Positions 1 to 64,000 of a stretch of DNA of 64,000 nucleotides are shown piece by piece. The stretch is from positions 17,644-81,643 of the forward strand of contig JAFRLH010000024.1 in the NCBI GenBank assembly GCA_017431345.1, read 5' to 3'. A program made the position numbers and the translations under genes. The notes beneath the pieces are model-generated. The model did not search any database. It had not been told where the DNA came from and saw nothing but the letters and a program-made list of their open reading frames with translations. Origin of the DNA: Lachnospiraceae bacterium (GTDB lineage: Bacteria > Bacillota > Clostridia > Lachnospirales > Lachnospiraceae). Positions within the stretch are counted from its first letter, which is position 1. Each line of letters starts with the position of its first letter.

Positions 1-1248
1 CGTTTCGAACGATGAATGCATCGCCAGCTGTGCGAGGCCGATATCGGCCGTATTCATGGACAGCTGTGTGTTGGCAATGCTTCCAAGCGTTGAACCGCCG
101 CGCATATCCGACCGGTTCACAAAAGTCTGTACCGGAATATCATTGTCCATGCACAGTTTTTTTACGAACGCAGCCGATACACCGTCTGTCGTATACAGCT
201 GGCCGGCATGGTATTTCAGAACGATCCCGCCGTTCATCTGCGGCCGGTTCACGGGATCGGCTTTGTCCGTGTGATTGGGATGGACAGCATGGGCATTGTC
301 CGCGGAGATCATCATGCCCCGCTGCGCGGCAGCGTGCATTTCCGAGAAGGTCATCCCGAGGCTTTCACGGATCCTCACCAGGCAGTCGGAAAGGAAGGTC
401 GATTCCGCGCCCTGTTTGCTGCGGCTGCCCACTTCTTCATTATCAAATACACAGTGCATAGACAGAACATTTTCCGACGCCTGCGACGCCATAAAGCCGG
501 AAAAAGTGCCATAAACGCACATGAGATCATCCAGTTTTGCTGCAGAAATGAATTCTCCCTCCGGTCCCCAGATATACGGTTCCTGCCGGTTCACCAGGAA
601 CAGATCCATGCCCAGGATGCGGTCTGAAGGCTTTCCCGGCGCATCGGCTGTTTCCGCAGCACCGATCCCTGCCTCTTCCGCTATGGTCTCCATGAATCGG
701 TCTCCTTTTTCTCCCAAAGCGAACAGCGGCTGCATGTCGGTCTGCACATTCGTCATGGCCTTCTCGTTGGCTTCGCGGTCCATATGGATCGCCAGGGAGG
801 GAATAATGAGCAGATCCCGGTCCGGATAAACCAGTTTCTGAACGATGCGCCCGTTTTCTTCGATCAGCACTCTGCCGGCCACGCTGAGCGGACGGTCATA
901 CCAGGTATTCTTCAGCATCCCGCCGTAGGGTTCTATATTCAGCTTTACACAGCCGGCGGCACCGATCTCCGGATCCGGCTTGATCTTAAAGCACGGGGAA
1001 TCGCTGTGGCCTGCCAGGATCCGCAGGATCTCCGGCTTCTTCTCTGGCAGGCGGAAGGAGATCACCGAGGAATCATTCCTTGTCACAAAATATTGTCTGC
1101 CGGGCACCAGATCCCAGGACGGCATTGTCTCATAAAGCCTGACAAATCCGGCTTCTTCCAGACGGCTGGCCAACGCCTGCACCGCATGAAATACACTCGG
1201 ACTCTCTTTCAGGAAATCCATAAAATCAGTCATTGCTTCTCTGCACAT
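1..1248 (-). CDS. apeB: M18 family aminopeptidase, 3' end beyond the window
   Basis: Cytoplasmic zinc aminopeptidase of the M18 family, which removes N-terminal, often acidic, residues from peptides. The frame is open for 416 codons from the ATG at 1248 to the window edge. It begins MCREAMTDFMDFL and carries the M18 metal signature GHSDSPCFKIKP near residue 85. The last visible residues, MHSSFET, match the usual C-terminal HS..FE stretch, so only about a dozen codons are missing. The start is set by GGAGGGGAAACT just before the ATG. The first 23 bases overlap the end of the MATE gene, so the two are probably translationally coupled. Family is clear; substrate preference is not shown by the sequence. 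Confidence 0.9.
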   Translation of the reverse strand, partial: MCREAMTDFMDFLKESPSVFHAVQALASRLEEAGFVRLYETMPSWDLVPGRQYFVTRNDSSVISFRLPEKKPEILRILAGHSDSPCFKIKPDPEIGAAGCVKLNIEPYGGMLKNTWYDRPLSVAGRVLIEENGRIVQKLVYPDRDLLIIPSLAIHMDREANEKAMTNVQTDMQPLFALGEKGDRFMETIAEEAGIGAAETADAPGKPSDRILGMDLFLVNRQEPYIWGPEGEFISAAKLDDLMCVYGTFSGFMASQASENVLSMHCVFDNEEVGSRSKQGAESTFLSDCLVRIRESLGMTFSEMHAAAQRGMMISADNAHAVHPNHTDKADPVNRPQMNGGIVLKYHAGQLYTTDGVSAAFVKKLCMDNDIPVQTFVNRSDMRGGSTLGSIANTQLSMNTADIGLAQLAMHSSFET

Positions 1249-2581
1249 AGTTTCCCCTCCTGAGGGTGAATATCATAAACCCCGCGCACAATGCGATCTG
1301 AAGGATCGTCGAACACGGCGTGGCAAGTCCGATGCGGAACAGGGATACCGGCTCCCACCGGCTCATCAGAAACGATACGGGGACACGCACACAGAAAGCG
1401 CCGACGATCCCCTGCATCATGACAAAGCGGGTATTTTCCATCCCGTTGAAAAATCCTATGAAGCAGAACAGGAAGCAGGTAAGCAGACAGTCGATCCCGT
1501 ACGCTTTCAGATAATCCGCCGCCGCGCCTATGACATCCTGATCATTTGCAAAAATATGCGCGAGCATATCCCCGTGGAAAAAGGCTGTATAGAACATGGA
1601 AATGCCGAAGACCACGGAAACAGCGACCGCATACCACAGGCCTTTCAACGCCCTGTCAGGCTTCCCGGCGCCTCTGTTCTGCGCCACAAAAGCCGACATG
1701 GCCTGCATAAACGCGCTGGGAACGAGCATGATAAAGGCGCATACCTTTTCCGCAACGCCCACACCGGCTGAAGCGACCAGTCCGATCCCGTTCACGATCG
1801 CCAGGATGACCAGGAAAGATACGCTCACCAGAAAATCCTGCAGCGCGATCGGCGTCCCGAGGAAAACGATCTTCGAAATAATATTCCGCCTTAATCCCAG
1901 GTATTTTCTATTAAAAGTGAACGGCAGTTTTTTCCGCCTGATCAGAAGCAGTGAAATAACCACGCTGATCAGCTGGGCAGCAACGGTTGCCAGCGCGGCG
2001 CCCGAAGCCCCCATCTTCAGGCCGTCCACAAGGAAGAGATCGCCGCCGATATTGCAGATGCAGGCGATCAGCACGGTGATCAGCGGCGTTCCCGAATCCC
2101 CAATCCCTCTGAAAATGCTTCCGATCAGATTATATCCGATAATAACAATGCTTCCCGCTCCGCAGATCCTGATATAGCTGACAGTCTTTGCATATGCTTC
2201 CGGCGGTGCATGCATGATTCCGGCAAGCAGCGGGGACATAAGCGGTATAAATATTGTCAGGAAAACGCCGATGATCAGGAAAAAGACCATACCGGATCCG
2301 ATGATCTTTCCGCCTGACTCGCGGTCCTTTTCCCCGATCTTCTGGCCCAGAAAAATGGTCAGGCCCATTGCCAGGCTGCTGACAAGGTGTGTCAGCGTCA
2401 TCATGATCTGCGAGCCTGTTGATACCGCGGAAACGTCTTCCGCGCCGGCAAATTTTCCTACGATGAGCAGATCCACAGCGCCGTACATGGCCTGCAGAAA
2501 TAAGGCAAAGAGGACCGGCATAACGAACAGAAGCAGCGGCCCCAGGATCCTGCCTTCCGTAAAATCAGTATGTTTCTTCAT
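1226..2581 (-). CDS. MATE family multidrug/metabolite exporter
   Basis: Integral membrane antiporter of the MATE family (451 aa, normal length, about 12 hydrophobic segments) that exports organic cations or metabolites using a Na+ or H+ gradient. It opens with the typical short tail TEGRILGPLLLFVMP and keeps the two-fold repeat, with GAEDVSAVSTGSQI in the first half and VGVAEKVCAFIMLVPSAFMQ in the second. The ATG at 2581 has only a weak ribosome site but is the natural MATE N terminus. The stop overlaps the start of the M18 peptidase gene by 23 bases, so they form one transcript. Substrate unknown. Confidence 0.9.
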   Translation of the reverse strand: MKKHTDFTEGRILGPLLLFVMPVLFALFLQAMYGAVDLLIVGKFAGAEDVSAVSTGSQIMMTLTHLVSSLAMGLTIFLGQKIGEKDRESGGKIIGSGMVFFLIIGVFLTIFIPLMSPLLAGIMHAPPEAYAKTVSYIRICGAGSIVIIGYNLIGSIFRGIGDSGTPLITVLIACICNIGGDLFLVDGLKMGASGAALATVAAQLISVVISLLLIRRKKLPFTFNRKYLGLRRNIISKIVFLGTPIALQDFLVSVSFLVILAIVNGIGLVASAGVGVAEKVCAFIMLVPSAFMQAMSAFVAQNRGAGKPDRALKGLWYAVAVSVVFGISMFYTAFFHGDMLAHIFANDQDVIGAAADYLKAYGIDCLLTCFLFCFIGFFNGMENTRFVMMQGIVGAFCVRVPVSFLMSRWEPVSLFRIGLATPCSTILQIALCAGFMIFTLRRGNYVQRSND

Positions 2582-2666
2582 GAATACTTACTACCCGAAT
2601 AAATCTATGCCTGACGGTTCGTATTCCTGCCGGTATATATGTCTGTACTTCAGGCCGGACAGGAAA

Positions 2667-2689
2667 AAGCCGCGCATCAGGCGCGGCTT
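2667..2689 (-). terminator. Intrinsic terminator of the radical SAM gene
   Basis: A perfect 9-bp stem (AAGCCGCGC/GCGCGGCTT) with loop ATCAG, followed on the minus strand by TTTTT. It lies 35 bases after the radical SAM stop codon and separates it from the MATE/M18 operon. Confidence 0.85.
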
Positions 2690-2723
2690 CATTATACGTT
2701 TATCCCGGTTTTTCGTCAATTCC

Positions 2724-3419
2724 TCATGACTCCAGATACTTGCGGATCTCTTCAAGTCTTTCATCACTCACCGCGAATCTGTCTCCCATCTTCCCGGTAG
2801 GGCGTGTGCCCACGGACAGCTCATCATAATCGATCTGGTCCACGATCTTCTTCAGTTCGGGCAGCTGTTCCTCTGTATCATTGTATCCCTTAAAGATGAC
2901 GACACGCAGGATGAAATGTCCTTTATACTGCTTGCTGAAATTGATCAGACTCCTGATCTTCTGTTCTACGCTCACCTCTTTGATCGGCCGGTGCATTCTC
3001 TGGAAATCATTTTCCCTGATGAAAGCGAGACATCCCACCACTTCATCGCACATATTCGCTTCGCGCATATGGAACTGCTCATCCAGCATCGGTCCGTTGA
3101 CAATGATCCTTACCGGAAGGCCGTATTCATGCACCTTATCGATCAACTGATCGATCTTGTCATTGGTGATCGGATCTCCCTGTCCGAACAGATAGACCAG
3201 ATCCGGTCTGTCCTTCTCGATCTTCTCTCCCAGCACCTTCAGCGAGTCTTCCACCGGGCCGAAATCAGCGGACGGCCCCTGGTATACTTTCTCACGAAAA
3301 CAGATCGGACAGTTGTAAGTGCAGGATTTCTCCGGCAGCACATCCACATACAGGATCTTTCGTCCGTCTTCAACACCTTCTCCTTCCAGCTTGATCGGTT
3401 CAAATTTCAGATAGTTCAT
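2724..3419 (-). CDS. Radical SAM protein, TYW1/COG0731-like
   Basis: Predicted [4Fe-4S] radical S-adenosylmethionine enzyme of 231 aa. Cluster-binding cysteines are C33-x3-C37-x2-C40 (CTYNCPIC), and a GQGDP segment near residue 79 matches the SAM-binding GGE-type strand. The overall pattern (ADFGPVEDSL, VNGPML, HRPIKEVS, ILRVVIFKGYND) resembles the COG0731 'Fe-S oxidoreductase' group. That group includes wyosine synthases, but no tRNA-modification role is implied here. The start is supported by GGAGGTGCAGGA before the ATG. It diverges from the GntR regulator and shares its operator, so it probably acts on, or matures an enzyme for, the substrate of the symporter at 4491. Function unknown. Confidence 0.85.
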   Translation of the reverse strand: MNYLKFEPIKLEGEGVEDGRKILYVDVLPEKSCTYNCPICFREKVYQGPSADFGPVEDSLKVLGEKIEKDRPDLVYLFGQGDPITNDKIDQLIDKVHEYGLPVRIIVNGPMLDEQFHMREANMCDEVVGCLAFIRENDFQRMHRPIKEVSVEQKIRSLINFSKQYKGHFILRVVIFKGYNDTEEQLPELKKIVDQIDYDELSVGTRPTGKMGDRFAVSDERLEEIRKYLES

Positions 3420-3451
3420 TCCTGCACCTCCATGACTGCGGTTTATTTGTT

Positions 3452-3469
3452 ATGTTGATATGTCAACAT
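3452..3469. promoter_or_regulatory. GntR operator site 1
   Basis: ATGTTGATATGTCAACAT: perfect 7-bp arms (ATGTTGA/TCAACAT) around TATG. It lies immediately downstream of the minus-strand promoter of the radical SAM gene, where a bound regulator would block transcription. Two close copies occur at 3524 and 4417. Confidence 0.75.
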
Positions 3470-3480
3470 TTCTTATCTGC

Positions 3481-3509
3481 ACTATAACCCCTACCGAAGC
3501 AAATGTCAA
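3481..3509 (-). promoter_or_regulatory. Promoter of the radical SAM gene
   Basis: On the minus strand, TTGACA (3509-3504), a 17-base spacer and TATAGT (3486-3481) form a near-consensus sigma-A promoter. The start point would fall near 3474, directly beside operator site 1. Confidence 0.7.
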
Positions 3510-3523
3510 TAGTTTTTCAAAAA

Positions 3524-3537
3524 ATTGATATGTCAAT
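3524..3537. promoter_or_regulatory. GntR operator site 2
   Basis: ATTGATATGTCAAT: arms ATTGA/TCAAT around the same TATG spacer as site 1. It lies 12 bases upstream of the -35 box of the gntR promoter, suggesting autoregulation. Confidence 0.65.
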
Positions 3538-3549
3538 ATGCTGTATTCT

Positions 3550-3578
3550 TTGACAAACCGCTTTATTTCTGCTATTCT
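3550..3578 (+). promoter_or_regulatory. Promoter of the GntR regulator
   Basis: TTGACA (3550-3555), a 17-base spacer and TATTCT (3573-3578) precede the gntR start at 3634 by about 55 bases. This supports starting the gene at 3634, since an upstream in-frame ATG at 3538 would lie before the promoter. Confidence 0.7.
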
Positions 3579-3633
3579 TTTTAAGGAATACATGCTGCTT
3601 TTGAACCGGCAGCATCGTCAGGGAGGTATAGAT

Positions 3634-4344
3634 ATGGGCGTTCCCATGTATATGAGGATACAGCAGTATATAAGAAGACAGATCGAATCCGGAGAATGGC
3701 CGGCTGATTCTTCCGTGCCGACCGAAGCCGAGTTGATGGAAAAATTCAACGTCAGCCGGATCACTGTAACGACCGCGTTAAGGGAGCTCGTAAAAGAAGG
3801 CCTGATCTACCGGATCCAGGGAAAAGGCACCTATGTCGCAAAACAGGAAAAGAATCCGGACATCTTCGAGATTGCCAACATGATCGGTCTTGCAGAATCT
3901 CTGGAATCCACCGTGCTCCCCGGAGAGCACAGGCTGGAAAAATTCGAACTGGCTTATCCCGAAGAGGATATTGCTGCTATCCTGCAGCTGGATCAGGATC
4001 AGAAAGCATTCATTATCAACCGGAATAAATATAATGAAGACATTCCGATCGTTGCGGAAAAAGTTTATTATCCTGATTATATCTTCTCGGATCTTCCGCA
4101 GGAAAAGCTGGCCGCAGAACATATCTCTTCTCTTCTTGCCGAGCTGGGGATCGAGATTGGAAAGACTGTTTCCTATGTGGAGCCTGTTTTATGCAATGCC
4201 GAGATCGCAGCCCAGCTGAAACTGAAAGAAGGAATCCCGATTATCAAAATCTCACTGGAGATCTATGATAAGAAGAGCAATCCCATCGTACTGATCGAAA
4301 TGTATAATTACGGCAAACAGAAGCTCGTGACCAACAGAGACTGA
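3634..4344 (+). CDS. GntR/HutC-family transcriptional regulator with UTRA domain
   Basis: DNA-binding regulator of 236 aa. Residues 5-70 form the winged helix-turn-helix (YMRIQQYIRRQIESGEW, VPTEAELMEKFNVSRITV, then the wing GKGTYVA). Residues 95-230 form the UTRA ligand-binding domain typical of the HutC subgroup. The start is the ATG at 3634, preceded by GGGAGGTATAGAT. Its gene lies between a divergent radical SAM gene and a symporter gene, and all three promoters carry the same palindrome (3452, 3524, 4417). It therefore probably represses the set until the symporter's substrate or a derivative binds. The ligand cannot be read from the sequence. Confidence 0.9.
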   Translation: MGVPMYMRIQQYIRRQIESGEWPADSSVPTEAELMEKFNVSRITVTTALRELVKEGLIYRIQGKGTYVAKQEKNPDIFEIANMIGLAESLESTVLPGEHRLEKFELAYPEEDIAAILQLDQDQKAFIINRNKYNEDIPIVAEKVYYPDYIFSDLPQEKLAAEHISSLLAELGIEIGKTVSYVEPVLCNAEIAAQLKLKEGIPIIKISLEIYDKKSNPIVLIEMYNYGKQKLVTNRD

Positions 4345-4416
4345 ACCGGACTCCCGCAGCTGCCGCAGGGCAGCTGCTTTTATGTTCGTAAAATAATTTA
4401 AAAATTTTAATTTAGC

Positions 4417-4448
4417 ATATTGACATATCAACATGTTAATAGTATAAT
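4417..4448 (+). promoter_or_regulatory. Symporter promoter overlapped by GntR operator site 3
   Basis: TTGACA (4420-4425), a 17-base spacer and TATAAT (4443-4448) make a consensus promoter for the symporter gene. The operator ATATTGA-CATA-TCAACAT (4417-4434) covers the -35 box. Read on the minus strand it is site 1 with one changed base, so this is the expected place for repression. Confidence 0.75.
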
Positions 4449-4490
4449 TCGATCATCAACAGAAGGCGCTCGCCAAAAGGAGGAGGAAAA

Positions 4491-5912
4491 ATGCCTAACA
4501 CATCGAACGTACTGGTACCCAGCCCCAAGATGCTGATCCTGATCGTTGCTTACTTCGTTGCACTGATCGTATTCGGAATGCTGGCATCCAAAAAAGAGAA
4601 CAAGGATTCCATGAAAGAATTCGCGCTGGCCGGCAAAGGACTCGGTTCTTTCGTCCTGATCGGAACATTCATGTCGACCTGGATGGGCGGCGGCACCATC
4701 ACCGGGAGCGTGAACAGCCTTGCCTATAATTTCGGCCTCGGCCCGGCGATCACCTATATGGTCCCTTCCGTCGTCGCGACCATGCTGCTCTATTTCCTCG
4801 GTCCGGTCGTCAGAAGCCGCGGCAAAATGACCGTTGCCGGCCTGCTGGAAGATTCCTACGGCAAGACCGTAAGGATGATCTCCGCTGTCCTGATCGCTCT
4901 TGCCTGCTTCTCCATCGTTTCCTTCCAGTACAGAGGCCTTGGCATCGTTATGAACGCTGCCACCGGCATCAACATTGATATTGCTACCGTCATCGGCTGC
5001 GCGATCATTATTGCACTGGCTTATTCCGGCGGACTGAAGTCGGTTGCTTATACGGATGCCATGTCCGCGCTGATCATGCTTGTCGGCCTCGGCGTTGCCA
5101 TCCCCGTTGTCCTTTCCAAAGTCGGCGGATGGGACTGGGTCATGACACAGGCTGCCGTCGAAGATCCCAACCTTCTGACCATTAACGGCGGATGGGGTTT
5201 CAGAGAGTATCTGGCAAACCTGCTTCCTCCTTTCCTGCTTGCGCTTGGCGATCAGAACATGTATCAGCGTATGTCTGCTGCCAAAGATGACAAGAGCGTA
5301 AAGATCGGTATGATCGGCTGGGCGCTCGGCACAGCCATCGTCCTTCCCGCAATTGCCCTCTTAGGATTCATCGGACGCGTTTACTTCAGCACCAATATCG
5401 ATGCTTCCCAGTCCCTGATCGCTACTTCCACCATTACGCCCTGGTTCGTCGGCGGACTGATGATGGCTGCAGCCGTTGCCTTCATCATTACGACCGGAGA
5501 CTCCTATCTCCTCTCCGGCGCGACCAATGTTTCCACCGATGTTTATGCGCACTTTAAGAAGGACGCATCTGATACCCAGATGCTGAAGATCACCCGCGTC
5601 AGCATCGCCCTGTTCGGCATCCTGGCTCTCGGCATTCTGAAGTTCTTCCCCAGCATTCTGGCGATTCAGTACTGGGCCTATACGATCGTCGGCGCAGGCA
5701 TCACGCCTTCCCTGATCGGCTGCATCCTCTTCCCCGGAAAAGTCACCAAATGGGGCGGATTGTTCTCGATGGTATCCGGTGCGGTCCTGACGGTCGCCTG
5801 GGAAATGGCCGGCCAGCCTTTCGGCGTTGCTACGATCCTGGTCGCCTTCCCGGTCTCCCTGCTCATGCTGATCGTTGTATCCGCTCTTACACAGGGTTCC
5901 AAAGAAGCATAA
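4491..5912 (+). CDS. Sodium:solute symporter family (SSF) transporter
   Basis: Integral membrane Na+-coupled uptake transporter of 473 aa with about 12-13 hydrophobic segments. SSF hallmarks include FALAGKGLGSFVLIGTFMSTWMGGG (residues 44-68), the segment LAYSGGLKSVAYTDAMSALIMLVG around residue 185, and GDSYLLSGATNVSTDVY near residue 335. The ATG follows AAGGAGGAGGAAAA. It sits behind a consensus promoter overlapped by the GntR operator. SSF members carry sugars, amino acids, organic acids or vitamins, and the sequence alone does not choose among them. Codon use is strongly C-ending, suggesting high expression when induced. Confidence 0.92.
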   Translation: MPNTSNVLVPSPKMLILIVAYFVALIVFGMLASKKENKDSMKEFALAGKGLGSFVLIGTFMSTWMGGGTITGSVNSLAYNFGLGPAITYMVPSVVATMLLYFLGPVVRSRGKMTVAGLLEDSYGKTVRMISAVLIALACFSIVSFQYRGLGIVMNAATGINIDIATVIGCAIIIALAYSGGLKSVAYTDAMSALIMLVGLGVAIPVVLSKVGGWDWVMTQAAVEDPNLLTINGGWGFREYLANLLPPFLLALGDQNMYQRMSAAKDDKSVKIGMIGWALGTAIVLPAIALLGFIGRVYFSTNIDASQSLIATSTITPWFVGGLMMAAAVAFIITTGDSYLLSGATNVSTDVYAHFKKDASDTQMLKITRVSIALFGILALGILKFFPSILAIQYWAYTIVGAGITPSLIGCILFPGKVTKWGGLFSMVSGAVLTVAWEMAGQPFGVATILVAFPVSLLMLIVVSALTQGSKEA

Positions 5913-5970
5913 GAACCTTCAGCAAAAACAGTTCCCTGCAATAGCGGGATTCATAATGAGATAACAAATA

Positions 5971-6088
5971 CTGTCATCCTGAGGAACTTCGGTTCCGAAG
6001 GATCTACGCCCTGCGCATGCGGTTTTGCCAAAACCGGCATATAGAAGCGGTGGATCCTTCAGGCTGCAAACAGCCTTCAGGATGACAG
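5971..6088. repeat. 118-bp palindromic interspersed repeat
   Basis: An intergenic element bounded by perfect 12-bp inverted termini, CTGTCATCCTGA (5971-5982) and TCAGGATGACAG (6077-6088). Inside are smaller hairpins: GAAC-TTCG-GTTC, CGGTTTT-GCC-AAAACCG and AGGCTG-CAAA-CAGCCT. The inner AAGGATC and GGATCCTT also pair. It has no coding capacity. The shape matches small non-autonomous MITE or REP-type elements; no second copy was seen in this window. Confidence 0.75.
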
Positions 6089-6137
6089 CGGATTATATTT
6101 TCCACGTCTTCCCATCACAGATCAGGAGATTCAAACT

Positions 6138-6995
6138 ATGAAACAGGCGAAAGAAATCTTTTTTCTCACACTGGGGACGTTCATTGCAGCGGCCGCCGTA
6201 TTCTTTTTTCTGGTCCCGAGCCATTGTTCGGTAAGCAGTATTTCCGGTCTGGCGATCCTGCTGTCAAATGTCTTCCCGCTTTCCGTCTCGCAGCTCACCA
6301 TGATCCTGAATGTGGCCCTGCTGATCGTCGGCTTCCTCACCTGCGGCAATGAATTCGGGCTGAAAACTGTCTATACATCGGTTATCCTGCCGCTTTTCAT
6401 AGGTCTGTTCGAGCTGCTTCTTCCGAATTACCGTTCTCTTACCGGGGATGCGGCACTGGATGTAGTCTGTTATATCTTCACCGTCAGTATCGGTCTTGCA
6501 ATCCTCTTCACCAGAAATGCATCCTCCGGCGGACTGGATATTGTTGCCAAGGTCATGAACAAATATCTGAACATAGAGCTTGGAAAAGCCATGTCCATGG
6601 CCGGCATGTGTATTGCGCTTTCTTCCGTCTTCTTCTACGACAGCAAAACTGTTGTACTGAGCGTTCTCGGCACCTATCTGAACGGGATCGTCCTGGATCA
6701 TTTCATTTTCGACCAGAGCGTCAAGCGCAGGGTGTGCATCGTGTCGGATAAAAGCGAAGAGATCCGGAACTTTATCCTGAAGGAACTGCACAGCGGCGCA
6801 TCCATTTATCAGTGCATCGGCGCGCTGCACATGAAGCCGCGCAACGAGATCATTACTATTGTTTCCAAGACAGAATACCAGAAGCTCATGCCTTATCTGC
6901 AGAAGACAGATCCAAATGCATTTGTTACTGTTTATAAAGTAACTGACATGCGTTATATTCCGAAACATCCGACCTATGGCAATGATGCAGATTAA
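6138..6995 (+). CDS. YitT family membrane protein (DUF161/DUF2179)
   Basis: A 285-aa protein with five to six hydrophobic segments in residues 1-190 (YitT_membrane, including the conserved SVSSISGLAILLSN and SSGGLDIVAKVMN). A soluble C-terminal DUF2179 domain follows at about 195-280 (KRRVCIVSDKSEEI, GASIYQCIGA, IITIVSKTEYQKL). The family is common in Bacillota and probably transports or senses a small molecule; its exact function is not established. The gene stands alone, about 50 bases after the palindromic repeat. The ATG at 6138 is preceded by ATCAGGAGATTCAAACT. Confidence 0.88.
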   Translation: MKQAKEIFFLTLGTFIAAAAVFFFLVPSHCSVSSISGLAILLSNVFPLSVSQLTMILNVALLIVGFLTCGNEFGLKTVYTSVILPLFIGLFELLLPNYRSLTGDAALDVVCYIFTVSIGLAILFTRNASSGGLDIVAKVMNKYLNIELGKAMSMAGMCIALSSVFFYDSKTVVLSVLGTYLNGIVLDHFIFDQSVKRRVCIVSDKSEEIRNFILKELHSGASIYQCIGALHMKPRNEIITIVSKTEYQKLMPYLQKTDPNAFVTVYKVTDMRYIPKHPTYGNDAD

Positions 6996-7055
6996 ACGGA
7001 CAGAAGCCCCGCAATTTTCTTTCCCTGTACATAAAGAATCTCTTTGCGGCAGAAA

Positions 7056-7080
7056 AAGAGCCGGCGGGCAGCCGGCTCTT
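7056..7080 (-). terminator. Intrinsic terminator after the large surface protein gene
   Basis: A 10-bp stem AAGAGCCGGC/GCCGGCTCTT with loop GGGCA, followed on the minus strand by TTTTTCT. It sits 28 bases beyond the stop of the 7108-11628 gene. In the plus direction it may also slow transcripts leaving yitT, but the U-run is poor there. Confidence 0.85.
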
Positions 7081-7107
7081 CCTGCTTTGAATCCTGTTTT
7101 CAGGGCT

Positions 7108-10100
7108 TCATTTGACTTTGACCTTCACTTTTGCAAACAGACCGTTCTGTGCGTAAATATAGATCGTACACGTTCCGGCTTTCCTTGCTTTGATCTTTCC
7201 TTTCTTATTCACGGAAACCACTTTCTTATTGCTCGACTCATAGGACAGCTTTCTGTGCTGCTTCACCTTGATATTCTCCGGCTTCACCTGCACTGCTTTC
7301 AGCTTGAAGGTCTTTCCTTTCTTCAGCGTCAGTTTTTTCTTTTTAACATTCTTCACCTTAACGGAAGTGAAATCTCCGTATTTCTCATTTCCCTTCGTCA
7401 TAAAGTGAATCGACTTGCTTGTGGCGATGACCTTCTTTACGCCTTTGCTGTCTAACGCATAAGCAGCAACAATAAACTTGTAGTAAGTGCCTTTCTTCAG
7501 CTTGATCTTCCTGATTTTGGTGATCTTTTTGGACAGGGTCCCGGCTTTCTTTATCGTTGCGAGCTTCAGATATTTATTCTTCTTCCCGCACTTATTGCCG
7601 TAAATGATGTAGCCCTTCGCGCCCTTGACCCTTGTCCAGGAAAGCGTGACTGAGTTCGTCTTGATCTTCTTCGCTTTCGCCCGGAGGAGGCCGAAGTTTG
7701 AACCCTTCGGATCCCCGTTTCCGGTGATCTTGGCCATGGCTTTATCCGCAGCTTTTACTGTCGGCGCTTTTTCCGGGGACAGAGGGGCAACCTTGCCCGA
7801 ATCGGCTGCTGTTGTCTCTTCCTTACCGGGCTCGTCCGGCTTTGTCTCCTCCTTACCAGGCTCCGTTTCCTTTTCAGGCTCCGTTTCCTTTTCAGGCTCC
7901 GTTTCGGGTTTGGCGTTGTCTTCCCAATGGGCATAGACCGTAGCGTCAGATGTGAAGACCGCAGCGGCTGTCACCTTTTCGCCATCGGTTTTTTCCGTAA
8001 ACCAGCCGTCGAAGACCTTGCCGCTTAATGTCGGCGTCGGCAGGGACGCAAGTTTCCCGTCTCCTCCCGTAGTACCGCTTGCAGGCGATACGGTTCCGCC
8101 GTTCGCGTTGAAAGTAACCGTATAGACCTCCTTGAAGGTGTATGTGAACGTCGTATTCGAGCTGATCACGGCTCCTGTCGGATCGGTATCCCATGCGCCG
8201 TCTGCATAGCCTGTATTCGGTTTCATTCCCGCCGGGATGGCTGCAGGCGTCTCTCCTTCTTCGACCCGCTCCGTTTGTACTTCTGCCGAGCCGTTCGCCC
8301 ATGTACCGTTCACGACACTGTATGTGACGGTGTACTTGACAATTACCGGGATACGGTCTACCTGATCATCCTGACAGATGGAGCAGGTGCGTACTTTCCG
8401 GCCTTCTGTCGTTTCCGTCGGTGCTTTCACGACTTGCCATTCTCCCCAGTTGTGCGTATGAACAGGCGTTTTCACTTCTGCCGCCTCGGACGGGTCAGAG
8501 GCATTCTGTCTGTCACTGCCCTTCATGCGGGCGTACACTTCATACTCCGTGTCCTCTTTCAGGTCTTCCCAGCGGACTTCCCCGTTCTCATCCGGAGTGA
8601 TCCAGGCATCCGGGCTCTTTCCTTTTTCGACGAGCGCGTATTCAGCGCCAGCGGCCGTTACCGTGACGATGACCGTGTCCTCGCTGAGAGCTTTCGCGTT
8701 CGGCGCGGCAGGTGCCGCCTGGTCTTCCTTCGGCGTTGTCACGGTGGTACTTACCGCTTCAGAAGCGGCTTTGTCCCCGGTCTCAGGCTTTCTTGCCCAG
8801 ACAACATACGGTTCACCCGGCAGGAGATCCGTCCACGCAACGTCGGAGGTTCCATCTCCGGAACTTATCGCACTGTCCCAATCCTTATCCGTCGGGGTCT
8901 TTCCGGTCCCAAGGATTAAGTACTCGGCATCTGCCGCGGGATTGTTTACCCGGATCGTATGTGCATCCGCAGCCTCCGCGCTCAGTGACGGGGCGTCCTG
9001 GTTCTGCTTCCATTTCGCGGTATAGGTCGGGTTTGTATCCGGCATGTAGGACGGAATAACCGCATCATTTCCATTGCTGTCCTTCCATCCGCAGAAGGTG
9101 TATCCCTCCCATTCCGGATCCTCCGGCGCCGTGACAGGAGCACCATAGAACCCCTCGATACCGTCGATTGTGTTCCCGCCGTCCGGATCTTCGAAAGTGA
9201 TCGTATAACTTACCGGAGCCCAGACCGCCTTTACAGTCAGATTCTCTGCCGGCATCGTCTCCGGTATGGCAGGCATCCAGCCCTTAAAGGTATAGTGTAC
9301 CTTCTTCGGATCTGTCGGTGCAGTGACAGAGGCGCCGTAATTCATCGTGACCGCCATATCACTCCCTCCGCCGGCGTAGTCGAAGGAGATGGTATACTTG
9401 TTCGCCGTCCATTGTGCTGTCAGGACTTCATCCTGTGTAAAGGTATATTCTCCCTCACATATTTCATTCTCGACATTGTACCAGCCATCAAATGTATAAC
9501 CCGTGCGGGTCGTGGCAAATCTCGGATCCAACAGATTGACTATATCGCCTTCATAATCGGTAAGCGGCTCTACTGCCGTTCCGCCATTCGCGTCAAAACG
9601 CAGCGTCACACGATTCCGTTCGACATACTGCGCGGTCAGCGTTATCGTATTTCCTACTGCTGCATCAGGATTATCCTGTGCATTCCAGTTATCAAAGCGG
9701 AATGTCCCGCCGGCTGAATACAGCTTCCCGTCCGGAGCCTTCCAACCGGTAAATTCGTAACCGGGTTCTGCATCCAGTGCTTGTGCCAGCTCCGTTGTAC
9801 TTCCGTAGGTTACCAGCATGTCATTCGGAACCCGGTGTTCGTAAAGCGGATGGTCGCCCGGATTATATCTCACCAGAACTTTCTTCGGTGTCCAGTGTGC
9901 TGTCAGCGTAACGGTATAATAACTGAATTTACGTTTTCTGTTTTTCCGGATGAGGTCGTTTCCGTTATTATCCTTATCGCAGTACTCCGGTGTAACGCCC
10001 CAGCCCGCTGTTTCATCCCAGCCTTCCGCGACGTAGGACAGCGTCTTCCAGTTTTCGCCGTTCCAGAGCACACCTCTCTGCGTATACCAGCCGGCCAGCT

Positions 10101-11628
10101 CATAGCCCGGACGGGACGCGTTGACCAGATTCCGCATAGCGACCTTTTCATTCAGATCTACGGTGAAGTCCCGGGCCTGTTCTTCATCCAGGAATGCATC
10201 ATCAGCACCGGGATCGATCACAACCTTCAGACGGTCATGGATCCAGATGGGATAAACGGCCATATCATCCGTCAGTGCCAGCGTTTCCCAATCCACCAGC
10301 TTCCCTTCCAGCACCGGGTTGGGCGTCACTTCGTCCGCCTCATAGAGTCCGTCCACAATGATACCGGGTTCAGTCGCCCAGGCCGCGAAAGTATAATTCG
10401 GCCGTGCTTCCGGCTGCACATTCTTAAATCCGGACAGAGCGGTTCCGTAATAAACGGTCTCCGTCCTGAAGATTTCCGTTCCTTCCGTATCTCCGCAGAA
10501 CGTCAGGGTATGGCTTTCCAGCGCATAGTACAGATACAGGTCGGCACTGACCTCTGCTCCGATTGTCTGTCCCCCGGATACTGCTGTGCAGCTGCCGTCA
10601 CTGTTATAACCCGTACTGTATCCTTTGAGCACATAATGGTCTTCACTGTAAAGACCCGCCGTCTCTTCAGTCACGGTAAAGCTTTCGCCCGTGCCGGGAC
10701 GTTTGATCGCAGCCGCGCCCTCTGTGCCTTCCGGCCAGGTTCCGTCGCTGTTCTGCCGGATGCAGATGACCTGTCCCTTTACGGTCAGCTTCCCGGGCTT
10801 ATACGCGATCTCATAGTTGTCTGTTGCCGGCGTGCCTTCTGCGTCCACGATGATTGCGTCACTGGCAATGACCTTCTGTGCCGTACTGTCTGCAGTCAGT
10901 GTGATCTTTGACAGCGTGTGGCCTTTGACAGCGTCTGTAAGAACAGCGTATTCGAGCGAACTGTCTGCTTCCTCATCCCGCTCTATGGCCTGATCCAGGG
11001 CCTGGACTGTGACAGGGATTTTCCCGATGACAGCCGGGGTTTCCAGGCATGCAGGTGCTGTATCCGTATGGATCAGATCGCCTTTTACATAGTACCAGAT
11101 ATAGTAATCCCCGGCATTGATACCAGCCGGCAGTTCCTCGCTGTAAGCAGATGCATCCGGTGCTGCTTCCGCGGATTCACCCACAGCATACATCATGGTT
11201 CCGCCTTCCGCTTCCCCTTTCTTGACCAGGATCTGCTCTTCGCCGGTATATTCTGTTTCTCTGGGATCCGGAAGAGCAGAGACCTCCGCAGGGGTTTTCT
11301 CTTCGTCCGAAACCACCAGGGTGTATACGATCATGAACATGTTCTGGTCTTCTGCTTCTCCGGCAGTCTCCGATGAGCCCTCCGGTATTTCAGCAATGAT
11401 CTTCTCACAGGCTGCGTCGTATCCCTGCACAGCCTCTGCTTTCACCGAATACTCGATCGGTTCTCCGTCCGCATTGACTGCAGGAACGTCTTTAAAGCTG
11501 AAATGCCACAGATCAAACTTCGTCTCCTCTGCCGGCACCGAATCAATGGCCTGACCATCTGCCAGCAGTGTGACAGAAACGCTTCCCGGGCGGACGCCCT
11601 TCGCGTTGCCGGCATCCTGCCACTGCAC
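7108..11628 (-). CDS. Large multidomain surface protein, apparently 5'-truncated
   Basis: A 1506-codon frame made of extracellular modules. Residues 1-100 are a Cna-B domain (VQWQDAGNAKGVRPGSVSV). About 130-320 are Ig/MBG-like segments. About 350-860 and 1060-1180 are Listeria-Bacteroides B-repeats (for example TGYTFDGWY and YTFKGW). Two Fn3-like segments lie between. Residues 1185-1270 are a Glu/Pro/Thr/Lys-rich linker, 1290-1400 a Lys-rich Fn3-like domain, and 1415-1506 a Big_2 domain ending TIYIYAQNG and KVKVKVK. It would be an adhesin or cell-surface protein. There is no signal peptide. The first usable start is a GTG inside the Cna-B domain, an in-frame TGA lies 99 bases upstream, and the next gene's terminator is only 106 bases away. 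No LPXTG motif is seen. The C-terminal 230 residues are homologous to the broken gene at 56605. Confidence 0.75.
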   Translation of the reverse strand: MQWQDAGNAKGVRPGSVSVTLLADGQAIDSVPAEETKFDLWHFSFKDVPAVNADGEPIEYSVKAEAVQGYDAACEKIIAEIPEGSSETAGEAEDQNMFMIVYTLVVSDEEKTPAEVSALPDPRETEYTGEEQILVKKGEAEGGTMMYAVGESAEAAPDASAYSEELPAGINAGDYYIWYYVKGDLIHTDTAPACLETPAVIGKIPVTVQALDQAIERDEEADSSLEYAVLTDAVKGHTLSKITLTADSTAQKVIASDAIIVDAEGTPATDNYEIAYKPGKLTVKGQVICIRQNSDGTWPEGTEGAAAIKRPGTGESFTVTEETAGLYSEDHYVLKGYSTGYNSDGSCTAVSGGQTIGAEVSADLYLYYALESHTLTFCGDTEGTEIFRTETVYYGTALSGFKNVQPEARPNYTFAAWATEPGIIVDGLYEADEVTPNPVLEGKLVDWETLALTDDMAVYPIWIHDRLKVVIDPGADDAFLDEEQARDFTVDLNEKVAMRNLVNASRPGYELAGWYTQRGVLWNGENWKTLSYVAEGWDETAGWGVTPEYCDKDNNGNDLIRKNRKRKFSYYTVTLTAHWTPKKVLVRYNPGDHPLYEHRVPNDMLVTYGSTTELAQALDAEPGYEFTGWKAPDGKLYSAGGTFRFDNWNAQDNPDAAVGNTITLTAQYVERNRVTLRFDANGGTAVEPLTDYEGDIVNLLDPRFATTRTGYTFDGWYNVENEICEGEYTFTQDEVLTAQWTANKYTISFDYAGGGSDMAVTMNYGASVTAPTDPKKVHYTFKGWMPAIPETMPAENLTVKAVWAPVSYTITFEDPDGGNTIDGIEGFYGAPVTAPEDPEWEGYTFCGWKDSNGNDAVIPSYMPDTNPTYTAKWKQNQDAPSLSAEAADAHTIRVNNPAADAEYLILGTGKTPTDKDWDSAISSGDGTSDVAWTDLLPGEPYVVWARKPETGDKAASEAVSTTVTTPKEDQAAPAAPNAKALSEDTVIVTVTAAGAEYALVEKGKSPDAWITPDENGEVRWEDLKEDTEYEVYARMKGSDRQNASDPSEAAEVKTPVHTHNWGEWQVVKAPTETTEGRKVRTCSICQDDQVDRIPVIVKYTVTYSVVNGTWANGSAEVQTERVEEGETPAAIPAGMKPNTGYADGAWDTDPTGAVISSNTTFTYTFKEVYTVTFNANGGTVSPASGTTGGDGKLASLPTPTLSGKVFDGWFTEKTDGEKVTAAAVFTSDATVYAHWEDNAKPETEPEKETEPEKETEPGKEETKPDEPGKEETTAADSGKVAPLSPEKAPTVKAADKAMAKITGNGDPKGSNFGLLRAKAKKIKTNSVTLSWTRVKGAKGYIIYGNKCGKKNKYLKLATIKKAGTLSKKITKIRKIKLKKGTYYKFIVAAYALDSKGVKKVIATSKSIHFMTKGNEKYGDFTSVKVKNVKKKKLTLKKGKTFKLKAVQVKPENIKVKQHRKLSYESSNKKVVSVNKKGKIKARKAGTCTIYIYAQNGLFAKVKVKVK
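7861..7905. repeat. Tandem 18-bp repeats in the surface-protein linker
   Basis: Two exact copies of CTCCGTTTCCTTTTCAGG (7861-7878, 7879-7896) and a partial third copy encode repeated Glu-Pro-Glu-Lys-Glu-Thr units of the linker. A degenerate unit precedes them. Such repeats can expand or contract by slippage, changing the length of the stalk. Confidence 0.8.
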
Positions 11629-11733
11629 CAGCCCGGAGACACTGATCGTACTCTGCGTTTCTTCCGAAATGGCAATTATTTTGTCCTGTTTCAGATCTGT
11701 TTCCCGTACCGGAAACAGTACATTCCCTCAACG

Positions 11734-11774
11734 AAAAAAGGAACAGGATGACATTTTTCAATGCCGCCTGTTCC
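11734..11774 (-). terminator. Intrinsic terminator of the CoA-transferase gene
   Basis: Minus strand: GGAACAGG, a 19-base loop, CCTGTTCC, then TTTTTT. It ends the CoA-transferase transcript and leaves only about 100 bases before the open part of the large surface-protein frame. That is too short for an ordinary promoter plus a signal-peptide region. Confidence 0.8.
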
Positions 11775-11796
11775 CCGGGATCAGCTTCCTTTTCTT

Positions 11797-13131
11797 TTAC
11801 CGTTTATTTGACCGTCTCCATATTCCCTGCCTTTCGGCATCCCGGATCAGTTCATCCCGGAAATCCGGATGGGCAATGGATATGATCAGCTCCGCTCTTT
11901 CCCATGTCGTCCGGCCGACCAGGTTGATCACGCCGTATTCTGTCACCAGATAATAGGTCTCCGAGCGCGGATCCGTAATAATATCACCGGAAAACCGCGG
12001 CCTGATACAGGATATGACTTCTCCCTTTTTGTTCACAAAGGATGACCGCAGACAGATAAAAGACTTCCCTCCCCTGGAGATAGCCGCACCGGTCAGAAAA
12101 TCCAGCTGTCCGCCGGTCCCGCTGATATGCCGGCCGCCGGCGCCTTCCGAGCTTACCTGCCCGTAAAGATCCACTGCGATACAGTTGTTGATCGAGATCA
12201 TATTGTCGATCTGGCCGATCACCGCCGGATTATTGACATAGGAAAGCGGTGCCGCCATGATTCCCGGATTATTGTCCACCCATTCATAAAGCGGACGGGA
12301 TCCGAAGACCATGCCCGTTACCCCTTTATTGCGGTGGGTGGTCTTTCTGCGGTTCGTCAGTTTCCCGGCTTCATAGAGATGGAGATAGGCATCCGAACAG
12401 AGTTCCGTGTGCATGCCGAGATCTTCAAGGTCCGATTCCGCGATCTGCATACCGATGATATTCGGCATGTTCCCGATGCCGAGCTGCAGAGTCGCGCCGG
12501 AAGGGATGAACGGCATGATCTGACCGGCAATCATGTAATCTTCTTTTTCCGCCGGCTGGACAGGGACCTCTGGCAGCGGCCCGTGCTCCCCTTCCACCAC
12601 ATAATCCACTTCCGAGATATGGATGGATTCACCGAAACCGCCCAGGATATGCGGAAGCTTCTCATTCACTTCCAGGATCACAAGATCCGCTTTCTCCAGG
12701 ATCCCCTTCGCGATCCCTGTGGAGCAGGAAAGATTGAAATATCCGTGCCGGTCCATCGGCGTGACGCACATCATGGCGACATTCACAGTCAGGAAATGTT
12801 TATAATATTCCACAACATGCCGGAACACCATCGGAATGAAGCTGCAGAGCCCCCGGTCGGAAAGCTTCCGTTCATAAGCCGAAAAATGCCAGCTGTTATA
12901 GACAAAATGTTCCCGTGTGGGATCGCATTCCGCCGTCATGATCGGTCCGAAGCAGAGATTTCCCCGGATCTTTACATCCGTAAGCTCATCCTTTCGTTTG
13001 GCCAGTGCTGCATCGAGCAGGGGCGGGAAACCGAGATTTGTCGTGTAGTCGACCCAGTCTCCGCTCTTTACCGCCTTCACTGCTTCTTCCGGTGTACGCA
13101 GTTTTCCCCTGTATTCCGCGTAAAAATCCAT
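11797..13131 (-). CDS. Acetyl-CoA hydrolase/transferase family, butyryl-CoA:acetate or 4-hydroxybutyrate CoA-transferase type
   Basis: Cytoplasmic CoA-transferase of 444 aa that moves CoA between an acyl-CoA and acetate, the last step of butyrate formation in many gut Clostridia. Family marks are MDFYAEYRGKL at the N terminus, GATLQLGIGNMPN, the active-site Glu stretch VSSEGAGGRHISGTGGQLDF, and the C-terminal SIAHPDFRDELI with IWRRSN. These closely follow the But group, though the 4-hydroxybutyrate enzymes (AbfT/Cat2) share most of them. The start at 13131 is preferred to 13170 because AAAGGAGGGCGGTC directly precedes it. A TATAAT-like -10 lies near 13200. It is a single-gene unit with a strong terminator. 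Confidence 0.87.
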   Translation of the reverse strand: MDFYAEYRGKLRTPEEAVKAVKSGDWVDYTTNLGFPPLLDAALAKRKDELTDVKIRGNLCFGPIMTAECDPTREHFVYNSWHFSAYERKLSDRGLCSFIPMVFRHVVEYYKHFLTVNVAMMCVTPMDRHGYFNLSCSTGIAKGILEKADLVILEVNEKLPHILGGFGESIHISEVDYVVEGEHGPLPEVPVQPAEKEDYMIAGQIMPFIPSGATLQLGIGNMPNIIGMQIAESDLEDLGMHTELCSDAYLHLYEAGKLTNRRKTTHRNKGVTGMVFGSRPLYEWVDNNPGIMAAPLSYVNNPAVIGQIDNMISINNCIAVDLYGQVSSEGAGGRHISGTGGQLDFLTGAAISRGGKSFICLRSSFVNKKGEVISCIRPRFSGDIITDPRSETYYLVTEYGVINLVGRTTWERAELIISIAHPDFRDELIRDAERQGIWRRSNKR

Positions 13132-13286
13132 GACCGCCCTCCTTTGCAGCTTCTCCCGCTCAGGCTCCATACCATCGCAATCAATAAAGCAAGGCCATTA
13201 TAGCATTATTCTGCTGTCTTCGCCGCAGTATTCAGCATGATAATGCTGCTGTTTTCATGACAAATCCCTTGAAAACTGTACCGGTC

Positions 13287-14426
13287 TCAGAGATTTGCTG
13301 CGATCTCCCGAAGCGCGGAGACAGCTGCGTCCACCTCTTCTTCCTTCGTGAACCAGGAAAAGCTGAACCGCACAGCACCCTGCTTTACGGTTCCGAGAGA
13401 CTGGTGCATCAGCGGCGCGCAGTGCGCGCCGGCCCGGACGGCAATTCCGTATTCCTCACTCAGGATATCCGCGATCTCCCCGGAATCTCTCTCTCCGATA
13501 TTCAAAGCGACGATCGCAGCATGATCTCCGTTCATCTTCCCATACACTCTGATCCCGGGAATATCCCGGATCCCGTTCAGAAATCTTGCGGTAAGCGCCT
13601 TCTCCCGTGCTTCAATCTCATCAACACCGGTCTCCGTAATGTAGTCCAGCGCTGCAAGAAGGCCTGCTATCCCGTGCCCGTTCAACGTTCCCGCCTCCAG
13701 CCTGGCCGGCAGCTCCTCTGGCTGTTTCCTGCTGTAGGAACGGATTCCCGTACCGCCGCTTTTCACCGGCCGGATCTCCACGCCTTCCCGAATGCACATG
13801 CCGCCGGTGCCCTGCGGTCCCAGCAGTCCCTTGTGACCGGTAAACAGCAGGATATCGATTCCCAGCTCTTCCATATCGATCCGTCTGGTGCCGGCCGTCT
13901 GCGCTGCATCCACCGCCAGAAGAGCACCTGCGCTATGCGCGATCCGGCTCACACGCCGGATATCCACAACGTTTCCCGTCAGATTGGACGCATGGGTGCA
14001 GATGATCAGCTTCGCATCATCGCCTGCCAGTTCTTCAAGGGTCTCATAATCAGGATCTCCCGCTTCATCTGCAGGCGCGATATCCAGCCTGATCCCGCGT
14101 TCTTCTTCCAGCATATATAAAGGACGGAGAACAGAATTATGCTCCAGGACTGTTGTCACCGCATGATCGCCCGGGCGCAGCAGTCCGAAGAGCGCCAGAT
14201 TGATCGCTTCGGTAACATTCGCAGTGAACACCACATGGTCCGGTCTGCTGCAGTTGAAAAAAGAGGCCAGTTTCTTTCTGGCCTGATAGACTGTCCGGGC
14301 AGCTGTCAGTGCTTCTCCGTGCGTTCCGCGAGCGTTGTTGCCCATTGTTCCCATTGCAGCAAGAACAGCCTCCCCGACCTGCGGAGGTTTTGTGATCGTG
14401 GTAGCTGCGTTATCAAGATAGATCAT
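13287..14426 (-). CDS. Cysteine desulfurase-like class V aminotransferase of the selenium cluster
   Basis: PLP enzyme of about 379 aa that starts at the canonical MIYLDNAATT (14426, AGAGGATATCGGCG upstream). The PLP lysine is in LLFTGHKGLLGPQG and the catalytic Cys in AGAHCAPLMHQSLG, as in group II (SufS/CsdB-like) desulfurases. Group II enzymes can also release selenium from selenocysteine. Last gene of the selenium/molybdenum operon, 57 bases after the DUF3343 gene. The position beside yedF and selD implies selenium delivery to selenide dikinase or to the hydroxylase cofactor rather than general Fe-S assembly. An in-frame ATG at 14468 lacks a ribosome site. Confidence 0.87.
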   Translation of the reverse strand: MIYLDNAATTITKPPQVGEAVLAAMGTMGNNARGTHGEALTAARTVYQARKKLASFFNCSRPDHVVFTANVTEAINLALFGLLRPGDHAVTTVLEHNSVLRPLYMLEEERGIRLDIAPADEAGDPDYETLEELAGDDAKLIICTHASNLTGNVVDIRRVSRIAHSAGALLAVDAAQTAGTRRIDMEELGIDILLFTGHKGLLGPQGTGGMCIREGVEIRPVKSGGTGIRSYSRKQPEELPARLEAGTLNGHGIAGLLAALDYITETGVDEIEAREKALTARFLNGIRDIPGIRVYGKMNGDHAAIVALNIGERDSGEIADILSEEYGIAVRAGAHCAPLMHQSLGTVKQGAVRFSFSWFTKEEEVDAAVSALREIAANL

Positions 14427-14483
14427 CGCCGATATCCTCTGTAAAACGGACCTGTTCGTTCCTTTCATTCAAATACCAGCAGC

Positions 14484-14732
14484 TCACAGGAGCAGCTGAT
14501 AGATGCCTTCCGGTGTGATCCCCGCGGCGGCAGCTGCCGCCCTCACAGCCTTCTCTGCCTCAGGAGGCGCGCTCCAGCACATGCCGCACCCGGCAGAAAC
14601 GACCGACGGCAGCGGAATGAACCGTCCGGCAACATCATGCGCCGTACAATAATCTTCCATCGCCATGGCATCCGTGGTTGTCGAAAAAGAAACGATCGTC
14701 CGGAATGTCTTTTCTCTTTTATTCGCGATCAC
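14484..14732 (-). CDS. DUF3343 family protein
   Basis: An 82-aa protein starting MIANKREKTFRTIVSFSTTTDAM, with SAGCGMCWSAP at the centre. This is the DUF3343 pattern of a small ferredoxin-like fold with a conserved CGxC. The family repeatedly lies between a cysteine-desulfurase-like gene and yedF/selD, so a role as a sulfur or selenium carrier, or Se/S discriminator, is likely but unproven. It overlaps the end of yedF by four bases, so translation is coupled. Confidence 0.85.
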   Translation of the reverse strand: MIANKREKTFRTIVSFSTTTDAMAMEDYCTAHDVAGRFIPLPSVVSAGCGMCWSAPPEAEKAVRAAAAAAGITPEGIYQLLL

Positions 14733-15367
14733 GGTTTTATGATCTTTCCGGCAGCAGTAAGTGCCGACACAATATCATACATATTCGTGACGGATCCGAC
14801 TGCCAGCTTTTCCTTTAATCCGTAAAAATCAAGGCAGGTCCCGCAGGTCATGATGCGGACGCCGCGTTCCTCCATGGACCGGATGTCATCCAGCGAAGCG
14901 GATCCTTCCGTGGTAAGAAATGCACCGCCATTATAGAATAAAACAGTATCCGGAAGCGCTTCCTGCTGCGACAGAGCGAACAGGAATCCCTTCATCAGGA
15001 TCGCGCCCAGCTTGTCATCCCCGTTTCCCATGTATGCAGATCCAATCGCAGCCACCGTCTTCTCATTTTTCTGTATCTTCTGCTCAACCGGGAAACTGTC
15101 CATGATGCTGCATTCTCCCGCATCCTCAGCCGCGGCAGCATCTGCCGGCACCTCTATGGTGACCACGAAGTGCTTTTCTCCCTTTCCTTCACTTACAGCT
15201 TTTCCATTCATCCCCGCTGCCATGCGCAGCAGGTTCTGTACTGCAGTTTCATTATCCACATGGACCTCCAGGATCCCGCCGCCTGTCATGGCATCCGCCG
15301 CCTTCTTCGCCTTTACCACCGGGATCGGGCACTGCTCTCCCCTTGCCTCAACAACTGTTCTTTCCAT
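14729..15367 (-). CDS. yedF: YedF, selenium-metabolism sulfurtransferase-like protein
   Basis: A 212-aa protein with an N-terminal TusA/SirA domain (VVEARGEQCPIPVVKAKKA, with the conserved Cys) and a C-terminal DsrE-like domain (NGGAFLTTEGSASLDDI, TCGTCLDFYG). This is the architecture of selenium-associated YedF proteins. The start at 15367 is chosen because GAGGAGCATTATTA precedes it and the protein then begins at the TusA strand. A longer form from 15418 would overlap selD by four bases. It probably handles selenium for SelD or for the molybdenum hydroxylase cofactor; the precise reaction is unknown. Confidence 0.88.
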   Translation of the reverse strand: MERTVVEARGEQCPIPVVKAKKAADAMTGGGILEVHVDNETAVQNLLRMAAGMNGKAVSEGKGEKHFVVTIEVPADAAAAEDAGECSIMDSFPVEQKIQKNEKTVAAIGSAYMGNGDDKLGAILMKGFLFALSQQEALPDTVLFYNGGAFLTTEGSASLDDIRSMEERGVRIMTCGTCLDFYGLKEKLAVGSVTNMYDIVSALTAAGKIIKP

Positions 15368-15414
15368 TAATAATGCTCCTCTTTTCGGTTCTCTTTTTGC
15401 TCTGACATCCGGCC

Positions 15415-16458
15415 TCATGCATGCAGGAAAATCCTTTTCCCACCGCTGTACGTTCTTACTGTCCCGATCCGCGCTGCCTCCGGCACTTTGCTTTTCAGCT
15501 CGTTTTCCAGGGCATCCGCATCAGCCGGATCCACGGCGATCAGAAGTCCTCCGGAAGTCTGCGGGTCATAGAACATATCCTGCAGCGCCAGTTCCGTGCC
15601 GCCTTCCTCCACTGCATTCTGGGCAAAGTTCCTGTTCCTGTACATCCCCTCCGGAAGGATCCCCATCTTTGCCAGCGCTTCCGTCCCCGGAAGCACCGGG
15701 ACCTTCTCACTCTCTATATGGATCTCCACGCCGCTTCCCTGAGCCATTTCGGTACTGTGTCCCAGGAGTCCGAAGCCTGTCACATCCGTGCAGGCGTGAA
15801 CATGGTATTTTACCATTATATCCCTGGCGTCCCGGTTCAGCTTTTTCATCATCTCCAGTGCCCGGGCATGATCCTCCGCCGCAGTCATGCCGACTTTCGC
15901 CGCAGTCGTAAGGATGCCCGTTCCCAGAGGCTTCGTAAGGAAAAGCACATCCCCCGGCTTCGCGCCGCTGTTGGTCAGCACCCGGTCCGGTCTGACAAAA
16001 CCGGTCACGGAAAGCCCGTATTTCGGCTCCCTGTCTATAATGCTGTGGCCGCCGGAAATGATGACGCCGGCTTCTCTTGCCTTTTCATATCCGCCCCGCA
16101 GGATCCCGTGTACGGCTTCCCTGGGAAGATCTGCCGGCACAGCCATGATATTCAGCGCCAGTTTCGGCTCCCCTCCCATGGCATAGACATCCGACATGGC
16201 ATTGGCTGCCGCGATCTGCCCGAATGTATACGGATCATCCGTGATCGGCGGAAAAAAATCGACGGTCTGCACGATCGCGAGATCATCACTGATCCTGTAT
16301 ACGCTGGCATCATCGCTGCGGTCAAATCCGACCAGAAGATCCGGATCTTCCAGGACTTCGAGATCCCCCAGCAGCTCCGCCAGCACGCCTGCGCCCACCT
16401 TTGCGCCGCAGCCGGCGCATTCCGCGAGTTTTGTCAGTTTCACGTTACTTTCCATCAT
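15415..16458 (-). CDS. selD: Selenide, water dikinase
   Basis: Makes selenophosphate from selenide and ATP (347 aa). The N terminus has the active site as ECAGCGAKVG. The residue aligned with E. coli Cys17 is an ordinary TGC cysteine and no UGA is present, so this is the Cys form. The second E. coli cysteine (Cys19) is replaced by Ala. The ATP-binding core TDDPYTFGQIAAANAMSDVYAMGG and the TSGGLL motif are intact. Start ATG 16458 or 16455 follows GCGAGGCA. It overlaps the FAD-subunit gene by 14 bases. No selA, selB or Sec-tRNA gene is visible here, matching the pattern in which SelD serves a selenium-dependent molybdenum hydroxylase. Confidence 0.94.
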   Translation of the reverse strand: MMESNVKLTKLAECAGCGAKVGAGVLAELLGDLEVLEDPDLLVGFDRSDDASVYRISDDLAIVQTVDFFPPITDDPYTFGQIAAANAMSDVYAMGGEPKLALNIMAVPADLPREAVHGILRGGYEKAREAGVIISGGHSIIDREPKYGLSVTGFVRPDRVLTNSGAKPGDVLFLTKPLGTGILTTAAKVGMTAAEDHARALEMMKKLNRDARDIMVKYHVHACTDVTGFGLLGHSTEMAQGSGVEIHIESEKVPVLPGTEALAKMGILPEGMYRNRNFAQNAVEEGGTELALQDMFYDPQTSGGLLIAVDPADADALENELKSKVPEAARIGTVRTYSGGKRIFLHA

Positions 16459-17404
16459 TGCCTCGCAGTTCTTCGAGAAGGATCAGCACAAGGCCGAACA
16501 TCTCTCTTTTTCTTGCCGGGGAGATCAGATCCTCTTTGATGATCCGTGCTTTCTTCTTCAGTTCCGCGGCACACGAAACCGCGATCTCCTCATTGGACAC
16601 ACTGTTATCTTCCAACAGCAAAGCGCTGTCCTCCAGCACGACAGGTTCCGGCCCTGCGGCACCGGCAACGATCTTCGGCGCTGCCTCTGCACTTCCGAAA
16701 CGGACTGCGTAATTGATCAGCGGGAAATCGATCGAGGAGCGGAGGCTGTATTTGTAAAAGCCGCTTCTCTCTCCCTCCGGCCTTTTTTTCAACAGGAACC
16801 GGATGATCAGGACATGCAGCCTCTCCCTGAAGGAAAGACCGTTTGCCCGTGAATGCCGGCTGACCAGCTCGCTGACAGGACAGGTATGCAGTTCCCCGTT
16901 CTCGCAATATTCCGCTTCTGCATCATATAATATAAGTGCGGTGGCTGTATCCGAGTAACAGATCGCCCTGCAGTCCGGGCTGCCGGGCACCTGCTGGCAC
17001 TTGCCGCCGCCTGTCTTATAACAGCCGTCCAGTGCACTCCGCCAGAGCTCGCTCTGGTTGTAATAAATGCATCTTCTGTCCTGCATCACATTTCCGCCGA
17101 GCGAGGCGATATTCCGGATCTGCGGGGAAGCCGTTTTCCCCGCCGCTTCAGCGAGCGCGGGGAACAATGCCTTCACCGTTTCGCTTTCTGCAATATCCGT
17201 AAGCGTTTCCGCAGCGCCGATCGACAGCACTGCGCCGTCTTCCCGGATTCCTTTCAGTTCTTCAAGTTTCCCGACCAGGACTATATTTTCATCTTTTCTG
17301 ACGCCGTTCTTGAAAAGCGGCATCAGATCCGTGCCTCCGCCCATATAGGTACAGGAGGCTGTCATGGCCGCATCTTCAAACGACACTGCTGTTCTCATTT
17401 CCAT
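16445..17404 (-). CDS. FAD-binding subunit of the molybdenum hydroxylase
   Basis: The 319-aa electron-transfer subunit (CoxM/XdhB type) that passes electrons from the 2Fe-2S subunit to its acceptor. The FAD pyrophosphate loops are YMGGGTDLMPLFKNG (about 20-34) and RNIASLGGNVMQ (about 95). After these comes a Cys-rich insertion with C at RRCIYY, DGC, GKC, PDC and AIC. It resembles the extra [4Fe-4S] loop of 4-hydroxybenzoyl-CoA reductase beta subunits, so an additional cluster is likely. Two bases separate it from the large-subunit gene. Its end overlaps selD. Confidence 0.9.
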   Translation of the reverse strand: MEMRTAVSFEDAAMTASCTYMGGGTDLMPLFKNGVRKDENIVLVGKLEELKGIREDGAVLSIGAAETLTDIAESETVKALFPALAEAAGKTASPQIRNIASLGGNVMQDRRCIYYNQSELWRSALDGCYKTGGGKCQQVPGSPDCRAICYSDTATALILYDAEAEYCENGELHTCPVSELVSRHSRANGLSFRERLHVLIIRFLLKKRPEGERSGFYKYSLRSSIDFPLINYAVRFGSAEAAPKIVAGAAGPEPVVLEDSALLLEDNSVSNEEIAVSCAAELKKKARIIKEDLISPARKREMFGLVLILLEELRGNDGK

Positions 17405-17406
17405 TG

Positions 17407-19683
17407 TCAGTGCTCCTGTCTCCTTTTTCCCGGCAGAATAATGAATTCATCGCTCAGGGGGATCTTCCGGATCCTCCTGCCGGATGCCCGCGAGACCGCA
17501 TTCACGATCGCCGGTGCTCCCGGAACAGTACTCAGTTCCCCTACGCTCTTCGCGCCGTGCGGGCCGGTCGGTTCATAGCCGTCCGCCAGATCCACATAAA
17601 TATCCGGCATATCATCCATTTCCGCGAACCGGTAATGCAGCAGATCGGTCGATACCGGCTTTTTCAGCTTCGGCAGGATCTCGATCTTCTCATAGAGCGC
17701 ATAGCCCATGCTCTGCAGGATACCGCCCTGCAGCTGTCCTTCCAGCGTCATCCTGTTGATCGGCGTTCCCACATCCGCGACCTCGATGATATCCAGCAGA
17801 CGGATGGCGTTCAGTTTTTTATAGTATTCCGCCTTCACAAAACATACGACGAACGGATTGGGACTCGCGAGCGCCTTATAATACCCGGTACCGATGATCA
17901 CTCTGCCGTTCGGGCTGAACATGATCAGGCGGGCGCCTTCCTTAAAGGAGATCACTCTGTCGGTTCCCTGATCCAGCACCAGATAACGGTTCCCCGGCAA
18001 CTCCTCCACTTTCCTGTCCGGGAAGACCGCCTGCAGGCCGTCCAGATATTTTTCCTTCAGATCCCGGCAGGCATTCACGATCGCGTTGCCGCACAGGAAA
18101 GCCTGGCTGCTCCCGAAGGTGCCGGAATCATACGGTGTGAACCGTGTGTCAGCCGCGAAAATGTGTACATCCTTCAGTTCGATCCCCAGCGTTTCCGCAC
18201 AGATCTGCGCCTCCATGGTCTCGCTGCCCTGGCCGATATCGCAGGAACCGACAAGAAGCTGTACCGTCCCGTCGTCATTCATCATAATGACCGCTGAACT
18301 CAGCCCGTCCAGATTGGACGCGCCGGACCCGTGGCAGGCGAAAGAATATCCCCACGCCTGGCGTTTTTCTTCATTGTCAATGAGCGGGCCTTCCTTCTCG
18401 TCCACCATCCGCTGCAGTCTTCTCGCCCGGACAACGCAGTCTTCGATGGCGCAGCTCGTTACCGGAAGAGACGCCGCCGGAAAAGATTCTCCCGCTTTGA
18501 TATGGTTCTTCAGCCGCAGTTCCACCGGATCCACGCCCAGCTTTTCCGCCAGTTCGTCCAGGGCGATCTCCCGTGCAAAGGTGAGCTGTGTGTTTCCGTA
18601 TCCGCGGAAGGCACCGGCCGTTACATGATCGGTGAACACGGTCTCCCCGTGGAACAGATAGTTATCGACCCGGTACTGGAATTTTCTGGCAGCCGCCGCG
18701 CATACCGTCGGCCCGTGCGTTGTATACGCACCGGTGTTGAGCTTATAATCTGCTTCAAAAAACATCAGTTTACCGTTCTCATCTGCCCCGATCTGCAGTG
18801 CAGTCTGCGAACCGTGGCGTGCGACTGCCGTTGCGATATCCTCTTCTCTGCTGTAAGTAAGCCGCACCGGCCTTCGGATCTTCCTGGAGAGGAATGCAGC
18901 CGCAGGCTGGGAATGCAGCTGCTGCCTGGCCCCGAACCCGGCACCGACCGCCGGTTTGATGAAATCAATGTCGCTTTCCCGCAGTCCCAGGATCTCAGCC
19001 ATGATCCGGCGTTCCTGGTAGATCGTCTGCGAGCTGCTGTAGACGGTGAGATGTTTCCCGTCACTGAAATCCACAAGGCAGGATGTCAGTTCGATCTGTG
19101 CGTGCTGCATCGGCTGGGTCACATAATATCCGCCCGTAATAACAGCAGAGGCCGCCTGCCCCGCTTCCGCATTGCCGACGGTGACGTCTCTGTGCTGGGC
19201 GACATTCGTATCCGAAATATCCGGCTGAAGCGGTTCAGCATCCGGCGTCAGCGCTTCATCGATCGTCAGATACGCTTTCAGCACTTCAAAATCGATCCGG
19301 ATCTTCAGGATCGCCTGTCTGCAGGCTTCCCATGTTTCCCCGCCGACGATCAGGATCCTGTCTCCATAGGACTTGCAGTCCGTGGTGAGGACATATTCGT
19401 CCTTAAAAAGCAGTCCCGACGGCGGATTCCCGGAAGAGTTGAACTTCTCTCCCATGGTTTCCGCGGGTGTAACGCAGCCAAGATAGCCCGGTACGCTCTC
19501 CGCCCCGGAAGTGTCGATTTTTAAGACCTTCGCCCGGGGGAACGGACTTCTCACCAGCATCGCGCAGGCTTCCCCCGGCAGCTTTATATCATCGGTATAC
19601 TGTATTTCTCCGGCAGCCTTCTTCATGGATTCCAGACGGGGAACATGCCGGTCGATCACAGTAAATTTCTTCTCCTGGTTCAT
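17407..19683 (-). CDS. Molybdopterin-binding subunit of a xanthine dehydrogenase-family hydroxylase
   Basis: Catalytic large subunit of 758 aa (CoxL/XdhA type). The N-terminal a/b hammerhead domain starts near residue 20 (AAGEIQYTDDIKLPGEACAML). Cofactor-contacting motifs are GAGFGARQQL (about 250), AGAFRGYGNTQ (about 345), DIGQGSETM (about 480) and GTFGSSQAF (about 515). The catalytic Glu is in GAKSVGELSTVPGAPAIVNAV near the end. The YqeB, YqeC, MocA, SelD and YedF genes in the same operon mark it as a selenium-dependent molybdenum hydroxylase with a labile non-selenocysteine Se ligand. The substrate is probably a purine or other N-heterocycle, by family; not proven by sequence. Confidence 0.92.
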   Translation of the reverse strand: MNQEKKFTVIDRHVPRLESMKKAAGEIQYTDDIKLPGEACAMLVRSPFPRAKVLKIDTSGAESVPGYLGCVTPAETMGEKFNSSGNPPSGLLFKDEYVLTTDCKSYGDRILIVGGETWEACRQAILKIRIDFEVLKAYLTIDEALTPDAEPLQPDISDTNVAQHRDVTVGNAEAGQAASAVITGGYYVTQPMQHAQIELTSCLVDFSDGKHLTVYSSSQTIYQERRIMAEILGLRESDIDFIKPAVGAGFGARQQLHSQPAAAFLSRKIRRPVRLTYSREEDIATAVARHGSQTALQIGADENGKLMFFEADYKLNTGAYTTHGPTVCAAAARKFQYRVDNYLFHGETVFTDHVTAGAFRGYGNTQLTFAREIALDELAEKLGVDPVELRLKNHIKAGESFPAASLPVTSCAIEDCVVRARRLQRMVDEKEGPLIDNEEKRQAWGYSFACHGSGASNLDGLSSAVIMMNDDGTVQLLVGSCDIGQGSETMEAQICAETLGIELKDVHIFAADTRFTPYDSGTFGSSQAFLCGNAIVNACRDLKEKYLDGLQAVFPDRKVEELPGNRYLVLDQGTDRVISFKEGARLIMFSPNGRVIIGTGYYKALASPNPFVVCFVKAEYYKKLNAIRLLDIIEVADVGTPINRMTLEGQLQGGILQSMGYALYEKIEILPKLKKPVSTDLLHYRFAEMDDMPDIYVDLADGYEPTGPHGAKSVGELSTVPGAPAIVNAVSRASGRRIRKIPLSDEFIILPGKRRQEH

Positions 19684-19696
19684 GATTCTCTCCCGT

Positions 19697-20185
19697 TTAA
19701 TCCTCTCCGCGTACCGGCTCTTCTTTGCTGATCCGTTCAGCCGCCAGCTGTACCGCTTCCTCTATTTTTACATACCCCGTGCAGCGGCACAAATTCCCGG
19801 AAAGCGCCTCTCTGATCTCTCCTCTGGACGGATGCGGATTTTTGTCTAACAAGGCTTTTGCCGCCAGGATCATGCCCGGTGTACAGAATCCGCACTGGAT
19901 CGCCCCGGCATCGGTAAACGCCTGCTGGATCGGATGCGGGTTTTTCCCGGTCCCAAGTCCTTCAATCGTAAGAATACTGGTCCCGTCGGCAGCCAGTGCC
20001 GGCACGCAGCAGGAATTGACAGCCCTGCCGTCCATGAGGACGGTACACGCGCCGCATTCTCCCAGATCGCACCCTTTCTTTGTTCCGGTAAGACCCGCCC
20101 GGTCCCTGATCAGCTCCAGAAGCGTCTCGTCAGGCCGGACAGCAAATACAGCCGGAATGCCGTTCAGCACTATTCGGATCGTCAT
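19697..20185 (-). CDS. 2Fe-2S subunit of the molybdenum hydroxylase
   Basis: A 162-aa small subunit (CoxS/XdhC type) carrying two [2Fe-2S] clusters. The plant-ferredoxin-like N-terminal domain has CDLGECGACTVLMDG, and the C-terminal helical domain has CGFCTPGM and CRCTGY. It relays electrons from the molybdenum centre to the FAD subunit. It overlaps the upstream ammonia-lyase-like gene by four bases and is 13 bases from the large-subunit gene. Length and cysteine pattern are normal. Confidence 0.94.
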   Translation of the reverse strand: MTIRIVLNGIPAVFAVRPDETLLELIRDRAGLTGTKKGCDLGECGACTVLMDGRAVNSCCVPALAADGTSILTIEGLGTGKNPHPIQQAFTDAGAIQCGFCTPGMILAAKALLDKNPHPSRGEIREALSGNLCRCTGYVKIEEAVQLAAERISKEEPVRGED

Positions 20186-21702
20186 CTGTCTGCTTCCTCC
20201 ATTACCTGTTCCGGTCTGCCTGAACGTATATACTGATACGCTGTTTCCATCTCTTCACTGAGGTTCCGGTCTTCCCACAGATGCGGGATCACCTTCCGGA
20301 AATCCGCATGGACCGGCCCGGTCACCTTCCCGAGCGTGATCTCTCCTCTCATATCGATCGCCTGGGCTGCATGCACCAGTTCGATGCCCAGCATATACCG
20401 CAGGTTGTCAACGATCCGGAGCGCCCGCCTCGCCGCCAGCGAAAGGTTGCTTGCATGATCTTCTATACCGCCGGCGACCGGATCATAATCCGTGGAAGTC
20501 GTATTGGAAAGCCATCTGTTCTCCGCATCCAGCGCACACAGCGTCTTCTGATAGGTGGAATAACTGATCACTTTCACTTCATCCGGCGTCAGGAATCTCG
20601 TGAGACCGCTGAACACCGGATCCACGATGCGGAAGATCCTGTTCGTGATCATGCGTGACATATGGCACAGCGCCGCTGCCAGCATATCTACCGCAAGCGC
20701 CAGCGTCGTCACCTCAAAATTCGGGCTGACCGACGTCGTATGCTCCTCGTAAATGATGCACGGATTATCGCCGGTATGGTTCATTTCGATCTCCAGGATC
20801 TTTCTGACATAGGTGAGTGCATCCAGGACCGAACCGTTGACTGACGCGCCGCTCCGGAAGGAAAGCGGATCCTGCAATGCCCGTTTGGGATCCGGTTTTT
20901 CCAGATAGCTCCCCTGCAGGTACCGCCGGCACTCAGCAGCAACGCGGATCTGTCCGTCAAGCCCTCTGGCTTCGTTGACCTTCTCCCCCAGCGGCTGCAG
21001 GCCGCCGTTCAGCCCTTCCAGGCTCAGGCAGTAGATCAGATTCGAGATCTTTAAGAGATCCTCCGTTTCTGCTGCAAGGAGGGCTGTCTGGGAGGAACAG
21101 TGCGATCCGTTTGAGACGATCGAAAGACCGTCCTTCGGACCGAGGACCGGGACTTTCAATCCCTCCCGGCTGATCGCTTCCGCTGCAGGGATGATCTCCC
21201 CGTAATATTCGACCTCTCCTTCGCCGATGATCCCCAGGCCGATATGCGACATGGTGTTGACATCTCCCACTCCTGCCGCGCCGCGGTGTTTTGCCCTGGG
21301 ATGGATGCCTCTGTTCAGGAATTCCTCATACATCCGCAGGATATCGACGGAAATGCCGCTGCGGCAGCAAAGCGCGGTATTCAGCCGGATCAGCATCATG
21401 CCCCGGACTTCTTCCACTTCGGAATACGGGGGGACGCCCACGGAATGGCTGCGGATCAGGTTCCTGTTGAACTGCTCAAAGAATTCCACGCCGAATTCCC
21501 TGTCCTTGTTCCAGCCCACGCCGTGGTTCAGTCCGTAGACCGGTTTCCCTTCCGCCGCCATATCAAACAGGACCTGCCGTGATTCCACAAGCAGCGGGAT
21601 CCTGTCTTCCGCGATCTTTACCGGCCTCCTGCCGTATACGACTTCCCTGAACCCTTCCAGCGTAAGATGCGATCCGTCCAGCACCAATGGTTCCATTTTC
21701 AC
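20182..21702 (-). CDS. Histidine/aromatic ammonia-lyase homologue lacking the MIO triad
   Basis: A 506-aa protein of the HutH/PAL family. Family landmarks are present: YGLNHGVGWNKD near residue 56, the conserved loop before GLGIIGEGEVEYYGE, NGSHCSSQTALLA, SVNGSVLDALTYV, GDNPCIIYEE and YQKTLCALDAENRWLSNTTSTDYDPVAGG. Active enzymes build their MIO cofactor from Ala-Ser-Gly in GSVGASGDLAPLAH. Aligned without gaps, this protein reads Gly144-Val145-Gly146 (GAAGVGDVNTMSH), so MIO cannot form in the known way. The GTG at 21702 follows GGAGGAATCAGAA. It lies inside the molybdenum hydroxylase operon. It may be a binding or assembly protein, or use a different chemistry. Confidence 0.88.
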   Translation of the reverse strand: MKMEPLVLDGSHLTLEGFREVVYGRRPVKIAEDRIPLLVESRQVLFDMAAEGKPVYGLNHGVGWNKDREFGVEFFEQFNRNLIRSHSVGVPPYSEVEEVRGMMLIRLNTALCCRSGISVDILRMYEEFLNRGIHPRAKHRGAAGVGDVNTMSHIGLGIIGEGEVEYYGEIIPAAEAISREGLKVPVLGPKDGLSIVSNGSHCSSQTALLAAETEDLLKISNLIYCLSLEGLNGGLQPLGEKVNEARGLDGQIRVAAECRRYLQGSYLEKPDPKRALQDPLSFRSGASVNGSVLDALTYVRKILEIEMNHTGDNPCIIYEEHTTSVSPNFEVTTLALAVDMLAAALCHMSRMITNRIFRIVDPVFSGLTRFLTPDEVKVISYSTYQKTLCALDAENRWLSNTTSTDYDPVAGGIEDHASNLSLAARRALRIVDNLRYMLGIELVHAAQAIDMRGEITLGKVTGPVHADFRKVIPHLWEDRNLSEEMETAYQYIRSGRPEQVMEEADR

Positions 21703-21717
21703 TTCTGATTCCTCCTC

Positions 21718-22872
21718 TTACCGGGCCAGATCTCCCGGGGTGTCCACATCGCTCAGTTTTTCCTCGTTTACAATGTAATAATGCACCTTCCCGGGATCCG
21801 ATCTGATCAGCCTGATCGCGCCGCTGTCCCCTTTCAGTTCCGTCAGCTTCCCGAACATCGTTTTATCGAAAACGGCGGGATTTGCGGGATGGGAGGAAAA
21901 GGCGCAGGCCATCTTCCGCCCGGAAAAAACGAATTGTTCCAGGAGTCCCTGCACATCCGCTGCGCCGAACGCCGGCTGATCCGCTGCGAAAAAAGCGGAC
22001 GCATCATATCCGTGACACAGCGCATATGCTGCGCCGAGACGAATGGACGCCGCAATACCTTCCCGGAACTCCCCGTTTCTGATCGGAATGGCATCCCCTG
22101 CAGCCCCGGTCTCTGCCAATATCCTGTCATAACAGCTTACGACCGCGATATCCAGCCGCAGTCCTGCACAGGATCTTTTTGCTTCACGGAGCGCATCCAG
22201 CTGCCATCTGTAAAGCGGCTTCCCGTGAAACATCGCAAGGAGCTTGTTGTCTTCTCCGAAGCGCCTGCTCTCTCCCGATGCCAGGAGCACAGCCAGTATA
22301 CGGACATCTTCCGGCTTTCTGACCGCTTCGTGATGAAAAACATACCTGATCTCAGCATTTGGATACCGGGCCGCCAGCGGTTTCCTGTAGTTTTTTTCGA
22401 CGATCAGATCGATCAGCGTTCTGTCGACCAGCGGCTCCCTCTGAACGATCTCCCTGATCTGCGCATCCGCAAGCGCCTCCCGGAAGCAGACCTCATGGAA
22501 GTCCCTGCCGATTGCGAAGCCGCTCATGACGATCACGATCTCGTTCACTTCTTCCGGAATCACCGGTTCATAATACGCCGGGATCTTCAGCGGATGATGC
22601 TTCGCGCCGTCTGCTTCGATCAGTACTTCGTCATACGCCGCGCATACTTCCCGGTATACCTTCTCTCCCGGCCACGTCAGCTTGTTCCTTCCGAACGCGT
22701 CCGTTTCACATGGCGTCCCTATGTAATCGATCAGCCATTCTGAAGGCTCTTCCATAATGTGGGTCGTGGTCATGATTGCCGTCCGTTTATGCAGGGAAGC
22801 ATTCTTCTCAGCTCTCTTCCTGATATACCCTGTCTTTCCACCGGCTCCCACTATTGCTGCAACATAAGCCAT
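21718..22872 (-). CDS. yqeC: YqeC - MocA fusion (hydroxylase accessory / Mo cofactor nucleotidyltransferase)
   Basis: A 384-aa two-domain protein. Residues 1-190 match YqeC, the accessory protein of selenium-dependent molybdenum hydroxylases, with the nucleotide loop VGAGGKTG at the start, TTTHIM, and EADGAKHHPLKIP. Residues 190-384 form a MobA/MocA nucleotidyltransferase (VLLASGESRRFGEDNKLL, ADQPAFG, GDSGAIRLI, VDTPGDL) that would add CMP or GMP to the molybdenum cofactor. In many genomes the two are separate genes; the fusion supports their acting in sequence on the same cofactor. Four bases separate it from yqeB. Confidence 0.9.
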   Translation of the reverse strand: MAYVAAIVGAGGKTGYIRKRAEKNASLHKRTAIMTTTHIMEEPSEWLIDYIGTPCETDAFGRNKLTWPGEKVYREVCAAYDEVLIEADGAKHHPLKIPAYYEPVIPEEVNEIVIVMSGFAIGRDFHEVCFREALADAQIREIVQREPLVDRTLIDLIVEKNYRKPLAARYPNAEIRYVFHHEAVRKPEDVRILAVLLASGESRRFGEDNKLLAMFHGKPLYRWQLDALREAKRSCAGLRLDIAVVSCYDRILAETGAAGDAIPIRNGEFREGIAASIRLGAAYALCHGYDASAFFAADQPAFGAADVQGLLEQFVFSGRKMACAFSSHPANPAVFDKTMFGKLTELKGDSGAIRLIRSDPGKVHYYIVNEEKLSDVDTPGDLAR

Positions 22873-22876
22873 GTAT

Positions 22877-23734
22877 TCAGACCTTTCCTTCGCTCACATG
22901 TTTCATGACTGCTGTCAGTACTGCGCCGCCGATACATCTGGCTTTGTCAGAGATCGTAAAACAGTTCTTCAATTCCGATTCCCTCGGATCGATATCTGCG
23001 ATCTTGAGCCCTTTCTGCACCGGATAGCCTTCATGGATCAGCCCCCGGATGAGTCCTTTAAAAGGCGCCCTGACGGGAACCGGTTCTTCCGCTGCATCAG
23101 CTCTTTCGATCTGCGCTATGATCTCTCCGGCCTCCGCAATATCGCCGATTTCACGCACATGCCGGATCCTTCCATCCGCCGGCGCATGGATCACTCTGTC
23201 TGCGGCGTGTCCGGCGATCATCCCGGGAACACCGGTATTTTCCTGCGGGCACCGGTCATAGAGGATCCTTCCCAGATCGTGCCCCCGCATCGTTTCGACC
23301 GCTGCGTGACAGTCTTCTCCCGGAGTGAATCCCGGACCGAGCGCTGCAACGAACGGAGCCATCCCCATATGAGTTCCTGTATTATATTTTGCAAGGATGG
23401 CATCAACAAGTGCAGTCAGGCGGAATCCGCTGTACTGCCAATTCTTATCCGGCAAAAAATGACGCAGGCATTCTCCCGCGGGATCTGTCAGCACAGCCAG
23501 GCCGTCTTCCGAAAGAAGGCGGAAAGCTTCTTCCTCCTTCCGTGCCGCAATGCATGCCAGCCCTTCTATCCTGCAGCTGCCTTCGTATACAGCATTGCAG
23601 AAGGATACGGTAAGCCTGATCGCGGAAGGATACGGCTGTTCCAGTACCAGGACATGAAATCCGGCGTTCCGGAGCGTCCAGATGATCCCGCTGGCAATAT
23701 CTCCTCCGCCTCTTACAATGACAAGTTCTTTCAT
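22877..23734 (-). CDS. yqeB: YqeB, selenium-dependent molybdenum hydroxylase system protein
   Basis: A 285-aa protein that begins MKELVIVRGGGDIASGIIWTLRNAGF, a dinucleotide-binding fold typical of YqeB (the EF2563 family). YqeB resembles XdhC-type maturation proteins that insert the selenium or sulfur ligand into the molybdenum cofactor. The C-terminal part has PADGRIRHVREIGDI and a barrel-like VRAPFKGLIRGLI segment. First gene of the ten-gene operon running to 13287. A TATAAT -10 box lies at 23770-23765 with only a weak -35, so an activator probably helps transcription. Confidence 0.9.
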   Translation of the reverse strand: MKELVIVRGGGDIASGIIWTLRNAGFHVLVLEQPYPSAIRLTVSFCNAVYEGSCRIEGLACIAARKEEEAFRLLSEDGLAVLTDPAGECLRHFLPDKNWQYSGFRLTALVDAILAKYNTGTHMGMAPFVAALGPGFTPGEDCHAAVETMRGHDLGRILYDRCPQENTGVPGMIAGHAADRVIHAPADGRIRHVREIGDIAEAGEIIAQIERADAAEEPVPVRAPFKGLIRGLIHEGYPVQKGLKIADIDPRESELKNCFTISDKARCIGGAVLTAVMKHVSEGKV

Positions 23735-23764
23735 CGATACCTCTCGTGGCGCTTTTATATTGAT

Positions 23765-23793
23765 ATTATAACAATATTATCCTTGTTCCGTCC
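23765..23793 (-). promoter_or_regulatory. Probable promoter of the selenium/molybdenum operon
   Basis: TATAAT on the minus strand (23770-23765), about 30 bases before the yqeB ATG, has no good -35 box at 16-18 bases (best TGGACG). This is the form expected of a promoter that needs an activator, for which the repeats at 23834-23878 are candidate sites. Confidence 0.5.
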
Positions 23794-23833
23794 ATAAAAA
23801 GTCTAAAACCGTACCATTTCCCGGCATCCCCCT

Positions 23834-23878
23834 TATTTCGGTATAGTCATACTGTATTTCGATATAATCAATCGAAAT
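23834..23878. promoter_or_regulatory. Direct and inverted repeats between divergent promoters
   Basis: TATTTCGGTATAGTC (23834-23848) and TATTTCGATATAATC (23855-23869) match at 13 of 15 positions and are 21 bases apart, two helix turns. The second copy also forms an inverted repeat ATTTCGAT-7-ATCGAAAT (23856-23878). The sites lie between the yqeB promoter and the plus-strand promoter at 23897, so they are candidate binding sites for a shared regulator. Confidence 0.6.
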
Positions 23879-23896
23879 TATCTGTTGACGAAACTA

Positions 23897-23924
23897 TTGA
23901 TTTCCCATGGTCCGGCACTATAAT
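23897..23924 (+). promoter_or_regulatory. Promoter of the small divergent gene
   Basis: TTGATT (23897-23902), a 16-base spacer and TATAAT (23919-23924). Transcription would begin near 23931, about 80 bases before the small ORF at 24013, and would end at the strong terminator at 24269-24310. Confidence 0.6.
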
Positions 23925-24012
23925 GAAGACGGTTCCGGAAATTGGAAATACTGAACGGACCGCAAAATAAATTTGCACCACTGTGAATTTAATATCAAGG
24001 AGTGTGACTTAA

Positions 24013-24240
24013 ATGAATTACATTGGTATTGCAGGTACTGAAAACATGTATTCGATGCCTTCCTTCAGTTTCCGGGAATACTGCGGTGACGCTACAGATT
24101 CCACCCTGCGCAGAAAGACCGGATTCGACAGATTTCTGTTCATTCCGGAGGATAAAACTTCTTATTCTGCCGATCACTGTGCTGAGGATAAGTGCAGGTC
24201 AGCACTGAAGGGTTATTTATCCTGCGTTTTTTCCGCATAA
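24013..24240 (+). CDS. Small protein of unknown function
   Basis: A 75-aa frame, MNYIGIAGTENMYSMPSFSF and onward, with four cysteines, no transmembrane segment and no family I recognise. Its support is contextual: an AAGGAG ribosome site 10 bases before the ATG, its own promoter 90 bases upstream, and a near-perfect plus-strand terminator 28 bases after the stop. It diverges from the selenium/molybdenum operon and may share its regulator. The transcript (about 380 nt) could instead function mainly as an RNA; codon use is not decisive in so short a frame. Confidence 0.45.
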   Translation: MNYIGIAGTENMYSMPSFSFREYCGDATDSTLRRKTGFDRFLFIPEDKTSYSADHCAEDKCRSALKGYLSCVFSA

Positions 24241-24268
24241 TATGATCGCTGATTCTCCTATAACAGCA

Positions 24269-24310
24269 AAGACCGGTCCTGAAAATGATCTTCAGGACCG
24301 GTCTTCTTTT
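24269..24310 (+). terminator. Strong intrinsic terminator of the small divergent gene
   Basis: A perfect 15-bp stem, AAGACCGGTCCTGAA (24269-24283) with TTCAGGACCGGTCTT (24291-24305) around AATGATC, then CTTTTT on the plus strand. It may also stop minus-strand transcripts leaving gtrA, though the U-run there is short. Confidence 0.9.
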
Positions 24311-24331
24311 TGCAGGAACAGCTTCCCTTGC

Positions 24332-24781
24332 TTATTCCTTCCCCGTCTCTTTCTGCCTCTTCGCTCTCTCATTCGTATCCAGGCTTTTTCCGAACACAAA
24401 ATATCTGTCGTACAGATATTCCAGAAGGAAGTTGCAGCCCATATTCAGGAGCGTCACCAGGATGCCCGGCCAGTGCGCCGTCTCCGCCAGATAATTCCCG
24501 CAGATCGTGGAGACAGGCGTGAATACTGCGTAAAACGCCGCCACCTTCATCATCGCCACCGGAACATTGTTCGCTGACTGGAACGTATACTGGCGGTTCA
24601 GGGTAAAATTCCAGATGACAGATGCGACCAGCGCGATCAGATAGCATGGCCAGTACGGCCATGACGTCACTTTATCAAGAATGGAATACAGAACGATCTC
24701 GATCACGCCCGCCGAGATCGAAAACAATGTGAATTTTACGGCTCTCAGCCATTCTTTGCTTTTGCCTTTCTCCGCTGCCAT
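24332..24781 (-). CDS. GtrA family membrane protein
   Basis: A 149-aa protein with four hydrophobic helices, following the GtrA/DPMS pattern: VKFTLFSISAGVIEIVLYSIL, LVASVIWNFTLNRQYTF, AAFYAVFTPVSTICG and LVTLLNMGCNFLLEYLYDRYFVF. GtrA proteins help move lipid-linked sugars across the membrane in cell-surface glycan modification. The ATG at 24781 overlaps the kinase stop in TGATG, so translation is coupled. The link between a lipid-linked-sugar protein and the catabolic genes upstream is not explained and may be accidental. Confidence 0.85.
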   Translation of the reverse strand: MAAEKGKSKEWLRAVKFTLFSISAGVIEIVLYSILDKVTSWPYWPCYLIALVASVIWNFTLNRQYTFQSANNVPVAMMKVAAFYAVFTPVSTICGNYLAETAHWPGILVTLLNMGCNFLLEYLYDRYFVFGKSLDTNERAKRQKETGKE

Positions 24782-26418
24782 CAATTGGTTCCTCCGAAGG
24801 TGCCGGCTGCTGCCGGTGCGCTCTGACTGTTCATTTTCCTGAACAGATCCTTATTGCTTTTGTACAGTTTCCTGAATACTGAATAATTCCGGTCATAGAC
24901 GGCTTTGTTCTTTTTATCCGGTCTGAAGCGTTTCCTGACCGGGATAAACCCGCCGATTTCGTTAAGATCCTTCATCAGCCCAAGCCCTACAGCGGCGACA
25001 GCAGCCGCTCCGACAGATCCCACATTCTGCGGGCTGTCTGTCACTTCTATGGTCCTGCCGGTAATATCCGCCAGGATCCGGCTCGTCGTATCGGAAAGCG
25101 CACCGCCGCCCCCAAAACGGATCGTTCGGGAAGTCTTTACCTTTTTATCCTGACACTCCAGCATCCAGCGCAGATGATAGCATACACCTTCCACGACCGC
25201 ACGGATCATTTCCGTCTTGCCTGTCTCCAGACGGATGTTGAAGAACATGCCGGCTGCTGCCGCATCTTCGAACGGGCAGCGGTTCCCGTGCAGCCAGGGC
25301 GTAAAGATCACGCCGGCTGCGCCCGGAGGCGCTTCCCTGATCACTTCGGACATATAGTCGTACAGACTTGTATAGACAGATTCCGGATCCTGACAGACAT
25401 CGTGCTTGTCCAGATAGATTCCGATCTCATCCAGCGCAAGATGATCCTTCACCCATTCCAGGCATTTTCCGGCTGTCTCCATCTCCGCGAAATAGTTGAA
25501 CCGGCCCGGCTGAGCGCCGACGATGGCTGCGATCATGTTATTTGCATCCACGGTCTGCTTTTCCACGACCGTGGATACCCAGCCGGAGGTACCGCAGTAA
25601 ATATGTGTATCCCCGGTCTCCGTGCACCCGCAGCCGAGTCCGATCAGGGAGGCGTCCCCGCCGCCGCCGAACACAGGAGTTCCCGGCCGCAGGCCCAGTT
25701 CTTCCGCTGCCTTTTCCGTCAGAGGGCCGACTTCGTCCGTTGAACGGATGATCTCCGGCAGAAGTTCCATTTTGATATCGAACATGCGGCAGAGTTCCCG
25801 GCTCCAGCCTTCATGTCCTTTCCTCGTGTCATAGAGCAGCGTGGAGAAGGCGGAATCTTCCGTCATCGTGAATCTGCCGGTACATCTGGAAGTCAGGTAA
25901 TCCTTGACATCCAGCCAATGCCTTGCTCTGGCAAAGTTTTCCGGTTCATGCGCTTCGATCCATTTGCATTTCCACATCGGATCCTTGACGGATCCGGATA
26001 CCGCACCCGTGATCACGATTGACGGGATCAGCTTCAGGATATTTGCGCCGGCGATCTGCGGCCCGTAGGCGATCCCTTTGCGGATCTCTTCGGTGGCGCG
26101 CTGATCCATGTAGCTCATCGGTCTGTGGACCGGAATGCCGTCCGCATCCGTCAGCACAAGCCCCTGCATCTGGGAACAGAACGATATGCCGGCGATGCTG
26201 TCCCTGCGGGCGGGATCCCTTGCGATCACTTCCCCGGTGGTCCGGCACATCGCGTTCCACCATTCCTCCGCGTCCTGCTCCACGCCGCCGTCCGGCAGGA
26301 CATACAGACCGTATCCGCACGAAGCGGAATCGACCATCTTTATTTTTTCATCCACATCGAACAGGCATGTCTTCACGCCTGTCGTGCCTATATCATACGC
26401 AAGGATCAATGTTCCCAC
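24781..26418 (-). CDS. FGGY family carbohydrate kinase
   Basis: ATP-dependent sugar or polyol kinase of 545 aa. The N-terminal domain starts LILAYDIGTTGVKTCLFD (phosphate-1 loop) and contains SFCSQMQGLV and MSYMDQRA. The C-terminal domain carries FGGGGDASLIGLGCG, YCGTSGWVST and RFGGGGALSDTTSRILADITG, the FGGY signature region. It resembles xylulokinase-type enzymes but is longer than usual. The GTG start at 26418 follows GGGAGGTATGAC. Neighbours in the operon (class III aminotransferase, class II aldolase, TetR) suggest it phosphorylates an intermediate that the aldolase then splits. The substrate cannot be assigned. Confidence 0.9.
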   Translation of the reverse strand: MGTLILAYDIGTTGVKTCLFDVDEKIKMVDSASCGYGLYVLPDGGVEQDAEEWWNAMCRTTGEVIARDPARRDSIAGISFCSQMQGLVLTDADGIPVHRPMSYMDQRATEEIRKGIAYGPQIAGANILKLIPSIVITGAVSGSVKDPMWKCKWIEAHEPENFARARHWLDVKDYLTSRCTGRFTMTEDSAFSTLLYDTRKGHEGWSRELCRMFDIKMELLPEIIRSTDEVGPLTEKAAEELGLRPGTPVFGGGGDASLIGLGCGCTETGDTHIYCGTSGWVSTVVEKQTVDANNMIAAIVGAQPGRFNYFAEMETAGKCLEWVKDHLALDEIGIYLDKHDVCQDPESVYTSLYDYMSEVIREAPPGAAGVIFTPWLHGNRCPFEDAAAAGMFFNIRLETGKTEMIRAVVEGVCYHLRWMLECQDKKVKTSRTIRFGGGGALSDTTSRILADITGRTIEVTDSPQNVGSVGAAAVAAVGLGLMKDLNEIGGFIPVRKRFRPDKKNKAVYDRNYSVFRKLYKSNKDLFRKMNSQSAPAAAGTFGGTN

Positions 26419-26419
26419 G

Positions 26420-27106
26420 TCATACCTCCCTTTCCTGCGCTGACCCGGTACCTTCTGCCACGGGTCCGGAGCCGGAAGAAACGCTGTCCGTTATGCCGAA
26501 TGCGCCCTTGATGAAAAGCACCAGCTGTTCCGTCATCTTCTCATCGTCTTCTGCCTCTCCGAGATAGAATTTCCTGCGCTCGTTATAGTATCTGCATCCC
26601 GCATCAAAATGCAGCATCATCAGCAGGTTGTCAAAGAACAGCGCCAGATAAGCCGGATCGATATCCCGGCGGACAGCGCCTTCTTCCTGCGCCTTCCGGA
26701 TGATCCCTGTATAGATCATTGCCGTATACTTCTCGATCGTTTCCGCATAATAAGCCGCTTTCTCACCCGGTTCATGCGTGATCGCATGGTACATCTGGAT
26801 ATAGTGCGGATTCCTGCGGGCAAAAGAGATGCATGTCCGGATCAGCTTTTCACAGGCTTCTGCCAATGTGTCCTCCCGGTCCACCGCCTCCCCGATCATT
26901 GCCTTCAGCATATCGGTCGAGCGGGCCAGGCAGGCATCAAAAAGCGCTTCCTTGTTCCTGTAATATTTATAGATGACGCCGACGCTGATCCCGGAACGGC
27001 GGGCGATCTCACTGACCGCTGCCCGCTCCGGTCCTTTGCTGCCGAATTCCTCCACAGCAGTCACAAGAAGCTTTTCCTGCTGTTCATCCGTCAGTTTCTT
27101 CAGCAT
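26420..27106 (-). CDS. TetR family regulator of the aminotransferase-aldolase-kinase operon
   Basis: A 228-aa regulator. Residues 1-50 form the TetR helix-turn-helix (LLVTAVEEFGSKGPERAAVSEIARRSGISVGVIYKYYRNKEALF); the rest is a helical ligand-binding domain. The start at 27106 is chosen from GGCGGAGGTCGGAA and because the HTH begins there; the longer frame adds an unlike tail. It overlaps the aldolase gene by 23 bases and is followed directly by the kinase. The palindrome CTCGTGAA-6-TTCACGAG beside the operon promoter at 29738 is its likely operator, giving autoregulated control by a pathway compound. Confidence 0.9.
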   Translation of the reverse strand: MLKKLTDEQQEKLLVTAVEEFGSKGPERAAVSEIARRSGISVGVIYKYYRNKEALFDACLARSTDMLKAMIGEAVDREDTLAEACEKLIRTCISFARRNPHYIQMYHAITHEPGEKAAYYAETIEKYTAMIYTGIIRKAQEEGAVRRDIDPAYLALFFDNLLMMLHFDAGCRYYNERRKFYLGEAEDDEKMTEQLVLFIKGAFGITDSVSSGSGPVAEGTGSAQEREV

Positions 27107-28184
27107 TTCCGACCTCCGCCAGTTTGGAATAACTGCTCCTGTAGATCTGATGTTCCAGAGCACCGGCCAATACCCTGACCGGAATGGCCCTGTATCCGGC
27201 GCCGGCAAGCAGCGCCGCCATGCAGTTCTTATTCAGAACAGTCATCATGGCCGCAGCGTCATCTTCGGACCCGGCAGCACAGACCGCCCCTTTTCCCCGG
27301 AGCAGTACAGCTCCGCCGCCTTTTACCGCATGCGCGATCTCCTGATCGGATGCATCTGCTTCCAGGCATCTGATCCGGGGACCGGCGATCTGGGCAAGAT
27401 CATCTATGTAAGCAGGCATTGTTTTTCCGCTCATACTCACTGTTTTTATAAAAGGTGCTTCCGTCTCAAGGATCACGTTGATGGACGGATCGTCGAACAC
27501 AAGATATCTGCGGTCAAATTCATCATGGATCTCCCTGTGCAGGACCTCTGCGTACGCTGAAAGCGGTCTGTCTTCGAGCGCCTCCTGCGGATATAAACTT
27601 CCCGTCATCGCGAAATAACGCCTGCGGGCAGCCCTCTCCAGATGACGGGCTGTCCGGAAAGCCTCCTCGCTGTCTCTGCCGACACACACAGTTCCATGGT
27701 TCCGCATGAGCACTGCCCGGCAGCCCGGATGCTCTGCCAGCGCCGCTTCCACATTCTTTGTCAGTTTCTTTGTGGAAGAAAGGCCGTAACGCGCTGTCGG
27801 GACATCTTCTCCCAGATAAACACTGCCTCCGCGTCCGGGATTGACGATAAAAACGCCTCCCAGGACGGACAGTGCCGAAGCATACTCCTGATGGGTGTGG
27901 ATCACGAACCGGGCATCCGGTCTTTTTCTGTAAGCCGCTGCATGCACGCCTTTTTCACTGGAAGGCTTCACATCGCCGGCATAAGAGCAGTCGCTGATGC
28001 GGACCGTTACCAAATCATCCGGCGTCAGGCTTTCATAGGTGCGCCCGCTCGGCGTGATGATAAATTCCTCTTCGGATATGCGTGCGCTGATATTTCCCCA
28101 TGTCCTGGCGATCAGGCCGGAACGCAGCAGTTCCAGGCCGGCTTCCAGCACTTTTTCCCTTGCTTCTGTTTCCGTATAAAACAT
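27084..28184 (-). CDS. Class II aldolase/adducin family protein with a second, degenerate domain
   Basis: A 366-aa protein. The N-terminal class II aldolase domain (about 1-200) has GNISARISEEEFIITPSG, the catalytic/substrate segment SSEKGVHAAAY, the metal histidines in VIHTHQEYAS, and LMRNHGTVCVG with a third His. Residues 225-360 look like a shortened second copy (ALLAGAGYRAIPVRV, GGAVLLRGKGAVCAAGSEDDAAA) in which the His motif RNHG is RGKG, so it has probably lost its metal site. The start at 28184 follows GGAGGAACATCC. It would cleave a phosphorylated ketose or aldose, zinc-dependent by family. Confidence 0.88.
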   Translation of the reverse strand: MFYTETEAREKVLEAGLELLRSGLIARTWGNISARISEEEFIITPSGRTYESLTPDDLVTVRISDCSYAGDVKPSSEKGVHAAAYRKRPDARFVIHTHQEYASALSVLGGVFIVNPGRGGSVYLGEDVPTARYGLSSTKKLTKNVEAALAEHPGCRAVLMRNHGTVCVGRDSEEAFRTARHLERAARRRYFAMTGSLYPQEALEDRPLSAYAEVLHREIHDEFDRRYLVFDDPSINVILETEAPFIKTVSMSGKTMPAYIDDLAQIAGPRIRCLEADASDQEIAHAVKGGGAVLLRGKGAVCAAGSEDDAAAMMTVLNKNCMAALLAGAGYRAIPVRVLAGALEHQIYRSSYSKLAEVGNAEETDG

Positions 28185-28209
28185 GGATGTTCCTCCGTTT
28201 CCCCGGCAG

Positions 28210-29712
28210 TTATTTATCCAGTTCGGTATGAATGCGTCCGCACTTCGAGAATACCCTGTCGAAGCGGGTAATGACTTCATCGATCTCTTCTTCCGTGTAT
28301 GCTGCGCTTGTGTAAAGTCTGGAACCGGCCAGCGTGATCAGGCCTTCCGCCATATAGGCGGCGCCCATATGCTCCATTTCCGCCTGCCGGACATTCGTCT
28401 GTTTAAGGATCTTCGGTACCTCCCAGAGTTTGCCCCAGTCGATTGCGAAATGCATGGTGCCGACACTGTCGAGATGGCAGATCGAGCCCTGGTTGAACGC
28501 AACAAACGGCAGATTGTATTTGCGGATGGAAGCCTGCAGACCGGCCGTCAGACGGTCTCCCATTCTGCCCGCCTTCTCGCAGGCGTTCTGCTTCTCGATC
28601 TCGGAGATCATATAATAGCCGGCGCAGGTGGAAAGCGGCGTGGCTGACAGCGTCCCGCCGCAGAGTGCCTTGTGGAGCTTCTTGCCCTGGCCGTCCAGGC
28701 CGGCGCCGAGATAAGCCATGCAGTCCCTGTGTCCGCCTACTGCACCCGCGCCGGGATACCCGCCGGCGATGACTTTGCCGAACACGGTCAGATCCGGATC
28801 GACATTAAAGAAACCCTGTGCGCCGTGCACGCCGATCCGGAAGCCTGTCACCACTTCATCAAAGACGAGCAGTGCCCCGTATTTATGCGCCAGGCGCTCC
28901 GTTCCCTTCACGAACTCCCTGGTCACCGGCCTGGTACCGGATTCCGGACCGACAGGCTCGACAAAGATCGCCGCTGTTCCGCCGTTCAGCTTATTCTTCC
29001 TGAGCTTCTTCTCCAGATCCTCCAGGTCTCCGGGAAAATACTCATCCGTATGTTTAAAAATATAGCCGGGAACGCCGTGGGAAAGCATGCCCTTCGTGCC
29101 GGGAACACGGATCCCGTATGCGAGCTGATCCGACCAGCCGTGGTAGCCGCCGCCCATTTTCAGGATGTTCTTATGTCCGGTCTTCAGACGGGCGATCCTG
29201 GCAGCGACCATGCAGGCTTCGGTCCCCGAACCGAGGAAACGGATCATTTCCACGGAAGGGACGAGATCCGAGATCTTTTTGGCAAGCTTGTATTCATATT
29301 CATGGAAGAGACCGGTGGACGGACCGCAGGTATTCAGCAGGCCGATCACGGCTTCCCTGACAACGGGCGGATTGCTTCCGAGGACAGTCGGCCCGCCGGC
29401 CTGCAGAAGATCGTAGTATTCATTGCCGTCCACATCCGTCATTTTGTTTCCGTTCGCGCTTGTGATGGCGATCGGAAAAGGATAGTTGAACGCAAGGTTG
29501 TGCTCCACGCCGCCGGGAATGACTTTCTTCGCTTCATCGGTCATTTCCTTTGACTTCCGGCATTTTGTCTCAAAATAGCCTTCGATATACTCTTTCAGGG
29601 CCTCCGGTTTTACCGAATAGACCGGTTTGCGGATCAGGGAATCCAGTTTTTTGGTGACTGCTTCCGCGTCAAGATAGTGATCTGCATCAATGGCGTATCC
29701 GTTGTAAGCCAT
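28210..29712 (-). CDS. Class III aminotransferase, glutamate-1-semialdehyde aminomutase-like
   Basis: PLP enzyme of 500 aa, longer than HemL (about 430) owing to an N-terminal extension. Motifs: GGVEHNLAFNYPFPIAI, DVDGNEYYDLLQAGGPTVLGSNPP, FLGSGTEACMVAARIAR, YHGWSDQ, the PLP-ring Asp285 in LVFDEVVTGFR and the Schiff-base Lys313 in TVFGKVIAGGYP. First gene of the TetR operon. Start 29712 follows AAGGAGGAATGAGAAG. It probably transaminates or rearranges the pathway substrate, giving an aldehyde or ketone for the later kinase and aldolase; heme synthesis is unlikely because no other hem gene is near. Confidence 0.9.
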   Translation of the reverse strand: MAYNGYAIDADHYLDAEAVTKKLDSLIRKPVYSVKPEALKEYIEGYFETKCRKSKEMTDEAKKVIPGGVEHNLAFNYPFPIAITSANGNKMTDVDGNEYYDLLQAGGPTVLGSNPPVVREAVIGLLNTCGPSTGLFHEYEYKLAKKISDLVPSVEMIRFLGSGTEACMVAARIARLKTGHKNILKMGGGYHGWSDQLAYGIRVPGTKGMLSHGVPGYIFKHTDEYFPGDLEDLEKKLRKNKLNGGTAAIFVEPVGPESGTRPVTREFVKGTERLAHKYGALLVFDEVVTGFRIGVHGAQGFFNVDPDLTVFGKVIAGGYPGAGAVGGHRDCMAYLGAGLDGQGKKLHKALCGGTLSATPLSTCAGYYMISEIEKQNACEKAGRMGDRLTAGLQASIRKYNLPFVAFNQGSICHLDSVGTMHFAIDWGKLWEVPKILKQTNVRQAEMEHMGAAYMAEGLITLAGSRLYTSAAYTEEEIDEVITRFDRVFSKCGRIHTELDK

Positions 29713-29737
29713 CTTCTCATTCCTCCTTATATACAGT

Positions 29738-29759
29738 CTCGTGAATCTTCGTTCACGAG
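29738..29759. promoter_or_regulatory. Probable TetR operator
   Basis: CTCGTGAA-TCTTCG-TTCACGAG, a perfect 8-bp-arm palindrome located just downstream of the operon's -10 box and before its ribosome site. Size and position fit a TetR repressor site; the regulator gene is third in the operon. It could instead be a transcript hairpin. Confidence 0.6.
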
Positions 29760-29769
29760 TTTTGTTTTT

Positions 29770-29798
29770 ATTGTACTCCGGGCAATGGATTCCGTCAA
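29770..29798 (-). promoter_or_regulatory. Promoter of the aminotransferase-aldolase-kinase operon
   Basis: Minus strand TTGACG (29798-29793), a 17-base spacer and TACAAT (29775-29770). The start point would fall near 29763, right at the edge of the palindrome. Confidence 0.7.
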
Positions 29799-29888
29799 CC
29801 AAAAAAAGAGAAACATTTTGACATTTTTTGTCTCCTGTTCCTCTTCCGTAAATGCTGTTCCTGTGTTTGCAGCAGGTTCTTTTTCAGT

Positions 29889-30887
29889 TTATGGTGACTG
29901 TGCCTGGACAGCTGTTGCGCATGCCGTATTCACGATATCTTCCACGGAGCACCCGCGGGAAAGATCATTGCACGGTCCTGCCAGCCCCTGCAGGACTGCA
30001 ATGGCTTCCGCTCCGGCCAGCCGCTGGGTTATTTTGTAGCCTATATTGCCCGCCTGCAGATCCGGAAAGATCAGCACATTCGCGCGGCCTGCCACCGGAC
30101 TTCCGCCGGCTTTCTGCAGGCCGACTTCCGGGACCAGCGCGGCGTCGAACTGCATCTCCCCGTCCAGGATCAGATCCGGCGCCAGTCCGTGTGCAATAGC
30201 AGCTGCCTCCTGCACTTTCCCGACCAGCGCATGCTTAGCGCTTCCTTTCGTGGAGAAAGACAGCAAAGCGACTCTCGGGCATTCGATCCCGCCCAAAGTG
30301 TGCGCTGTCTCTGCGGAAGAAATGGCTATATGCGCCAGTTCTTCCGCTGTCGGGCATGGATTGACAACACAGTCCGCATAGACCAGAAGCCCGTTATAAC
30401 CGATGTCCCTGTTCTGAAACTCCATAAGCATGCCGGAGGAAACGACTTTGATCCCCGGCTTTGTTTTGATGATCTGCAGCGCCGGACGGAGCATGTCTCC
30501 GGTCGAATGAACGGCGCCCGAAACGAGCCCGTCCGCATCTTTTTGCTTCACCATCATGATCCCGAAATACATGGGATCCGAGATAAGCCTTTCCGCATCC
30601 TCTATGGAAACGCCTTTCTCCTTGCGAATCCTGTACAATTCGTCACGATAACGCGTTCTGTCCGGACTGCCCGCAGGATCAAGGAGACAGATCCCGGAAA
30701 GATCTGATCCGGTCTTTTCTGCCGCATCGCTGATCCTGTCGGGATCGCCCAGAAGGATTGGTTCTGCCAGCCCCTGCGCTTTCAGGATCGCCGCTGCCTG
30801 CACTGTCCGCAGCTCATCACCCTCCGGGAACACGATCGTTTTCACCTGTTCCCGTGCTTTTTTCCTGATTTCATCCAATATGCTCAT
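29889..30887 (-). CDS. pta: Phosphate acetyltransferase
   Basis: A 332-aa enzyme exchanging CoA and phosphate on acetyl groups. It has the Pta rather than Ptb pattern: KTIVFPEGDELRTVQAA at the start, GAVHSTGDMLRPALQ, YADCVVNPCPTAEELA, SFSTKGSAKH, DGEMQFDAALVPEVG and FPDLQAGNIGYKITQRL. Forty bases separate it from butyrate kinase and no acetate kinase gene is seen nearby. Together they could make ATP from acyl-CoA by way of an acyl phosphate. Pta enzymes can accept propionyl- or butyryl-CoA weakly, so the true acyl group is uncertain. Confidence 0.92.
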   Translation of the reverse strand: MSILDEIRKKAREQVKTIVFPEGDELRTVQAAAILKAQGLAEPILLGDPDRISDAAEKTGSDLSGICLLDPAGSPDRTRYRDELYRIRKEKGVSIEDAERLISDPMYFGIMMVKQKDADGLVSGAVHSTGDMLRPALQIIKTKPGIKVVSSGMLMEFQNRDIGYNGLLVYADCVVNPCPTAEELAHIAISSAETAHTLGGIECPRVALLSFSTKGSAKHALVGKVQEAAAIAHGLAPDLILDGEMQFDAALVPEVGLQKAGGSPVAGRANVLIFPDLQAGNIGYKITQRLAGAEAIAVLQGLAGPCNDLSRGCSVEDIVNTACATAVQAQSP

Positions 30888-30927
30888 CTGCAGATCTCCC
30901 GTTTTGCTGTGATCCTTCCGCCGGATG

Positions 30928-32058
30928 TCAGCCGTTCTCTTCCTTCCCGTCCAGTTCCGGGAAACCGCTCCAGACAGGCTTCCCCGAATAAGTCAGCACT
31001 CCGCTCTGTCCGCGCAGGACTTTCAGCACCGGCAGCGCCAGCGCTTCCTGTTCCATTTCCCCGGGATAAACACTGACCGGCGCGATCCATCCGCATCTTT
31101 CTTCAATGCCCCGGATGATATCGTCAAAACGCATCAGGCCGCCGGTAAGCAGGATGCCGTCCACTTTCCCGCACAGGACAGCGCTCATTTCCCCGATCAC
31201 TTTGCAGATCTGATAGATCATGGCGTTCCATACCAGGACAGCGCCGGGATCGCCTTCCTCCACCATTTTGTGGATGACGTCCGAATCCGCTGTACCGAAA
31301 AAACTGACGAACCCGCCTGCACGGGTGCACATCTGCCTCACCGCTTCGACCGAATGCGCTTCTATATAATCCAGCAGCTGCGGAATGGGCATGCTTCCGA
31401 TCCGTGTCGGCGAAAACGGGCCTTCTCCGTCAGCCCCCATATTGCCGTCCGTCATCCGTCCATGATCATGCGCACTGATGGTAATGCCGCCGTCAATGTG
31501 TGCCACAATATAATTACAGTCTTCATACCGCCGGCCGTTCTTTACAGAATGGTATTCTGCCACGGCTTTCTGGTTCAGTACATGGGAATGGGAGAACCTG
31601 TACAGCCCCCTGATCCCTGTCACCCGTGCGTAATCACAGAGTTCTTCCGTATTGGTAGGATTCAGGGTGTATGCATTTTTTCCGTATTCCTTTGCGAACT
31701 CATAAGCAAGCATCACGCCGAGTTTTGCAGGATGCTCGCTTCCGCCGACCGCGTTCACGGTGTCATTATACAGCCGTTCATCCACGATCGTTACGCCGCT
31801 GTGCTGGGAATACGCGCTGCCGCCTCTGCCGACAAAGACATCCATGTCGGCCGGTTCATATCCGTGTTCTTTCAGCATGTCGACGATGACCCGGTACCTG
31901 AACGGGACCTGCAGATTCACATGGGGATATTTCAGGAGCTCCGGCGCGTCATGAAAGATACTTTCTTCAAAAACGGAAGTCTCATTTTCGAACAGGCTTA
32001 CTTTTGTTGAAGTAGAGCCCGGGTTGATGATCAGCAGTCTGAATATTTGGTCGGTCAT
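30928..32058 (-). CDS. buk: Butyrate kinase
   Basis: A 376-aa acyl kinase of the ASKHA fold. LIINPGSTSTKVSLFE is the N-terminal phosphate loop; other marks are GRGGSAYSQHSGV, VIVDML, NPTNTEELCDYARVTGI, HIDGGITISAHDHGRMTDGN and the C-terminal GILLTGGLMRFDDI. It forms ATP from butyryl phosphate or a branched-chain acyl phosphate. The start at 32058 (MTDQIF) puts the phosphate loop at the usual distance; AAGAAGAG lies just before it. Middle gene of a dat-buk-pta operon, which suggests it takes acyl phosphates from the neighbouring Pta. Confidence 0.92.
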   Translation of the reverse strand: MTDQIFRLLIINPGSTSTKVSLFENETSVFEESIFHDAPELLKYPHVNLQVPFRYRVIVDMLKEHGYEPADMDVFVGRGGSAYSQHSGVTIVDERLYNDTVNAVGGSEHPAKLGVMLAYEFAKEYGKNAYTLNPTNTEELCDYARVTGIRGLYRFSHSHVLNQKAVAEYHSVKNGRRYEDCNYIVAHIDGGITISAHDHGRMTDGNMGADGEGPFSPTRIGSMPIPQLLDYIEAHSVEAVRQMCTRAGGFVSFFGTADSDVIHKMVEEGDPGAVLVWNAMIYQICKVIGEMSAVLCGKVDGILLTGGLMRFDDIIRGIEERCGWIAPVSVYPGEMEQEALALPVLKVLRGQSGVLTYSGKPVWSGFPELDGKEENG

Positions 32059-32151
32059 TTTGTTCTCTTCTTTCCAAAAAGATTCTTCAGGGTCTTTCCG
32101 GACCACAGACAGGATCTGCAGACTTCGGGTAAAAAGGATGCCGCACATTTG

Positions 32152-32991
32152 TCAATCCGTTGCGTCCTCAAATTCTTTCATAAGATAGGATCTGAGCTGT
32201 TCATACCGCTCGCGGTCGCGTCCGCCGGCAGGGCGTCCGTCGATCCGGTCTGCATACAGACACAGGTTGCTTGAACTGGTCACCAGCACTTCGTCCGCAT
32301 CAAGAAGCTCATCCAGCATAAAAGGTTCCTCTGCATACGGAATCCCCAGCGCTTTACAGGCCCGGAGCAGGTGCGCCCTGGCGATCCCGGGCAGGATCAG
32401 TTCGTCCGTCGGCGCGGTGCGGAGCACACCGTCTTTCAGGATATGCACATTGCTGGCAGCACATTCCGTGACTCTGCCGCCCGGACGGTAAAAAACGGCT
32501 TCATAGCATCCGGCTTCTGCGGCTTTCTGTTTGGCCATGACAGAAGGAATCAGATTCAGGGTCTTGATATTGCAGTGGAAGAATCTGGTATCCTCCTGCG
32601 TGATCAGCTGGACCGGCGTCAATCCGTCCCTCAGATGCGTCGGCGTAAGCGTGATCCAGAGATTCCCGGGCCCCTCTTTGAAAACGTGATCCCGGACAGC
32701 GGTTCCGCGGGTGACCTGATAGTAGACGAACAGATCACCGGTCTCCATTTTGCGCACCAGGGAATTCAGGATCCGCTTCAGTTCTTCCTTGTCGACAGGC
32801 ATGACGATCCGCAGCGCTTCTGCATTCCGGAAAAGCCTGTCCACATGTTCATCCAGTGCAAAAATATGGTAGTTCCTGCAGGGGCCAGCATCATAAACGC
32901 CGTCTCCAAAAAACGACACTCTGTCGTTCATCGGGATTGTCATTTCCTGAAGAGGTCCGTATTTCCCGTTATAATATCCCAGTTCCAGCAC
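32152..32991 (-). CDS. dat: D-amino-acid aminotransferase (class IV)
   Basis: PLP fold-type IV aminotransferase of 279 aa, close to D-alanine aminotransferases. It begins ELGYYNGKYGP, then NDRVSFFGDGVYDAGP, HVDRLFRNAEAL, the Schiff-base Lys143 in HCNIKTLNLIPSVMAKQ, and GRVTECAASNVHILKDG. The start is the GTG at 32991, because a perfect GGAGGTGATC lies eight bases before it; the TTG at 33012 would contain this ribosome site. It makes D-glutamate or D-alanine, or degrades D-amino acids to keto acids. The operon with buk and pta points to fermentation of such keto acids, but the route is inferred. Confidence 0.88.
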   Translation of the reverse strand: MLELGYYNGKYGPLQEMTIPMNDRVSFFGDGVYDAGPCRNYHIFALDEHVDRLFRNAEALRIVMPVDKEELKRILNSLVRKMETGDLFVYYQVTRGTAVRDHVFKEGPGNLWITLTPTHLRDGLTPVQLITQEDTRFFHCNIKTLNLIPSVMAKQKAAEAGCYEAVFYRPGGRVTECAASNVHILKDGVLRTAPTDELILPGIARAHLLRACKALGIPYAEEPFMLDELLDADEVLVTSSSNLCLYADRIDGRPAGGRDRERYEQLRSYLMKEFEDATD

Positions 32992-33075
32992 GACGATCAC
33001 CTCCGTTTTCAAAAATCATTTCTGCCCGTTTATCATACCTTCCTTCACAGATGCAAAGCTGTCTGTACAGCATAG

Positions 33076-33105
33076 ATTATATCATCTTTCTGCTGCCGCT
33101 GTCAT
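33076..33105 (-). promoter_or_regulatory. Promoter of the dat-buk-pta operon
   Basis: Minus strand ATGACA (33105-33100), an 18-base spacer and TATAAT (33081-33076), about 85 bases before the GTG start of dat. Confidence 0.55.
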
Positions 33106-33180
33106 CATACAATACAGAAAAGACAGCCATTTTGCAGCTGCCCTTTTCACTTCTGTGCTATATGCTTTTTACCCGGCTGA

Positions 33181-33711
33181 TCATTCCTCCGTGCTGTCCG
33201 GTCCTGCGGTCTCTTCAGCCTCTTCCAGGTCAGGATCGATGCTCCGGCTGCTTTCCTTGCTGTTTTTCCCGAGCAGAAGTTCCACCGCGGAGCCCAGAAG
33301 CCCGCCTACCGCTTCCTCTGTCGTCGTAGCGGTTCCTCTGAGAATCTTCATCGCTGCCTGTTTGGATTTGGTATCCGCATTCCTGTAAAGTTCCACCAGC
33401 TTGCGTTCCGTTGCCGTGACCTGCATGGCGGTCTTTGCGGCAGAGGTCTTCCCGGAGGTCTTCCCGGAAGTCTTTCCCGATGTTTTTCCTGCGGTGCCAG
33501 TCTTCTTCGCCAGATCCAGCAGGGATTTCTGCGTCACGCCCGTGATTTTCGCGATCTGCTTGATCTGATCCTGGGTGGGTTCCTTTTCGCCGCGTTCGAT
33601 CTTGCTGATATCCGATGCGGACAGTGTTTTGATCTTCCTGGCCAGCTGTTCCTGGGTCAGACCGGCTTCATTGCGTGCTTCTCTTATCTTGGATCCTAAT
33701 TTTTTTGACAT
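33181..33711 (-). CDS. XRE family HTH regulator with KTSG repeats
   Basis: A 176-aa protein. Residues 5-60 form a Cro/cI-type helix-turn-helix (LGSKIREARNEAGLTQEQLARKI, SASDISKIERGEKEPTQDQI). Residues about 73-88 are a basic linker of four GKTS units. The C-terminal part is helical (TATERKLVELYRNADTKSKQAAMKIL) and ends in an acidic tail (DPDLEEAEE). The ATG follows AGGAGGAATTCTGCC. It is a single-gene unit between two operons, with a weak hairpin and TTTT after its end (near 33120-33150). The repeat is unusual and could vary in copy number. Target unknown. Confidence 0.85.
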   Translation of the reverse strand: MSKKLGSKIREARNEAGLTQEQLARKIKTLSASDISKIERGEKEPTQDQIKQIAKITGVTQKSLLDLAKKTGTAGKTSGKTSGKTSGKTSAAKTAMQVTATERKLVELYRNADTKSKQAAMKILRGTATTTEEAVGGLLGSAVELLLGKNSKESSRSIDPDLEEAEETAGPDSTEE

Positions 33712-33836
33712 GGCAGAATTCCTCCTGTATGCATTGATTCCTTCAGATGATCACATTTTCCGGTCTGCTGCTCCGGTATGTTCATTATATCATTATTCTG
33801 CTGTTCCTGCCATGGAATTTTGCCAAAAAGCAGGAT

Positions 33837-35573
33837 TCATTCCGCTGACGCCGCCTCTTTCTTTTTCCCGGCTCTGATTTCAAAGGCAGTGCGGTTGAAA
33901 CTCATTGTCATCAGATAACGTTTTTCATCAGAGATCTGCTCCGCTATGCTGAGCAGGACATGGCTGCCAAGGGAAGTGACTGCCATATCATCATCTGTCG
34001 GATCAAAGATCACGCCTGTATCCCGGGTAATCATCCGGATCTTATCCTCCTGGAGGAGCAGGCTGCATTCTCCCTCTATTTCCTTCTTCCCGTTCTTTTC
34101 AGCGATCAGCATGAACAGTTCCTCAAAAAGCAGCATCACCCGGAATACGGTCGAGTGATCATAGGAACGTGCTTCCAGCGCTTCACTGATCTCGTCCCGG
34201 ACGCGCTGTACAGAATACGGTTCGACAGTCAGATCATAAAGCAGGCATTCCCTGTTCTGTCCGCGCGCGCCAAGCAGCAGCGGCGCGTCATCCGCGTACC
34301 GGAGACGGAGAAAGCCCATGCTTCCGAACCAGGCCAGCACCGATGCCAGCATCAATCCGGCAAAAACACCATTTACACCGAAAAGAAGTCCGCCCAGCAC
34401 GGCAAAAGGAGCGGGAAGCAGAAGATCCCGCATTCCGCTCACCCACAGTCCCAGCCGGATCCGGTCAAGCAGCAGAACATAGGACGGATACAGGTAAAGA
34501 AGACTTACGAAGGGAGAGCCCCCAGACAGAATGCGGATCCCGGTCACAGCAGCCTGTCCTATAGTCGGATCAGAGATGCCGAGAATATCCGGTACAGCAG
34601 GAGCCAGAATGAACAGAAATACCGCAGCGGCGATCCCTTCCGCGATGGCCGTCTTCCGGGCCAGCCTGTAAATAGCCCGTACACCCGGAAAGCAATCCTC
34701 TGCAAGATAAACGCCGAGAATTGGCGTGATCGCTTCTCCGATCCCGTCGAAAACAAGCTGAAATTCCCGGCACAGCACCGCTGCAGAGACCAGGATCAGA
34801 CAGTCTGCGCCGAACCGTGCGGTGATAAAAGCGTTCATAACAGCGGTAAAAACAGCAAGTGTCAGATAAGCGCCTGCATCGATAATACTGCATCGGAAGA
34901 CCCTTTTCATCAGCGAAAAGGAAAAATACAGATTGAGACGAAGGGAATTATTCTTTCGCAGCAGATGAAGCGCCAGGATTCCCAGCGACACTGCTGTGAA
35001 CAGGAAAGAAGCCAGACTGATACCGCTTATTCCCATCCGCTGGCCCAGAAAGAGGGAAGCAGCTATGTTTCCAATGCCCTGGGCTGTGTTGGCAAGCGCA
35101 GTGATCTGTTCATCCCCGTCAGCATAGACCATGCCCGACAACAGCAGGTTCCAGGGCAGAAGGAACATCGCGATCCGCATCCAGAACAGATAATCCCTCG
35201 CCTGCGCAAAAACTGCCGGAGACGGATGGCAGCTGTTAAGATAAGGGATAGCCAGCAGACAGAATGCCGCGAAAAGCGCCGCGCCGATCAGCGCCGACAT
35301 CAGGATGCCGAATCCGAAGACCCTGTCCGCTTCCTGCTGCCGGAATCTTCCCGTTTCAGCGGAATATAGGATCGGAATGCCGAACGCAAAAACAGAGCCG
35401 CAGAAAATGGCCGCCGAATAAAGCGGCGTCACCAGCGTGATTCCCGCGACCCCCGTCTCTCCGATGACGAGACCTGCTACGATCGAGTCCGACATCAGAA
35501 GCACGGAAGAAACGACCATGCTCAGCGTCCCGCCAAGCAGCATTGAAAAGTACTTTTTTGACATGAGAGACAT
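33837..35573 (-). CDS. MATE transporter fused to an RsbW-like HATPase domain
   Basis: A 578-aa protein. Residues 1-435 are a MATE-type membrane domain (MLLGGTLSMVVSSVLLMSDSI, ADGDEQITALANTAQGIGN, VFRCSIIDAGAYLTLAVFTAVMNAFI). Residues 450-575 form a soluble domain of the RsbW/SpoIIAB histidine-kinase-like ATPase family: N-box region LFEELFMLIAEKN (482-494), G1 box DTGVIFDP (518-525), and a degenerate G2 (SLGSHVLLSIAEQISDEKRY). The N-box Asn pattern is weak, so nucleotide binding is probable but uncertain. It is the last gene of an operon with a STAS antagonist and a SpoIIE phosphatase, two bases after the latter. The ATPase part may sense or phosphorylate the STAS protein. Confidence 0.85.
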   Translation of the reverse strand: MSLMSKKYFSMLLGGTLSMVVSSVLLMSDSIVAGLVIGETGVAGITLVTPLYSAAIFCGSVFAFGIPILYSAETGRFRQQEADRVFGFGILMSALIGAALFAAFCLLAIPYLNSCHPSPAVFAQARDYLFWMRIAMFLLPWNLLLSGMVYADGDEQITALANTAQGIGNIAASLFLGQRMGISGISLASFLFTAVSLGILALHLLRKNNSLRLNLYFSFSLMKRVFRCSIIDAGAYLTLAVFTAVMNAFITARFGADCLILVSAAVLCREFQLVFDGIGEAITPILGVYLAEDCFPGVRAIYRLARKTAIAEGIAAAVFLFILAPAVPDILGISDPTIGQAAVTGIRILSGGSPFVSLLYLYPSYVLLLDRIRLGLWVSGMRDLLLPAPFAVLGGLLFGVNGVFAGLMLASVLAWFGSMGFLRLRYADDAPLLLGARGQNRECLLYDLTVEPYSVQRVRDEISEALEARSYDHSTVFRVMLLFEELFMLIAEKNGKKEIEGECSLLLQEDKIRMITRDTGVIFDPTDDDMAVTSLGSHVLLSIAEQISDEKRYLMTMSFNRTAFEIRAGKKKEAASAE

Positions 35574-35574
35574 A

Positions 35575-37881
35575 TCAGTGCAACCTTTTCCGTACTGTCA
35601 GGATATTTTTTCCGTCTTCCCGCTTATATTCCGCATCATCCATCGCTTCCCTGACCATGTAGATCCCGAAACCGCCGGACTGCCTCTCCTCCACATCCAT
35701 TTCCAGATCCGGATCCGGTCTTTCCAGCGGATCATACGGTTCTCCCGTATCGCTGATGGATATTTCCGCCATGTCCGTATCGGGATCGATATTCGCCAGG
35801 ATCTCTGCATCCCCGGTCCCGTCAGGGTAAGCATAGCTGGCAATGTTGATAAAGATCTCTTCCACTGCCATGCTGATCTGCTTCTTCGCTTTTGCTCCGC
35901 AGCCTGCCCTGTCCAGCAATCCGTCTATTTTCTCAAGCACCGGATAAAGATTCTCTTCCGCCGCCTTCACGGTCAGCTTCTCTGTCAGCAGGTCCAAAGG
36001 CTCTTCTCCCTGTCTGCCCGGATCTTTTCCACGGCCGGAATTCCCTGCGTAATACAGACAGATCTGCGTAATATCGTCGAACTGCGGTTCTCCTTCCGCA
36101 AAAGCGTCGATGCTTTTCCGTACTGTTTCACAGATCTGCCGGCAGGCGGCTTCCCCTGTCCCGAACTCATCCGAGAGGATCTCCAGCAGCCGGTCATCCC
36201 CGAACCTGCTTTCATCCGCTTTGGAAGCCTCCGTCACGCCGTCCGTATACAGATAAATGAAATCGCCGGGCAAAAGACAGACCGTCTGTTCCAGGTAAGG
36301 CGCCCCTTCCATCATGGCCAGGACCAGATTCACTTTCTGATCGACGAAAACGGCTTTCCGGTTCCGGATCAGCACCGGGCGGTTGTGCCCCGCATTCACA
36401 TAGCGCACCAGACCGGTATCTGTTTCCAGGATGCCCATCCACGCCGTCAGGAACATCTGCGAATCATTTCCGTCACAGAGACTTTCATTGGCATGGATAA
36501 AAATATCCGCCGGGGCATCCCCGCGTTCCGCATAGTCTCTCAGGACAGTTTTGGAAGTCATCATGAACATGGCCGCCGGTATGCCCTTGCCGGAAACATC
36601 CGCGATCACAAACGCCAGCCGGTTTTCATCCAGCAGATAGAAATCGTAGAAATCCCCGCCTACTTCCTTTGCCGTATCCATGGAGGCAAATATGGAAAAA
36701 TCAGTCCTTCCGGGATAGGGAGGGAATACGGACGGCAGCGCGGACTCCTGGATATTCTTTGCCAGCGCCAGTTCCTCATCGATCCTGGATGCCGCTGCCG
36801 CAATGTACTGTTTCAGGGTACTGACTGTAGAATTAATATCATCCGACAGATCGGAAAATTCCGCGTTGGAGCGGACGTCCACGACCTCTTCCAGATCCCC
36901 TTCCGTGATCTTTGACAGGGAATGATTGACTCTGTCCAGATTGTTGACCACGAGCATTCGGACCAGAAGGAAGATCACGGAAAACAGTACAAGAAAGAGA
37001 AGGATCTCCACAGCCCCCATCGTCCGGATGGAAGAATCCCTCTCCAGAATGATCTCGTTCTCCGGAAGGACTGTCATAATATAATATCCCTCCGTAAAAA
37101 TATACATACATGAGCAGGACTGCCCGTATACCTGCGCATGGAACACTTCGTTCTCCGGCATCGAATCCCGGTCGATCCTGATCCCGGCGTTTTCCAGATC
37201 CTGCCCCTCGTTCCCGTACAGATCGCTGACGATCTTCCGGTCCTCTCCGGCAATGATCACACAGCCGCTCTGCCCCACATGGCGGTTCTTCGCAGCCTTT
37301 ATGACATACTTGTCGATATCCTGCCGGAAACGTTCCCCGTCATAGCCGACCTCGACAAAACCGCCGTCCTTCAGAACGGCGCCGGCATATTTTCTGGAAA
37401 GGGAAGGATCAAAGGAAGTCGGCTGATAGCTCTGGACATATTCCGTCTCTGTCCCGTCCAGCAGGCACAGGAACTCCGCGGACTGTGTCCCGTCTCCCAT
37501 ATAATAATCCTGAAAGTCCGGATAAGTCGTCGCGATAATAACGCCGTTCTGATCGATGATATTGATCTCCGCCACATCATAACGATCCATCAGGCGCAGC
37601 AGCCCTTCGTTCTCAGCAGGGGCGCCTCCGTCAATATCCTGTGCGATCTTTTTGCAAAGTTCCAGCAGGTTCTCATCCGAAGCATCGATCACATCCTGTC
37701 TCACATCGCTGACATTGGTCCGGAGGAGCATTTCTGCATTTCTTCGGGACATATTCGTCTGATGGATCCAGCTGAACGCCATGGATGTCAGAAAAGCGAT
37801 AATGACGATGGCCATCAGCCAGTTAAAGAATGTGCGGGATATGGTGATCCTGCTGTTCCTGTTCTTTTTATTGTCCGCCAT
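35575..37881 (-). CDS. Membrane SpoIIE-type phosphatase with Cache, HAMP and HATPase domains
   Basis: A 768-aa signalling protein. TM1 at about 16-38, an extracytoplasmic Cache-like sensor at about 40-280 (VAEINIIDQNGVIIATTYP, GQSGCVIIAGEDRKIVS), TM2 at about 295-318, then a HAMP segment (VNHSLSKITEGDLEEVV). A PP2C/SpoIIE phosphatase follows at about 385-595, with metal residues in GGDFYDFY, DVSGKGIPAAMFM, TDGVTEA and DDIT. An RsbW-type ATPase domain occupies 636-768 (VEEIFINIASYAYP, DTGEPYDPLERP, GGFGIYMVREAMD). It would dephosphorylate the neighbouring STAS protein in response to an outside signal and may rephosphorylate it through its own ATPase domain. Three bases separate it from the STAS gene. 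Confidence 0.92.
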   Translation of the reverse strand: MADNKKNRNSRITISRTFFNWLMAIVIIAFLTSMAFSWIHQTNMSRRNAEMLLRTNVSDVRQDVIDASDENLLELCKKIAQDIDGGAPAENEGLLRLMDRYDVAEINIIDQNGVIIATTYPDFQDYYMGDGTQSAEFLCLLDGTETEYVQSYQPTSFDPSLSRKYAGAVLKDGGFVEVGYDGERFRQDIDKYVIKAAKNRHVGQSGCVIIAGEDRKIVSDLYGNEGQDLENAGIRIDRDSMPENEVFHAQVYGQSCSCMYIFTEGYYIMTVLPENEIILERDSSIRTMGAVEILLFLVLFSVIFLLVRMLVVNNLDRVNHSLSKITEGDLEEVVDVRSNAEFSDLSDDINSTVSTLKQYIAAAASRIDEELALAKNIQESALPSVFPPYPGRTDFSIFASMDTAKEVGGDFYDFYLLDENRLAFVIADVSGKGIPAAMFMMTSKTVLRDYAERGDAPADIFIHANESLCDGNDSQMFLTAWMGILETDTGLVRYVNAGHNRPVLIRNRKAVFVDQKVNLVLAMMEGAPYLEQTVCLLPGDFIYLYTDGVTEASKADESRFGDDRLLEILSDEFGTGEAACRQICETVRKSIDAFAEGEPQFDDITQICLYYAGNSGRGKDPGRQGEEPLDLLTEKLTVKAAEENLYPVLEKIDGLLDRAGCGAKAKKQISMAVEEIFINIASYAYPDGTGDAEILANIDPDTDMAEISISDTGEPYDPLERPDPDLEMDVEERQSGGFGIYMVREAMDDAEYKREDGKNILTVRKRLH

Positions 37882-37884
37882 CTC

Positions 37885-38181
37885 TTACTCGATCTCCAGA
37901 AAAGCAGACAGGCCTGTGACATCAAAGACCTCCTGCACATCCGGCTGCGGATTGCGGATCACCATATGTCCCTGTTTCCTCATCATTTTCTGCGCCATGG
38001 AAAGGACGCGGAGTCCCGCTGAGGTGATAAAGGAAAGTTTTTCAAAATCAAATACCAGTTCCGTGATCCCTGCTGCCGATGTGCGCAGTTCTTTCTCCAG
38101 ATCTTTGGAAGAGATCGTGTCAAGACGGCCTTCCAGCGCGATGGTAAGGCTGGTTCCGTTCGTTGTTTTCGTGATTTTCAT
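37885..38181 (-). CDS. STAS domain anti-sigma factor antagonist
   Basis: A 98-aa SpoIIAA/RsbV-like protein. The phosphorylatable Ser54 is in LSFITSAGLRVLSMAQ, and the N-terminal strand has TSLTIALEGRLDT. In partner switching, the unphosphorylated form binds an ATPase-domain protein and releases that protein's other partner. It is first in an operon with a SpoIIE phosphatase and a MATE-HATPase fusion. No sigma factor or free RsbW kinase is encoded here, so the output may be the transporter itself or a distant anti-sigma factor. Confidence 0.92.
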   Translation of the reverse strand: MKITKTTNGTSLTIALEGRLDTISSKDLEKELRTSAAGITELVFDFEKLSFITSAGLRVLSMAQKMMRKQGHMVIRNPQPDVQEVFDVTGLSAFLEIE

Positions 38182-38378
38182 ACCGGCTGTTCTCCTGTCA
38201 GGCCCCGCCGCCTGCCCGGATCATATTCTGCTGTCGACCTCAGATTACCATGAATGACATGACTTTGCCGGCGCTCCGGCGGGACTTCATAATACAGTTA
38301 TCATAACAGGAAAAACGCCATATCTCAACAAACAGATAACAGACCTTCCCGGATATACGTATTTTTTACAGGCGAGGA

Positions 38379-39905
38379 TTACCTGACTTTGATCTTCACG
38401 GTTACCGTCTTCGATCCTTTTTCATATTCCATGTTTCCGGCCGCCTTTATTTTGATCTTCAACGGATAGGTACCCTTTGCCAGTTTCTTTTTTACCGTGA
38501 TCTTACCGCTCTTTTTGTTCACGGTAATCTTCCTGTTTCCCTTAACTTTCTTATAAGTGACCTTTCCTTCCGCCTTTTGAATGACCGCTGCCTTGCTGAT
38601 CTTGATGACCTGCGCTTTTTTCTTCAGTTTTTTGTATTTCACTTTGACTGTTCTGCCTTTGACCGACAGCGGATTCTTCTGAAGACCGAGTTTCGGTAAT
38701 ACTTCTATATCTGTTTCCAGGCAGACTGTACAGGTAAGCTTTTTATATCCATTCTTTTTTGCAGTAGGTTCTTTTATCGTTTTTCCGGAATCCCATACAT
38801 GTGTTCTGCATACTTTCGGTGCATCGGACGTGTAATTAAAGATCACTGTTACGGGGCTGATTTCCTCATCTTCTCTATCTTCATAAACTGCATTCTTAAT
38901 CTTATCCCAGTCGCTCTTTGTACCTCCATAATAAATTCTTTTCAGCTGATCACAGTAATAAAATGCTTCCGTTCCGATCGCATTCACGCTCTTCGGAATC
39001 TTGATATGCTCAAGCCGCGTACAGAAACTAAAGGCATTGTCACCGATTGTCTTCACTTTATCAGGTATCGTAATGCTGCTCAGGCTGCTGCAGCCATCAA
39101 ACGCATTGTAGGCGATCTCCGTCACATTTTCCGGAATCCGGATTTCCGTAAGACCGCTGCAGCCTGAAAGAACACCATAGTCTATTTTTGTCAGCGTTTT
39201 CGGCAGTGAAACCGTTTTCAGACTGATACAATTGCATAAAGCATGCTTACCGATGTTTGTCACACTTTCCGGAATGGTAATACGCTTCATTCCTTCACAG
39301 TAATAGAAAGCATCTTCCCCGATCGTCTGCATGCCGTCCGGGAGAGCTGCTTCTTTCAGTTTTTTACAAAAACCGAAAGCATTATAGCCAATACTTTTTA
39401 AATTTTTCGGAAAAACAACGCTTTCCAGGCTGCTGCAGAATCCGAACGTATATTCTCTGATGTCCGTCAAATTGTCCGGAAGCGCGACGCTGACAAGATT
39501 TTCACATTCAAAGAAAACGCCCTCACCCATCTTTTTCAACTGCCCCGGGAGCTTTACTCTCTTCAGATTTCTGCATCTGTAAAAAGCATAATCTCCTATT
39601 TCAACTATATTGTCACCGATGACCACAGAAGTGATCTTATCCCTGCGGCTGTACCAGGGTGGACAGTTGTCTGTAAAGTTAGAATAGGCGTCAGAATAAA
39701 AGTTGCTTACAATTCCATCTTCTTTTCCTGCCGCAGTGATCGTTAAGGTTCCTGAATCGTCCAGGGTCCATACCGTTTCATGATCTATGATATATCCGCA
39801 ATTTCCTGATGCTATGGTCTTGGCCTGTGTGATTACCGGCATCAACAAAAGGCATACCGCAATTACAAAAAGCAAACCGGCTGTCTGTTTTCCTGCTGAT
39901 TTCAT
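38379..39905 (-). CDS. Secreted BspA-type leucine-rich repeat protein
   Basis: A 508-aa protein with a signal peptide (MKSAGKQTAGLLFVIAVCLL, probable cleavage after VITQA). A short N-terminal strand region follows (DDSGTLTITAAG). About ten LRR_5 repeats lie at 95-330, each of the form IGDYAFYRCRNLKRVKLP. Residues 390-508 are a Lys-rich Ig-like domain (GNRKITVNKKSGKITVKKKLAKGTYPLKIKI). It is exported and probably held at the surface by its basic C-terminal domain; no LPXTG is present. BspA-like proteins bind host or matrix proteins. It follows the SGNH gene after two hairpins. Confidence 0.9.
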   Translation of the reverse strand: MKSAGKQTAGLLFVIAVCLLLMPVITQAKTIASGNCGYIIDHETVWTLDDSGTLTITAAGKEDGIVSNFYSDAYSNFTDNCPPWYSRRDKITSVVIGDNIVEIGDYAFYRCRNLKRVKLPGQLKKMGEGVFFECENLVSVALPDNLTDIREYTFGFCSSLESVVFPKNLKSIGYNAFGFCKKLKEAALPDGMQTIGEDAFYYCEGMKRITIPESVTNIGKHALCNCISLKTVSLPKTLTKIDYGVLSGCSGLTEIRIPENVTEIAYNAFDGCSSLSSITIPDKVKTIGDNAFSFCTRLEHIKIPKSVNAIGTEAFYYCDQLKRIYYGGTKSDWDKIKNAVYEDREDEEISPVTVIFNYTSDAPKVCRTHVWDSGKTIKEPTAKKNGYKKLTCTVCLETDIEVLPKLGLQKNPLSVKGRTVKVKYKKLKKKAQVIKISKAAVIQKAEGKVTYKKVKGNRKITVNKKSGKITVKKKLAKGTYPLKIKIKAAGNMEYEKGSKTVTVKIKVR

Positions 39906-39962
39906 CTCTCTTCCCCCTCTGTATCCTATTCAATTTACTCCCGAAAATGGTTACTGCTGTTC

Positions 39963-40009
39963 CCTTCGCCGATTCAGCGAAGGGAAAGAGGCGGCCTGCC
40001 GGCCGCCTG
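39963..40009 (-). terminator. Double hairpin terminator after the SGNH-like gene
   Basis: Two adjacent stems: AGGCGGCC-TGCC-GGCCGCCT (39990-40009), followed on the minus strand by CTCTTTCC, and CCCTTCGC-7-GCGAAGGG (39963-39985). They probably separate the SGNH gene from the LRR gene. The U-run is weak. Confidence 0.55.
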
Positions 40010-40023
40010 AACTGCTTTCTGTT

Positions 40024-41091
40024 CTATCGGAGTCCTTTCCACTCTTTTGCCTCTTTGGAAGACGAGAAATCCATGCCATGGTTCTGCGTCTGATCCGCTA
40101 TATAACAAGCCTTCTTTAAAATGGCTTTTTTACGGAACGGCCCGTTTTGTTGGGCAAAATTTGTTCCTTTTGCCCGCCTGTGAAAGACAGGGACACGGAA
40201 TGTGGATACTGCCCGATAAGCTTTTACTGTCGGCGCTGCACTCTTTTTATAAACCGCGGAATACAGGGTTGCCGCATGCAGGTATGCGCCAAGCTGGGTG
40301 GAATGCATCTCATCTGTAACAACCAGATCACTTAGAAATCTTCCCTGCCTTCTATAAACCGCATAGTCTTTTGGCGATACACCGGACGCATAATGAAACC
40401 CGTATGCATAGAAATAATTAAAGAATGCCTTTCCGGAGTATGCGCCGATCACTTTTTTGAATTTCAGATCTGACTTTTTGAGTTCTTTGACGATTCTTTT
40501 TGTGATCCGGTCGTCCTTATCCTGGCGCTCTTTCTGTACATCAAGCGGTTTCTGCGGAGTGACATGATAATTCGGCATAAAGACTACCACAGTGGTCTTT
40601 TTATCAGCCAGACATTTTACAATATCCATGACTCCTTTTTTGCTGTAATTGTAGCTGTGCGCTCTTCCGTGATCCTGCAGGAAAATATAATCATAATGCT
40701 TTACTTTCCCTTTTTTATTCAGCAGTACCTTTTTATAATTATTGAACAGCTTTTCATCATAAGAATTCCGATCCGTATAGAAGAGTTCACTTTTCTTTAA
40801 TTTACTGTATTTCCCTTTGGAATGAACCATTGCCCTGACATTAAAGGAAAAGTCGAACGGTGATTTTCCGACCGCCATCAGCGTGGATACTTTGATATCT
40901 TTTCCTGTCGCTTCAGAAACGATTTTTCCGTACATTTCAGGCATATTGTTATAATAGGATACACTGTTGCCGATGAACAGACAGGTGATTTTCTCCTTAG
41001 CCTGTGCCGTGACCGGCTGAGCGGCAGGCAGTACCATGACTGTCAGGATCAGCATTGTACGTAAAAACTGCAGTTTCTTCTGTTTACTCAT
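40024..41091 (-). CDS. Secreted SGNH-like hydrolase
   Basis: A 355-aa protein with a signal peptide (LQFLRTMLILTVMVLPAAQPVTAQA). The mature part begins ITCLFIGNSVSYYNNMPEMY, where Ser43 in GNS replaces the usual GDS block I. FLQDHGRAHSY may supply the later Gly/Asn region. TDEMHSTQLGAYLHAATLYSAVY carries the block V Asp-x-x-His pair as DEMH. SGNH enzymes deacylate polysaccharides or lipids. The start at 41091 is nine bases after GAGGG; the ATG at 41100 abuts it. The protein is rich in Lys and Tyr and the DNA is more AT-rich than its neighbours. Substrate unknown; block III is unclear. Confidence 0.7.
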   Translation of the reverse strand: MSKQKKLQFLRTMLILTVMVLPAAQPVTAQAKEKITCLFIGNSVSYYNNMPEMYGKIVSEATGKDIKVSTLMAVGKSPFDFSFNVRAMVHSKGKYSKLKKSELFYTDRNSYDEKLFNNYKKVLLNKKGKVKHYDYIFLQDHGRAHSYNYSKKGVMDIVKCLADKKTTVVVFMPNYHVTPQKPLDVQKERQDKDDRITKRIVKELKKSDLKFKKVIGAYSGKAFFNYFYAYGFHYASGVSPKDYAVYRRQGRFLSDLVVTDEMHSTQLGAYLHAATLYSAVYKKSAAPTVKAYRAVSTFRVPVFHRRAKGTNFAQQNGPFRKKAILKKACYIADQTQNHGMDFSSSKEAKEWKGLR

Positions 41092-41196
41092 TATTCTCAT
41101 CCCTCACTGACCACATAATTCAGGACAGGCTGACCGGAAGCCGCCTTATAAAATAAAGGTATCACAACATAACTACAAAAACAATCAAAATATGCC

Positions 41197-41880
41197 TTAA
41201 TAATGAAAAGGGCATCTGCTTCCGATACACTGATTATTTTCCGCCGAATGTCTGCAGATGATTCGTGTTTTCTTCATTTCTATGCCGAAATGTTCCTTCA
41301 CAAAATCGATTGCGGCTGCTATAGAGAGATACGAATCCCGCTTGCAGCATCTCGGTCCGCCATTTTCTCCGATCGCTTCCAGTGATTTTGCAGTCATCTT
41401 ATTGGACAATGAAAACGGTTTTCCCTTAAGCGGCGTTGATCCGGAAATGATGGAGACAAACATGCCGGAACTGATCCCTGCGCCGCACGCTCCCCAGAAT
41501 CCGCAGCTGCCTCCGGGCACTTTCCTGCCCCGGTTCAGGATTTCCTGCAGCGCTGTTTCCAGCTTCAGCTCCCCGCCTGCATTTTTATATGCTGTAAGCA
41601 GCGCGGCGCCGACCATCACATGATGTTCCGGGCCGTGCATATGGCAGAACGGCATCGCCATCATCTTTTCAATGATCTCCACCGGGTCCTTTGATGTTTC
41701 CCGAAGACAGATACCGACGATCGCATCCATTCCTGCCGTATGACATGAGTCACAGACAAAATGGCCCTTTATGCAGCGGGTCTTACTCATGATCATTTTA
41801 TGACATACAGCACATTCCATGAGTTCCTCTGTCTCCAGATACTCAAGCGGCGCTTTGCAGATCAGACATTCTTCTTTCAT
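41197..41880 (-). CDS. DUF5714 domain protein
   Basis: A 227-aa cysteine-rich protein that opens with a zinc-ribbon-like CLICKAPLEYLETEELMECAVCHK and then CIKGHFVCDSCH. The DUF5714 body follows, with MPFCHMHGPEHHVMVGAALL, GSCGFWGACGAGISSGMFVSII, GGPRCCKRDSYLSI and the C-terminal CRHSAENNQCIGSRCPFH. The many Cys and His residues suggest metal or Fe-S binding. The family is found in anaerobes and methanogens and has no settled function. The start at 41880 follows GGAGGAATTGCTGT. It stands alone, divergent from the ATP-grasp cluster. Confidence 0.85.
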   Translation of the reverse strand: MKEECLICKAPLEYLETEELMECAVCHKMIMSKTRCIKGHFVCDSCHTAGMDAIVGICLRETSKDPVEIIEKMMAMPFCHMHGPEHHVMVGAALLTAYKNAGGELKLETALQEILNRGRKVPGGSCGFWGACGAGISSGMFVSIISGSTPLKGKPFSLSNKMTAKSLEAIGENGGPRCCKRDSYLSIAAAIDFVKEHFGIEMKKTRIICRHSAENNQCIGSRCPFHY

Positions 41881-42085
41881 ACAGCAATTCCTCCTGTCCG
41901 CGGGAATAATTTTTGTTTTTTTTATGATTGCTGTCACCATTATATTTCACGCCATTTATATGTCAATAGAAGCAGTCCTGATCATCCTTTTACTGATCTG
42001 TTTCACCATAAGAACATTTCACGCTTTCTGAACAACTTCTTTTTCAGCCATATTGATTCCCGGCTGATTTTTGCAGCATATCGAA

Positions 42086-42115
42086 TTGACAAAAACGTTA
42101 AGGACATGATATGAT
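42086..42115 (+). promoter_or_regulatory. Promoter of the ATP-grasp cluster
   Basis: TTGACA (42086-42091), an 18-base spacer and TATGAT (42110-42115). The predicted start near 42122 lies at the very base of the terminator hairpin described next. The rest of 41881-42085 is AT-rich with nothing else recognisable. Confidence 0.65.
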
Positions 42116-42124
42116 TTTTTTGGC

Positions 42125-42162
42125 AAAGGCGCCTTTCACTTCGGTGTTCGGCGCCTTTTTTT
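42125..42162 (+). terminator. Intrinsic terminator in the leader of the ATP-grasp cluster
   Basis: GGCGCC stem (42128-42133 with 42150-42155), extended by AAA/TTT, an inner CAC-TTCG-GTG hairpin, then seven T. It begins three or four bases after the predicted start point and 55 bases before the ATP-grasp ATG, so full-length transcripts must pass it. Confidence 0.8.
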
Positions 42163-42216
42163 AAAGCGGGGATCCGCAGGATGTGTTTCTGAGGATGAAA
42201 GGAGGAATGTACTGCA

Positions 42217-43539
42217 ATGGCAAATTACGATAATCTGCTGGAACATGCCGGCGCCATCAACGGCCAGCTGGCCCGCTACGGCGTCAAATTCGGCATCTAC
42301 AAGAACGGCACATTTAAAGAACAGCTCTTTCCTTATGATCCGATTCCCAGGATCATCGGGAAGGATGAATTCGCATATCTGGAACGAGGCCTGAAGCAGC
42401 GAGTAAAAGCACTGAATCTGTTCCTGAAGGACGTCTATACGGAAAAAAAGATCATTGCGGACGGCGTCGTGCCTGCGGACTTTGTCTATGCAGCCAGCGG
42501 CTATCTGGCTCCCTGTGAAGGGATCGTTCCTCCGAAGGAAGTCTACTCCCACATTTCCGGCATCGATCTTGTCCTGGGAAAAGATGGCGTGTGGTATATT
42601 CTGGAAGACAATCTCCGGGTGCCTTCCGGCGCGTCCTATCCGGCTATTGCAAGGAATCTGGAACGCCGCTGCAGCCCCCGTACCTTCCGCGACACGGCAA
42701 TCGAAGACAACCGCGATTACCCGAAGATCCTGAAGCATACCATGGATTATGTGAATACGGGCGGCATCAATGTGGTGCTTACGCCGGGCCGGTATAATGC
42801 AGCGTATTTTGAGCACTCGTTCCTGGCAGAGCAGATGGGCGTTCCGCTGGTCAGCTGCAATGATCTGGAAGTGGAGGGGGATTACCTCTACTTTACCGGA
42901 TATGCAGGCCGGAAAGAAAGAGTTGGCGCTGTATACCGCCGGATCTCCGATGAGTACATGGATCCCATGACCTTTAATCCGGAATCCCTGATCGGTATCC
43001 CGCACATTTTCGAGGTCTACCGCAAAGGGAACGTCGCGCTGCTGAACACGCCCGGAAACGGCATCGCGGACGACAAGGGCATTTACTACTTTGTCCCGAA
43101 AATGATACAATATTATCTCCATGAAGAACCTATCCTGCACAATGCACCGACTTACCTTCCTTTCTATGAGGAGGACCGCAGATACGTTCTTGAGAACTTC
43201 GATACGCTGGTCATCAAGGATGTGGCGGAAGCGGGAGGTTATGGTGTTGTCTTCGGAAGCAAACTCTCTCCCGAAGAAAAGGAGCGGTTCATTGCCATGA
43301 TCCTGGCAGAGCCCCGGCGGTTCATTGCGCAGGAAGTAATCGATTTTTGTGATATCCCAATCGTGGAAGGCGATACGCAGGTGGAACGCAAGGCTGATCT
43401 TCGTGCTTTTGTTCTTACCAGTGAAGAACCTGTTGTCTGGAAGAGCGGACTGACCCGTTTCTCCAGGAATCCGGATTCGTTTATTGTAAATTCATCTCAG
43501 GGAGGAGGTTTTAAAGATACATGGGTATTACGTCAGTAA
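42217..43539 (+). CDS. Circularly permuted ATP-grasp protein (COG2308)
   Basis: A 440-aa ligase of the circularly permuted ATP-grasp type. Marks are IYKNGTFKEQLFPYDPIPRII, the signature segment YILEDNLRVPSGASYPAIARN near residue 130, KDVAEAGGYGVVFGSK (about 330) and the terminal LRAFVLTSEEP with GGGFKDTWV. Such enzymes are predicted to join amino acids or peptides through acyl phosphate intermediates. ATG follows AGGAGGAATGTACTGCA. The 3' end overlaps the alpha-E gene by 19 bases. The neighbouring alpha-E, transglutaminase-like and M14 genes reproduce a gene neighbourhood predicted to make and trim an unusual peptide or amide. No substrate is established. Confidence 0.93.
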   Translation: MANYDNLLEHAGAINGQLARYGVKFGIYKNGTFKEQLFPYDPIPRIIGKDEFAYLERGLKQRVKALNLFLKDVYTEKKIIADGVVPADFVYAASGYLAPCEGIVPPKEVYSHISGIDLVLGKDGVWYILEDNLRVPSGASYPAIARNLERRCSPRTFRDTAIEDNRDYPKILKHTMDYVNTGGINVVLTPGRYNAAYFEHSFLAEQMGVPLVSCNDLEVEGDYLYFTGYAGRKERVGAVYRRISDEYMDPMTFNPESLIGIPHIFEVYRKGNVALLNTPGNGIADDKGIYYFVPKMIQYYLHEEPILHNAPTYLPFYEEDRRYVLENFDTLVIKDVAEAGGYGVVFGSKLSPEEKERFIAMILAEPRRFIAQEVIDFCDIPIVEGDTQVERKADLRAFVLTSEEPVVWKSGLTRFSRNPDSFIVNSSQGGGFKDTWVLRQ

Positions 43540-44189
43540 TCAACACCGACCGTCTGTATTGGCTGGGCCGCTACAGCGAGCGCGTTTTTACGACGCTCAG
43601 ACTGTTTTCGATCTCCTTCGATAAGCTGATCGATGAATATGAAGATGATTATCACGGATTCTGCCGTTCTCTCGACATTCCCGACATTTACAAGGACAAA
43701 CAGGATTTTATAGAGCGCTATGCCTTCGACCCGGAGAATCCTAATTCCATCGTGTCCAACCTGCAGCGCGCCTATGACAATGCCATCGAACTGCGGGAGG
43801 AGATCGGAAGCGAAGCATTTTCCTATGTCCAGATGGCCGTCTACGAAATGAATGCCGCAAAGACCTGTGAATCACCTCTTCTGCGTTTTCAGAAGATCAC
43901 AGATGCGATCCTTGCTTTCTGGGGCTGCGCGGACGACCAGATCGATGACGAGAACACCCGCAACATCATTAAGATCGGAAAACGGGTGGAGCGGCTGGAT
44001 CTTTACGCCCGCCTGGGAGAAGACCGGGAGGCGATCCTGCGCGAGCTGAACCGCCTGTCAGGCCGGATCGACCATACAAATCTGATTTACCGGAAAGAGG
44101 ATCTGCAGCATCTGAAGGATCTTGTGAATGCGCCGGTACTCTCCTACCGGGAAATCATTGAAACTGCAGAACAGCTTGTGGAGTGCTGA
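43521..44189 (+). CDS. Alpha-E domain protein (COG2307)
   Basis: A 222-aa all-helical protein that starts MGITSVINTDRLYWLGRYSERVFTTLRLF, the standard alpha-E opening, and ends LVNAPVLSYREIIETAEQLV. It is shorter than many alpha-E proteins (about 310 aa). Alpha-E proteins nearly always accompany circularly permuted ATP-grasp enzymes and carry conserved acidic and Arg residues, but their role is unknown; they may be a partner subunit or a second catalytic domain. It overlaps the ATP-grasp gene by 19 bases, with GGAGGAGG 12 bases before the ATG, so translation is coupled. Confidence 0.9.
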   Translation: MGITSVINTDRLYWLGRYSERVFTTLRLFSISFDKLIDEYEDDYHGFCRSLDIPDIYKDKQDFIERYAFDPENPNSIVSNLQRAYDNAIELREEIGSEAFSYVQMAVYEMNAAKTCESPLLRFQKITDAILAFWGCADDQIDDENTRNIIKIGKRVERLDLYARLGEDREAILRELNRLSGRIDHTNLIYRKEDLQHLKDLVNAPVLSYREIIETAEQLVEC

Positions 44190-44191
44190 TC

Positions 44192-44974
44192 GTGAAAGTT
44201 CTTTTATTTCATTATCATCTGATGTTCCGTATGGACAATCCTGTCAGCAGACATCATTTTACCCTGCGCTGTATCCCGAAATCGGATGAGCGGCAGAAAA
44301 TCTTGCAGCTGCAGCGTTTTATCTTCCCCTGCGACTTTCTGCGGGAAAGCAGGGACCAGTGGGGCAATGATCTCCTTTACGGAAGTTACCGGAGGAACCA
44401 TTCCCGATTCGAAGCAAATATCAGCGGACAGGCTGTCACCGGCCTGTCCGTCTGCACCCCCGCAGGTCCGCCCGAAAAGGAACGGATTTTCCGGTTCGCA
44501 ACGCCGCTGACGGAACCGGATGCTTCCCTGCGGGCTTTTTCCGCCTCTTTAGGCATTCAGTCCGGCGCGCCGCAGGAAATGGAAACGGTGATGCAGGCTG
44601 TCCATAACGCGCTTTCCTATGAACCCGGAACGACCACCGTACGAACCACTGCCGCCCAGGCTTTTGCCCTGAGGCATGGTGTATGCCAGGATTACGCCCA
44701 CGTAATGCTGGCAGTGCTCCGTGCGGCAGGCATTCCTTCCAGGTATGCCGCCGGCATGCTGCAGGGAGAAGGCGAAAGCCACGCCTGGGTCGAGGTCCTT
44801 CATCGGGGAAACTGGTACGCCTATGATCCCACCAACTGTGTGACAGTATCTGACCAGCATATCAAGCTTTCACACGGAAGGGACTCGGATGACTGCGCCA
44901 TCAACCGCGGCGTCTTTTTTGGCGCCGGAGGACAGCAGACCGAGATTTCTGTTATTGTCACGGAAAACTGCTGA
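44192..44974 (+). CDS. Transglutaminase-like cysteine protease/amidase
   Basis: A 260-aa protein with an N-terminal transglutaminase-associated beta region (about 1-95) and a C-terminal papain-fold domain. The catalytic triad is complete: Cys165 in GVCQDYAHVML, His197 in ESHAWVEV and Asp212 in YDPTN. Cytoplasmic, no signal peptide. Such enzymes hydrolyse or exchange amide bonds and are fixed partners of the ATP-grasp/alpha-E pair. The GTG at 44192 is preferred (TGGAG eight bases before); GTG 44183 is also in frame. It begins two bases after the alpha-E stop. Confidence 0.9.
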   Translation: MKVLLFHYHLMFRMDNPVSRHHFTLRCIPKSDERQKILQLQRFIFPCDFLRESRDQWGNDLLYGSYRRNHSRFEANISGQAVTGLSVCTPAGPPEKERIFRFATPLTEPDASLRAFSASLGIQSGAPQEMETVMQAVHNALSYEPGTTTVRTTAAQAFALRHGVCQDYAHVMLAVLRAAGIPSRYAAGMLQGEGESHAWVEVLHRGNWYAYDPTNCVTVSDQHIKLSHGRDSDDCAINRGVFFGAGGQQTEISVIVTENC

Positions 44975-44984
44975 GGAGACTGTC

Positions 44985-45920
44985 ATGATAGAAGATATTG
45001 TAAGTTTGCATCTGCCTGTCGAAGAGACATTCCGGATCCGCAAGAACGTGATCCGGCACGGGGAGGGAAAACGGCTCTGTGTGGTCACCGGCATTCACGG
45101 TGACGAACTGGAAGGCCAGTATGTCTGTTTTCTTTTAGCCCGGATCCTCAATCAGCAGCCGGAACTGCTCCACGGCAGCGTGGAGATCTATCCGGCGGTG
45201 AACCCGCTGGGCATTGATTCCATCCAGCGCGGGATCCCGGGATTTGATCTGGACATGAACCGCACATTCCCCGGAAGTGATTCCGGCGTCATGACGGAAT
45301 TTGTCGCAAAGAAGCTTGTCGCCGATGCGGCAGGCGCCGATGCAGTGTTTGATATTCATGCCAGCAACATTTTCCTTACCGAAGTGCCGCAGATCCGGAT
45401 CAATGAGCTTCACCGGGAAATGCTTCTGCCCCTGGCCAGGCAGGCCAACATGGATTTTATCTGGATCCACGGTGCCAGTACAGTTCTGGAATCCACTTTT
45501 GCCTACTCGCTGAATTCCATCGGCACCCCCTGCCTTGTCGTGGAGATGGGCGTCGGAATGCGCATGACAGAAAAATACGGGCAGCAGCTGACGAACGGCA
45601 TCCTGCATGTCATGAAAACGATGGGAATGTGGGATGGAGATGTTCCTCCTGTCAGTGAACCTGTCCTGTGTGATGCGGAGGACGAAGTGATCTTTCTGAA
45701 CGCATCCTGTTCCGGCATGTTCATGAAGACAAAGGAACAGGGATCGCTGGTGAAGAAAGGGGAGACCGTCGGTTATGTGTTCCATCCGCTCCGGGGAGAA
45801 GTTCTGGAATACGTAACCGCAGAGAAAAGCGGCCTTCTGTTCACCATCCGGGAATACCCGCTGGTCGAAGAAGGCTCTCTTATCGGACGGATCCTGGTCA
45901 GGGAGGATATGCAGAAGTGA
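44985..45920 (+). CDS. AstE/aspartoacylase-like M14 metallo-hydrolase, intact active site
   Basis: A 311-aa zinc carboxypeptidase-fold protein. Zinc ligands are His38 and Glu41 (GIHGDELEG) and His125 (FDIHASN); the substrate-binding Asn92-Arg93 is in LDMNRTFPGS and the probable catalytic Glu is in LVVEMGVGM. The C-terminal part is a lipoyl-like beta barrel (SGMFMKTKEQGSLVKKGETVGYV). It would remove an acyl or amino acid group from a small amide. The start at 44985 follows GAGGAGACTGTC. It overlaps its paralogue by four bases. In this cluster it may process the ATP-grasp product. Confidence 0.9.
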   Translation: MIEDIVSLHLPVEETFRIRKNVIRHGEGKRLCVVTGIHGDELEGQYVCFLLARILNQQPELLHGSVEIYPAVNPLGIDSIQRGIPGFDLDMNRTFPGSDSGVMTEFVAKKLVADAAGADAVFDIHASNIFLTEVPQIRINELHREMLLPLARQANMDFIWIHGASTVLESTFAYSLNSIGTPCLVVEMGVGMRMTEKYGQQLTNGILHVMKTMGMWDGDVPPVSEPVLCDAEDEVIFLNASCSGMFMKTKEQGSLVKKGETVGYVFHPLRGEVLEYVTAEKSGLLFTIREYPLVEEGSLIGRILVREDMQK

Positions 45921-46846
45921 AAGAAAGCATTATCTATCAGATTTCCCATATTTACCGGGATGATTACCGGATCCGCGCCTTTACTTTCGGGCAGGGCGAA
46001 AAATCCCTCTGCATCGTCGGAAGCATCCGCGGCAATGAATACCAGCAGATCTTCCTGTGCTCCCGGATGATCCGGCGGCTGAAAAAGCTGGAAGAAGAAG
46101 GACGTTTCGCGGAAGGACATGAGGTCATGGTGATTCCTTCCCTCAATCCCGCTTCGATGAATATCGGCAAACGTTTCTGGGGCATTGACAATACGGATAT
46201 CAACAGGATGTTTCCCGGCTATCCGCTGGGCGAGACCACACAGCGGATCGCAGCGGGTGTATTCGAAGTCATCAACAAATACAACAACGGTATTCAGTTC
46301 ACCTCCTTTTACATGCCCGGAGACTTCCAGCCTTATGTGCAGATGATCCGCACAGGCTATGAGGATCCGGAGCGGGCAAAGGATTTCGGGATGCCTTATA
46401 TCGTTGTACGCGATCCCAGGCCTTATGATACCACTACGCTGAATTACAACTGGCAGATCTGGGAAACGGATGCTTACAGTCTCTATTCCGGCACGACCAC
46501 CCACCTCTGCCCGGAAAGCGCGGATATGGCGGCGGATGCCATCGAGCGGTTCATGATCTGCCGCGGGATCCTGAAAGGAACGCCGGCTCCCGCAGCCCCC
46601 GGCCGTATCTTCCATTATGACGATCTCCTGAATGTCCGGACCACCCGGGCCGGTCTGTATCAGAACCTGGCAAAAGACAGCGCAAAGGTATCCGCAGGAC
46701 AGGTACTGGCAGAGATCACCGACCCCTGCACCGGAGAGATCCTGGAGACCCTGAAAAGCTCTGCGGACGGCATCATTTTCTTCCAGTATAACGATCCGCT
46801 GATCTACGCGTTTACATCTGCATTCAAGATCCTGGCAGATGAATAA
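45917..46846 (+). CDS. AstE-like M14 paralogue with lost zinc ligands
   Basis: A 309-aa paralogue of the preceding protein, alignable along its length, with the same N-terminal order and C-terminal barrel. The zinc site has changed: HGDE is Arg38-Gly39-Asn40-Glu41 (SIRGNEYQQ), the third ligand position reads QFTSF around residue 129 with no His, and the VVEMG catalytic Glu segment is replaced by SLYSGTTTH. DINRMFPG is kept. It is therefore probably not a zinc hydrolase and may bind the substrate, pair with the intact paralogue, or have a new activity. Overlap of four bases with the upstream gene makes equal amounts likely. Confidence 0.87.
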   Translation: MKESIIYQISHIYRDDYRIRAFTFGQGEKSLCIVGSIRGNEYQQIFLCSRMIRRLKKLEEEGRFAEGHEVMVIPSLNPASMNIGKRFWGIDNTDINRMFPGYPLGETTQRIAAGVFEVINKYNNGIQFTSFYMPGDFQPYVQMIRTGYEDPERAKDFGMPYIVVRDPRPYDTTTLNYNWQIWETDAYSLYSGTTTHLCPESADMAADAIERFMICRGILKGTPAPAAPGRIFHYDDLLNVRTTRAGLYQNLAKDSAKVSAGQVLAEITDPCTGEILETLKSSADGIIFFQYNDPLIYAFTSAFKILADE

Positions 46847-46918
46847 GAGGAGACACCGGGAACAGTTTTTATGTAACCGTCTCCGGTATTGCCAGGAAGA
46901 ACAGAAAGGAGAACCAGG

Positions 46919-47653
46919 ATGTTCTGTATTTATTGCGGTACCCGGATTCCGGACGACGCGGTGTTCTGCCCGGTCTGCGGCGCGAAAGCCGCTGTGATCA
47001 AAGCGGGAGAAAAAAAGAAACCCGCGGAGATGCTCGCTGTCGTGTGCGCATCCTGCGGAAGCGGCCAATTAAAAAGGATCGGCAGAGGCGAGTATCTGTG
47101 CGAACATTGCGGCAGCCGTTTTTTTGCGCAGGAACCGGAAAATTTCACGGACAGTGAAAAGGAAAAAGCAGAACTCCTGGCCTTATTTGCAGAGGCAGAG
47201 AAACATGCTGACAAGGGGGATTATCGGGCAGAACTTATTGCGCTTAGCAAAGGGCTGAAACTGGCGCCTGAAGACGGCACACTGCTGCTGAAACTGGGAC
47301 GCGCGTGCATGAGACTCGGTTTCATACAGGAGGCGATGGAATATTACCGGAAGGCTGAAGAAGTCTGCCCCGATGATCCGATTGTCTATGTCAACCAGGC
47401 TGTATTGTATCAGAAGCAGGACATGGCGGCTGAAGCCAGGCCGCTGCTTGAAAAGGCGCTTGCCATGATCGAAGCTGATCCCATGTCAGCGACAGCCGCC
47501 GATGTTGCTGTCACCTTCAGCAACTATGCTCTGTGTATCGGTACACTTGGTGATACGGCAGAGGCAACAAAATATCTGACCATGGCAAAAAAGAAGGGCT
47601 GCAGTGACCAAACCATAGAGTATGTCTGCAAAGCCCTGAAGATCCGTATTTGA
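46919..47653 (+). CDS. Zinc-ribbon and TPR protein
   Basis: A 244-aa cytoplasmic protein. Residues 3-20 are a zinc ribbon (FCIYCGTRIPDDAVFCPVCGA), and residues about 43-66 a second one (CASCGSG ... CEHCGSRF). From about 80 onward there are four to five TPR-like helix pairs (GDYRAELIALSKGLKLAPEDG, GFIQEAMEYYRKAEEVCPDDP, DMAAEARPLLEKALAMI). It is a scaffold for protein or nucleic-acid contacts. The start at 46919 follows AAGGAGAACCAGG. It lies 72 bases after the second M14 gene in the same direction with no terminator between, so it may belong to that system. Confidence 0.85.
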   Translation: MFCIYCGTRIPDDAVFCPVCGAKAAVIKAGEKKKPAEMLAVVCASCGSGQLKRIGRGEYLCEHCGSRFFAQEPENFTDSEKEKAELLALFAEAEKHADKGDYRAELIALSKGLKLAPEDGTLLLKLGRACMRLGFIQEAMEYYRKAEEVCPDDPIVYVNQAVLYQKQDMAAEARPLLEKALAMIEADPMSATAADVAVTFSNYALCIGTLGDTAEATKYLTMAKKKGCSDQTIEYVCKALKIRI

Positions 47654-47674
47654 TTTTGGGGGAGAAGCGATATT

Positions 47675-48169
47675 TCATTTGTATAGGATCTCACAATCAT
47701 CCGGCAAACGTACCCTGATGAAATCCTTCACATAGTCAAAATCCTCCGCGGGGGTATAAACGCGCATTTTTGCGACATTCCCCTGCAATTCTATATACCG
47801 CCGCGTGAAAACGGCGGTCTTTGCTTTCCTGAAATGAAAGAATGCAGAGGATTTTCCTGCTCCGGTCTTTACATACGTCTCCGTCATTTCATATACTTCC
47901 TGCGGATCTGTGGCAAGAAGCGTAAGTCCGAAGACCAGCATAGTGATCAGAAGAAAGACCGCCGTACACCCGGCTACGATCCAGAACGTTTCCCAATCCT
48001 GATGCTGCCAGACAAAATAAGCGCCGAAGAGCAGCAGGAAAACGGCTATGCCGATGCACGCCTTAAACCCTGTTCCCATAGATTTCCTGTGATATTCCAC
48101 TTCGATGGAACAGCTCCAGGTATAGGAGCCGTCCGGCTGTTCCGTTATTTCTGTCGGATAATAAGCCAT
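47675..48169 (-). CDS. Hypothetical protein with two membrane segments
   Basis: A 164-aa protein. An N-terminal soluble strand region (MAYYPTEITEQPDGSYTWSCSIEVEYH) is followed by two hydrophobic helices (ACIGIAVFLLLFGAYFVW and FWIVAGCTAVFLLITMLVFGLTLL). A soluble C-terminal region with strand-rich segments follows (YVKTGAGKSSAFFHFRKAKTAVFTRRYIELQG), reminiscent of membrane PH-like domains. No family can be named. It ends tail-to-tail with the zinc-ribbon/TPR gene, 21 bases apart. Confidence 0.75.
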   Translation of the reverse strand: MAYYPTEITEQPDGSYTWSCSIEVEYHRKSMGTGFKACIGIAVFLLLFGAYFVWQHQDWETFWIVAGCTAVFLLITMLVFGLTLLATDPQEVYEMTETYVKTGAGKSSAFFHFRKAKTAVFTRRYIELQGNVAKMRVYTPAEDFDYVKDFIRVRLPDDCEILYK

Positions 48170-48196
48170 CTCATCCTCCGTTTTATTCCATGGATA

Positions 48197-48406
48197 TCAT
48201 CCGCAATGGTATCCCACCTCAGCGCAGCAGTCATCTGCCGGCTCTTTTGCTTTATAGGCTTCTTCGATATAATCGTATCGTTCCTTAATGATTTCCCGGG
48301 CTCTTTCTTCCGTATACCTCCACGAGCTGTTGACCAGGCACACCACTACCTCTTCAATATAGGCATTGATACCTTCCCCTGCCGTCTCAGCACATACAGA
48401 TCTCAT
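48197..48406 (-). CDS. Small hypothetical protein
   Basis: A 69-aa protein, MRSVCAETAGEGINAYIEEV and onward, mostly helical, charged (RAREIIKERYDYIEEAYKAKE), ending in a Cys-rich tail (DDCCAEVGYHCG). The start at 48406 is set by GGGAGGACCGAAA. It lies 27 bases before the hypothetical membrane-protein gene and probably shares its transcript. No known family recognised. Confidence 0.65.
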   Translation of the reverse strand: MRSVCAETAGEGINAYIEEVVVCLVNSSWRYTEERAREIIKERYDYIEEAYKAKEPADDCCAEVGYHCG

Positions 48407-48564
48407 TTTCGGTCCTCCCTTCCGGAATGATGAACGCATATGGTATCGTATTGCTTCAATCACTGAATTCTCATTACACAACAATTATAATAGCACACAG
48501 CTGCAGAAAGGTCACTTCACCAGCGACATTTACACATGATCAGAGCTGCCGGAAGCATAAAACA

Positions 48565-48591
48565 GAGCCCACTGCGCATGGCAATGGGCTC
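48565..48591. terminator. Hairpin after the aldehyde oxidoreductase operon; one of two copies
   Basis: GAGCCCA (48565-48571), loop CTGCGCATGGCAA, TGGGCTC (48585-48591); on the minus strand it is followed by TGTTTTAT. It lies 57 bases after the last operon gene. A second copy with the same stem and nearly the same loop occurs at 56504. Confidence 0.65.
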
Positions 48592-48647
48592 CGGATGACC
48601 GTATTCTCTCAGGATATTAATGCGTCCTCCTGCCTTCAGGATCTCCC

Positions 48648-49397
48648 TCAGCGGACGGCTTCGCCGTAAGTATGACGGAAGGATACCGCTATCCTCTTCT
48701 TGCGGCAGTCCGCGCAAAGCGTATCGGGTTCGCTGCCGGTCTTTTCCGCGGCATAGGCAAGTTCTTCTTCTGTGCCGATGACGCTGCCGCAGTCTGCACA
48801 GTGCACCAGACGGAACGTCCTGTTCCAGATCGTCCTGGTGTCCGCGGTCTCCCCGATCGGGATGGCGCCGGCAGGACAGACATAAGCACAGCTTCCACAG
48901 CCGACGCAGACACTGCTGGGTTCATGATACGGCGTCGCGATCTCCTTGGTCACTCCACGATTCACAGTGGATATGGCGCCTACGGAAAGCTCTCCGCATG
49001 CTTTGACGCAAAGCCCGCACATCACACACCTGTTCCCGGTATCTTCCGTAAATCTTTCGATGACCGGCGCACCGTATTTCTCACACAATGCCCTGATCTC
49101 CGGGCTGTCCGGCGCTTTCTTCTGCAGAAGCGCAAGCGTCATGCCGCGCAGTCTGCGCACCTTCTCATTATCGGTATAGATCTCGCACTCCCGTTCCACG
49201 GGATAGACACAGGATACAACGATCCTGCCGCGTCCCTTTTCCACAACCTCAACAATGCATACTCTGCACGACCCCTGTCCGGGGAATCCGTCATGATAAC
49301 ATAACGTAGGGATCTCGATGCCATTGCGTCTGGCGATCTGGAGAATGAATTCTCCCTTCTCGCATTCGCAGACGGTTCCGTTTATGGTGATCTTCAT
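48648..49397 (-). CDS. NuoG/HoxU-like 2Fe-2S and 4Fe-4S subunit
   Basis: A 249-aa iron-sulfur protein. Residues 1-80 are a 2Fe-2S domain (KITINGTVCECEKGEF, PTLCYHDGFPGQGSCRVCIVEV). Then come a His-less linker and two [4Fe-4S] motifs, CVMCGLCVKACG (about 143) and CVGCGSCAYVCPAG (about 185). The end is a zinc-ribbon-like CADCGS plus CADCRKK. Start 49397 follows GGGAGGGATGTGTC. It overlaps the NuoF-like gene by four bases. It would connect the FMN/NADH subunit with the aldehyde oxidoreductase's ferredoxin chain. Confidence 0.9.
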   Translation of the reverse strand: MKITINGTVCECEKGEFILQIARRNGIEIPTLCYHDGFPGQGSCRVCIVEVVEKGRGRIVVSCVYPVERECEIYTDNEKVRRLRGMTLALLQKKAPDSPEIRALCEKYGAPVIERFTEDTGNRCVMCGLCVKACGELSVGAISTVNRGVTKEIATPYHEPSSVCVGCGSCAYVCPAGAIPIGETADTRTIWNRTFRLVHCADCGSVIGTEEELAYAAEKTGSEPDTLCADCRKKRIAVSFRHTYGEAVR

Positions 49398-51190
49398 GAC
49401 ACATCCCTCCCCTTTGTATAGACGGCATCGAACCGGCAGGCCTCGCGGCAGCTTCCGCAGCTGATACAGATACCGGGATCGATCCTGTGCGGCTGCTTCA
49501 GTGCACCGGACACTGCTCCTGCAGGACATGCTTTCGCGCAGGCTGTGCATCCGCGGCATTTATCCGGATCAACGGCAAACGCTGTAAGCTTTGTGCAGAC
49601 TCCTGCCGGACAGCGGTGCTCCAGGATATGTGCTTCGTACTCGTCCCGGAAATACCGGAGCGTCGTCAGTACGGGGTTGGGCGCGGACTTGCCTAACGCG
49701 CAGAGTGATGCTTCCTGCATCGTTTCGCCAAGCGTCTCCAGCAGGTCCAGATCTTCCAGTTTTCCCCGTCCTTCACAAATGTCAGTCAGAATGGCAAGCA
49801 TCTGTTTAAGGCCTTCCCGGCAGGGCGTGCATTTCCCGCAGCTTTCCCCGCACAGGAACTGCACATAGTATCTCGCTACTTCCACCATACAGCTGCGGTC
49901 GTCCATGACGATCATTCCGCCGGAACCCATCATGGCACCGTATTTGCTCAAAGTATCGAAATCGACCGGAAGATCCAGCATCTTTTCCGGGATACAGCCG
50001 CCGGAGGGACCGCCTGTCTGAACGGCCTTGAACGGCCGGTCTCCCTGTATTCCGCCGCCGATCTCAAAGATCAGTTCACGAAGCGTTGCTCCCATGGGGA
50101 CTTCCACCAGGCCGGTCCGCTTGACCTTTCCGACCATGGCAAAGACTTTCGTTCCTTTGGAACCCTCCGTTCCGAGTGACGCGAAATGTTCTCCTCCGTG
50201 AAGAATGATATAGGGTACATTGGCAAGCGTTTCCACGTTGTTCAGCACTGTCGGTTTATTCCAGAGTCCGTGCTGCACGGAACGGATATATTTTGCCCTG
50301 GGTTCTCCGACGCGGCCCTCAATTGACGCCATGAGCGCCGTCGATTCACCGCAGACGAATGCTCCGCCTCCGCGGACGACAGACAAATGAAGCTTCCTTC
50401 CGGAACCCATCATATTATCGCCAAGGATCCCGGCAGCCTCTGCTGCCCGGATCGCTTTTCTGATATGATCCAAAGCAAGATTGTATTCGTCACGGATATA
50501 AAGGAATCCTTCTTCCGCGCCGATCGCAAGCGCGCAGACCGCCATCCCTTCCAGCACACTGTGCGGATCGCCTTCCAGGATCGAACCGTCCATGAATGCG
50601 CCGGGATCGCCTTCATCGCCGTTGCAGGCAACGTATTTGGGGAAATCATCATATCCTGCTGCAGTACGCCATTTTCTGCCTGTCGGGAAACCGGCGCCGC
50701 CGCGCCCGCGAAGTCCTGAAGTTTCGATCTCTGACAGGATTTCCTCCGGCGTCATCTGCAGCGCTTTCTTCAGCGCCTGATATCCGCCCGCGTCGATATA
50801 ATCCTGCAGCTTCTCGGGATCAATGATGCCGACATTGCGCAGCGCGATCTTGATCTGTCTGGAATAGAACGGGTTCTCCTGAAGCTTCCTTACGCGTTCC
50901 CCCTCGTCATTTTTAAACAGGAGCCTGTCTACCGTCTCATCCGTCCGAATTGTCTTCTGCAGGATATCCTTTACATCCTTCGGCCTGACTCTGTAATACG
51001 CGATATCATCAGGCATGACTGTTACCAGCGGTCCGTTCTCACAGATGCCGATACATCCGGTCTCCTTTACGGCGCATTCTACATGGAGATCCGCGCCAAG
51101 TTCTTTGATCTGCTTTTTGAATTCCTCTGCGACTGCCCGGCTCCCGTTGGCAAGGCATCCGGTACCACAGCATACTCTTATGGTCTTCAT
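49394..51190 (-). CDS. nuoF: NuoF/HydB-like NADH-binding flavoprotein
   Basis: A 598-aa subunit. An N-terminal thioredoxin-like 2Fe-2S domain (CCGTGCLANGSRAV) is followed by the FMN/NADH core: SGLRGRGGAGFPTGRKW, CNGDEGDPGAFMDGSILEGDPHSVLEG and GAFVCGESTALMASIEG. Then the N3-type cluster CGESCGKCTPCREG and a C-terminal pair of [4Fe-4S] motifs (CRGCTACAKACPAG, CISCGSCREACRF). This is the layout of HydB/NfnB-like and bacterial bidirectional hydrogenase diaphorases. With NuoE and the HoxU-like subunit it would transfer electrons between NAD(H) and the aldehyde oxidoreductase. Confidence 0.94.
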   Translation of the reverse strand: MKTIRVCCGTGCLANGSRAVAEEFKKQIKELGADLHVECAVKETGCIGICENGPLVTVMPDDIAYYRVRPKDVKDILQKTIRTDETVDRLLFKNDEGERVRKLQENPFYSRQIKIALRNVGIIDPEKLQDYIDAGGYQALKKALQMTPEEILSEIETSGLRGRGGAGFPTGRKWRTAAGYDDFPKYVACNGDEGDPGAFMDGSILEGDPHSVLEGMAVCALAIGAEEGFLYIRDEYNLALDHIRKAIRAAEAAGILGDNMMGSGRKLHLSVVRGGGAFVCGESTALMASIEGRVGEPRAKYIRSVQHGLWNKPTVLNNVETLANVPYIILHGGEHFASLGTEGSKGTKVFAMVGKVKRTGLVEVPMGATLRELIFEIGGGIQGDRPFKAVQTGGPSGGCIPEKMLDLPVDFDTLSKYGAMMGSGGMIVMDDRSCMVEVARYYVQFLCGESCGKCTPCREGLKQMLAILTDICEGRGKLEDLDLLETLGETMQEASLCALGKSAPNPVLTTLRYFRDEYEAHILEHRCPAGVCTKLTAFAVDPDKCRGCTACAKACPAGAVSGALKQPHRIDPGICISCGSCREACRFDAVYTKGRDVS

Positions 51191-51204
51191 ATCCCTGCCC
51201 CCTT

Positions 51205-51702
51205 TCAGCCGTTCTCTTCCGGATCAGCAGCCGTATCCCCGGCGCCCCGGTAGGAATCCAGGATCTGCGGCAGTTTTTCCATGGTCATCTTCCCGTAATA
51301 GGTACCGTCCACCACCATAACGGGCGCCATTGCGCAGGATCCCAGGCAATTGACCTGCTCCAGGGAGAACAAGCCGTCCGGAGTAGTTTCTCCGTCCCCT
51401 ATTCCCAGATGCCTTCTGATCCCGTCGCGCAGGTTCATGGAACCGCGTATATGGCACGCCGTCCCGTCACAGAGTTTAATAATGTGTTCGCCCTTCGGTG
51501 TCAGGCTCAGCGCCTTGTAGAAGGTCGCCATGGAATAAAGGGAGGATAACGGGCATCCGAGATATTCCGACAGGGCTTCCATCCCCTCCCTGGGAATATA
51601 ATTATACTTGCGCTGCATATCCTGCATCATTGCGAGGCAATACCTCTGTTCACGCGGGTATTCCTGCAGGATCGCGGTTATTTCTTCTGTCCTGATCTGC
51701 AA
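51205..51702 (-). CDS. nuoE: NuoE-like 2Fe-2S subunit
   Basis: A 165-aa thioredoxin-like [2Fe-2S] protein. It begins with the helical ITAILQEYPREQRYCLAMMQDMQRKYNYIPREGMEAL; the cluster cysteines are in CDGTACHIRG and NCLGSCAMAPV. It is the usual partner of NuoF and lies 14 bases before it. The C-terminal tail is Asp/Glu-rich. Confidence 0.93.
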   Translation of the reverse strand: MQIRTEEITAILQEYPREQRYCLAMMQDMQRKYNYIPREGMEALSEYLGCPLSSLYSMATFYKALSLTPKGEHIIKLCDGTACHIRGSMNLRDGIRRHLGIGDGETTPDGLFSLEQVNCLGSCAMAPVMVVDGTYYGKMTMEKLPQILDSYRGAGDTAADPEENG

Positions 51703-51761
51703 ATCATCACCAGCCTCTCACCTGAAATGCCGCCGGGCCTGCTTACCCCGGCGGCATTTCC

Positions 51762-52043
51762 TTATCCTCCCGCAACGACCGGGAAGATCAGCACGGTATC
51801 GGAGTCTTTCAGCACGGTATTGATCCCGTCAAGGAACTCCGCCCGCCTTCCGTTTACAAGAATGATCAGGTTCGCGCCGAAATCACTTCCGTCCGGGGTA
51901 AAATAGAAACTGCGGAACTTCTCTCCGTACGCTTCGGAAAGCTCTTCTCCCAGAGCCCGCAGATCCCTGCATGCAGGTCTTGTGATCTCCTTGCAGCCCG
52001 CGTAATCCTTATCCCGTACATAAGCAAAAAACCTGACTCTCAT
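51762..52043 (-). CDS. MoaD/ThiS-family sulfur carrier
   Basis: A 93-aa ubiquitin-like protein: MRVRFFAYVRDKDYAGCKEIT at the start, ILVNGRRAEFLDGINTVLKDSDTVLIFPVVAGG at the end. The C-terminal Gly-Gly is the tail that is thiocarboxylated to donate sulfur to the pterin dithiolene. Encoded directly after the tungsten aldehyde oxidoreductase gene, it probably serves tungsten-pterin cofactor synthesis for that enzyme, as in other AOR loci. Confidence 0.9.
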   Translation of the reverse strand: MRVRFFAYVRDKDYAGCKEITRPACRDLRALGEELSEAYGEKFRSFYFTPDGSDFGANLIILVNGRRAEFLDGINTVLKDSDTVLIFPVVAGG

Positions 52044-52062
52044 AGCTGTTCCTTTCGGTCTG

Positions 52063-53862
52063 TTACATACCTAATTCTTTCAGCTTCTCCGCTGTAGGAA
52101 TGCCTTCTGCATCCCAGCCGCGCGCTGCATAATATTCCGCGAGCATAGTATAAAGCTGGCTGACCCTGCCCTCTGCAGGTCCCTCGGGAAGCGCATCGCG
52201 CAGAAGCCTGGGCGGCAGCGTATCCTTCTCCACGCCGGCAGCGATATTGAACTTCTTTTCCAGATTCCAGATACGCTCTCCCTTTAAGAGGATCTCAGCA
52301 TCGCTCTCGTCGCTTCCGACAGCTTCGCGGTACATTCCGGCGATCTCCGGCAGGCCGATCCCGAAGGTAGTGAACAGGCAGATGCCGGTGGAATCACAGA
52401 GCGCTGTAAGATCCTGGAACAGCTTGAGTGTCGCTGCCTTCCCCTCTGTTACCAGCGGATCCAGCTTCATCGGAACGCCGAGCACCTCCGGAGAGATCAT
52501 GTATCCGCGGACATGGCATCCGCCGCGGTTCGACGTAGCATACTCCAGCCCGATTCCCTGGATCGCGCGGCCGTCATAAGCCGGCATTTCCTGCTTCTTG
52601 ACGGACATGGACAGCTCGGGATGTCCGTATTTTTCAGCCATACGGTAGGATCCGAGGCCGAGCACTTTGCCGAAGCCTTCCATCTTGCAGGTCATCTCGC
52701 AGGCTTTGACCATCGCTTCCGCATCCCCGAACTGCAGCGGGAATCCGATGTCCTCCAGAGGCAGGTATCCTTTTTCATACAGTTCCATTGCGCAGGCGAT
52801 CGTAGCGCCCATCGTGATCGGGTCGATCCCGTACTGGTTGCAGAGGAAGTTCGCCTTGCATACCGCGCCAAGATCATCGATGCCGCAGTCAGAGCCGAAG
52901 GACCAGCCTGCTTCGTACTCGGGACCTTCGCCTTTGGATTTGAAGGCGCCTTCCTTGATCTCCGCCACGCGGCCGCAGCCGATGGAGCATCCGAAACACC
53001 CTTTGTTCTTCAGCAGATGCTTTGCCGCCAGCTCCTCGCCGGAGATGCTGTCTGCAGTCTCAAAAAGCGATCCCGCGCTTCCGTTATTGACCGGAAGGCC
53101 GCCGACGCCGTTTACGATATTCACAAGGATCATGGTCCCGTATGCGGAAAGTCCCGCGCCGGTGACCGGATGCGCCGCCAGTTTCTGTCTTGCGCTGATG
53201 GCTTCTTCAAAGAACTTGTCCGGCCTTGCGACTTCCACGGAACCGGTACCCTTTACAGCAATGGCTTTCAGTTTCTTGACACCCATGACGGTGCCCATAC
53301 CGCCGCGGCCTGCCGCACGGTGTTTGTCATTCAGGATGCCGGCAAACAGATTGCCGTTTTCCGCGGCAGCGGAAATACAGGCGATGCGGAAATTCTCACC
53401 GCACTCTTCATTCAGAATATCTGTCGTCTCGAAAACATCCTTTCCCCAGAGATGGGCAGCGTCACGCAGTTCGACAGTACCGTCGCTGATATAAAGATAT
53501 ACGGGCTTTTCCGAAGCGTTTTCAAAAATGATCCCGTCATAGCCGGCATATTTCAGTTCCGGGCCGAAATGTCCGCCGGAGTTGGCTGCGCCGATCGTCC
53601 CTGTAAGCGGGGATTTCGCCACGGCATTGTAGCGTCCGGAAGAAGTCGCTGCCGTTCCGGTCAGCGGTCCCGTCATAAAGATCAGTTTGTTCTCAGGGCT
53701 TAAAGGATCCACTTTCGGATCGCACTCATCACAGAAATACTTTGTTCCCAGACCTCTGGCGCCGACATAATCATCCGCATTCTTCGTATTCAGAGGCTCC
53801 GTTTTGATCGTTCCCGCCTGCAGATCGATGCGCAGGATCTTTCCGACATATCCGTTCTTCAT
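52063..53862 (-). CDS. Aldehyde:ferredoxin oxidoreductase (tungsten)
   Basis: A 599-aa tungstopterin enzyme oxidising aldehydes to carboxylic acids, or reducing acids with strong electron donors. It opens MKNGYVGKILRIDLQAGTIKTEPL and has the pterin-contacting KSPLTGTIGAANSGGHFGPELKYAGYDGIIF. RAAGRGGMGTVMGVKKLKAIAVKG follows. The [4Fe-4S] cysteines are in CFGCSIGCGR (about 290) and, late in the chain, ALCDSTGIC. GPEYEAGWSFGSDCGIDDL is also typical. Five companion genes for NADH linkage and ferredoxin resemble the AOR complexes that couple acid/aldehyde chemistry to NAD+. Substrate unknown. Confidence 0.94.
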   Translation of the reverse strand: MKNGYVGKILRIDLQAGTIKTEPLNTKNADDYVGARGLGTKYFCDECDPKVDPLSPENKLIFMTGPLTGTAATSSGRYNAVAKSPLTGTIGAANSGGHFGPELKYAGYDGIIFENASEKPVYLYISDGTVELRDAAHLWGKDVFETTDILNEECGENFRIACISAAAENGNLFAGILNDKHRAAGRGGMGTVMGVKKLKAIAVKGTGSVEVARPDKFFEEAISARQKLAAHPVTGAGLSAYGTMILVNIVNGVGGLPVNNGSAGSLFETADSISGEELAAKHLLKNKGCFGCSIGCGRVAEIKEGAFKSKGEGPEYEAGWSFGSDCGIDDLGAVCKANFLCNQYGIDPITMGATIACAMELYEKGYLPLEDIGFPLQFGDAEAMVKACEMTCKMEGFGKVLGLGSYRMAEKYGHPELSMSVKKQEMPAYDGRAIQGIGLEYATSNRGGCHVRGYMISPEVLGVPMKLDPLVTEGKAATLKLFQDLTALCDSTGICLFTTFGIGLPEIAGMYREAVGSDESDAEILLKGERIWNLEKKFNIAAGVEKDTLPPRLLRDALPEGPAEGRVSQLYTMLAEYYAARGWDAEGIPTAEKLKELGM

Positions 53863-53865
53863 CTG

Positions 53866-54336
53866 TCACGCCTCCTTTACCAGTACATCGCGATACCGCT
53901 CTCCGACAAGTTTCCTCTTATCCGGCAGCGTATCGGTCTCTTCGAATACGATGGCGTGTCCGGGACAGTACTTCGCGCACTTCGGATCGCCTTCGCACAG
54001 GTCACACTTGAATACGCGTCTCGCTTCCGGATGATAGGTAATGTTTCCGAGCGGGCAGGCATTCATGCACATGCGGCAGCCGATGCACTTCCGGTAGTTC
54101 ATGACTACCGCGCCGTTCTCATCGCGGCTGATCGCCTTTACGGGACATACATCCAGGCAGGAAGGCTCTTCGCACTGAAGGCACATGACGGGGACCGCTA
54201 CGGCGGCTTCGTCATACTCAAATACCGTTACATTGGCCATCTTGGGATTGAATTTCCCGAAATGGCCGAAGGAACAGACCAGTTCACAGGTCCGGCAGCC
54301 GATACATTTTTCCGGCTTGATCGATAACTGTTTCAT
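53866..54336 (-). CDS. Polyferredoxin (HycB/CooF-like 4x[4Fe-4S])
   Basis: A 156-aa electron carrier with four cysteine sets: CIGCRTCELVCSFGHFGKFN, CLQCEEPSCLDVCPV, CIGCRMCMNACPLG and CDLCEGDPKCAKYCPG. This is the spacing of DMSO-reductase-family small subunits and CooF. First gene of the operon, three bases before the AOR gene, so it is the probable immediate electron partner of AOR, linking to the NuoEF-like module. A promoter-like TTGTAC-16-TATAAA lies upstream near 54402-54429. Confidence 0.93.
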   Translation of the reverse strand: MKQLSIKPEKCIGCRTCELVCSFGHFGKFNPKMANVTVFEYDEAAVAVPVMCLQCEEPSCLDVCPVKAISRDENGAVVMNYRKCIGCRMCMNACPLGNITYHPEARRVFKCDLCEGDPKCAKYCPGHAIVFEETDTLPDKRKLVGERYRDVLVKEA

Positions 54337-54419
54337 AAGACTTCACCCCTCTTTTTTATATCTGCTTGCAGAAAATAATCATGAGACGAAATACATTTCT
54401 CGTTTTTATAACATTTTTA

Positions 54420-54432
54420 TTGTACGGTACAA
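54420..54432. promoter_or_regulatory. Palindrome at the AOR operon promoter
   Basis: TTGTAC-G-GTACAA, a perfect 13-base palindrome overlapping the likely -35 region of the minus-strand promoter (-10 TATAAA near 54402). It is a candidate operator for an unidentified regulator. Confidence 0.5.
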
Positions 54433-54778
54433 CGTCCATGCAGTAAACGTTCTCGTATTATTTTCATATTGTCTTTTGGAATTAACAAATTTACAATGAC
54501 AGATTCAGTCTTTGTGAATTTGAGATAAAGAAGTTCAGTTTATGAATAATTTGCCAGGAATATATAAATGTATATCGTTATGTTATATAACGATGTGTGT
54601 TTTTCTTCTGCGAGACACCTCCCTTTGGCAGTAAAAAAGACAATAACAACGTCTTTTATTATTCCTGTTTGGAATAAGTCGAAGAAAATAAAAAACAGAC
54701 CTGATAATTCTGATAGACAATCGTCCACCGAAAGGATAACATGGAAGAAACGATTATGTAGGAAAAGAGGATATTCAT
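54433..54778. other. AT-rich intergenic region between AOR operon and xylosidase gene
   Basis: About 345 bases with no convincing gene. It contains one clear inverted repeat, ATCGTTAT-GTTAT-ATAACGAT (54574-54594), which may be an operator for the xylosidase gene. The xylosidase ribosome site (AGAGGATATTCAT) lies at its end. Short open frames here have no ribosome sites or coding pattern. Confidence 0.6.
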
Positions 54779-56401
54779 ATGATCCGCAATCCGATCCTCC
54801 CCGGGTTTAACAGCGACCCCTGCCTTTGCCGCCGGGGTGATGACTATTATCTGGCGCTTTCCACCTTTGAATGGTTTCCCGGGATCCCCGTATATCACTC
54901 CAGAGATCTGAAACACTGGGAGCTTCAGACCCATCTGCTGCGGGATGCGGAGAGCCTGTCGCTGCGCGGCCTTCCTTCAGCCAAAGGAATTTGGGCTCCC
55001 TGCCTGACATGGTGCGAGGCGGACGGGCTGTTCTATCTCGTCTACGGAGTGATGCGCTCCATGAACGCCCGCTTTTTTGACATCGACAATTATCTGATCA
55101 CCGCGCCGGATATCGAAGGTCCCTGGTCTGAGCCGGTATTCCTGCACGCGGCAGGCTTCGATGCTTCTCTCTTTCACGATGACGACGGGCGGAAATGGCT
55201 GGTCTCTCTGGAATGGGAAACACGGGAAGACCGCCGCAAACCCGGCGGTATCTGTCTTGTTGAGTACTCGCCGCAGAAACATGCTGTGATCGGATACCCC
55301 CGGCGGATCTCGATGGGCGCCACGATGCGCGGCTGTGTGGAAGGCCCTCATTTGTATAAGAAAAACGGTTTCTATTACCTGCTCTGCGCAGAGGGCGGCA
55401 CAGGTTACTATCACTGCGCCACGCTGTCCCGTGCCCGGGATCTTTTCGGCCCGTACGAACCCTGTCCGCAGAATCCGCTGATCAGCTCCGTCCCGGAGAA
55501 TTACGACGAGAGCCTGGATACGGATCACCTGAAGCCCCGGTACTATAATCCGGATGCGCCGCTGCAGAAAGCAGGCCACGGAAGTCTGGTGGAAACGCAA
55601 AAGGGAGAGGTATTCATGACATATCACTGCGCCAGGCCTTTCGTACCGGAGCTGTGCTGCACGCTTGGCCGTGAGACATGCATCCAGAAATATTTCTGGA
55701 CGGAGGACGGCTGGCTGGAGATGTGCGGCGGAGGAAATCTGGTGCGTGAGGAAAGCGAAGAGGCGGATCTTCCTCCTTTTGAGGCGGCAGTTCTGTCCGG
55801 CAAGGATGATTTCGACAGTCCTTCGCTTCGTTCAGACTATTATGCGCCGCGGATCGATCCCCATGAATTTGCGGATCTTCTCTCCAGACCCGGCTGGCTG
55901 CGTCTGCGGGGACAGGAATCACTCAGTTCCACCAACCGTGTGAGCCTGCTGGCGAGAAAGCTGACCACGCTGCAGACACAGATCACAACGAAGATGACAT
56001 TTGAGCCTGAACTCTATCAGCACAGCGCGGGACTGGTGCTGTACTACGACAACATGAACTATGTCTGGATCCGCAAGACCTGGAGCGAAGAACAGGGATG
56101 CCCGGTGATGAGCGTGCAGGAAGTGGACCGGGGCGTAAAATATGACCATCGGGACTGCGAGATTCCCGCGCCGGACGACCCGGTCCTGCTGCGGCTTTCC
56201 ATTGCGGATAAGGAATTCCGTTTTGCCTGGTCCGCGGACGGGAACGCCTGGGAGAATATCGGTCCCGTCTTCCCCACCTGGCATCTTTCCGACGAGCACA
56301 GCGGCTATGGAGAATTCACCGGGACCATGTTCGGGGTGGCCTGCGTGGACAGCATGTTCCGGAAAAAGACGGCGGATTTTGACTGGCTGAACTGTATCTG
56401 A
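54779..56401 (+). CDS. xynB: GH43 family beta-xylosidase
   Basis: A 540-aa cytoplasmic glycoside hydrolase family 43 enzyme of the XynB3 type, releasing xylose from xylooligosaccharides. Catalytic triad: Asp13 (base, PGFNSDPCLCRRGDDYYLA), Asp128 (pKa modulator, FDASLFHDDDG) and Glu188 (acid, VEGPHLYKKNGFYYL). Residues about 340-540 form the beta-sandwich C-terminal domain (RKLTTLQTQITTKMTFEPELY, GVACVDSMFRKKTADFDWL). There is no signal peptide, so it acts on imported oligosaccharides. It stands alone, with no transporter beside it. The hairpin at 56504 may end its transcript. Confidence 0.94.
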   Translation: MIRNPILPGFNSDPCLCRRGDDYYLALSTFEWFPGIPVYHSRDLKHWELQTHLLRDAESLSLRGLPSAKGIWAPCLTWCEADGLFYLVYGVMRSMNARFFDIDNYLITAPDIEGPWSEPVFLHAAGFDASLFHDDDGRKWLVSLEWETREDRRKPGGICLVEYSPQKHAVIGYPRRISMGATMRGCVEGPHLYKKNGFYYLLCAEGGTGYYHCATLSRARDLFGPYEPCPQNPLISSVPENYDESLDTDHLKPRYYNPDAPLQKAGHGSLVETQKGEVFMTYHCARPFVPELCCTLGRETCIQKYFWTEDGWLEMCGGGNLVREESEEADLPPFEAAVLSGKDDFDSPSLRSDYYAPRIDPHEFADLLSRPGWLRLRGQESLSSTNRVSLLARKLTTLQTQITTKMTFEPELYQHSAGLVLYYDNMNYVWIRKTWSEEQGCPVMSVQEVDRGVKYDHRDCEIPAPDDPVLLRLSIADKEFRFAWSADGNAWENIGPVFPTWHLSDEHSGYGEFTGTMFGVACVDSMFRKKTADFDWLNCI

Positions 56402-56503
56402 AACCGGGAAAGATGATCGCCTTATCAAAACTTTCCGCAGCGGGGAGGCTCTGAGACCACGCAGCGTCAATCCGTCTCCCTGAATCTCCATCCTTCAAAG
56501 TAA

Positions 56504-56530
56504 GAGCCCACTGCGCGAGGCAATGGGCTT
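56504..56530. terminator. Second copy of the GAGCCCA hairpin
   Basis: GAGCCCA (56504-56510), loop CTGCGCGAGGCAA, TGGGCTT (56524-56530). It lies between the convergent xylosidase gene and the broken surface-protein gene. Eleven of 13 loop bases match the copy at 48565, so it is more than a chance terminator. Confidence 0.6.
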
Positions 56531-56604
56531 CGGAATCATTATTTCGGAAATGTTGGGCTGGCTTTTCTCTTCGTGTTACCTGATTCATCCATCCAGACCG
56601 GGAA

Positions 56605-58233
56605 TTACTTGACAATTACTTTGAGTTTCTTCGATACGCCATTTTGCGCATAGATATAGACATAACAGGAGCCTTTCTTCTTTCCCTTGATCACACCTTT
56701 TTTACTGACGGAAGCAATTTTAGGATTCGTTATCTCATATTTCAATCCCCTGTGCTTCTTTACTTACAGCTTTTTGGACTGCGCCACAGCCTTGGCTCCC
56801 AGTTTTAATGTCTTGCCTTTTTTCAGCTTCTTTGCCTTTTCGATTACTGTCTTTGATACGCTTACAGACTTATGGTTGCCTGCCTTGCCTCCTTTAGTGG
56901 CAGCATGGATCGTCTTGGATGCGCTGACTACCTTATTGTCTTTATCCAAAGCTACCACCAGGAATTTGTAATAAGTGCCTTTAGCTACCTTCTTGCCGGC
57001 TACTTTCCTGAAAGTCTGCTTATTTCCGGAAGTGGTTTTCAATTTCTTCATCTTGTTCTTTTTGCCGCACTTGTTGCCGTAGACAACGTATTTCTTTGCG
57101 CCACTCACTTTTTTCCAGGTGATCTTTACAGAATTTGTTGTCTGTTTCAGGGATTTCAGCTGCAGCAGACGGAATTTGCTTCCTGCCGGCGCTTCATCCG
57201 TCTTCATGGCCAGGATCGCTGCTTTCGCTGCTTCTGCAGAGGCGCCTTTCCCAAGCGCTGTGCCATCTTTGCCCATCTGTTTGGCGGGGTCTTCTTTCGT
57301 TTCCTTCTCCGGTACAGGTGTTGTCGCTTTTTCCGCTTCCGTCGTACTTTCCTTCTCTGCCTCCGGCGTGCTTTCCTTTTCAGCCTCCGGCGTGCTTTCC
57401 TTTTCAGCGACCACTTTCAGAACAGCCGTTTCCGAAGTGACGCTTTTTGTTTCGCCATTATCTTCCCTTACAGCAGTAACAACACAATAATAATACTCTT
57501 CCGTCCCGGCTGCTTTCCCTTCCGGAACAGTGAATTCTGCCGCCTCTGCGCCTGCAACCGCAGTTCCGCCTTCGTTGCTGTTCGTTTTGTTCACATACCA
57601 CTGATAATGGAGCGCATGTCCTTCCGCCGCCTCGGCTGTCAGGCTGATGCTGCCGGTTTTGTAACCGGGCGTCAGTTCCAAATCGGACGGTTGCTTGACA
57701 ATTCGGGGAACAGAAGCTTCCGTTTTGGCCCATTTTGCATATAAAACAGTTTCACTCTCTGCCTTGTCAAGCTCAAAATTCCATGCATTTTCACATGCGG
57801 CTTCCTTATACCATCCTTTCAGAGTCCAGCCGTCAGCATCAGCAACATCCGGCTGTTTTATGGCCTTTCCGATTTCAACATACTGATTTTTCGGAGCCGT
57901 ACCTCGTCCGTTCACGTCAAATACTACCGGCAGATAAGTAAACATGTTAGACACTCTGGACAATTCTTCCAGCTCCTCCGGCGTATCATTTGATGTAAAG
58001 AAGTCTATTCCATCAAGGACAACCAGATAGCCGATTCGTTTTCCTTTTGCTTCTTCCGGCAATGGAAATGTCAGTACTTTTGTCCACTGATCAGATGTTC
58101 CATTCTTAAAAGCTGTATTTTCATCTGCTGTTACTTTACAGCTATATGACCCGTCTTTAGCATCATCCGAGATAGTAACGGGACTATCCATAGGATAAAG
58201 GTTAAAAGTATTATTCAAGTTTTCTCTGGTCAT
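56605..58233 (-). pseudogene. Surface protein gene interrupted by an in-frame TAA
   Basis: The open frame from 58233 stops at TAA 56766-56764 (490 codons), but the same frame continues for 52 more codons to 56605. Those codons encode VKKHRGLKYEITNPKIASVS through YVYIYAQNGVSKKLKVIVK, homologous to the end of the 7108-11628 protein, where the matching codon is Lys. One AAA-to-TAA change would explain the break. The upstream part has a B-repeat-like segment (DGWTLKGWYKEAA), an Ig-like segment (VKQPSDLELTPGYKTGSISL), an EKESTPEA-repeat linker and a Lys-rich Fn3-like domain. There is no signal peptide; an in-frame TAA lies 36 bases upstream of the first ATG, so the 5' end is also lost. Confidence 0.75.
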
Positions 58234-58395
58234 GTCATTATATGCATAATAATATGTTCTCCTTCCTTAATCTTCGATATATTATTTTGTTTCTTTGTTT
58301 ATTTGGAATAAAATGATTTCAACCGGTTCTGACTGCTGATTAATTGGCTGGAACTGTTTTCCGGAATACCTCATATTAAGGGAGGCTGTATTGAA

Positions 58396-58758
58396 TTAAG
58401 GCTTCTTTCCGGTCCCCGGATCCGGATATTCCTCCGCTGCCGCTTCCGGATTGCCCGCGCAAATTGCCGCGCAGATCTTTTCCGCATTCTCCTCTTTTTC
58501 CAGCATCAACACGAGCGGCTTTTCTCCGCCGTAATCGATCCTTACTTTCGTTACCGGAATGCCTATGCCGCAGCAGTGGTTCGGCCGATAAACGGACGGC
58601 TGCATACGGACAGCTTTCACATATTTCAAAGGAAGATAAGAGCCCTGAAAATATACGGCTCGTTCTGATACAGCATACTGTTCAACACGTACCGACTCTT
58701 TCCGGTCCTGCCTGATGTCCTTCAGTTCACCGCCTGCAATGATACATTTCCATCCCAT
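58396..58758 (-). CDS. Small hypothetical protein, PH-like strand pattern
   Basis: A 120-aa protein starting MGWKCIIAGGELKDIRQDRK, with strand-rich segments (VSERAVYFQGSYLPLKYVKAVRMQ, VTKVRIDYGGEKPLVLMLE) and a helix (KEENAEKICAAICAG), then a Pro/Gly tail. The order of strands ending in a helix resembles PH-like or GRAM-like domains, but I cannot name a family. The start at 58758 follows GGAGGTTGA by 11 bases; longer in-frame starts (58788, 58815) lack a better site. It lies 113 bases after the acyltransferase gene, same strand. Confidence 0.65.
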   Translation of the reverse strand: MGWKCIIAGGELKDIRQDRKESVRVEQYAVSERAVYFQGSYLPLKYVKAVRMQPSVYRPNHCCGIGIPVTKVRIDYGGEKPLVLMLEKEENAEKICAAICAGNPEAAAEEYPDPGTGKKP

Positions 58759-58871
58759 TCCGCATTCAACCTCCGTATTTCTGCACATAGCAATATGCCT
58801 GTATCCAGGCTGCAAACATCTCCGTTCGGAGAAGTTTCTATTTTCGGGCGTTCAAAAATTAACCATCTTTT

Positions 58872-60137
58872 TTATGGCATTTCGAATTCGGCAATTTCAA
58901 AATGCCCTGCTTTTTCGATCATACAGGCGATACCGTTTTCTTTAAAAAGCTTCCGGATCTCCGTTATGATACCGTGATCTTCGTTTCGCTGCATAATGTT
59001 GATCATAAAATCATCGGCGCAGGAAAAGATTTCGACGGAAACACCGCCGCTCAGCGTCAGATCAAGACAGGGGGCGACATAGGAAATATACCTGTCAAGG
59101 CCTGCCCAGTTCACACGTCCCGTATAGCTGACTTCGAAGGTGTTGTTTCCGATCCCGTCCAGAAGGACCCTGCGCATGTAATCCTGCTTTTCGGAAAGCG
59201 TCATGTCCCTGACAGCCTGTTCATTTCTGATATGGGCATTTACTGTCAGAAGATCATGCTCATCGTCGGCCTGCAGGATCAGTGTGCCGCGTCCGATGGT
59301 GTTCAGACGGTCTATCGGAGCAGTCCGCAGGGAATCGGGATAAACGATGGGGACTATGTTTACATGGCACAAGTGGCTCCGGAGTTTTCCCAGTGCACCG
59401 CGGAACTGATGCTGCATCCCGCATACGATCGGCAGGCTGTTTTCCGGATAAAGCTCCTGCATGGCGCGGCACATCATTGACGCCGCGAAAGATGCCGGAC
59501 TTCCGTCCACGCCGGACACATAGTTCATGAGTTCCCTCTGCCGGACACGCAGGATAAAGGATGTCCAGTGTTTCATGTTGTCATACTCCTTCGGCTGGCC
59601 GGCAAGCTTTAAGATTTCACCGGGGCGTTTTCTGACCGGAAACGGTTCCACGGGAACAGGGCTGTCGGGATAAGGATCATCATCGAGTTCCTCTGCAGGG
59701 ATCTCGCTTCCCGGCAGCGCGATCCGGGACTCATCGAATACAGCCTCGGGATGGAGGATCTTAAGATAACAGTAAAGAAGCGTCTGCAGGAACGGGAACA
59801 TGCTCTGTCCGTCCATCATGAAATGGGTGGTGTCAATAAACAGCAGGTCGCCCTCCCATGCGAAGGAGATCAGATGCTGTCCGCTCTGCGCGCTGTTCAG
59901 GCGGACCGGCCGGATGTCATGGGTGATCACGAACGGCGCGTCATTTTGTTCCAGAATAAAGTGCTCACCGTCCCGGACAAGTTTCACCGCAAAGTAAGGA
60001 AATCTGGATGCAGTCAGCGCTGCCGCCTGCTCAAGGGCTGCGGCCTCCACCGGCTCCGTGAGTTTTATTTCCAGGCGGATCGTGTTCCACAGGTCTTCTC
60101 TCACGGCATAGAACAGATTGTTGGGTCGTTGGCTCAT
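58872..60137 (-). CDS. Condensation/alcohol acyltransferase superfamily protein
   Basis: A 421-aa protein of the CoA-dependent acyltransferase/NRPS-condensation fold. The active-site motif HHxxxDG appears as Thr104-His105-Phe-Met-Met-Asp109-Gly110 (DTTHFMMDGQSMFPFLQTL), with the catalytic second His kept and the first replaced by Thr. The N terminus (QRPNNLFYAVREDLWNTIRLEIKL) and the late VSYTGRVNWAGLDRYISYVAP, matching the DFGxG-like latch region, support the family. It is freestanding, with no NRPS module nearby, so it is probably an O- or N-acyltransferase of small molecules or lipids. GCAGGAG lies 12 bases before the ATG. Confidence 0.78.
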   Translation of the reverse strand: MSQRPNNLFYAVREDLWNTIRLEIKLTEPVEAAALEQAAALTASRFPYFAVKLVRDGEHFILEQNDAPFVITHDIRPVRLNSAQSGQHLISFAWEGDLLFIDTTHFMMDGQSMFPFLQTLLYCYLKILHPEAVFDESRIALPGSEIPAEELDDDPYPDSPVPVEPFPVRKRPGEILKLAGQPKEYDNMKHWTSFILRVRQRELMNYVSGVDGSPASFAASMMCRAMQELYPENSLPIVCGMQHQFRGALGKLRSHLCHVNIVPIVYPDSLRTAPIDRLNTIGRGTLILQADDEHDLLTVNAHIRNEQAVRDMTLSEKQDYMRRVLLDGIGNNTFEVSYTGRVNWAGLDRYISYVAPCLDLTLSGGVSVEIFSCADDFMINIMQRNEDHGIITEIRKLFKENGIACMIEKAGHFEIAEFEMP

Positions 60138-60220
60138 AGAAGCTGATTCTCCTGCGATAAATGATAAAGTCTGTCTATATAAGTGTATAGCAGATATTGG
60201 AGGACTTGTGAACGGGAAAC

Positions 60221-60340
60221 GCCAATATTGTTAAAAAGGCCGCGGGGAGATTTGGCCTGAATGAAACAGATCTGCCTGATCTTCCGGGAAAACTAAGGAT
60301 TGTCAATCCCAGAACTGTCATTTATAATCGAATATCATAA
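60221..60340 (+). other. Possible gene remnant without start
   Basis: In the 296-base gap before the Big_2 gene, one frame is open for 39 codons (AAGRFGLNETDLPDLPGKLR, IVNPRTVIYNRIS) between stop codons. It reads like genuine protein but has no start codon and no family I recognise. It may be the 3' end of a deleted gene or chance. Confidence 0.25.
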
Positions 60341-60433
60341 CACTATGCTTCGCGTAAGGACCAACTTGCACAGGCAATAGAGCTTATTAATCATTACCGG
60401 CAGCAGCCTGCTGCCGCAGAATCGGGAGGTAGT

Positions 60434-61750
60434 ATGGGATTATTCAGCAGGAAAACAGGATCAGGTTTTGTAATCGCAGGAATATTCTTCCTGGCAGCTC
60501 TCAGCGTACTGCTCTTTACTGTACAGAGTGAGGCATCAGTCAAAGAAAACGATCCGAACTTCAACTATACAAGAGAATATAACGGCGGAACTCTGAAGTC
60601 AGAAACAGAAGGCGATCATCAGATCATTACCGTGACCGGTGATGTAACGATTGGTGCACTTGATCCTGTGATTTATGGATATGAATACCTGACGATCAAA
60701 GGGGGCGGGACATTGAATTTGACGGGCTCTTCCGAAGGATATGGGATCAATACCAGGAATCTGGTAATCGAAGACGTTACTGTCAAGGGAATGTGGATCG
60801 CAGCAAGCAGAAATGTAACAATCAAAAATGCTGTCGTCGATGTAAGAGCGCCGAAAGGTGTCCTAGCTGTCAATGCACTTCAGGGCGGGGTGAATTCCGT
60901 GATGACGATCGAGAATTCAAAGGTGAATCTTAAGGGCTATTTGAGATGCGGCGACATTAATGATCCGGGAGAGCTTGTTATAAAGAATTCCGAGATTCAG
61001 ATGAGATCAACGGATGGCGAAGATGCTTATGGTCTGCTCAGCGTTACCGGTAAAATAAATCTGAATGGGTATCATGTCTATACGCAGAAAGCAGGAAAAG
61101 ATTATTATACCAATTACATCCTGTACAAACAGTCTGATGGTACATATACAATGGAGACAGGAGAAAACCAGGGGGCATATGTTGTGATCACACAGGACAT
61201 TTACCCGACAGGAATTCCCGTAGAGACAATCCTTATTGAAAATTCCACTCTGGGAGCCAAAACGAACCTTTTGGTTGGAGCAAAAGCAGTTTTTTCTGCA
61301 ACAGTTTTGCCCTCTGATGCAGAAAAGAAAACGGTAAAATGGAGTGTAAGCCCGTCTTCCTATGCAAGCATTTCTTCAGATGGGGTTTTGACTGCAAAAG
61401 CAGCAGGTGCCGGAAAGACTGTGACAGTCACTGCTTCTGCCACGGATGGAAGCGGCGTGAAAGCCCAGACGAAAGTCAAGATCAAAGGAGCCGTCAGTAA
61501 AATCAAGCTTTCTGCATCCAGGAAAACGGTAAAAGTCGGAAAGAAACTGACCATCAAGGCAAAAATCACGGTGGGAAAAGGCGGCAGCAAGGCTGTCAAG
61601 TGGTCTGTCAACAAGAAAAAGTACGCATCAATCACACAGAAAGGCGTACTAAAAGCCAAAAAGGCAGGAAAAGGCAAGACAGTAACGGTGACGGCCAAGG
61701 CAAAGGATGGAAGCGGAAAGAAAGCAAAGATAAAAATAAAAATCAAGTAA
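60434..61750 (+). CDS. Secreted beta-helix and Big_2 domain surface protein
   Basis: A 438-aa protein with a signal peptide (GSGFVIAGIFFLAALSVLLFT, cleavage probably after SEA). Residues 45-230 are strand-rich repeats (DVTIGALDPVIYGYEYLTIKGGG, LVIEDVTVKGMWIAASRNVTI), as in a short parallel beta-helix. Two Big_2 immunoglobulin-like domains follow (about 262-350 and 352-438). Both carry WSV and a GVL(T/K)AKAAGxGKTVTVTA-type ending. The end is Lys-rich with no sorting motif. The ATG follows ATCGGGAGGTAGT. Unlike the two larger surface genes in the window, it is complete. Confidence 0.88.
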   Translation: MGLFSRKTGSGFVIAGIFFLAALSVLLFTVQSEASVKENDPNFNYTREYNGGTLKSETEGDHQIITVTGDVTIGALDPVIYGYEYLTIKGGGTLNLTGSSEGYGINTRNLVIEDVTVKGMWIAASRNVTIKNAVVDVRAPKGVLAVNALQGGVNSVMTIENSKVNLKGYLRCGDINDPGELVIKNSEIQMRSTDGEDAYGLLSVTGKINLNGYHVYTQKAGKDYYTNYILYKQSDGTYTMETGENQGAYVVITQDIYPTGIPVETILIENSTLGAKTNLLVGAKAVFSATVLPSDAEKKTVKWSVSPSSYASISSDGVLTAKAAGAGKTVTVTASATDGSGVKAQTKVKIKGAVSKIKLSASRKTVKVGKKLTIKAKITVGKGGSKAVKWSVNKKKYASITQKGVLKAKKAGKGKTVTVTAKAKDGSGKKAKIKIKIK

Positions 61751-61819
61751 CTATCACGCAGCCGACGAGAAAAGGGAATTTTCATGGAGCCACTACCGTG
61801 TTTCCAGTAAAAATCATTA

Positions 61820-61868
61820 GCTGCAGGCAGGCAAATATCTGTTTTATTGCCTGTCTGCAGCTTTTTTT
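61820..61868 (+). terminator. Strong intrinsic terminator of the Big_2 gene
   Basis: A stem of GCTGCAGGCAGGCAA (61820-61834) with TTGCCTGTCTGCAGC (61847-61861), one mismatch, followed by TTTTTTT. It lies 70 bases after the stop. Confidence 0.9.
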
Positions 61869-61913
61869 AGTAATTAACTTCTTCAGCATAAATGATTTCT
61901 TCGAGTAAAGCGG

Positions 61914-62219
61914 TCATTCGTAATATGCTCTTGCATCCTTCCCTCGGCTCATGTGCCCGCCGCAGAGACCGCAAATCAGCATGCCGGAGAACACATACCG
62001 TTTTGCCGCTCTCTGCGTCTTTCCGTTCCCGTAAGCTTCGCTGTGCTCCCTGATCGCTTCGTTTGCCCGCTGGAATGTGTCGTGATCAATGATCGCGGGA
62101 TGGTCGGCTTCGTTCAGGTACTGGTCGAGCTAGCCTGTGTTCACGTACTTTTTGTAGTTCTCCATGAAGGTCTTCTGGTAGAGGCTGTCCCCGGTGCTGC
62201 CTTCTATTTTTCTGATCAT
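61914..62219 (-). pseudogene. Serine recombinase fragment with an amber codon
   Basis: From the ATG at 62219 the frame reads MIRKIEGSTGDSLYQKTFME, then KYVNTG, a TAG at 62132-62130, then LDQYLNEADHPAIIDHDTFQ, KRYVFSGMLICGLCGGHMSR and a TGA at 61914. This is the central Recombinase domain and the start of the zinc ribbon (CGLCGG) of a large serine recombinase. The catalytic resolvase domain and the rest of the C terminus are missing, so it is dead. Its ATG overlaps the stop of the upstream element gene (ATGA). Confidence 0.75.
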
Positions 62220-63139
62220 TCCATCGCATCTGATTCGCTGATCACAGTGTTCTCAACCGGCTCCGCTGTTGCTCCGTCAACTTCTGTGTCCGTGTTTTCC
62301 TCCGTATTGCTCAGGTTCTCTTCCGCAGTGTTGTTCACAGTCGCTCTCTTCGCTTTCTGTTTTTCCTTCCAGCGGTTCTGCATGGCTTCATCTTTAAAGG
62401 CTGCGTTGCCGGAAAGCGGTGCAAGCAAAATCCTTCTGGCTGTTTTGTACTCTTCCCCCTTCATGCCAAGTGAAATCAGCCAGACTCTCAGGCTGTATTT
62501 CTCATTTTCTGCGGTCACCGGCCTTGCCAGCGTGTGTTTCTGTTCAAGCGCCATCCTGTTCATCAGGGATGCCAGAGCGGTAAATGTGTGGATGTGATCT
62601 GGTCTGTCCGTCTCAGGGAAGCCCGTAAAGGTGACCACATCCTCTGTGAACTCCAGCCCTTCCAGGGCACCGGGATTCGCCTTCAAAACGGTCAGGAAAG
62701 CCGGAATGTCAGTCACAGGGGTAAGCGCCTCCATCAGCTCCGCTGTGCAGGAGAACCGTCCTCCTGTGGCTTTGCTGATGAGGTTTCCTCTCGCCCGGAT
62801 CATGGAGGTCAGGTTCCGCAGGCTTGCTGCCGTATGGTTTGCCATCGGCAGGGAAATGTTTACTTCCACCGGCTCCGGTTCTTCAGTCTCCTGAGGTTCT
62901 GCATTGTCCTCTTCGGTTTCTTCCGGCTCGTTGGGTTTGATCAAGCCTTCAGCCAGCAGGGTGTCGATCACTTCAGTGTCAGCCTCTTCAGTGAACACGA
63001 GGCTTCCGTACCGCTCCACCTTGAATTCGCCGATCTCAAAAGCGCATTCCGGCATCCGGGTGTAGACCGCCCTTTCTCCCGTCAGTTGCTCGATCCTCTT
63101 TACCAGGTCTTTTCTGTTTTCCATGGTCTTGATGTACAT
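62216..63139 (-). CDS. Integrative-element-associated protein ('virulence protein' type)
   Basis: A 307-aa protein. Residues 1-70 (MENRKDLVKRIEQLTGERAV, YTRMPECAFEIGEFKVERYGSLVF) match an N-terminal domain common in proteins of clostridial integrative and conjugative elements, often labelled virulence-associated. A Glu/Pro-rich acidic linker follows (EPEETEEDNAEPQETEEPEP), then a helical domain (ASLRNLTSMIRARGNLISKA, ASLMNRMALEQKH, LRVWLISLGMKGEEYKTARRIL), and an acidic tail. The start at 63139 follows AAAGGGGCAGACA. Its function is unknown. With the recombinase fragment it marks an element remnant. Confidence 0.75.
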   Translation of the reverse strand: MYIKTMENRKDLVKRIEQLTGERAVYTRMPECAFEIGEFKVERYGSLVFTEEADTEVIDTLLAEGLIKPNEPEETEEDNAEPQETEEPEPVEVNISLPMANHTAASLRNLTSMIRARGNLISKATGGRFSCTAELMEALTPVTDIPAFLTVLKANPGALEGLEFTEDVVTFTGFPETDRPDHIHTFTALASLMNRMALEQKHTLARPVTAENEKYSLRVWLISLGMKGEEYKTARRILLAPLSGNAAFKDEAMQNRWKEKQKAKRATVNNTAEENLSNTEENTDTEVDGATAEPVENTVISESDAME

Positions 63140-63697
63140 TGTCTGCCCCTTTCCGCAGGCGTTTCCTGCTGTGCTTTTTCGCTGTGTTTTTTCCGCCCGG
63201 CGACTGTTTTTCGACTTCTCCGGCGGTACACCATTCATCACTCTGAAAGGCTGTAAAGTCAACGATCAGAAGGGCTGATTCTTCAGCTTTTCCGAGGTTC
63301 TACCATAAGCACAAAGGGTGCGCCAAACAGCCGGACAGGACGTACAGTCAGGGCAAAAAGAAGCTCTGACAGGCGCTATACTATATAGGTAGCACTGCTC
63401 CGGCGGCCATCCGTCCGTTCCCATAACAGCGTGTGTATAATAGGCTTGTAGACCCATTACGGAGAGAAGACGTATAGGATCACCCCTGCCTGCATGGGAA
63501 CCATCCATCCCCCTGGAAAGCTCCCGACCGGGCATGTGTGAAAGAGATCATCGTCCATCATCCCCATAAAACAAAAACAGCCGCCCATCGGCGACACCTT
63601 ATCTCATGTTCATAACGGCAAGACCGTAATTCCCCTGTACGAGGAACAGCCCCTTCCGGGGTGCCCGCGCCGCTTATGATCAGCGGTTCTTTTTGTT
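63140..63697. other. Element DNA with no convincing gene
   Basis: Upstream of the element-associated gene. Open frames here lack ribosome sites and protein-like composition. On the minus strand a short GC hairpin followed by TTTTTGTTTTA lies near 63567-63592, and on the plus strand CCGCT-7-AGCGG then TTCTTTTTG lies at 63670-63695; either may be a weak terminator. Confidence 0.5.
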
Positions 63698-63790
63698 TTA
63701 TGCGGTTGCTACCGCCGCCAGCTTCTGCTGCTCTGCCAGCCTCTCGGCCTTCTTCCGTTCCCGTCTTATTCTGCACAGCATGCGTACCAT
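63698..63790 (-). CDS. Possible 30-aa basic peptide
   Basis: MVRMLCRIRRERKKAERLAE and onward to VATA: a short, strongly basic helical frame with AGAAGGG seven bases before the ATG. It lies in the integrative-element remnant. Codon pattern and ribosome site are the only support. From 63791 to the window end I see only short AGAGCCAC repeats and no gene. Confidence 0.3.
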   Translation of the reverse strand: MVRMLCRIRRERKKAERLAEQQKLAAVATA

Positions 63791-64000
63791 CTTCAGACCC
63801 TTCTCTTTTCTCTCTTCTTTTCTTCAAAAGCGAAAGAAGAACGGAAAGATCTATGCTGATGAGTATTCCGGCTCCCGAGAGCCACTGCGTCCGTTACTGA
63901 GAGCCACCCATTCCGCGTGGCAGAGCCGGCCGGAACCGGCAGGTGTTCCGATGTACAGAGCCACCCCTTACAATGGATTCACGGCAACCGCCGAATTCAT

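Follow-up and report, generated by a model that had tools for sequence, protein, structure and literature searches.

A unit of five genes and a leader, encoding an ATP-grasp protein, an alpha-E protein, a transglutaminase-like protein and two M14 paralogues (M14a and M14b), is present in the window, i.e. the whole 64,000-nucleotide stretch of Lachnospiraceae DNA analysed here. The leader carries a terminator that appears to link the operon to nitrogen genes. This predicted regulation is what is new; the leader terminator is the strongest functional clue to the operon and is absent from the first-pass annotation. The ATP-grasp, alpha-E and transglutaminase-like genes (the trio) are the known core of the Anbu operon, which is named for a proteasome-family protein (PF00227). 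The reading we favour, with somewhat better than even confidence, is that of a nitrogen-scarcity operon whose products would form and cleave an amide bond in a small nitrogenous compound.

A five-gene unit

The unit extends over 42086-46846 of the + strand (Table 1), with spacings of -19, -7, +10 and -4 bases between successive genes. The first-pass annotation had described six tightly packed genes. Its gene coordinates all check out, and five of the genes stand, but the sixth, for a zinc-ribbon/TPR protein, is not a member: it has no match in 120 loci (E<=1e-3), 76 of which had room downstream of M14b. DUF5714 and three further window neighbours also have no match in the 120 loci at the same threshold. 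The M14a reading frame as listed starts at 44889, upstream of the likely ATG.

Table 1. Features of the operon, its leader and the adjoining gene (positions in the window)
Feature	Position	Strand	Basis
Sigma-70-type promoter, TTGACA-N18-TATGAT	42086..42115	+	Predicted from sequence; similar promoters ahead of many relatives' leaders
Putative ANTAR-type mini-hairpin, GGC[AAAGGC]GCC, A1..G4 hexaloop	42122..42133	+	3 bp only in the window
Intrinsic terminator in leader, overlaps mini-hairpin	42125..42162	+	Fold -19.0 kcal/mol; R1 model match
Circularly permuted ATP-grasp amide ligase	42217..43539	+	PF14403, 452 bits; PF04174, 419 bits; 21-row alignment
Alpha-E helical protein, short form, 222 aa	43521..44189	+	PF04168, 91 bits; predicted structure pLDDT 91.4
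Transglutaminase-like protein, Cys168-His200-Asp215	44183..44974	+	PF01841, 71 bits; PF08379
M14a, AstE/DoeB-type amidohydrolase, intact zinc ligands and catalytic Glu	44985..45920	+	AstE_AspA_cat, 86 bits; PF24827; residues; tree
M14b, paralogous pseudo-amidohydrolase	45917..46846	+	AstE_AspA_cat, 41 bits; zinc His ligands and catalytic Glu absent
Zinc-ribbon/TPR protein, outside the unit	46919..47653	Co-directional in the first-pass annotation	+72 bases past M14b

All 20 loci with enough room, the window included, show the genes in the order ATP-grasp, alpha-E, transglutaminase, M14a, M14b; they were reached via the ATP-grasp within the window's taxonomic order. A neighbourhood conserved beyond the ATP-grasp/alpha-E pair, on which the earlier proposal had been staked, is thus present. 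Overall, 90 of 120 loci have all five genes in order (80 of the 120 were found through M14b). The carriers are gut and rumen bacteria, with Eubacterium plexicaudatum ASF492 and a Pseudobutyrivibrio strain as cultured examples, and two deep lineages share the order, including all 6 matching genomes of one family (f156).

Passages of PMC5666114 and PMC6376114 discuss the trio as the Anbu-operon core, whose induction under nitrogen limitation has been published, and a passage of PMC6376114 calls the function of the set unconfirmed; the literature searched yielded no later functional assignment. The suggestion of an undescribed system therefore fails for the trio and may hold for the twin-M14 version, of which no description was found in the literature searched; Iyer et al. 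2009, cited for the gene set by the same two papers, lies outside that search. Here the twin AstE-like M14 genes come after the trio instead of Anbu, and alpha-E is shortened. Anbu itself has no match in 23 genomes of the window's order (0/23); five other Bacillota tested each have one PF00227 protein, elsewhere in the genome.

Profile matches confirm the families and with them the amide- or peptide-type gene set first proposed. The sole solved relative of the ATP-grasp by sequence is 3n6x, which bears the name 'putative' glutathionylspermidine synthetase/amidase. The ligase domain of that enzyme, which we take to be GSP_synth in Pfam, is not found in the ATP-grasp, where CP_ATPgrasp_1 and CP_ATPgrasp_2 alone match at E<=1e-3. 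Alpha-E aligns with PF04168 over model positions 7-166 of 294, the short form, and structural comparison of its predicted structure gave no informative match. The full Cys-His-Asp triad claimed for the transglutaminase-like protein is kept in 90 of 90 relatives. Alignments A1-A5 omit L045 for M14b, L031, L042 and L049 for the ATP-grasp and L031 for the transglutaminase.

The contrast between an intact M14 protein and a metal-ligand-deficient paralogue was also correctly drawn. M14a has the HxxE...H zinc ligands and the catalytic Glu, and PF24827 is over its cut-off; H38 and E41 are kept in 104 of 106 relatives (the remaining 2 are unaligned there), and H125 and E187 in all 106. M14b keeps the family fold of the AstE/AspA M14 deacylases, but the metal site of the AstE, AspA, DoeB and CphZ amidohydrolases is lost: Arg38 stands where M14a carries its first zinc His, and the window protein has Tyr opposite His125 and no Glu opposite E187. 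In an older form of M14b the metal ligands are still present (6/6). On these residues M14b is a predicted conserved pseudoenzyme; the altered site is invariant in 109 of 109 relatives, and the protein would be a clear example of a paralogue that lost its activity but stayed beside its partner. The characterised M14 relatives matched are DoeB and CphZ, which act on small amides; against DoeB, M14a scores 63 bits, far below the equivalog cut-off of 402.7.

The leader and a predicted nitrogen regulon

An intrinsic terminator precedes the ATP-grasp gene in 71 of 88 upstream regions. The 88 comprise 86 different ones, and a single genus supplies several of them, which makes the counts non-independent. 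Among the 17 regions with no such terminator, some have other genes ahead of the ATP-grasp gene, and two (L031, L069) were extracted from inside that gene. An A1..G4 hexaloop closed by at least 3 bp is carried by 56 of the 71 terminators (other loop letters, 1-11 of 71), and one closed by at least 4 bp by 44 (other letters, 0-4). As a control, 75 of 2367 other terminator-like hairpins of the same loci, predicted on both strands with coding stretches included, carry the hexaloop at 4 bp or more. The stem of the mini-hairpin also covaries: 91.4% of cells are paired, and 39 double changes are present vs 14.7 in shuffles, with 0 of 500 shuffles as high. In the window, as elsewhere, the hexaloop hairpin overlaps the 5' arm of the terminator, and because they overlap, the two structures are predicted to be mutually exclusive. 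The window mini-hairpin is short (Table 1), and in L027, a close relative, no pairing hairpin is present.

Is this an ANTAR leader? Like the ANTAR leaders of eut, nas, ami and nitrogen genes, it has an A1..G4 hexaloop mini-hairpin within an intrinsic terminator, ahead of nitrogen genes, and here too an ANTAR gene is near glutamine synthetase: ANTAR proteins give 3 matches in 2 genes of the window's own genome, one of these genes lying 558 bases past a co-oriented glutamine synthetase gene. The classical ANTAR target, as described in passages of PMC3369931 and PMC8934654, consists of two hairpins, and antitermination is said to depend on both, whereas here there is usually a single hexaloop. 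No recruiting P1 hairpin turned up: in the search upstream, A..G loops occur in 8 of 65 cases vs 3-13 for other letter pairs, no excess, and tandem hexaloop sites are present in a few loci only. The leader can thus be termed ANTAR-type by its hexaloop, with binding by an ANTAR protein putative. A factor other than ANTAR could act here without altering the regulon assignment.

What other genes have such a leader? R1, a model of the leader built from 30 of 66 leaders, matches the window leader terminator at E 5.6e-4, the window itself being among the training sequences. R1 has 24 matches at E<=0.004 in 10 genomes, its E-values being rough. Six of these precede the five-gene operon (4 of the 6 are training sequences). 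Another 13, all from outside the training set, lie ahead of nitrogen or amino-acid genes: three are at GlnA and three at GlnN, the others at Amt/PII, CarA, amino-acid transporters and NadE. One other match is ambiguous, 3 are before unrelated genes or none, and one (G150:C15:126325) is outside the classification; R1 matches the other strand there too. In the window's own genome, R1 leaders are ahead of gltBD and of a PuuD-like gene.

The leader would therefore place the operon in a nitrogen regulon, by a route separate from the published NtrC control of Anbu operons, and the operon is probably switched on under nitrogen scarcity. The predicted regulon matches published inductions of the Anbu operon. 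In a table of PMC7801951, Pseudomonas putida under nitrogen limitation has the trio up 11-15 fold in the first strain column; Anbu itself barely changes in that column and a 14-20 fold induction remains in the third, both of which weigh against the favoured reading. In Burkholderia cenocepacia, a passage of PMC5491218 describes NtrC/sigma54-dependent induction; here control is apparently by the leader terminator.

Proposed function and alternatives

Transcription would start past 42086-42115 and normally end at the leader terminator. Under nitrogen shortage, an RNA-binding regulator of the ANTAR type may stabilize the A1..G4 hexaloop mini-hairpin and block the terminator, such that the five genes are read; the same antitermination would serve the glutamine synthetase, glutamate synthase and ammonium and amino-acid uptake genes that share the leader. 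The chemistry of these families suggests that the ATP-grasp, probably together with alpha-E, activates a carboxylate such as glutamate and couples it to an amine; the transglutaminase-like enzyme may move or cut an amide, and M14a would take an acyl or amino-acid part off the product. M14b may be the partner or substrate-binding subunit of M14a, kept beside it since before the lineages split.

The most likely role would be nitrogen scavenging through polyamine- or GABA-derived amides, as some relatives' neighbourhoods point to such compounds. Flank clusters (repeats removed; upstream room in 85 loci, downstream room in 76) have small-molecule uptake and catabolism genes as recurrent neighbours, among them an amino-acid permease in 13 of 120 loci, always on the same strand within 4.5 kb. 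A PuuD-like gene is a neighbour in 10 of 120 loci (in 9 co-oriented and within 4.5 kb, in 1 on the opposite strand, in none at a greater distance) and not in the other 110; it scores below the PuuD equivalog cut-off, and strong C26 proteins number 0-2 per genome. Locus L033 has a putrescine aminotransferase over cut-off, PotC/PotD-like proteins and a GabT-like protein, and no polyamine- or GABA-type genes are found in the flanks of the window operon. A minority of neighbourhoods thus suggests polyamine/GABA amides, from which we infer the step. PuuD-like, GabT-like and putrescine genes recall the Puu pathway from gamma-glutamyl-putrescine to GABA, but a PuuA-type ligase is absent from the unit, and the ATP-grasp would hypothetically stand in its place. 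A fuller route can be offered tentatively for Clostridia, as a rather doubtful extension: the ATP-grasp and alpha-E would acylate (glutamylate) polyamines or omega-amino acids, neighbouring aminotransferases and dehydrogenases would process them, and an M14a-M14b heteromer would release the product, with a single ANTAR-type hexaloop controlling the whole route.

Might the leader hairpin instead be an ordinary terminator, or another factor's signal, with the operon outside the nitrogen regulon? The missing second hexaloop and the 3 of the 24 best R1 matches that are before unrelated genes or none are consistent with this, but the hexaloop enrichment (44/71 vs 75/2367), the stem covariation and a leader shared with glnA, glnN, amt and gltBD make it very unlikely. 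It is highly improbable that the two M14 genes have a function of their own and only accompany the trio, given the same order across two deep lineages and tight spacing in most loci. In the remnant L049, moreover, ATP-grasp residues 6-82 are joined to M14b residues 276-306, so the five genes appear to have been deleted together, and a stand-alone M14 pair in G456, with intergenic gaps up to 525 bases, is downstream of the same leader type. Separation would find some support in M14 pairs without an adjoining trio (L180, L181, L187), in trios without an adjoining M14 gene (G688, G880 and G832, the last with alpha-E fused to the transglutaminase) and in the approximately 1.5 kb between transglutaminase and M14a in L041.

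Two other roles for the products have been considered. In a cyanophycin-like storage cycle, the ATP-grasp would build a nitrogen-rich isopeptide from which the transglutaminase-like protein, M14a and M14b would free amino acids. This is quite unlikely: DoeB and uncharacterised relatives match as well as CphZ, which is not singled out; the operon's ATP-grasp family presumably differs from cyanophycin synthetase; and control by nitrogen shortage suits use better than storage. Protein modification, where the ATP-grasp tags proteins and the transglutaminase-like protein and M14 pair trim or remove the tag instead of Anbu, has been proposed in its peptide-tagging form for the trio with Anbu in passages of PMC5666114 and PMC6376114. 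M14 enzymes do cut terminal amide bonds, and with Anbu absent another enzyme could substitute. Yet the window leaves no room for a small tag gene between the five genes, the recurrent neighbours handle small molecules, and DoeB and CphZ act on small amides; tagging is thus considered unlikely, and amide metabolism under nitrogen scarcity is preferred.

A trio without Anbu argues that the core chemistry needs no proteasome-like peptidase, and here the trio is accompanied by a pair of M14 proteins related to characterised enzymes that act on small amides. Its grouping with glutamine synthetase genes by an independent mechanism would make the trio's function directly assayable. If true, the Clostridia scavenging route would also account for the induction of Anbu operons by nitrogen limitation. 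The five-gene unit thus offers a way to learn the role of a widespread and unexplained gene set.

A five-gene unit in the Lachnospiraceae

The six co-directional genes described in the first-pass annotation are present in the window's own genome (3.27 Mb in 94 contigs), and Pfam matches back their names: a circularly permuted ATP-grasp, an alpha-E and a transglutaminase-like protein (the trio), an AstE-like M14 hydrolase (M14a), its paralogue (M14b) and a zinc-ribbon/TPR protein. The first five are spaced by -19, -7, +10 and -4 bases, and a 72-base gap follows M14b. Residues of the Cys-His-Asp triad attributed to the transglutaminase-like protein are in place; M14a, described as intact, keeps its zinc ligands and catalytic Glu, and M14b, described as ligand-deficient, has neither. 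The proposed six-gene cluster stands as a five-gene unit, with the zinc-ribbon/TPR gene outside it.

Coordinates of features in the window and in fetched loci (L-numbers)
Sequence	Position	Strand	Feature
window	41197-41940	-	DUF5714 protein akin to the MbdU metal-binding family (141 of 600 bits); adjoins the operon, not a member
window	42086-42115		promoter TTGACA-N18-TATGAT, upstream of ATP-grasp
window	42125-42162		intrinsic terminator directly after the promoter; ribosome site next
window	42217-46846	+	five-gene operon
window	46919-47653		zinc-ribbon/TPR gene
window	48648-54336	-	cluster that we take, from translations, to resemble aldehyde:ferredoxin oxidoreductase, a ThiS-like protein and NADH-dehydrogenase-type electron-transfer subunits
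L049	7730-8053		ATP-grasp residues 6-82 joined straight to M14b residues 276-306
L121	460-3030		PPDK_N-domain protein behind the same leader type
L260	5044-7641		as L121; one of the two adjoins PII and a PuuD-like gene
L191	2987-3970	-	M14b-type protein, metal ligands kept
L194	11576-12565	+	as L191; same gene in L222-L225

The five genes form a conserved unit. Searching 295 genomes of the order for the ATP-grasp gave 25 matches, of which 23 are near full-length (window counted), one is a fragment and one is weak; loci were fetched around 23, leaving out the window itself and the weak match. The gene-order check suggested earlier finds all five in order at 19 of the 23 loci and in the window, L031 and L042 among them, each with a stop within the ATP-grasp (the L031 transglutaminase is also broken). 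At L041 about 1.5 kb separates the transglutaminase from M14a, and at L035, L037 and L048 the contigs end early, the order agreeing as far as they reach. The ATP-grasp/M14b junction at L049 indicates that the set was lost there by one deletion.

An M14b profile search of named genomes found at least 573 relatives. Going by their labels, Lachnospiraceae and other Clostridia make up most of the best 80, many of them of gut or rumen origin, and a few are metagenome bins assigned to Treponema or Gastranaerophilales; among the isolates are Eubacterium plexicaudatum ASF492, Lachnospiraceae bacterium 3-1 and two Pseudobutyrivibrio. All five genes stand in order at 90 of 120 loci, counting split frames and L194, where M14a was the marginally better match for the second M14. 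They are rearranged at L051, and many other incomplete loci are short contigs. Strong M14b matches (E below 1e-120) occur in 15 of 391 genomes of a class-wide sample.

The leader and its nitrogen-gene company

How is the operon controlled? A strong terminator precedes the ATP-grasp gene in 71 of 88 upstream regions. Its 5' foot resembles GAAC-AAAGGC-GTTC and can form a short stem topped by a hexaloop that has A at position 1 and G at position 4. Such a loop is the ANTAR antiterminator recognition element, overlapping the terminator's 5' arm in the known cases excerpted (PMC3369931, PMC8934654), as it does here. With at least 3 bp it is found in 56 of the 71 terminators (other loop letters, 1-11, the 11 being G..G) and with at least 4 bp in 44 (other letters, 0-4); the 4-bp form occurs in 75 of 2367 other terminator-like hairpins of the same loci. 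The hairpin stem covaries. Among 61 rows picked on loop letters alone, pairing not demanded, position 2 is paired in 56 (shuffle maximum 51) and position 3 in 54 (shuffle maximum 50), position 4 in 42, equal to its shuffle maximum, and positions 5-8 give no pairing signal. In the corrected alignment 91.4% of cells are paired; double changes number 39 where 14.7 would be expected, a count that none of 500 shuffles reaches.

However, the second hexaloop of the classical ANTAR target was not found in the operon leaders, and published ANTAR work, as excerpted, requires contact with both hexaloops for antitermination, one sufficing for binding; this counts against a full ANTAR assignment. An ANTAR protein is nonetheless the likely reader of the leader, and would control the operon. 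In the own genome an ANTAR protein lies 558 bases past a glutamine synthetase gene (its start outside the stretch read). Upstream of the ATP-grasp in L028, L062, L067, L070 and L075, a palindrome like TTGTATACAA, resembling a GntR-type operator, lies just past the -10 box, and is possibly a second control.

The leader is common to the operon and core nitrogen genes. R1, a covariance model built from 30 operon leaders including the window's, gave 24 hits at E<=0.004 in 10 genomes (G-numbers; own genome, G000), classed by our own grouping with downstream genes read for 23. Six precede the operon, four being training sequences (G000, G158, G199, G222), and 13, none in training, precede nitrogen or amino-acid genes: GlnA then an ANTAR protein (G199), GlnA and, separately, GlnA-Amt/PII (G160), GlnN-Amt with two tandem hits (G222), GlnN (G093), Amt/PII (G142), a glutamine amidotransferase with CarA and a CarB-looking gene (G222), amino-acid ABC transporters in G456, in G150 (where some 860 bases of uncertain content precede the binding protein) and in G158 (after a PPDK_N gene), and, also in G158, a Peripla_BP_6 transporter and a glutamine-dependent NAD synthase upstream of the operon. 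One hit is ambiguous (own genome, a family-less then a PurF-like gene), and three precede unrelated genes or none. At E<=0.5 the own genome has five hits: the operon, the PurF-like case, a gene-less site, gltBD (E 0.019; GltB 1577 bits, cut-off 1047) and a PuuD-like hydrolase (E 0.14). It is concluded that the operon belongs to the nitrogen-assimilation regulon.

Amino-acid ABC transporter clusters with a cytidylate-kinase-like and/or FUSC/HAD membrane protein (L032, L081, L085, L090, L095, L096, L106, L110, L266) lie beside or away from the operon, several with an operon-type leader in front.

The M14 pair and possible substrates

M14b is a conserved pseudoenzyme, and M14a and M14b probably act as partners. 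In the M14b-type proteins that keep the metal ligands the catalytic Glu is Met in 6 of 6; these are a step between enzyme and pseudoenzyme. M14a-M14b pairs without an adjoining trio occur at L181/L279 (G456), L180 (G093) and L187 (G548). In G456 the pair is preceded by a leader, an amino-acid transporter, PucR and a GABA aminotransferase (539 bits; TIGR00700 cut-off 506.65), and further upstream still lie agmatinase and PuuD-like genes; gaps of 326-525 bases allow single or several transcripts.

Recurrent same-strand neighbours among the 120 loci are amino-acid ABC permeases (13) and FUSC/HAD membrane proteins (11). PuuD-like C26 hydrolases occur at 10, nine on the same strand within 4.5 kb, one opposite and none farther. 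Each of 14 genomes carries 0-2 strong C26 proteins (E<1e-30); such a gene directly adjoins the operon in G160, one is found about 5 kb downstream in G158, and in G456 one precedes the M14 pair by about 12 kb. In genus g84 (L030, L033; families assigned from a scan of L033) the operon follows PotC-like, PotD-like, putrescine aminotransferase (678 bits, cut-off 612), aldehyde dehydrogenase, GABA-aminotransferase-like (below cut-off) and iron alcohol dehydrogenase genes, and precedes a PuuD-like gene; PII, PotC-like and PotD-like genes lie downstream at L127. Because of the PuuD-like, Pot-like, aminotransferase and agmatinase neighbours, polyamine or GABA amides are suggested as substrate; most of the 120 loci, the window included, are without these genes.

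Comparison with the Anbu operon

The trio is the Anbu operon core, for which peptide synthesis or tagging has been suggested and, in the excerpted text, no role confirmed (PMC5666114, PMC6376114); one such ATP-grasp is reported to release phosphate from ATP, no activity being reported for Anbu (PMC6376114). Here Anbu is absent, no proteasome-family protein being found in the 23 order genomes searched. The trio occurs without an adjoining M14 in G688, G880 and G832; G688 and G832, the two examined, have a proteasome-family gene elsewhere.

The excerpted literature also touches on nitrogen. Under nitrogen limitation PP_2686-PP_2688 rise 12.6, 11.0 and 14.7 fold in the first strain column, with PP_2685 (Anbu) at 1.1 fold, and the rise of PP_2686-2688 is visible in all three columns (PMC7801951). 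PP_2685 and PP_2688 are listed behind nitrogen-sensitive promoters (PMC8050072), a DUF404/407, DUF403 and transglutaminase cluster is controlled by NtrC and sigma54 (PMC5491218), those domains go together with urea-metabolism domains in marine metagenomes (PMC3597751), and a candidate RpoN box lies ahead of a CP_ATPgrasp gene (PMC13207237). Nitrogen is the theme that other phyla share with the twin-M14 operon; the mode of control differs. The operon's enzymes would synthesise and hydrolyse an amide, and a nitrogen-linked five-gene operon gives a clear way to test an old question.
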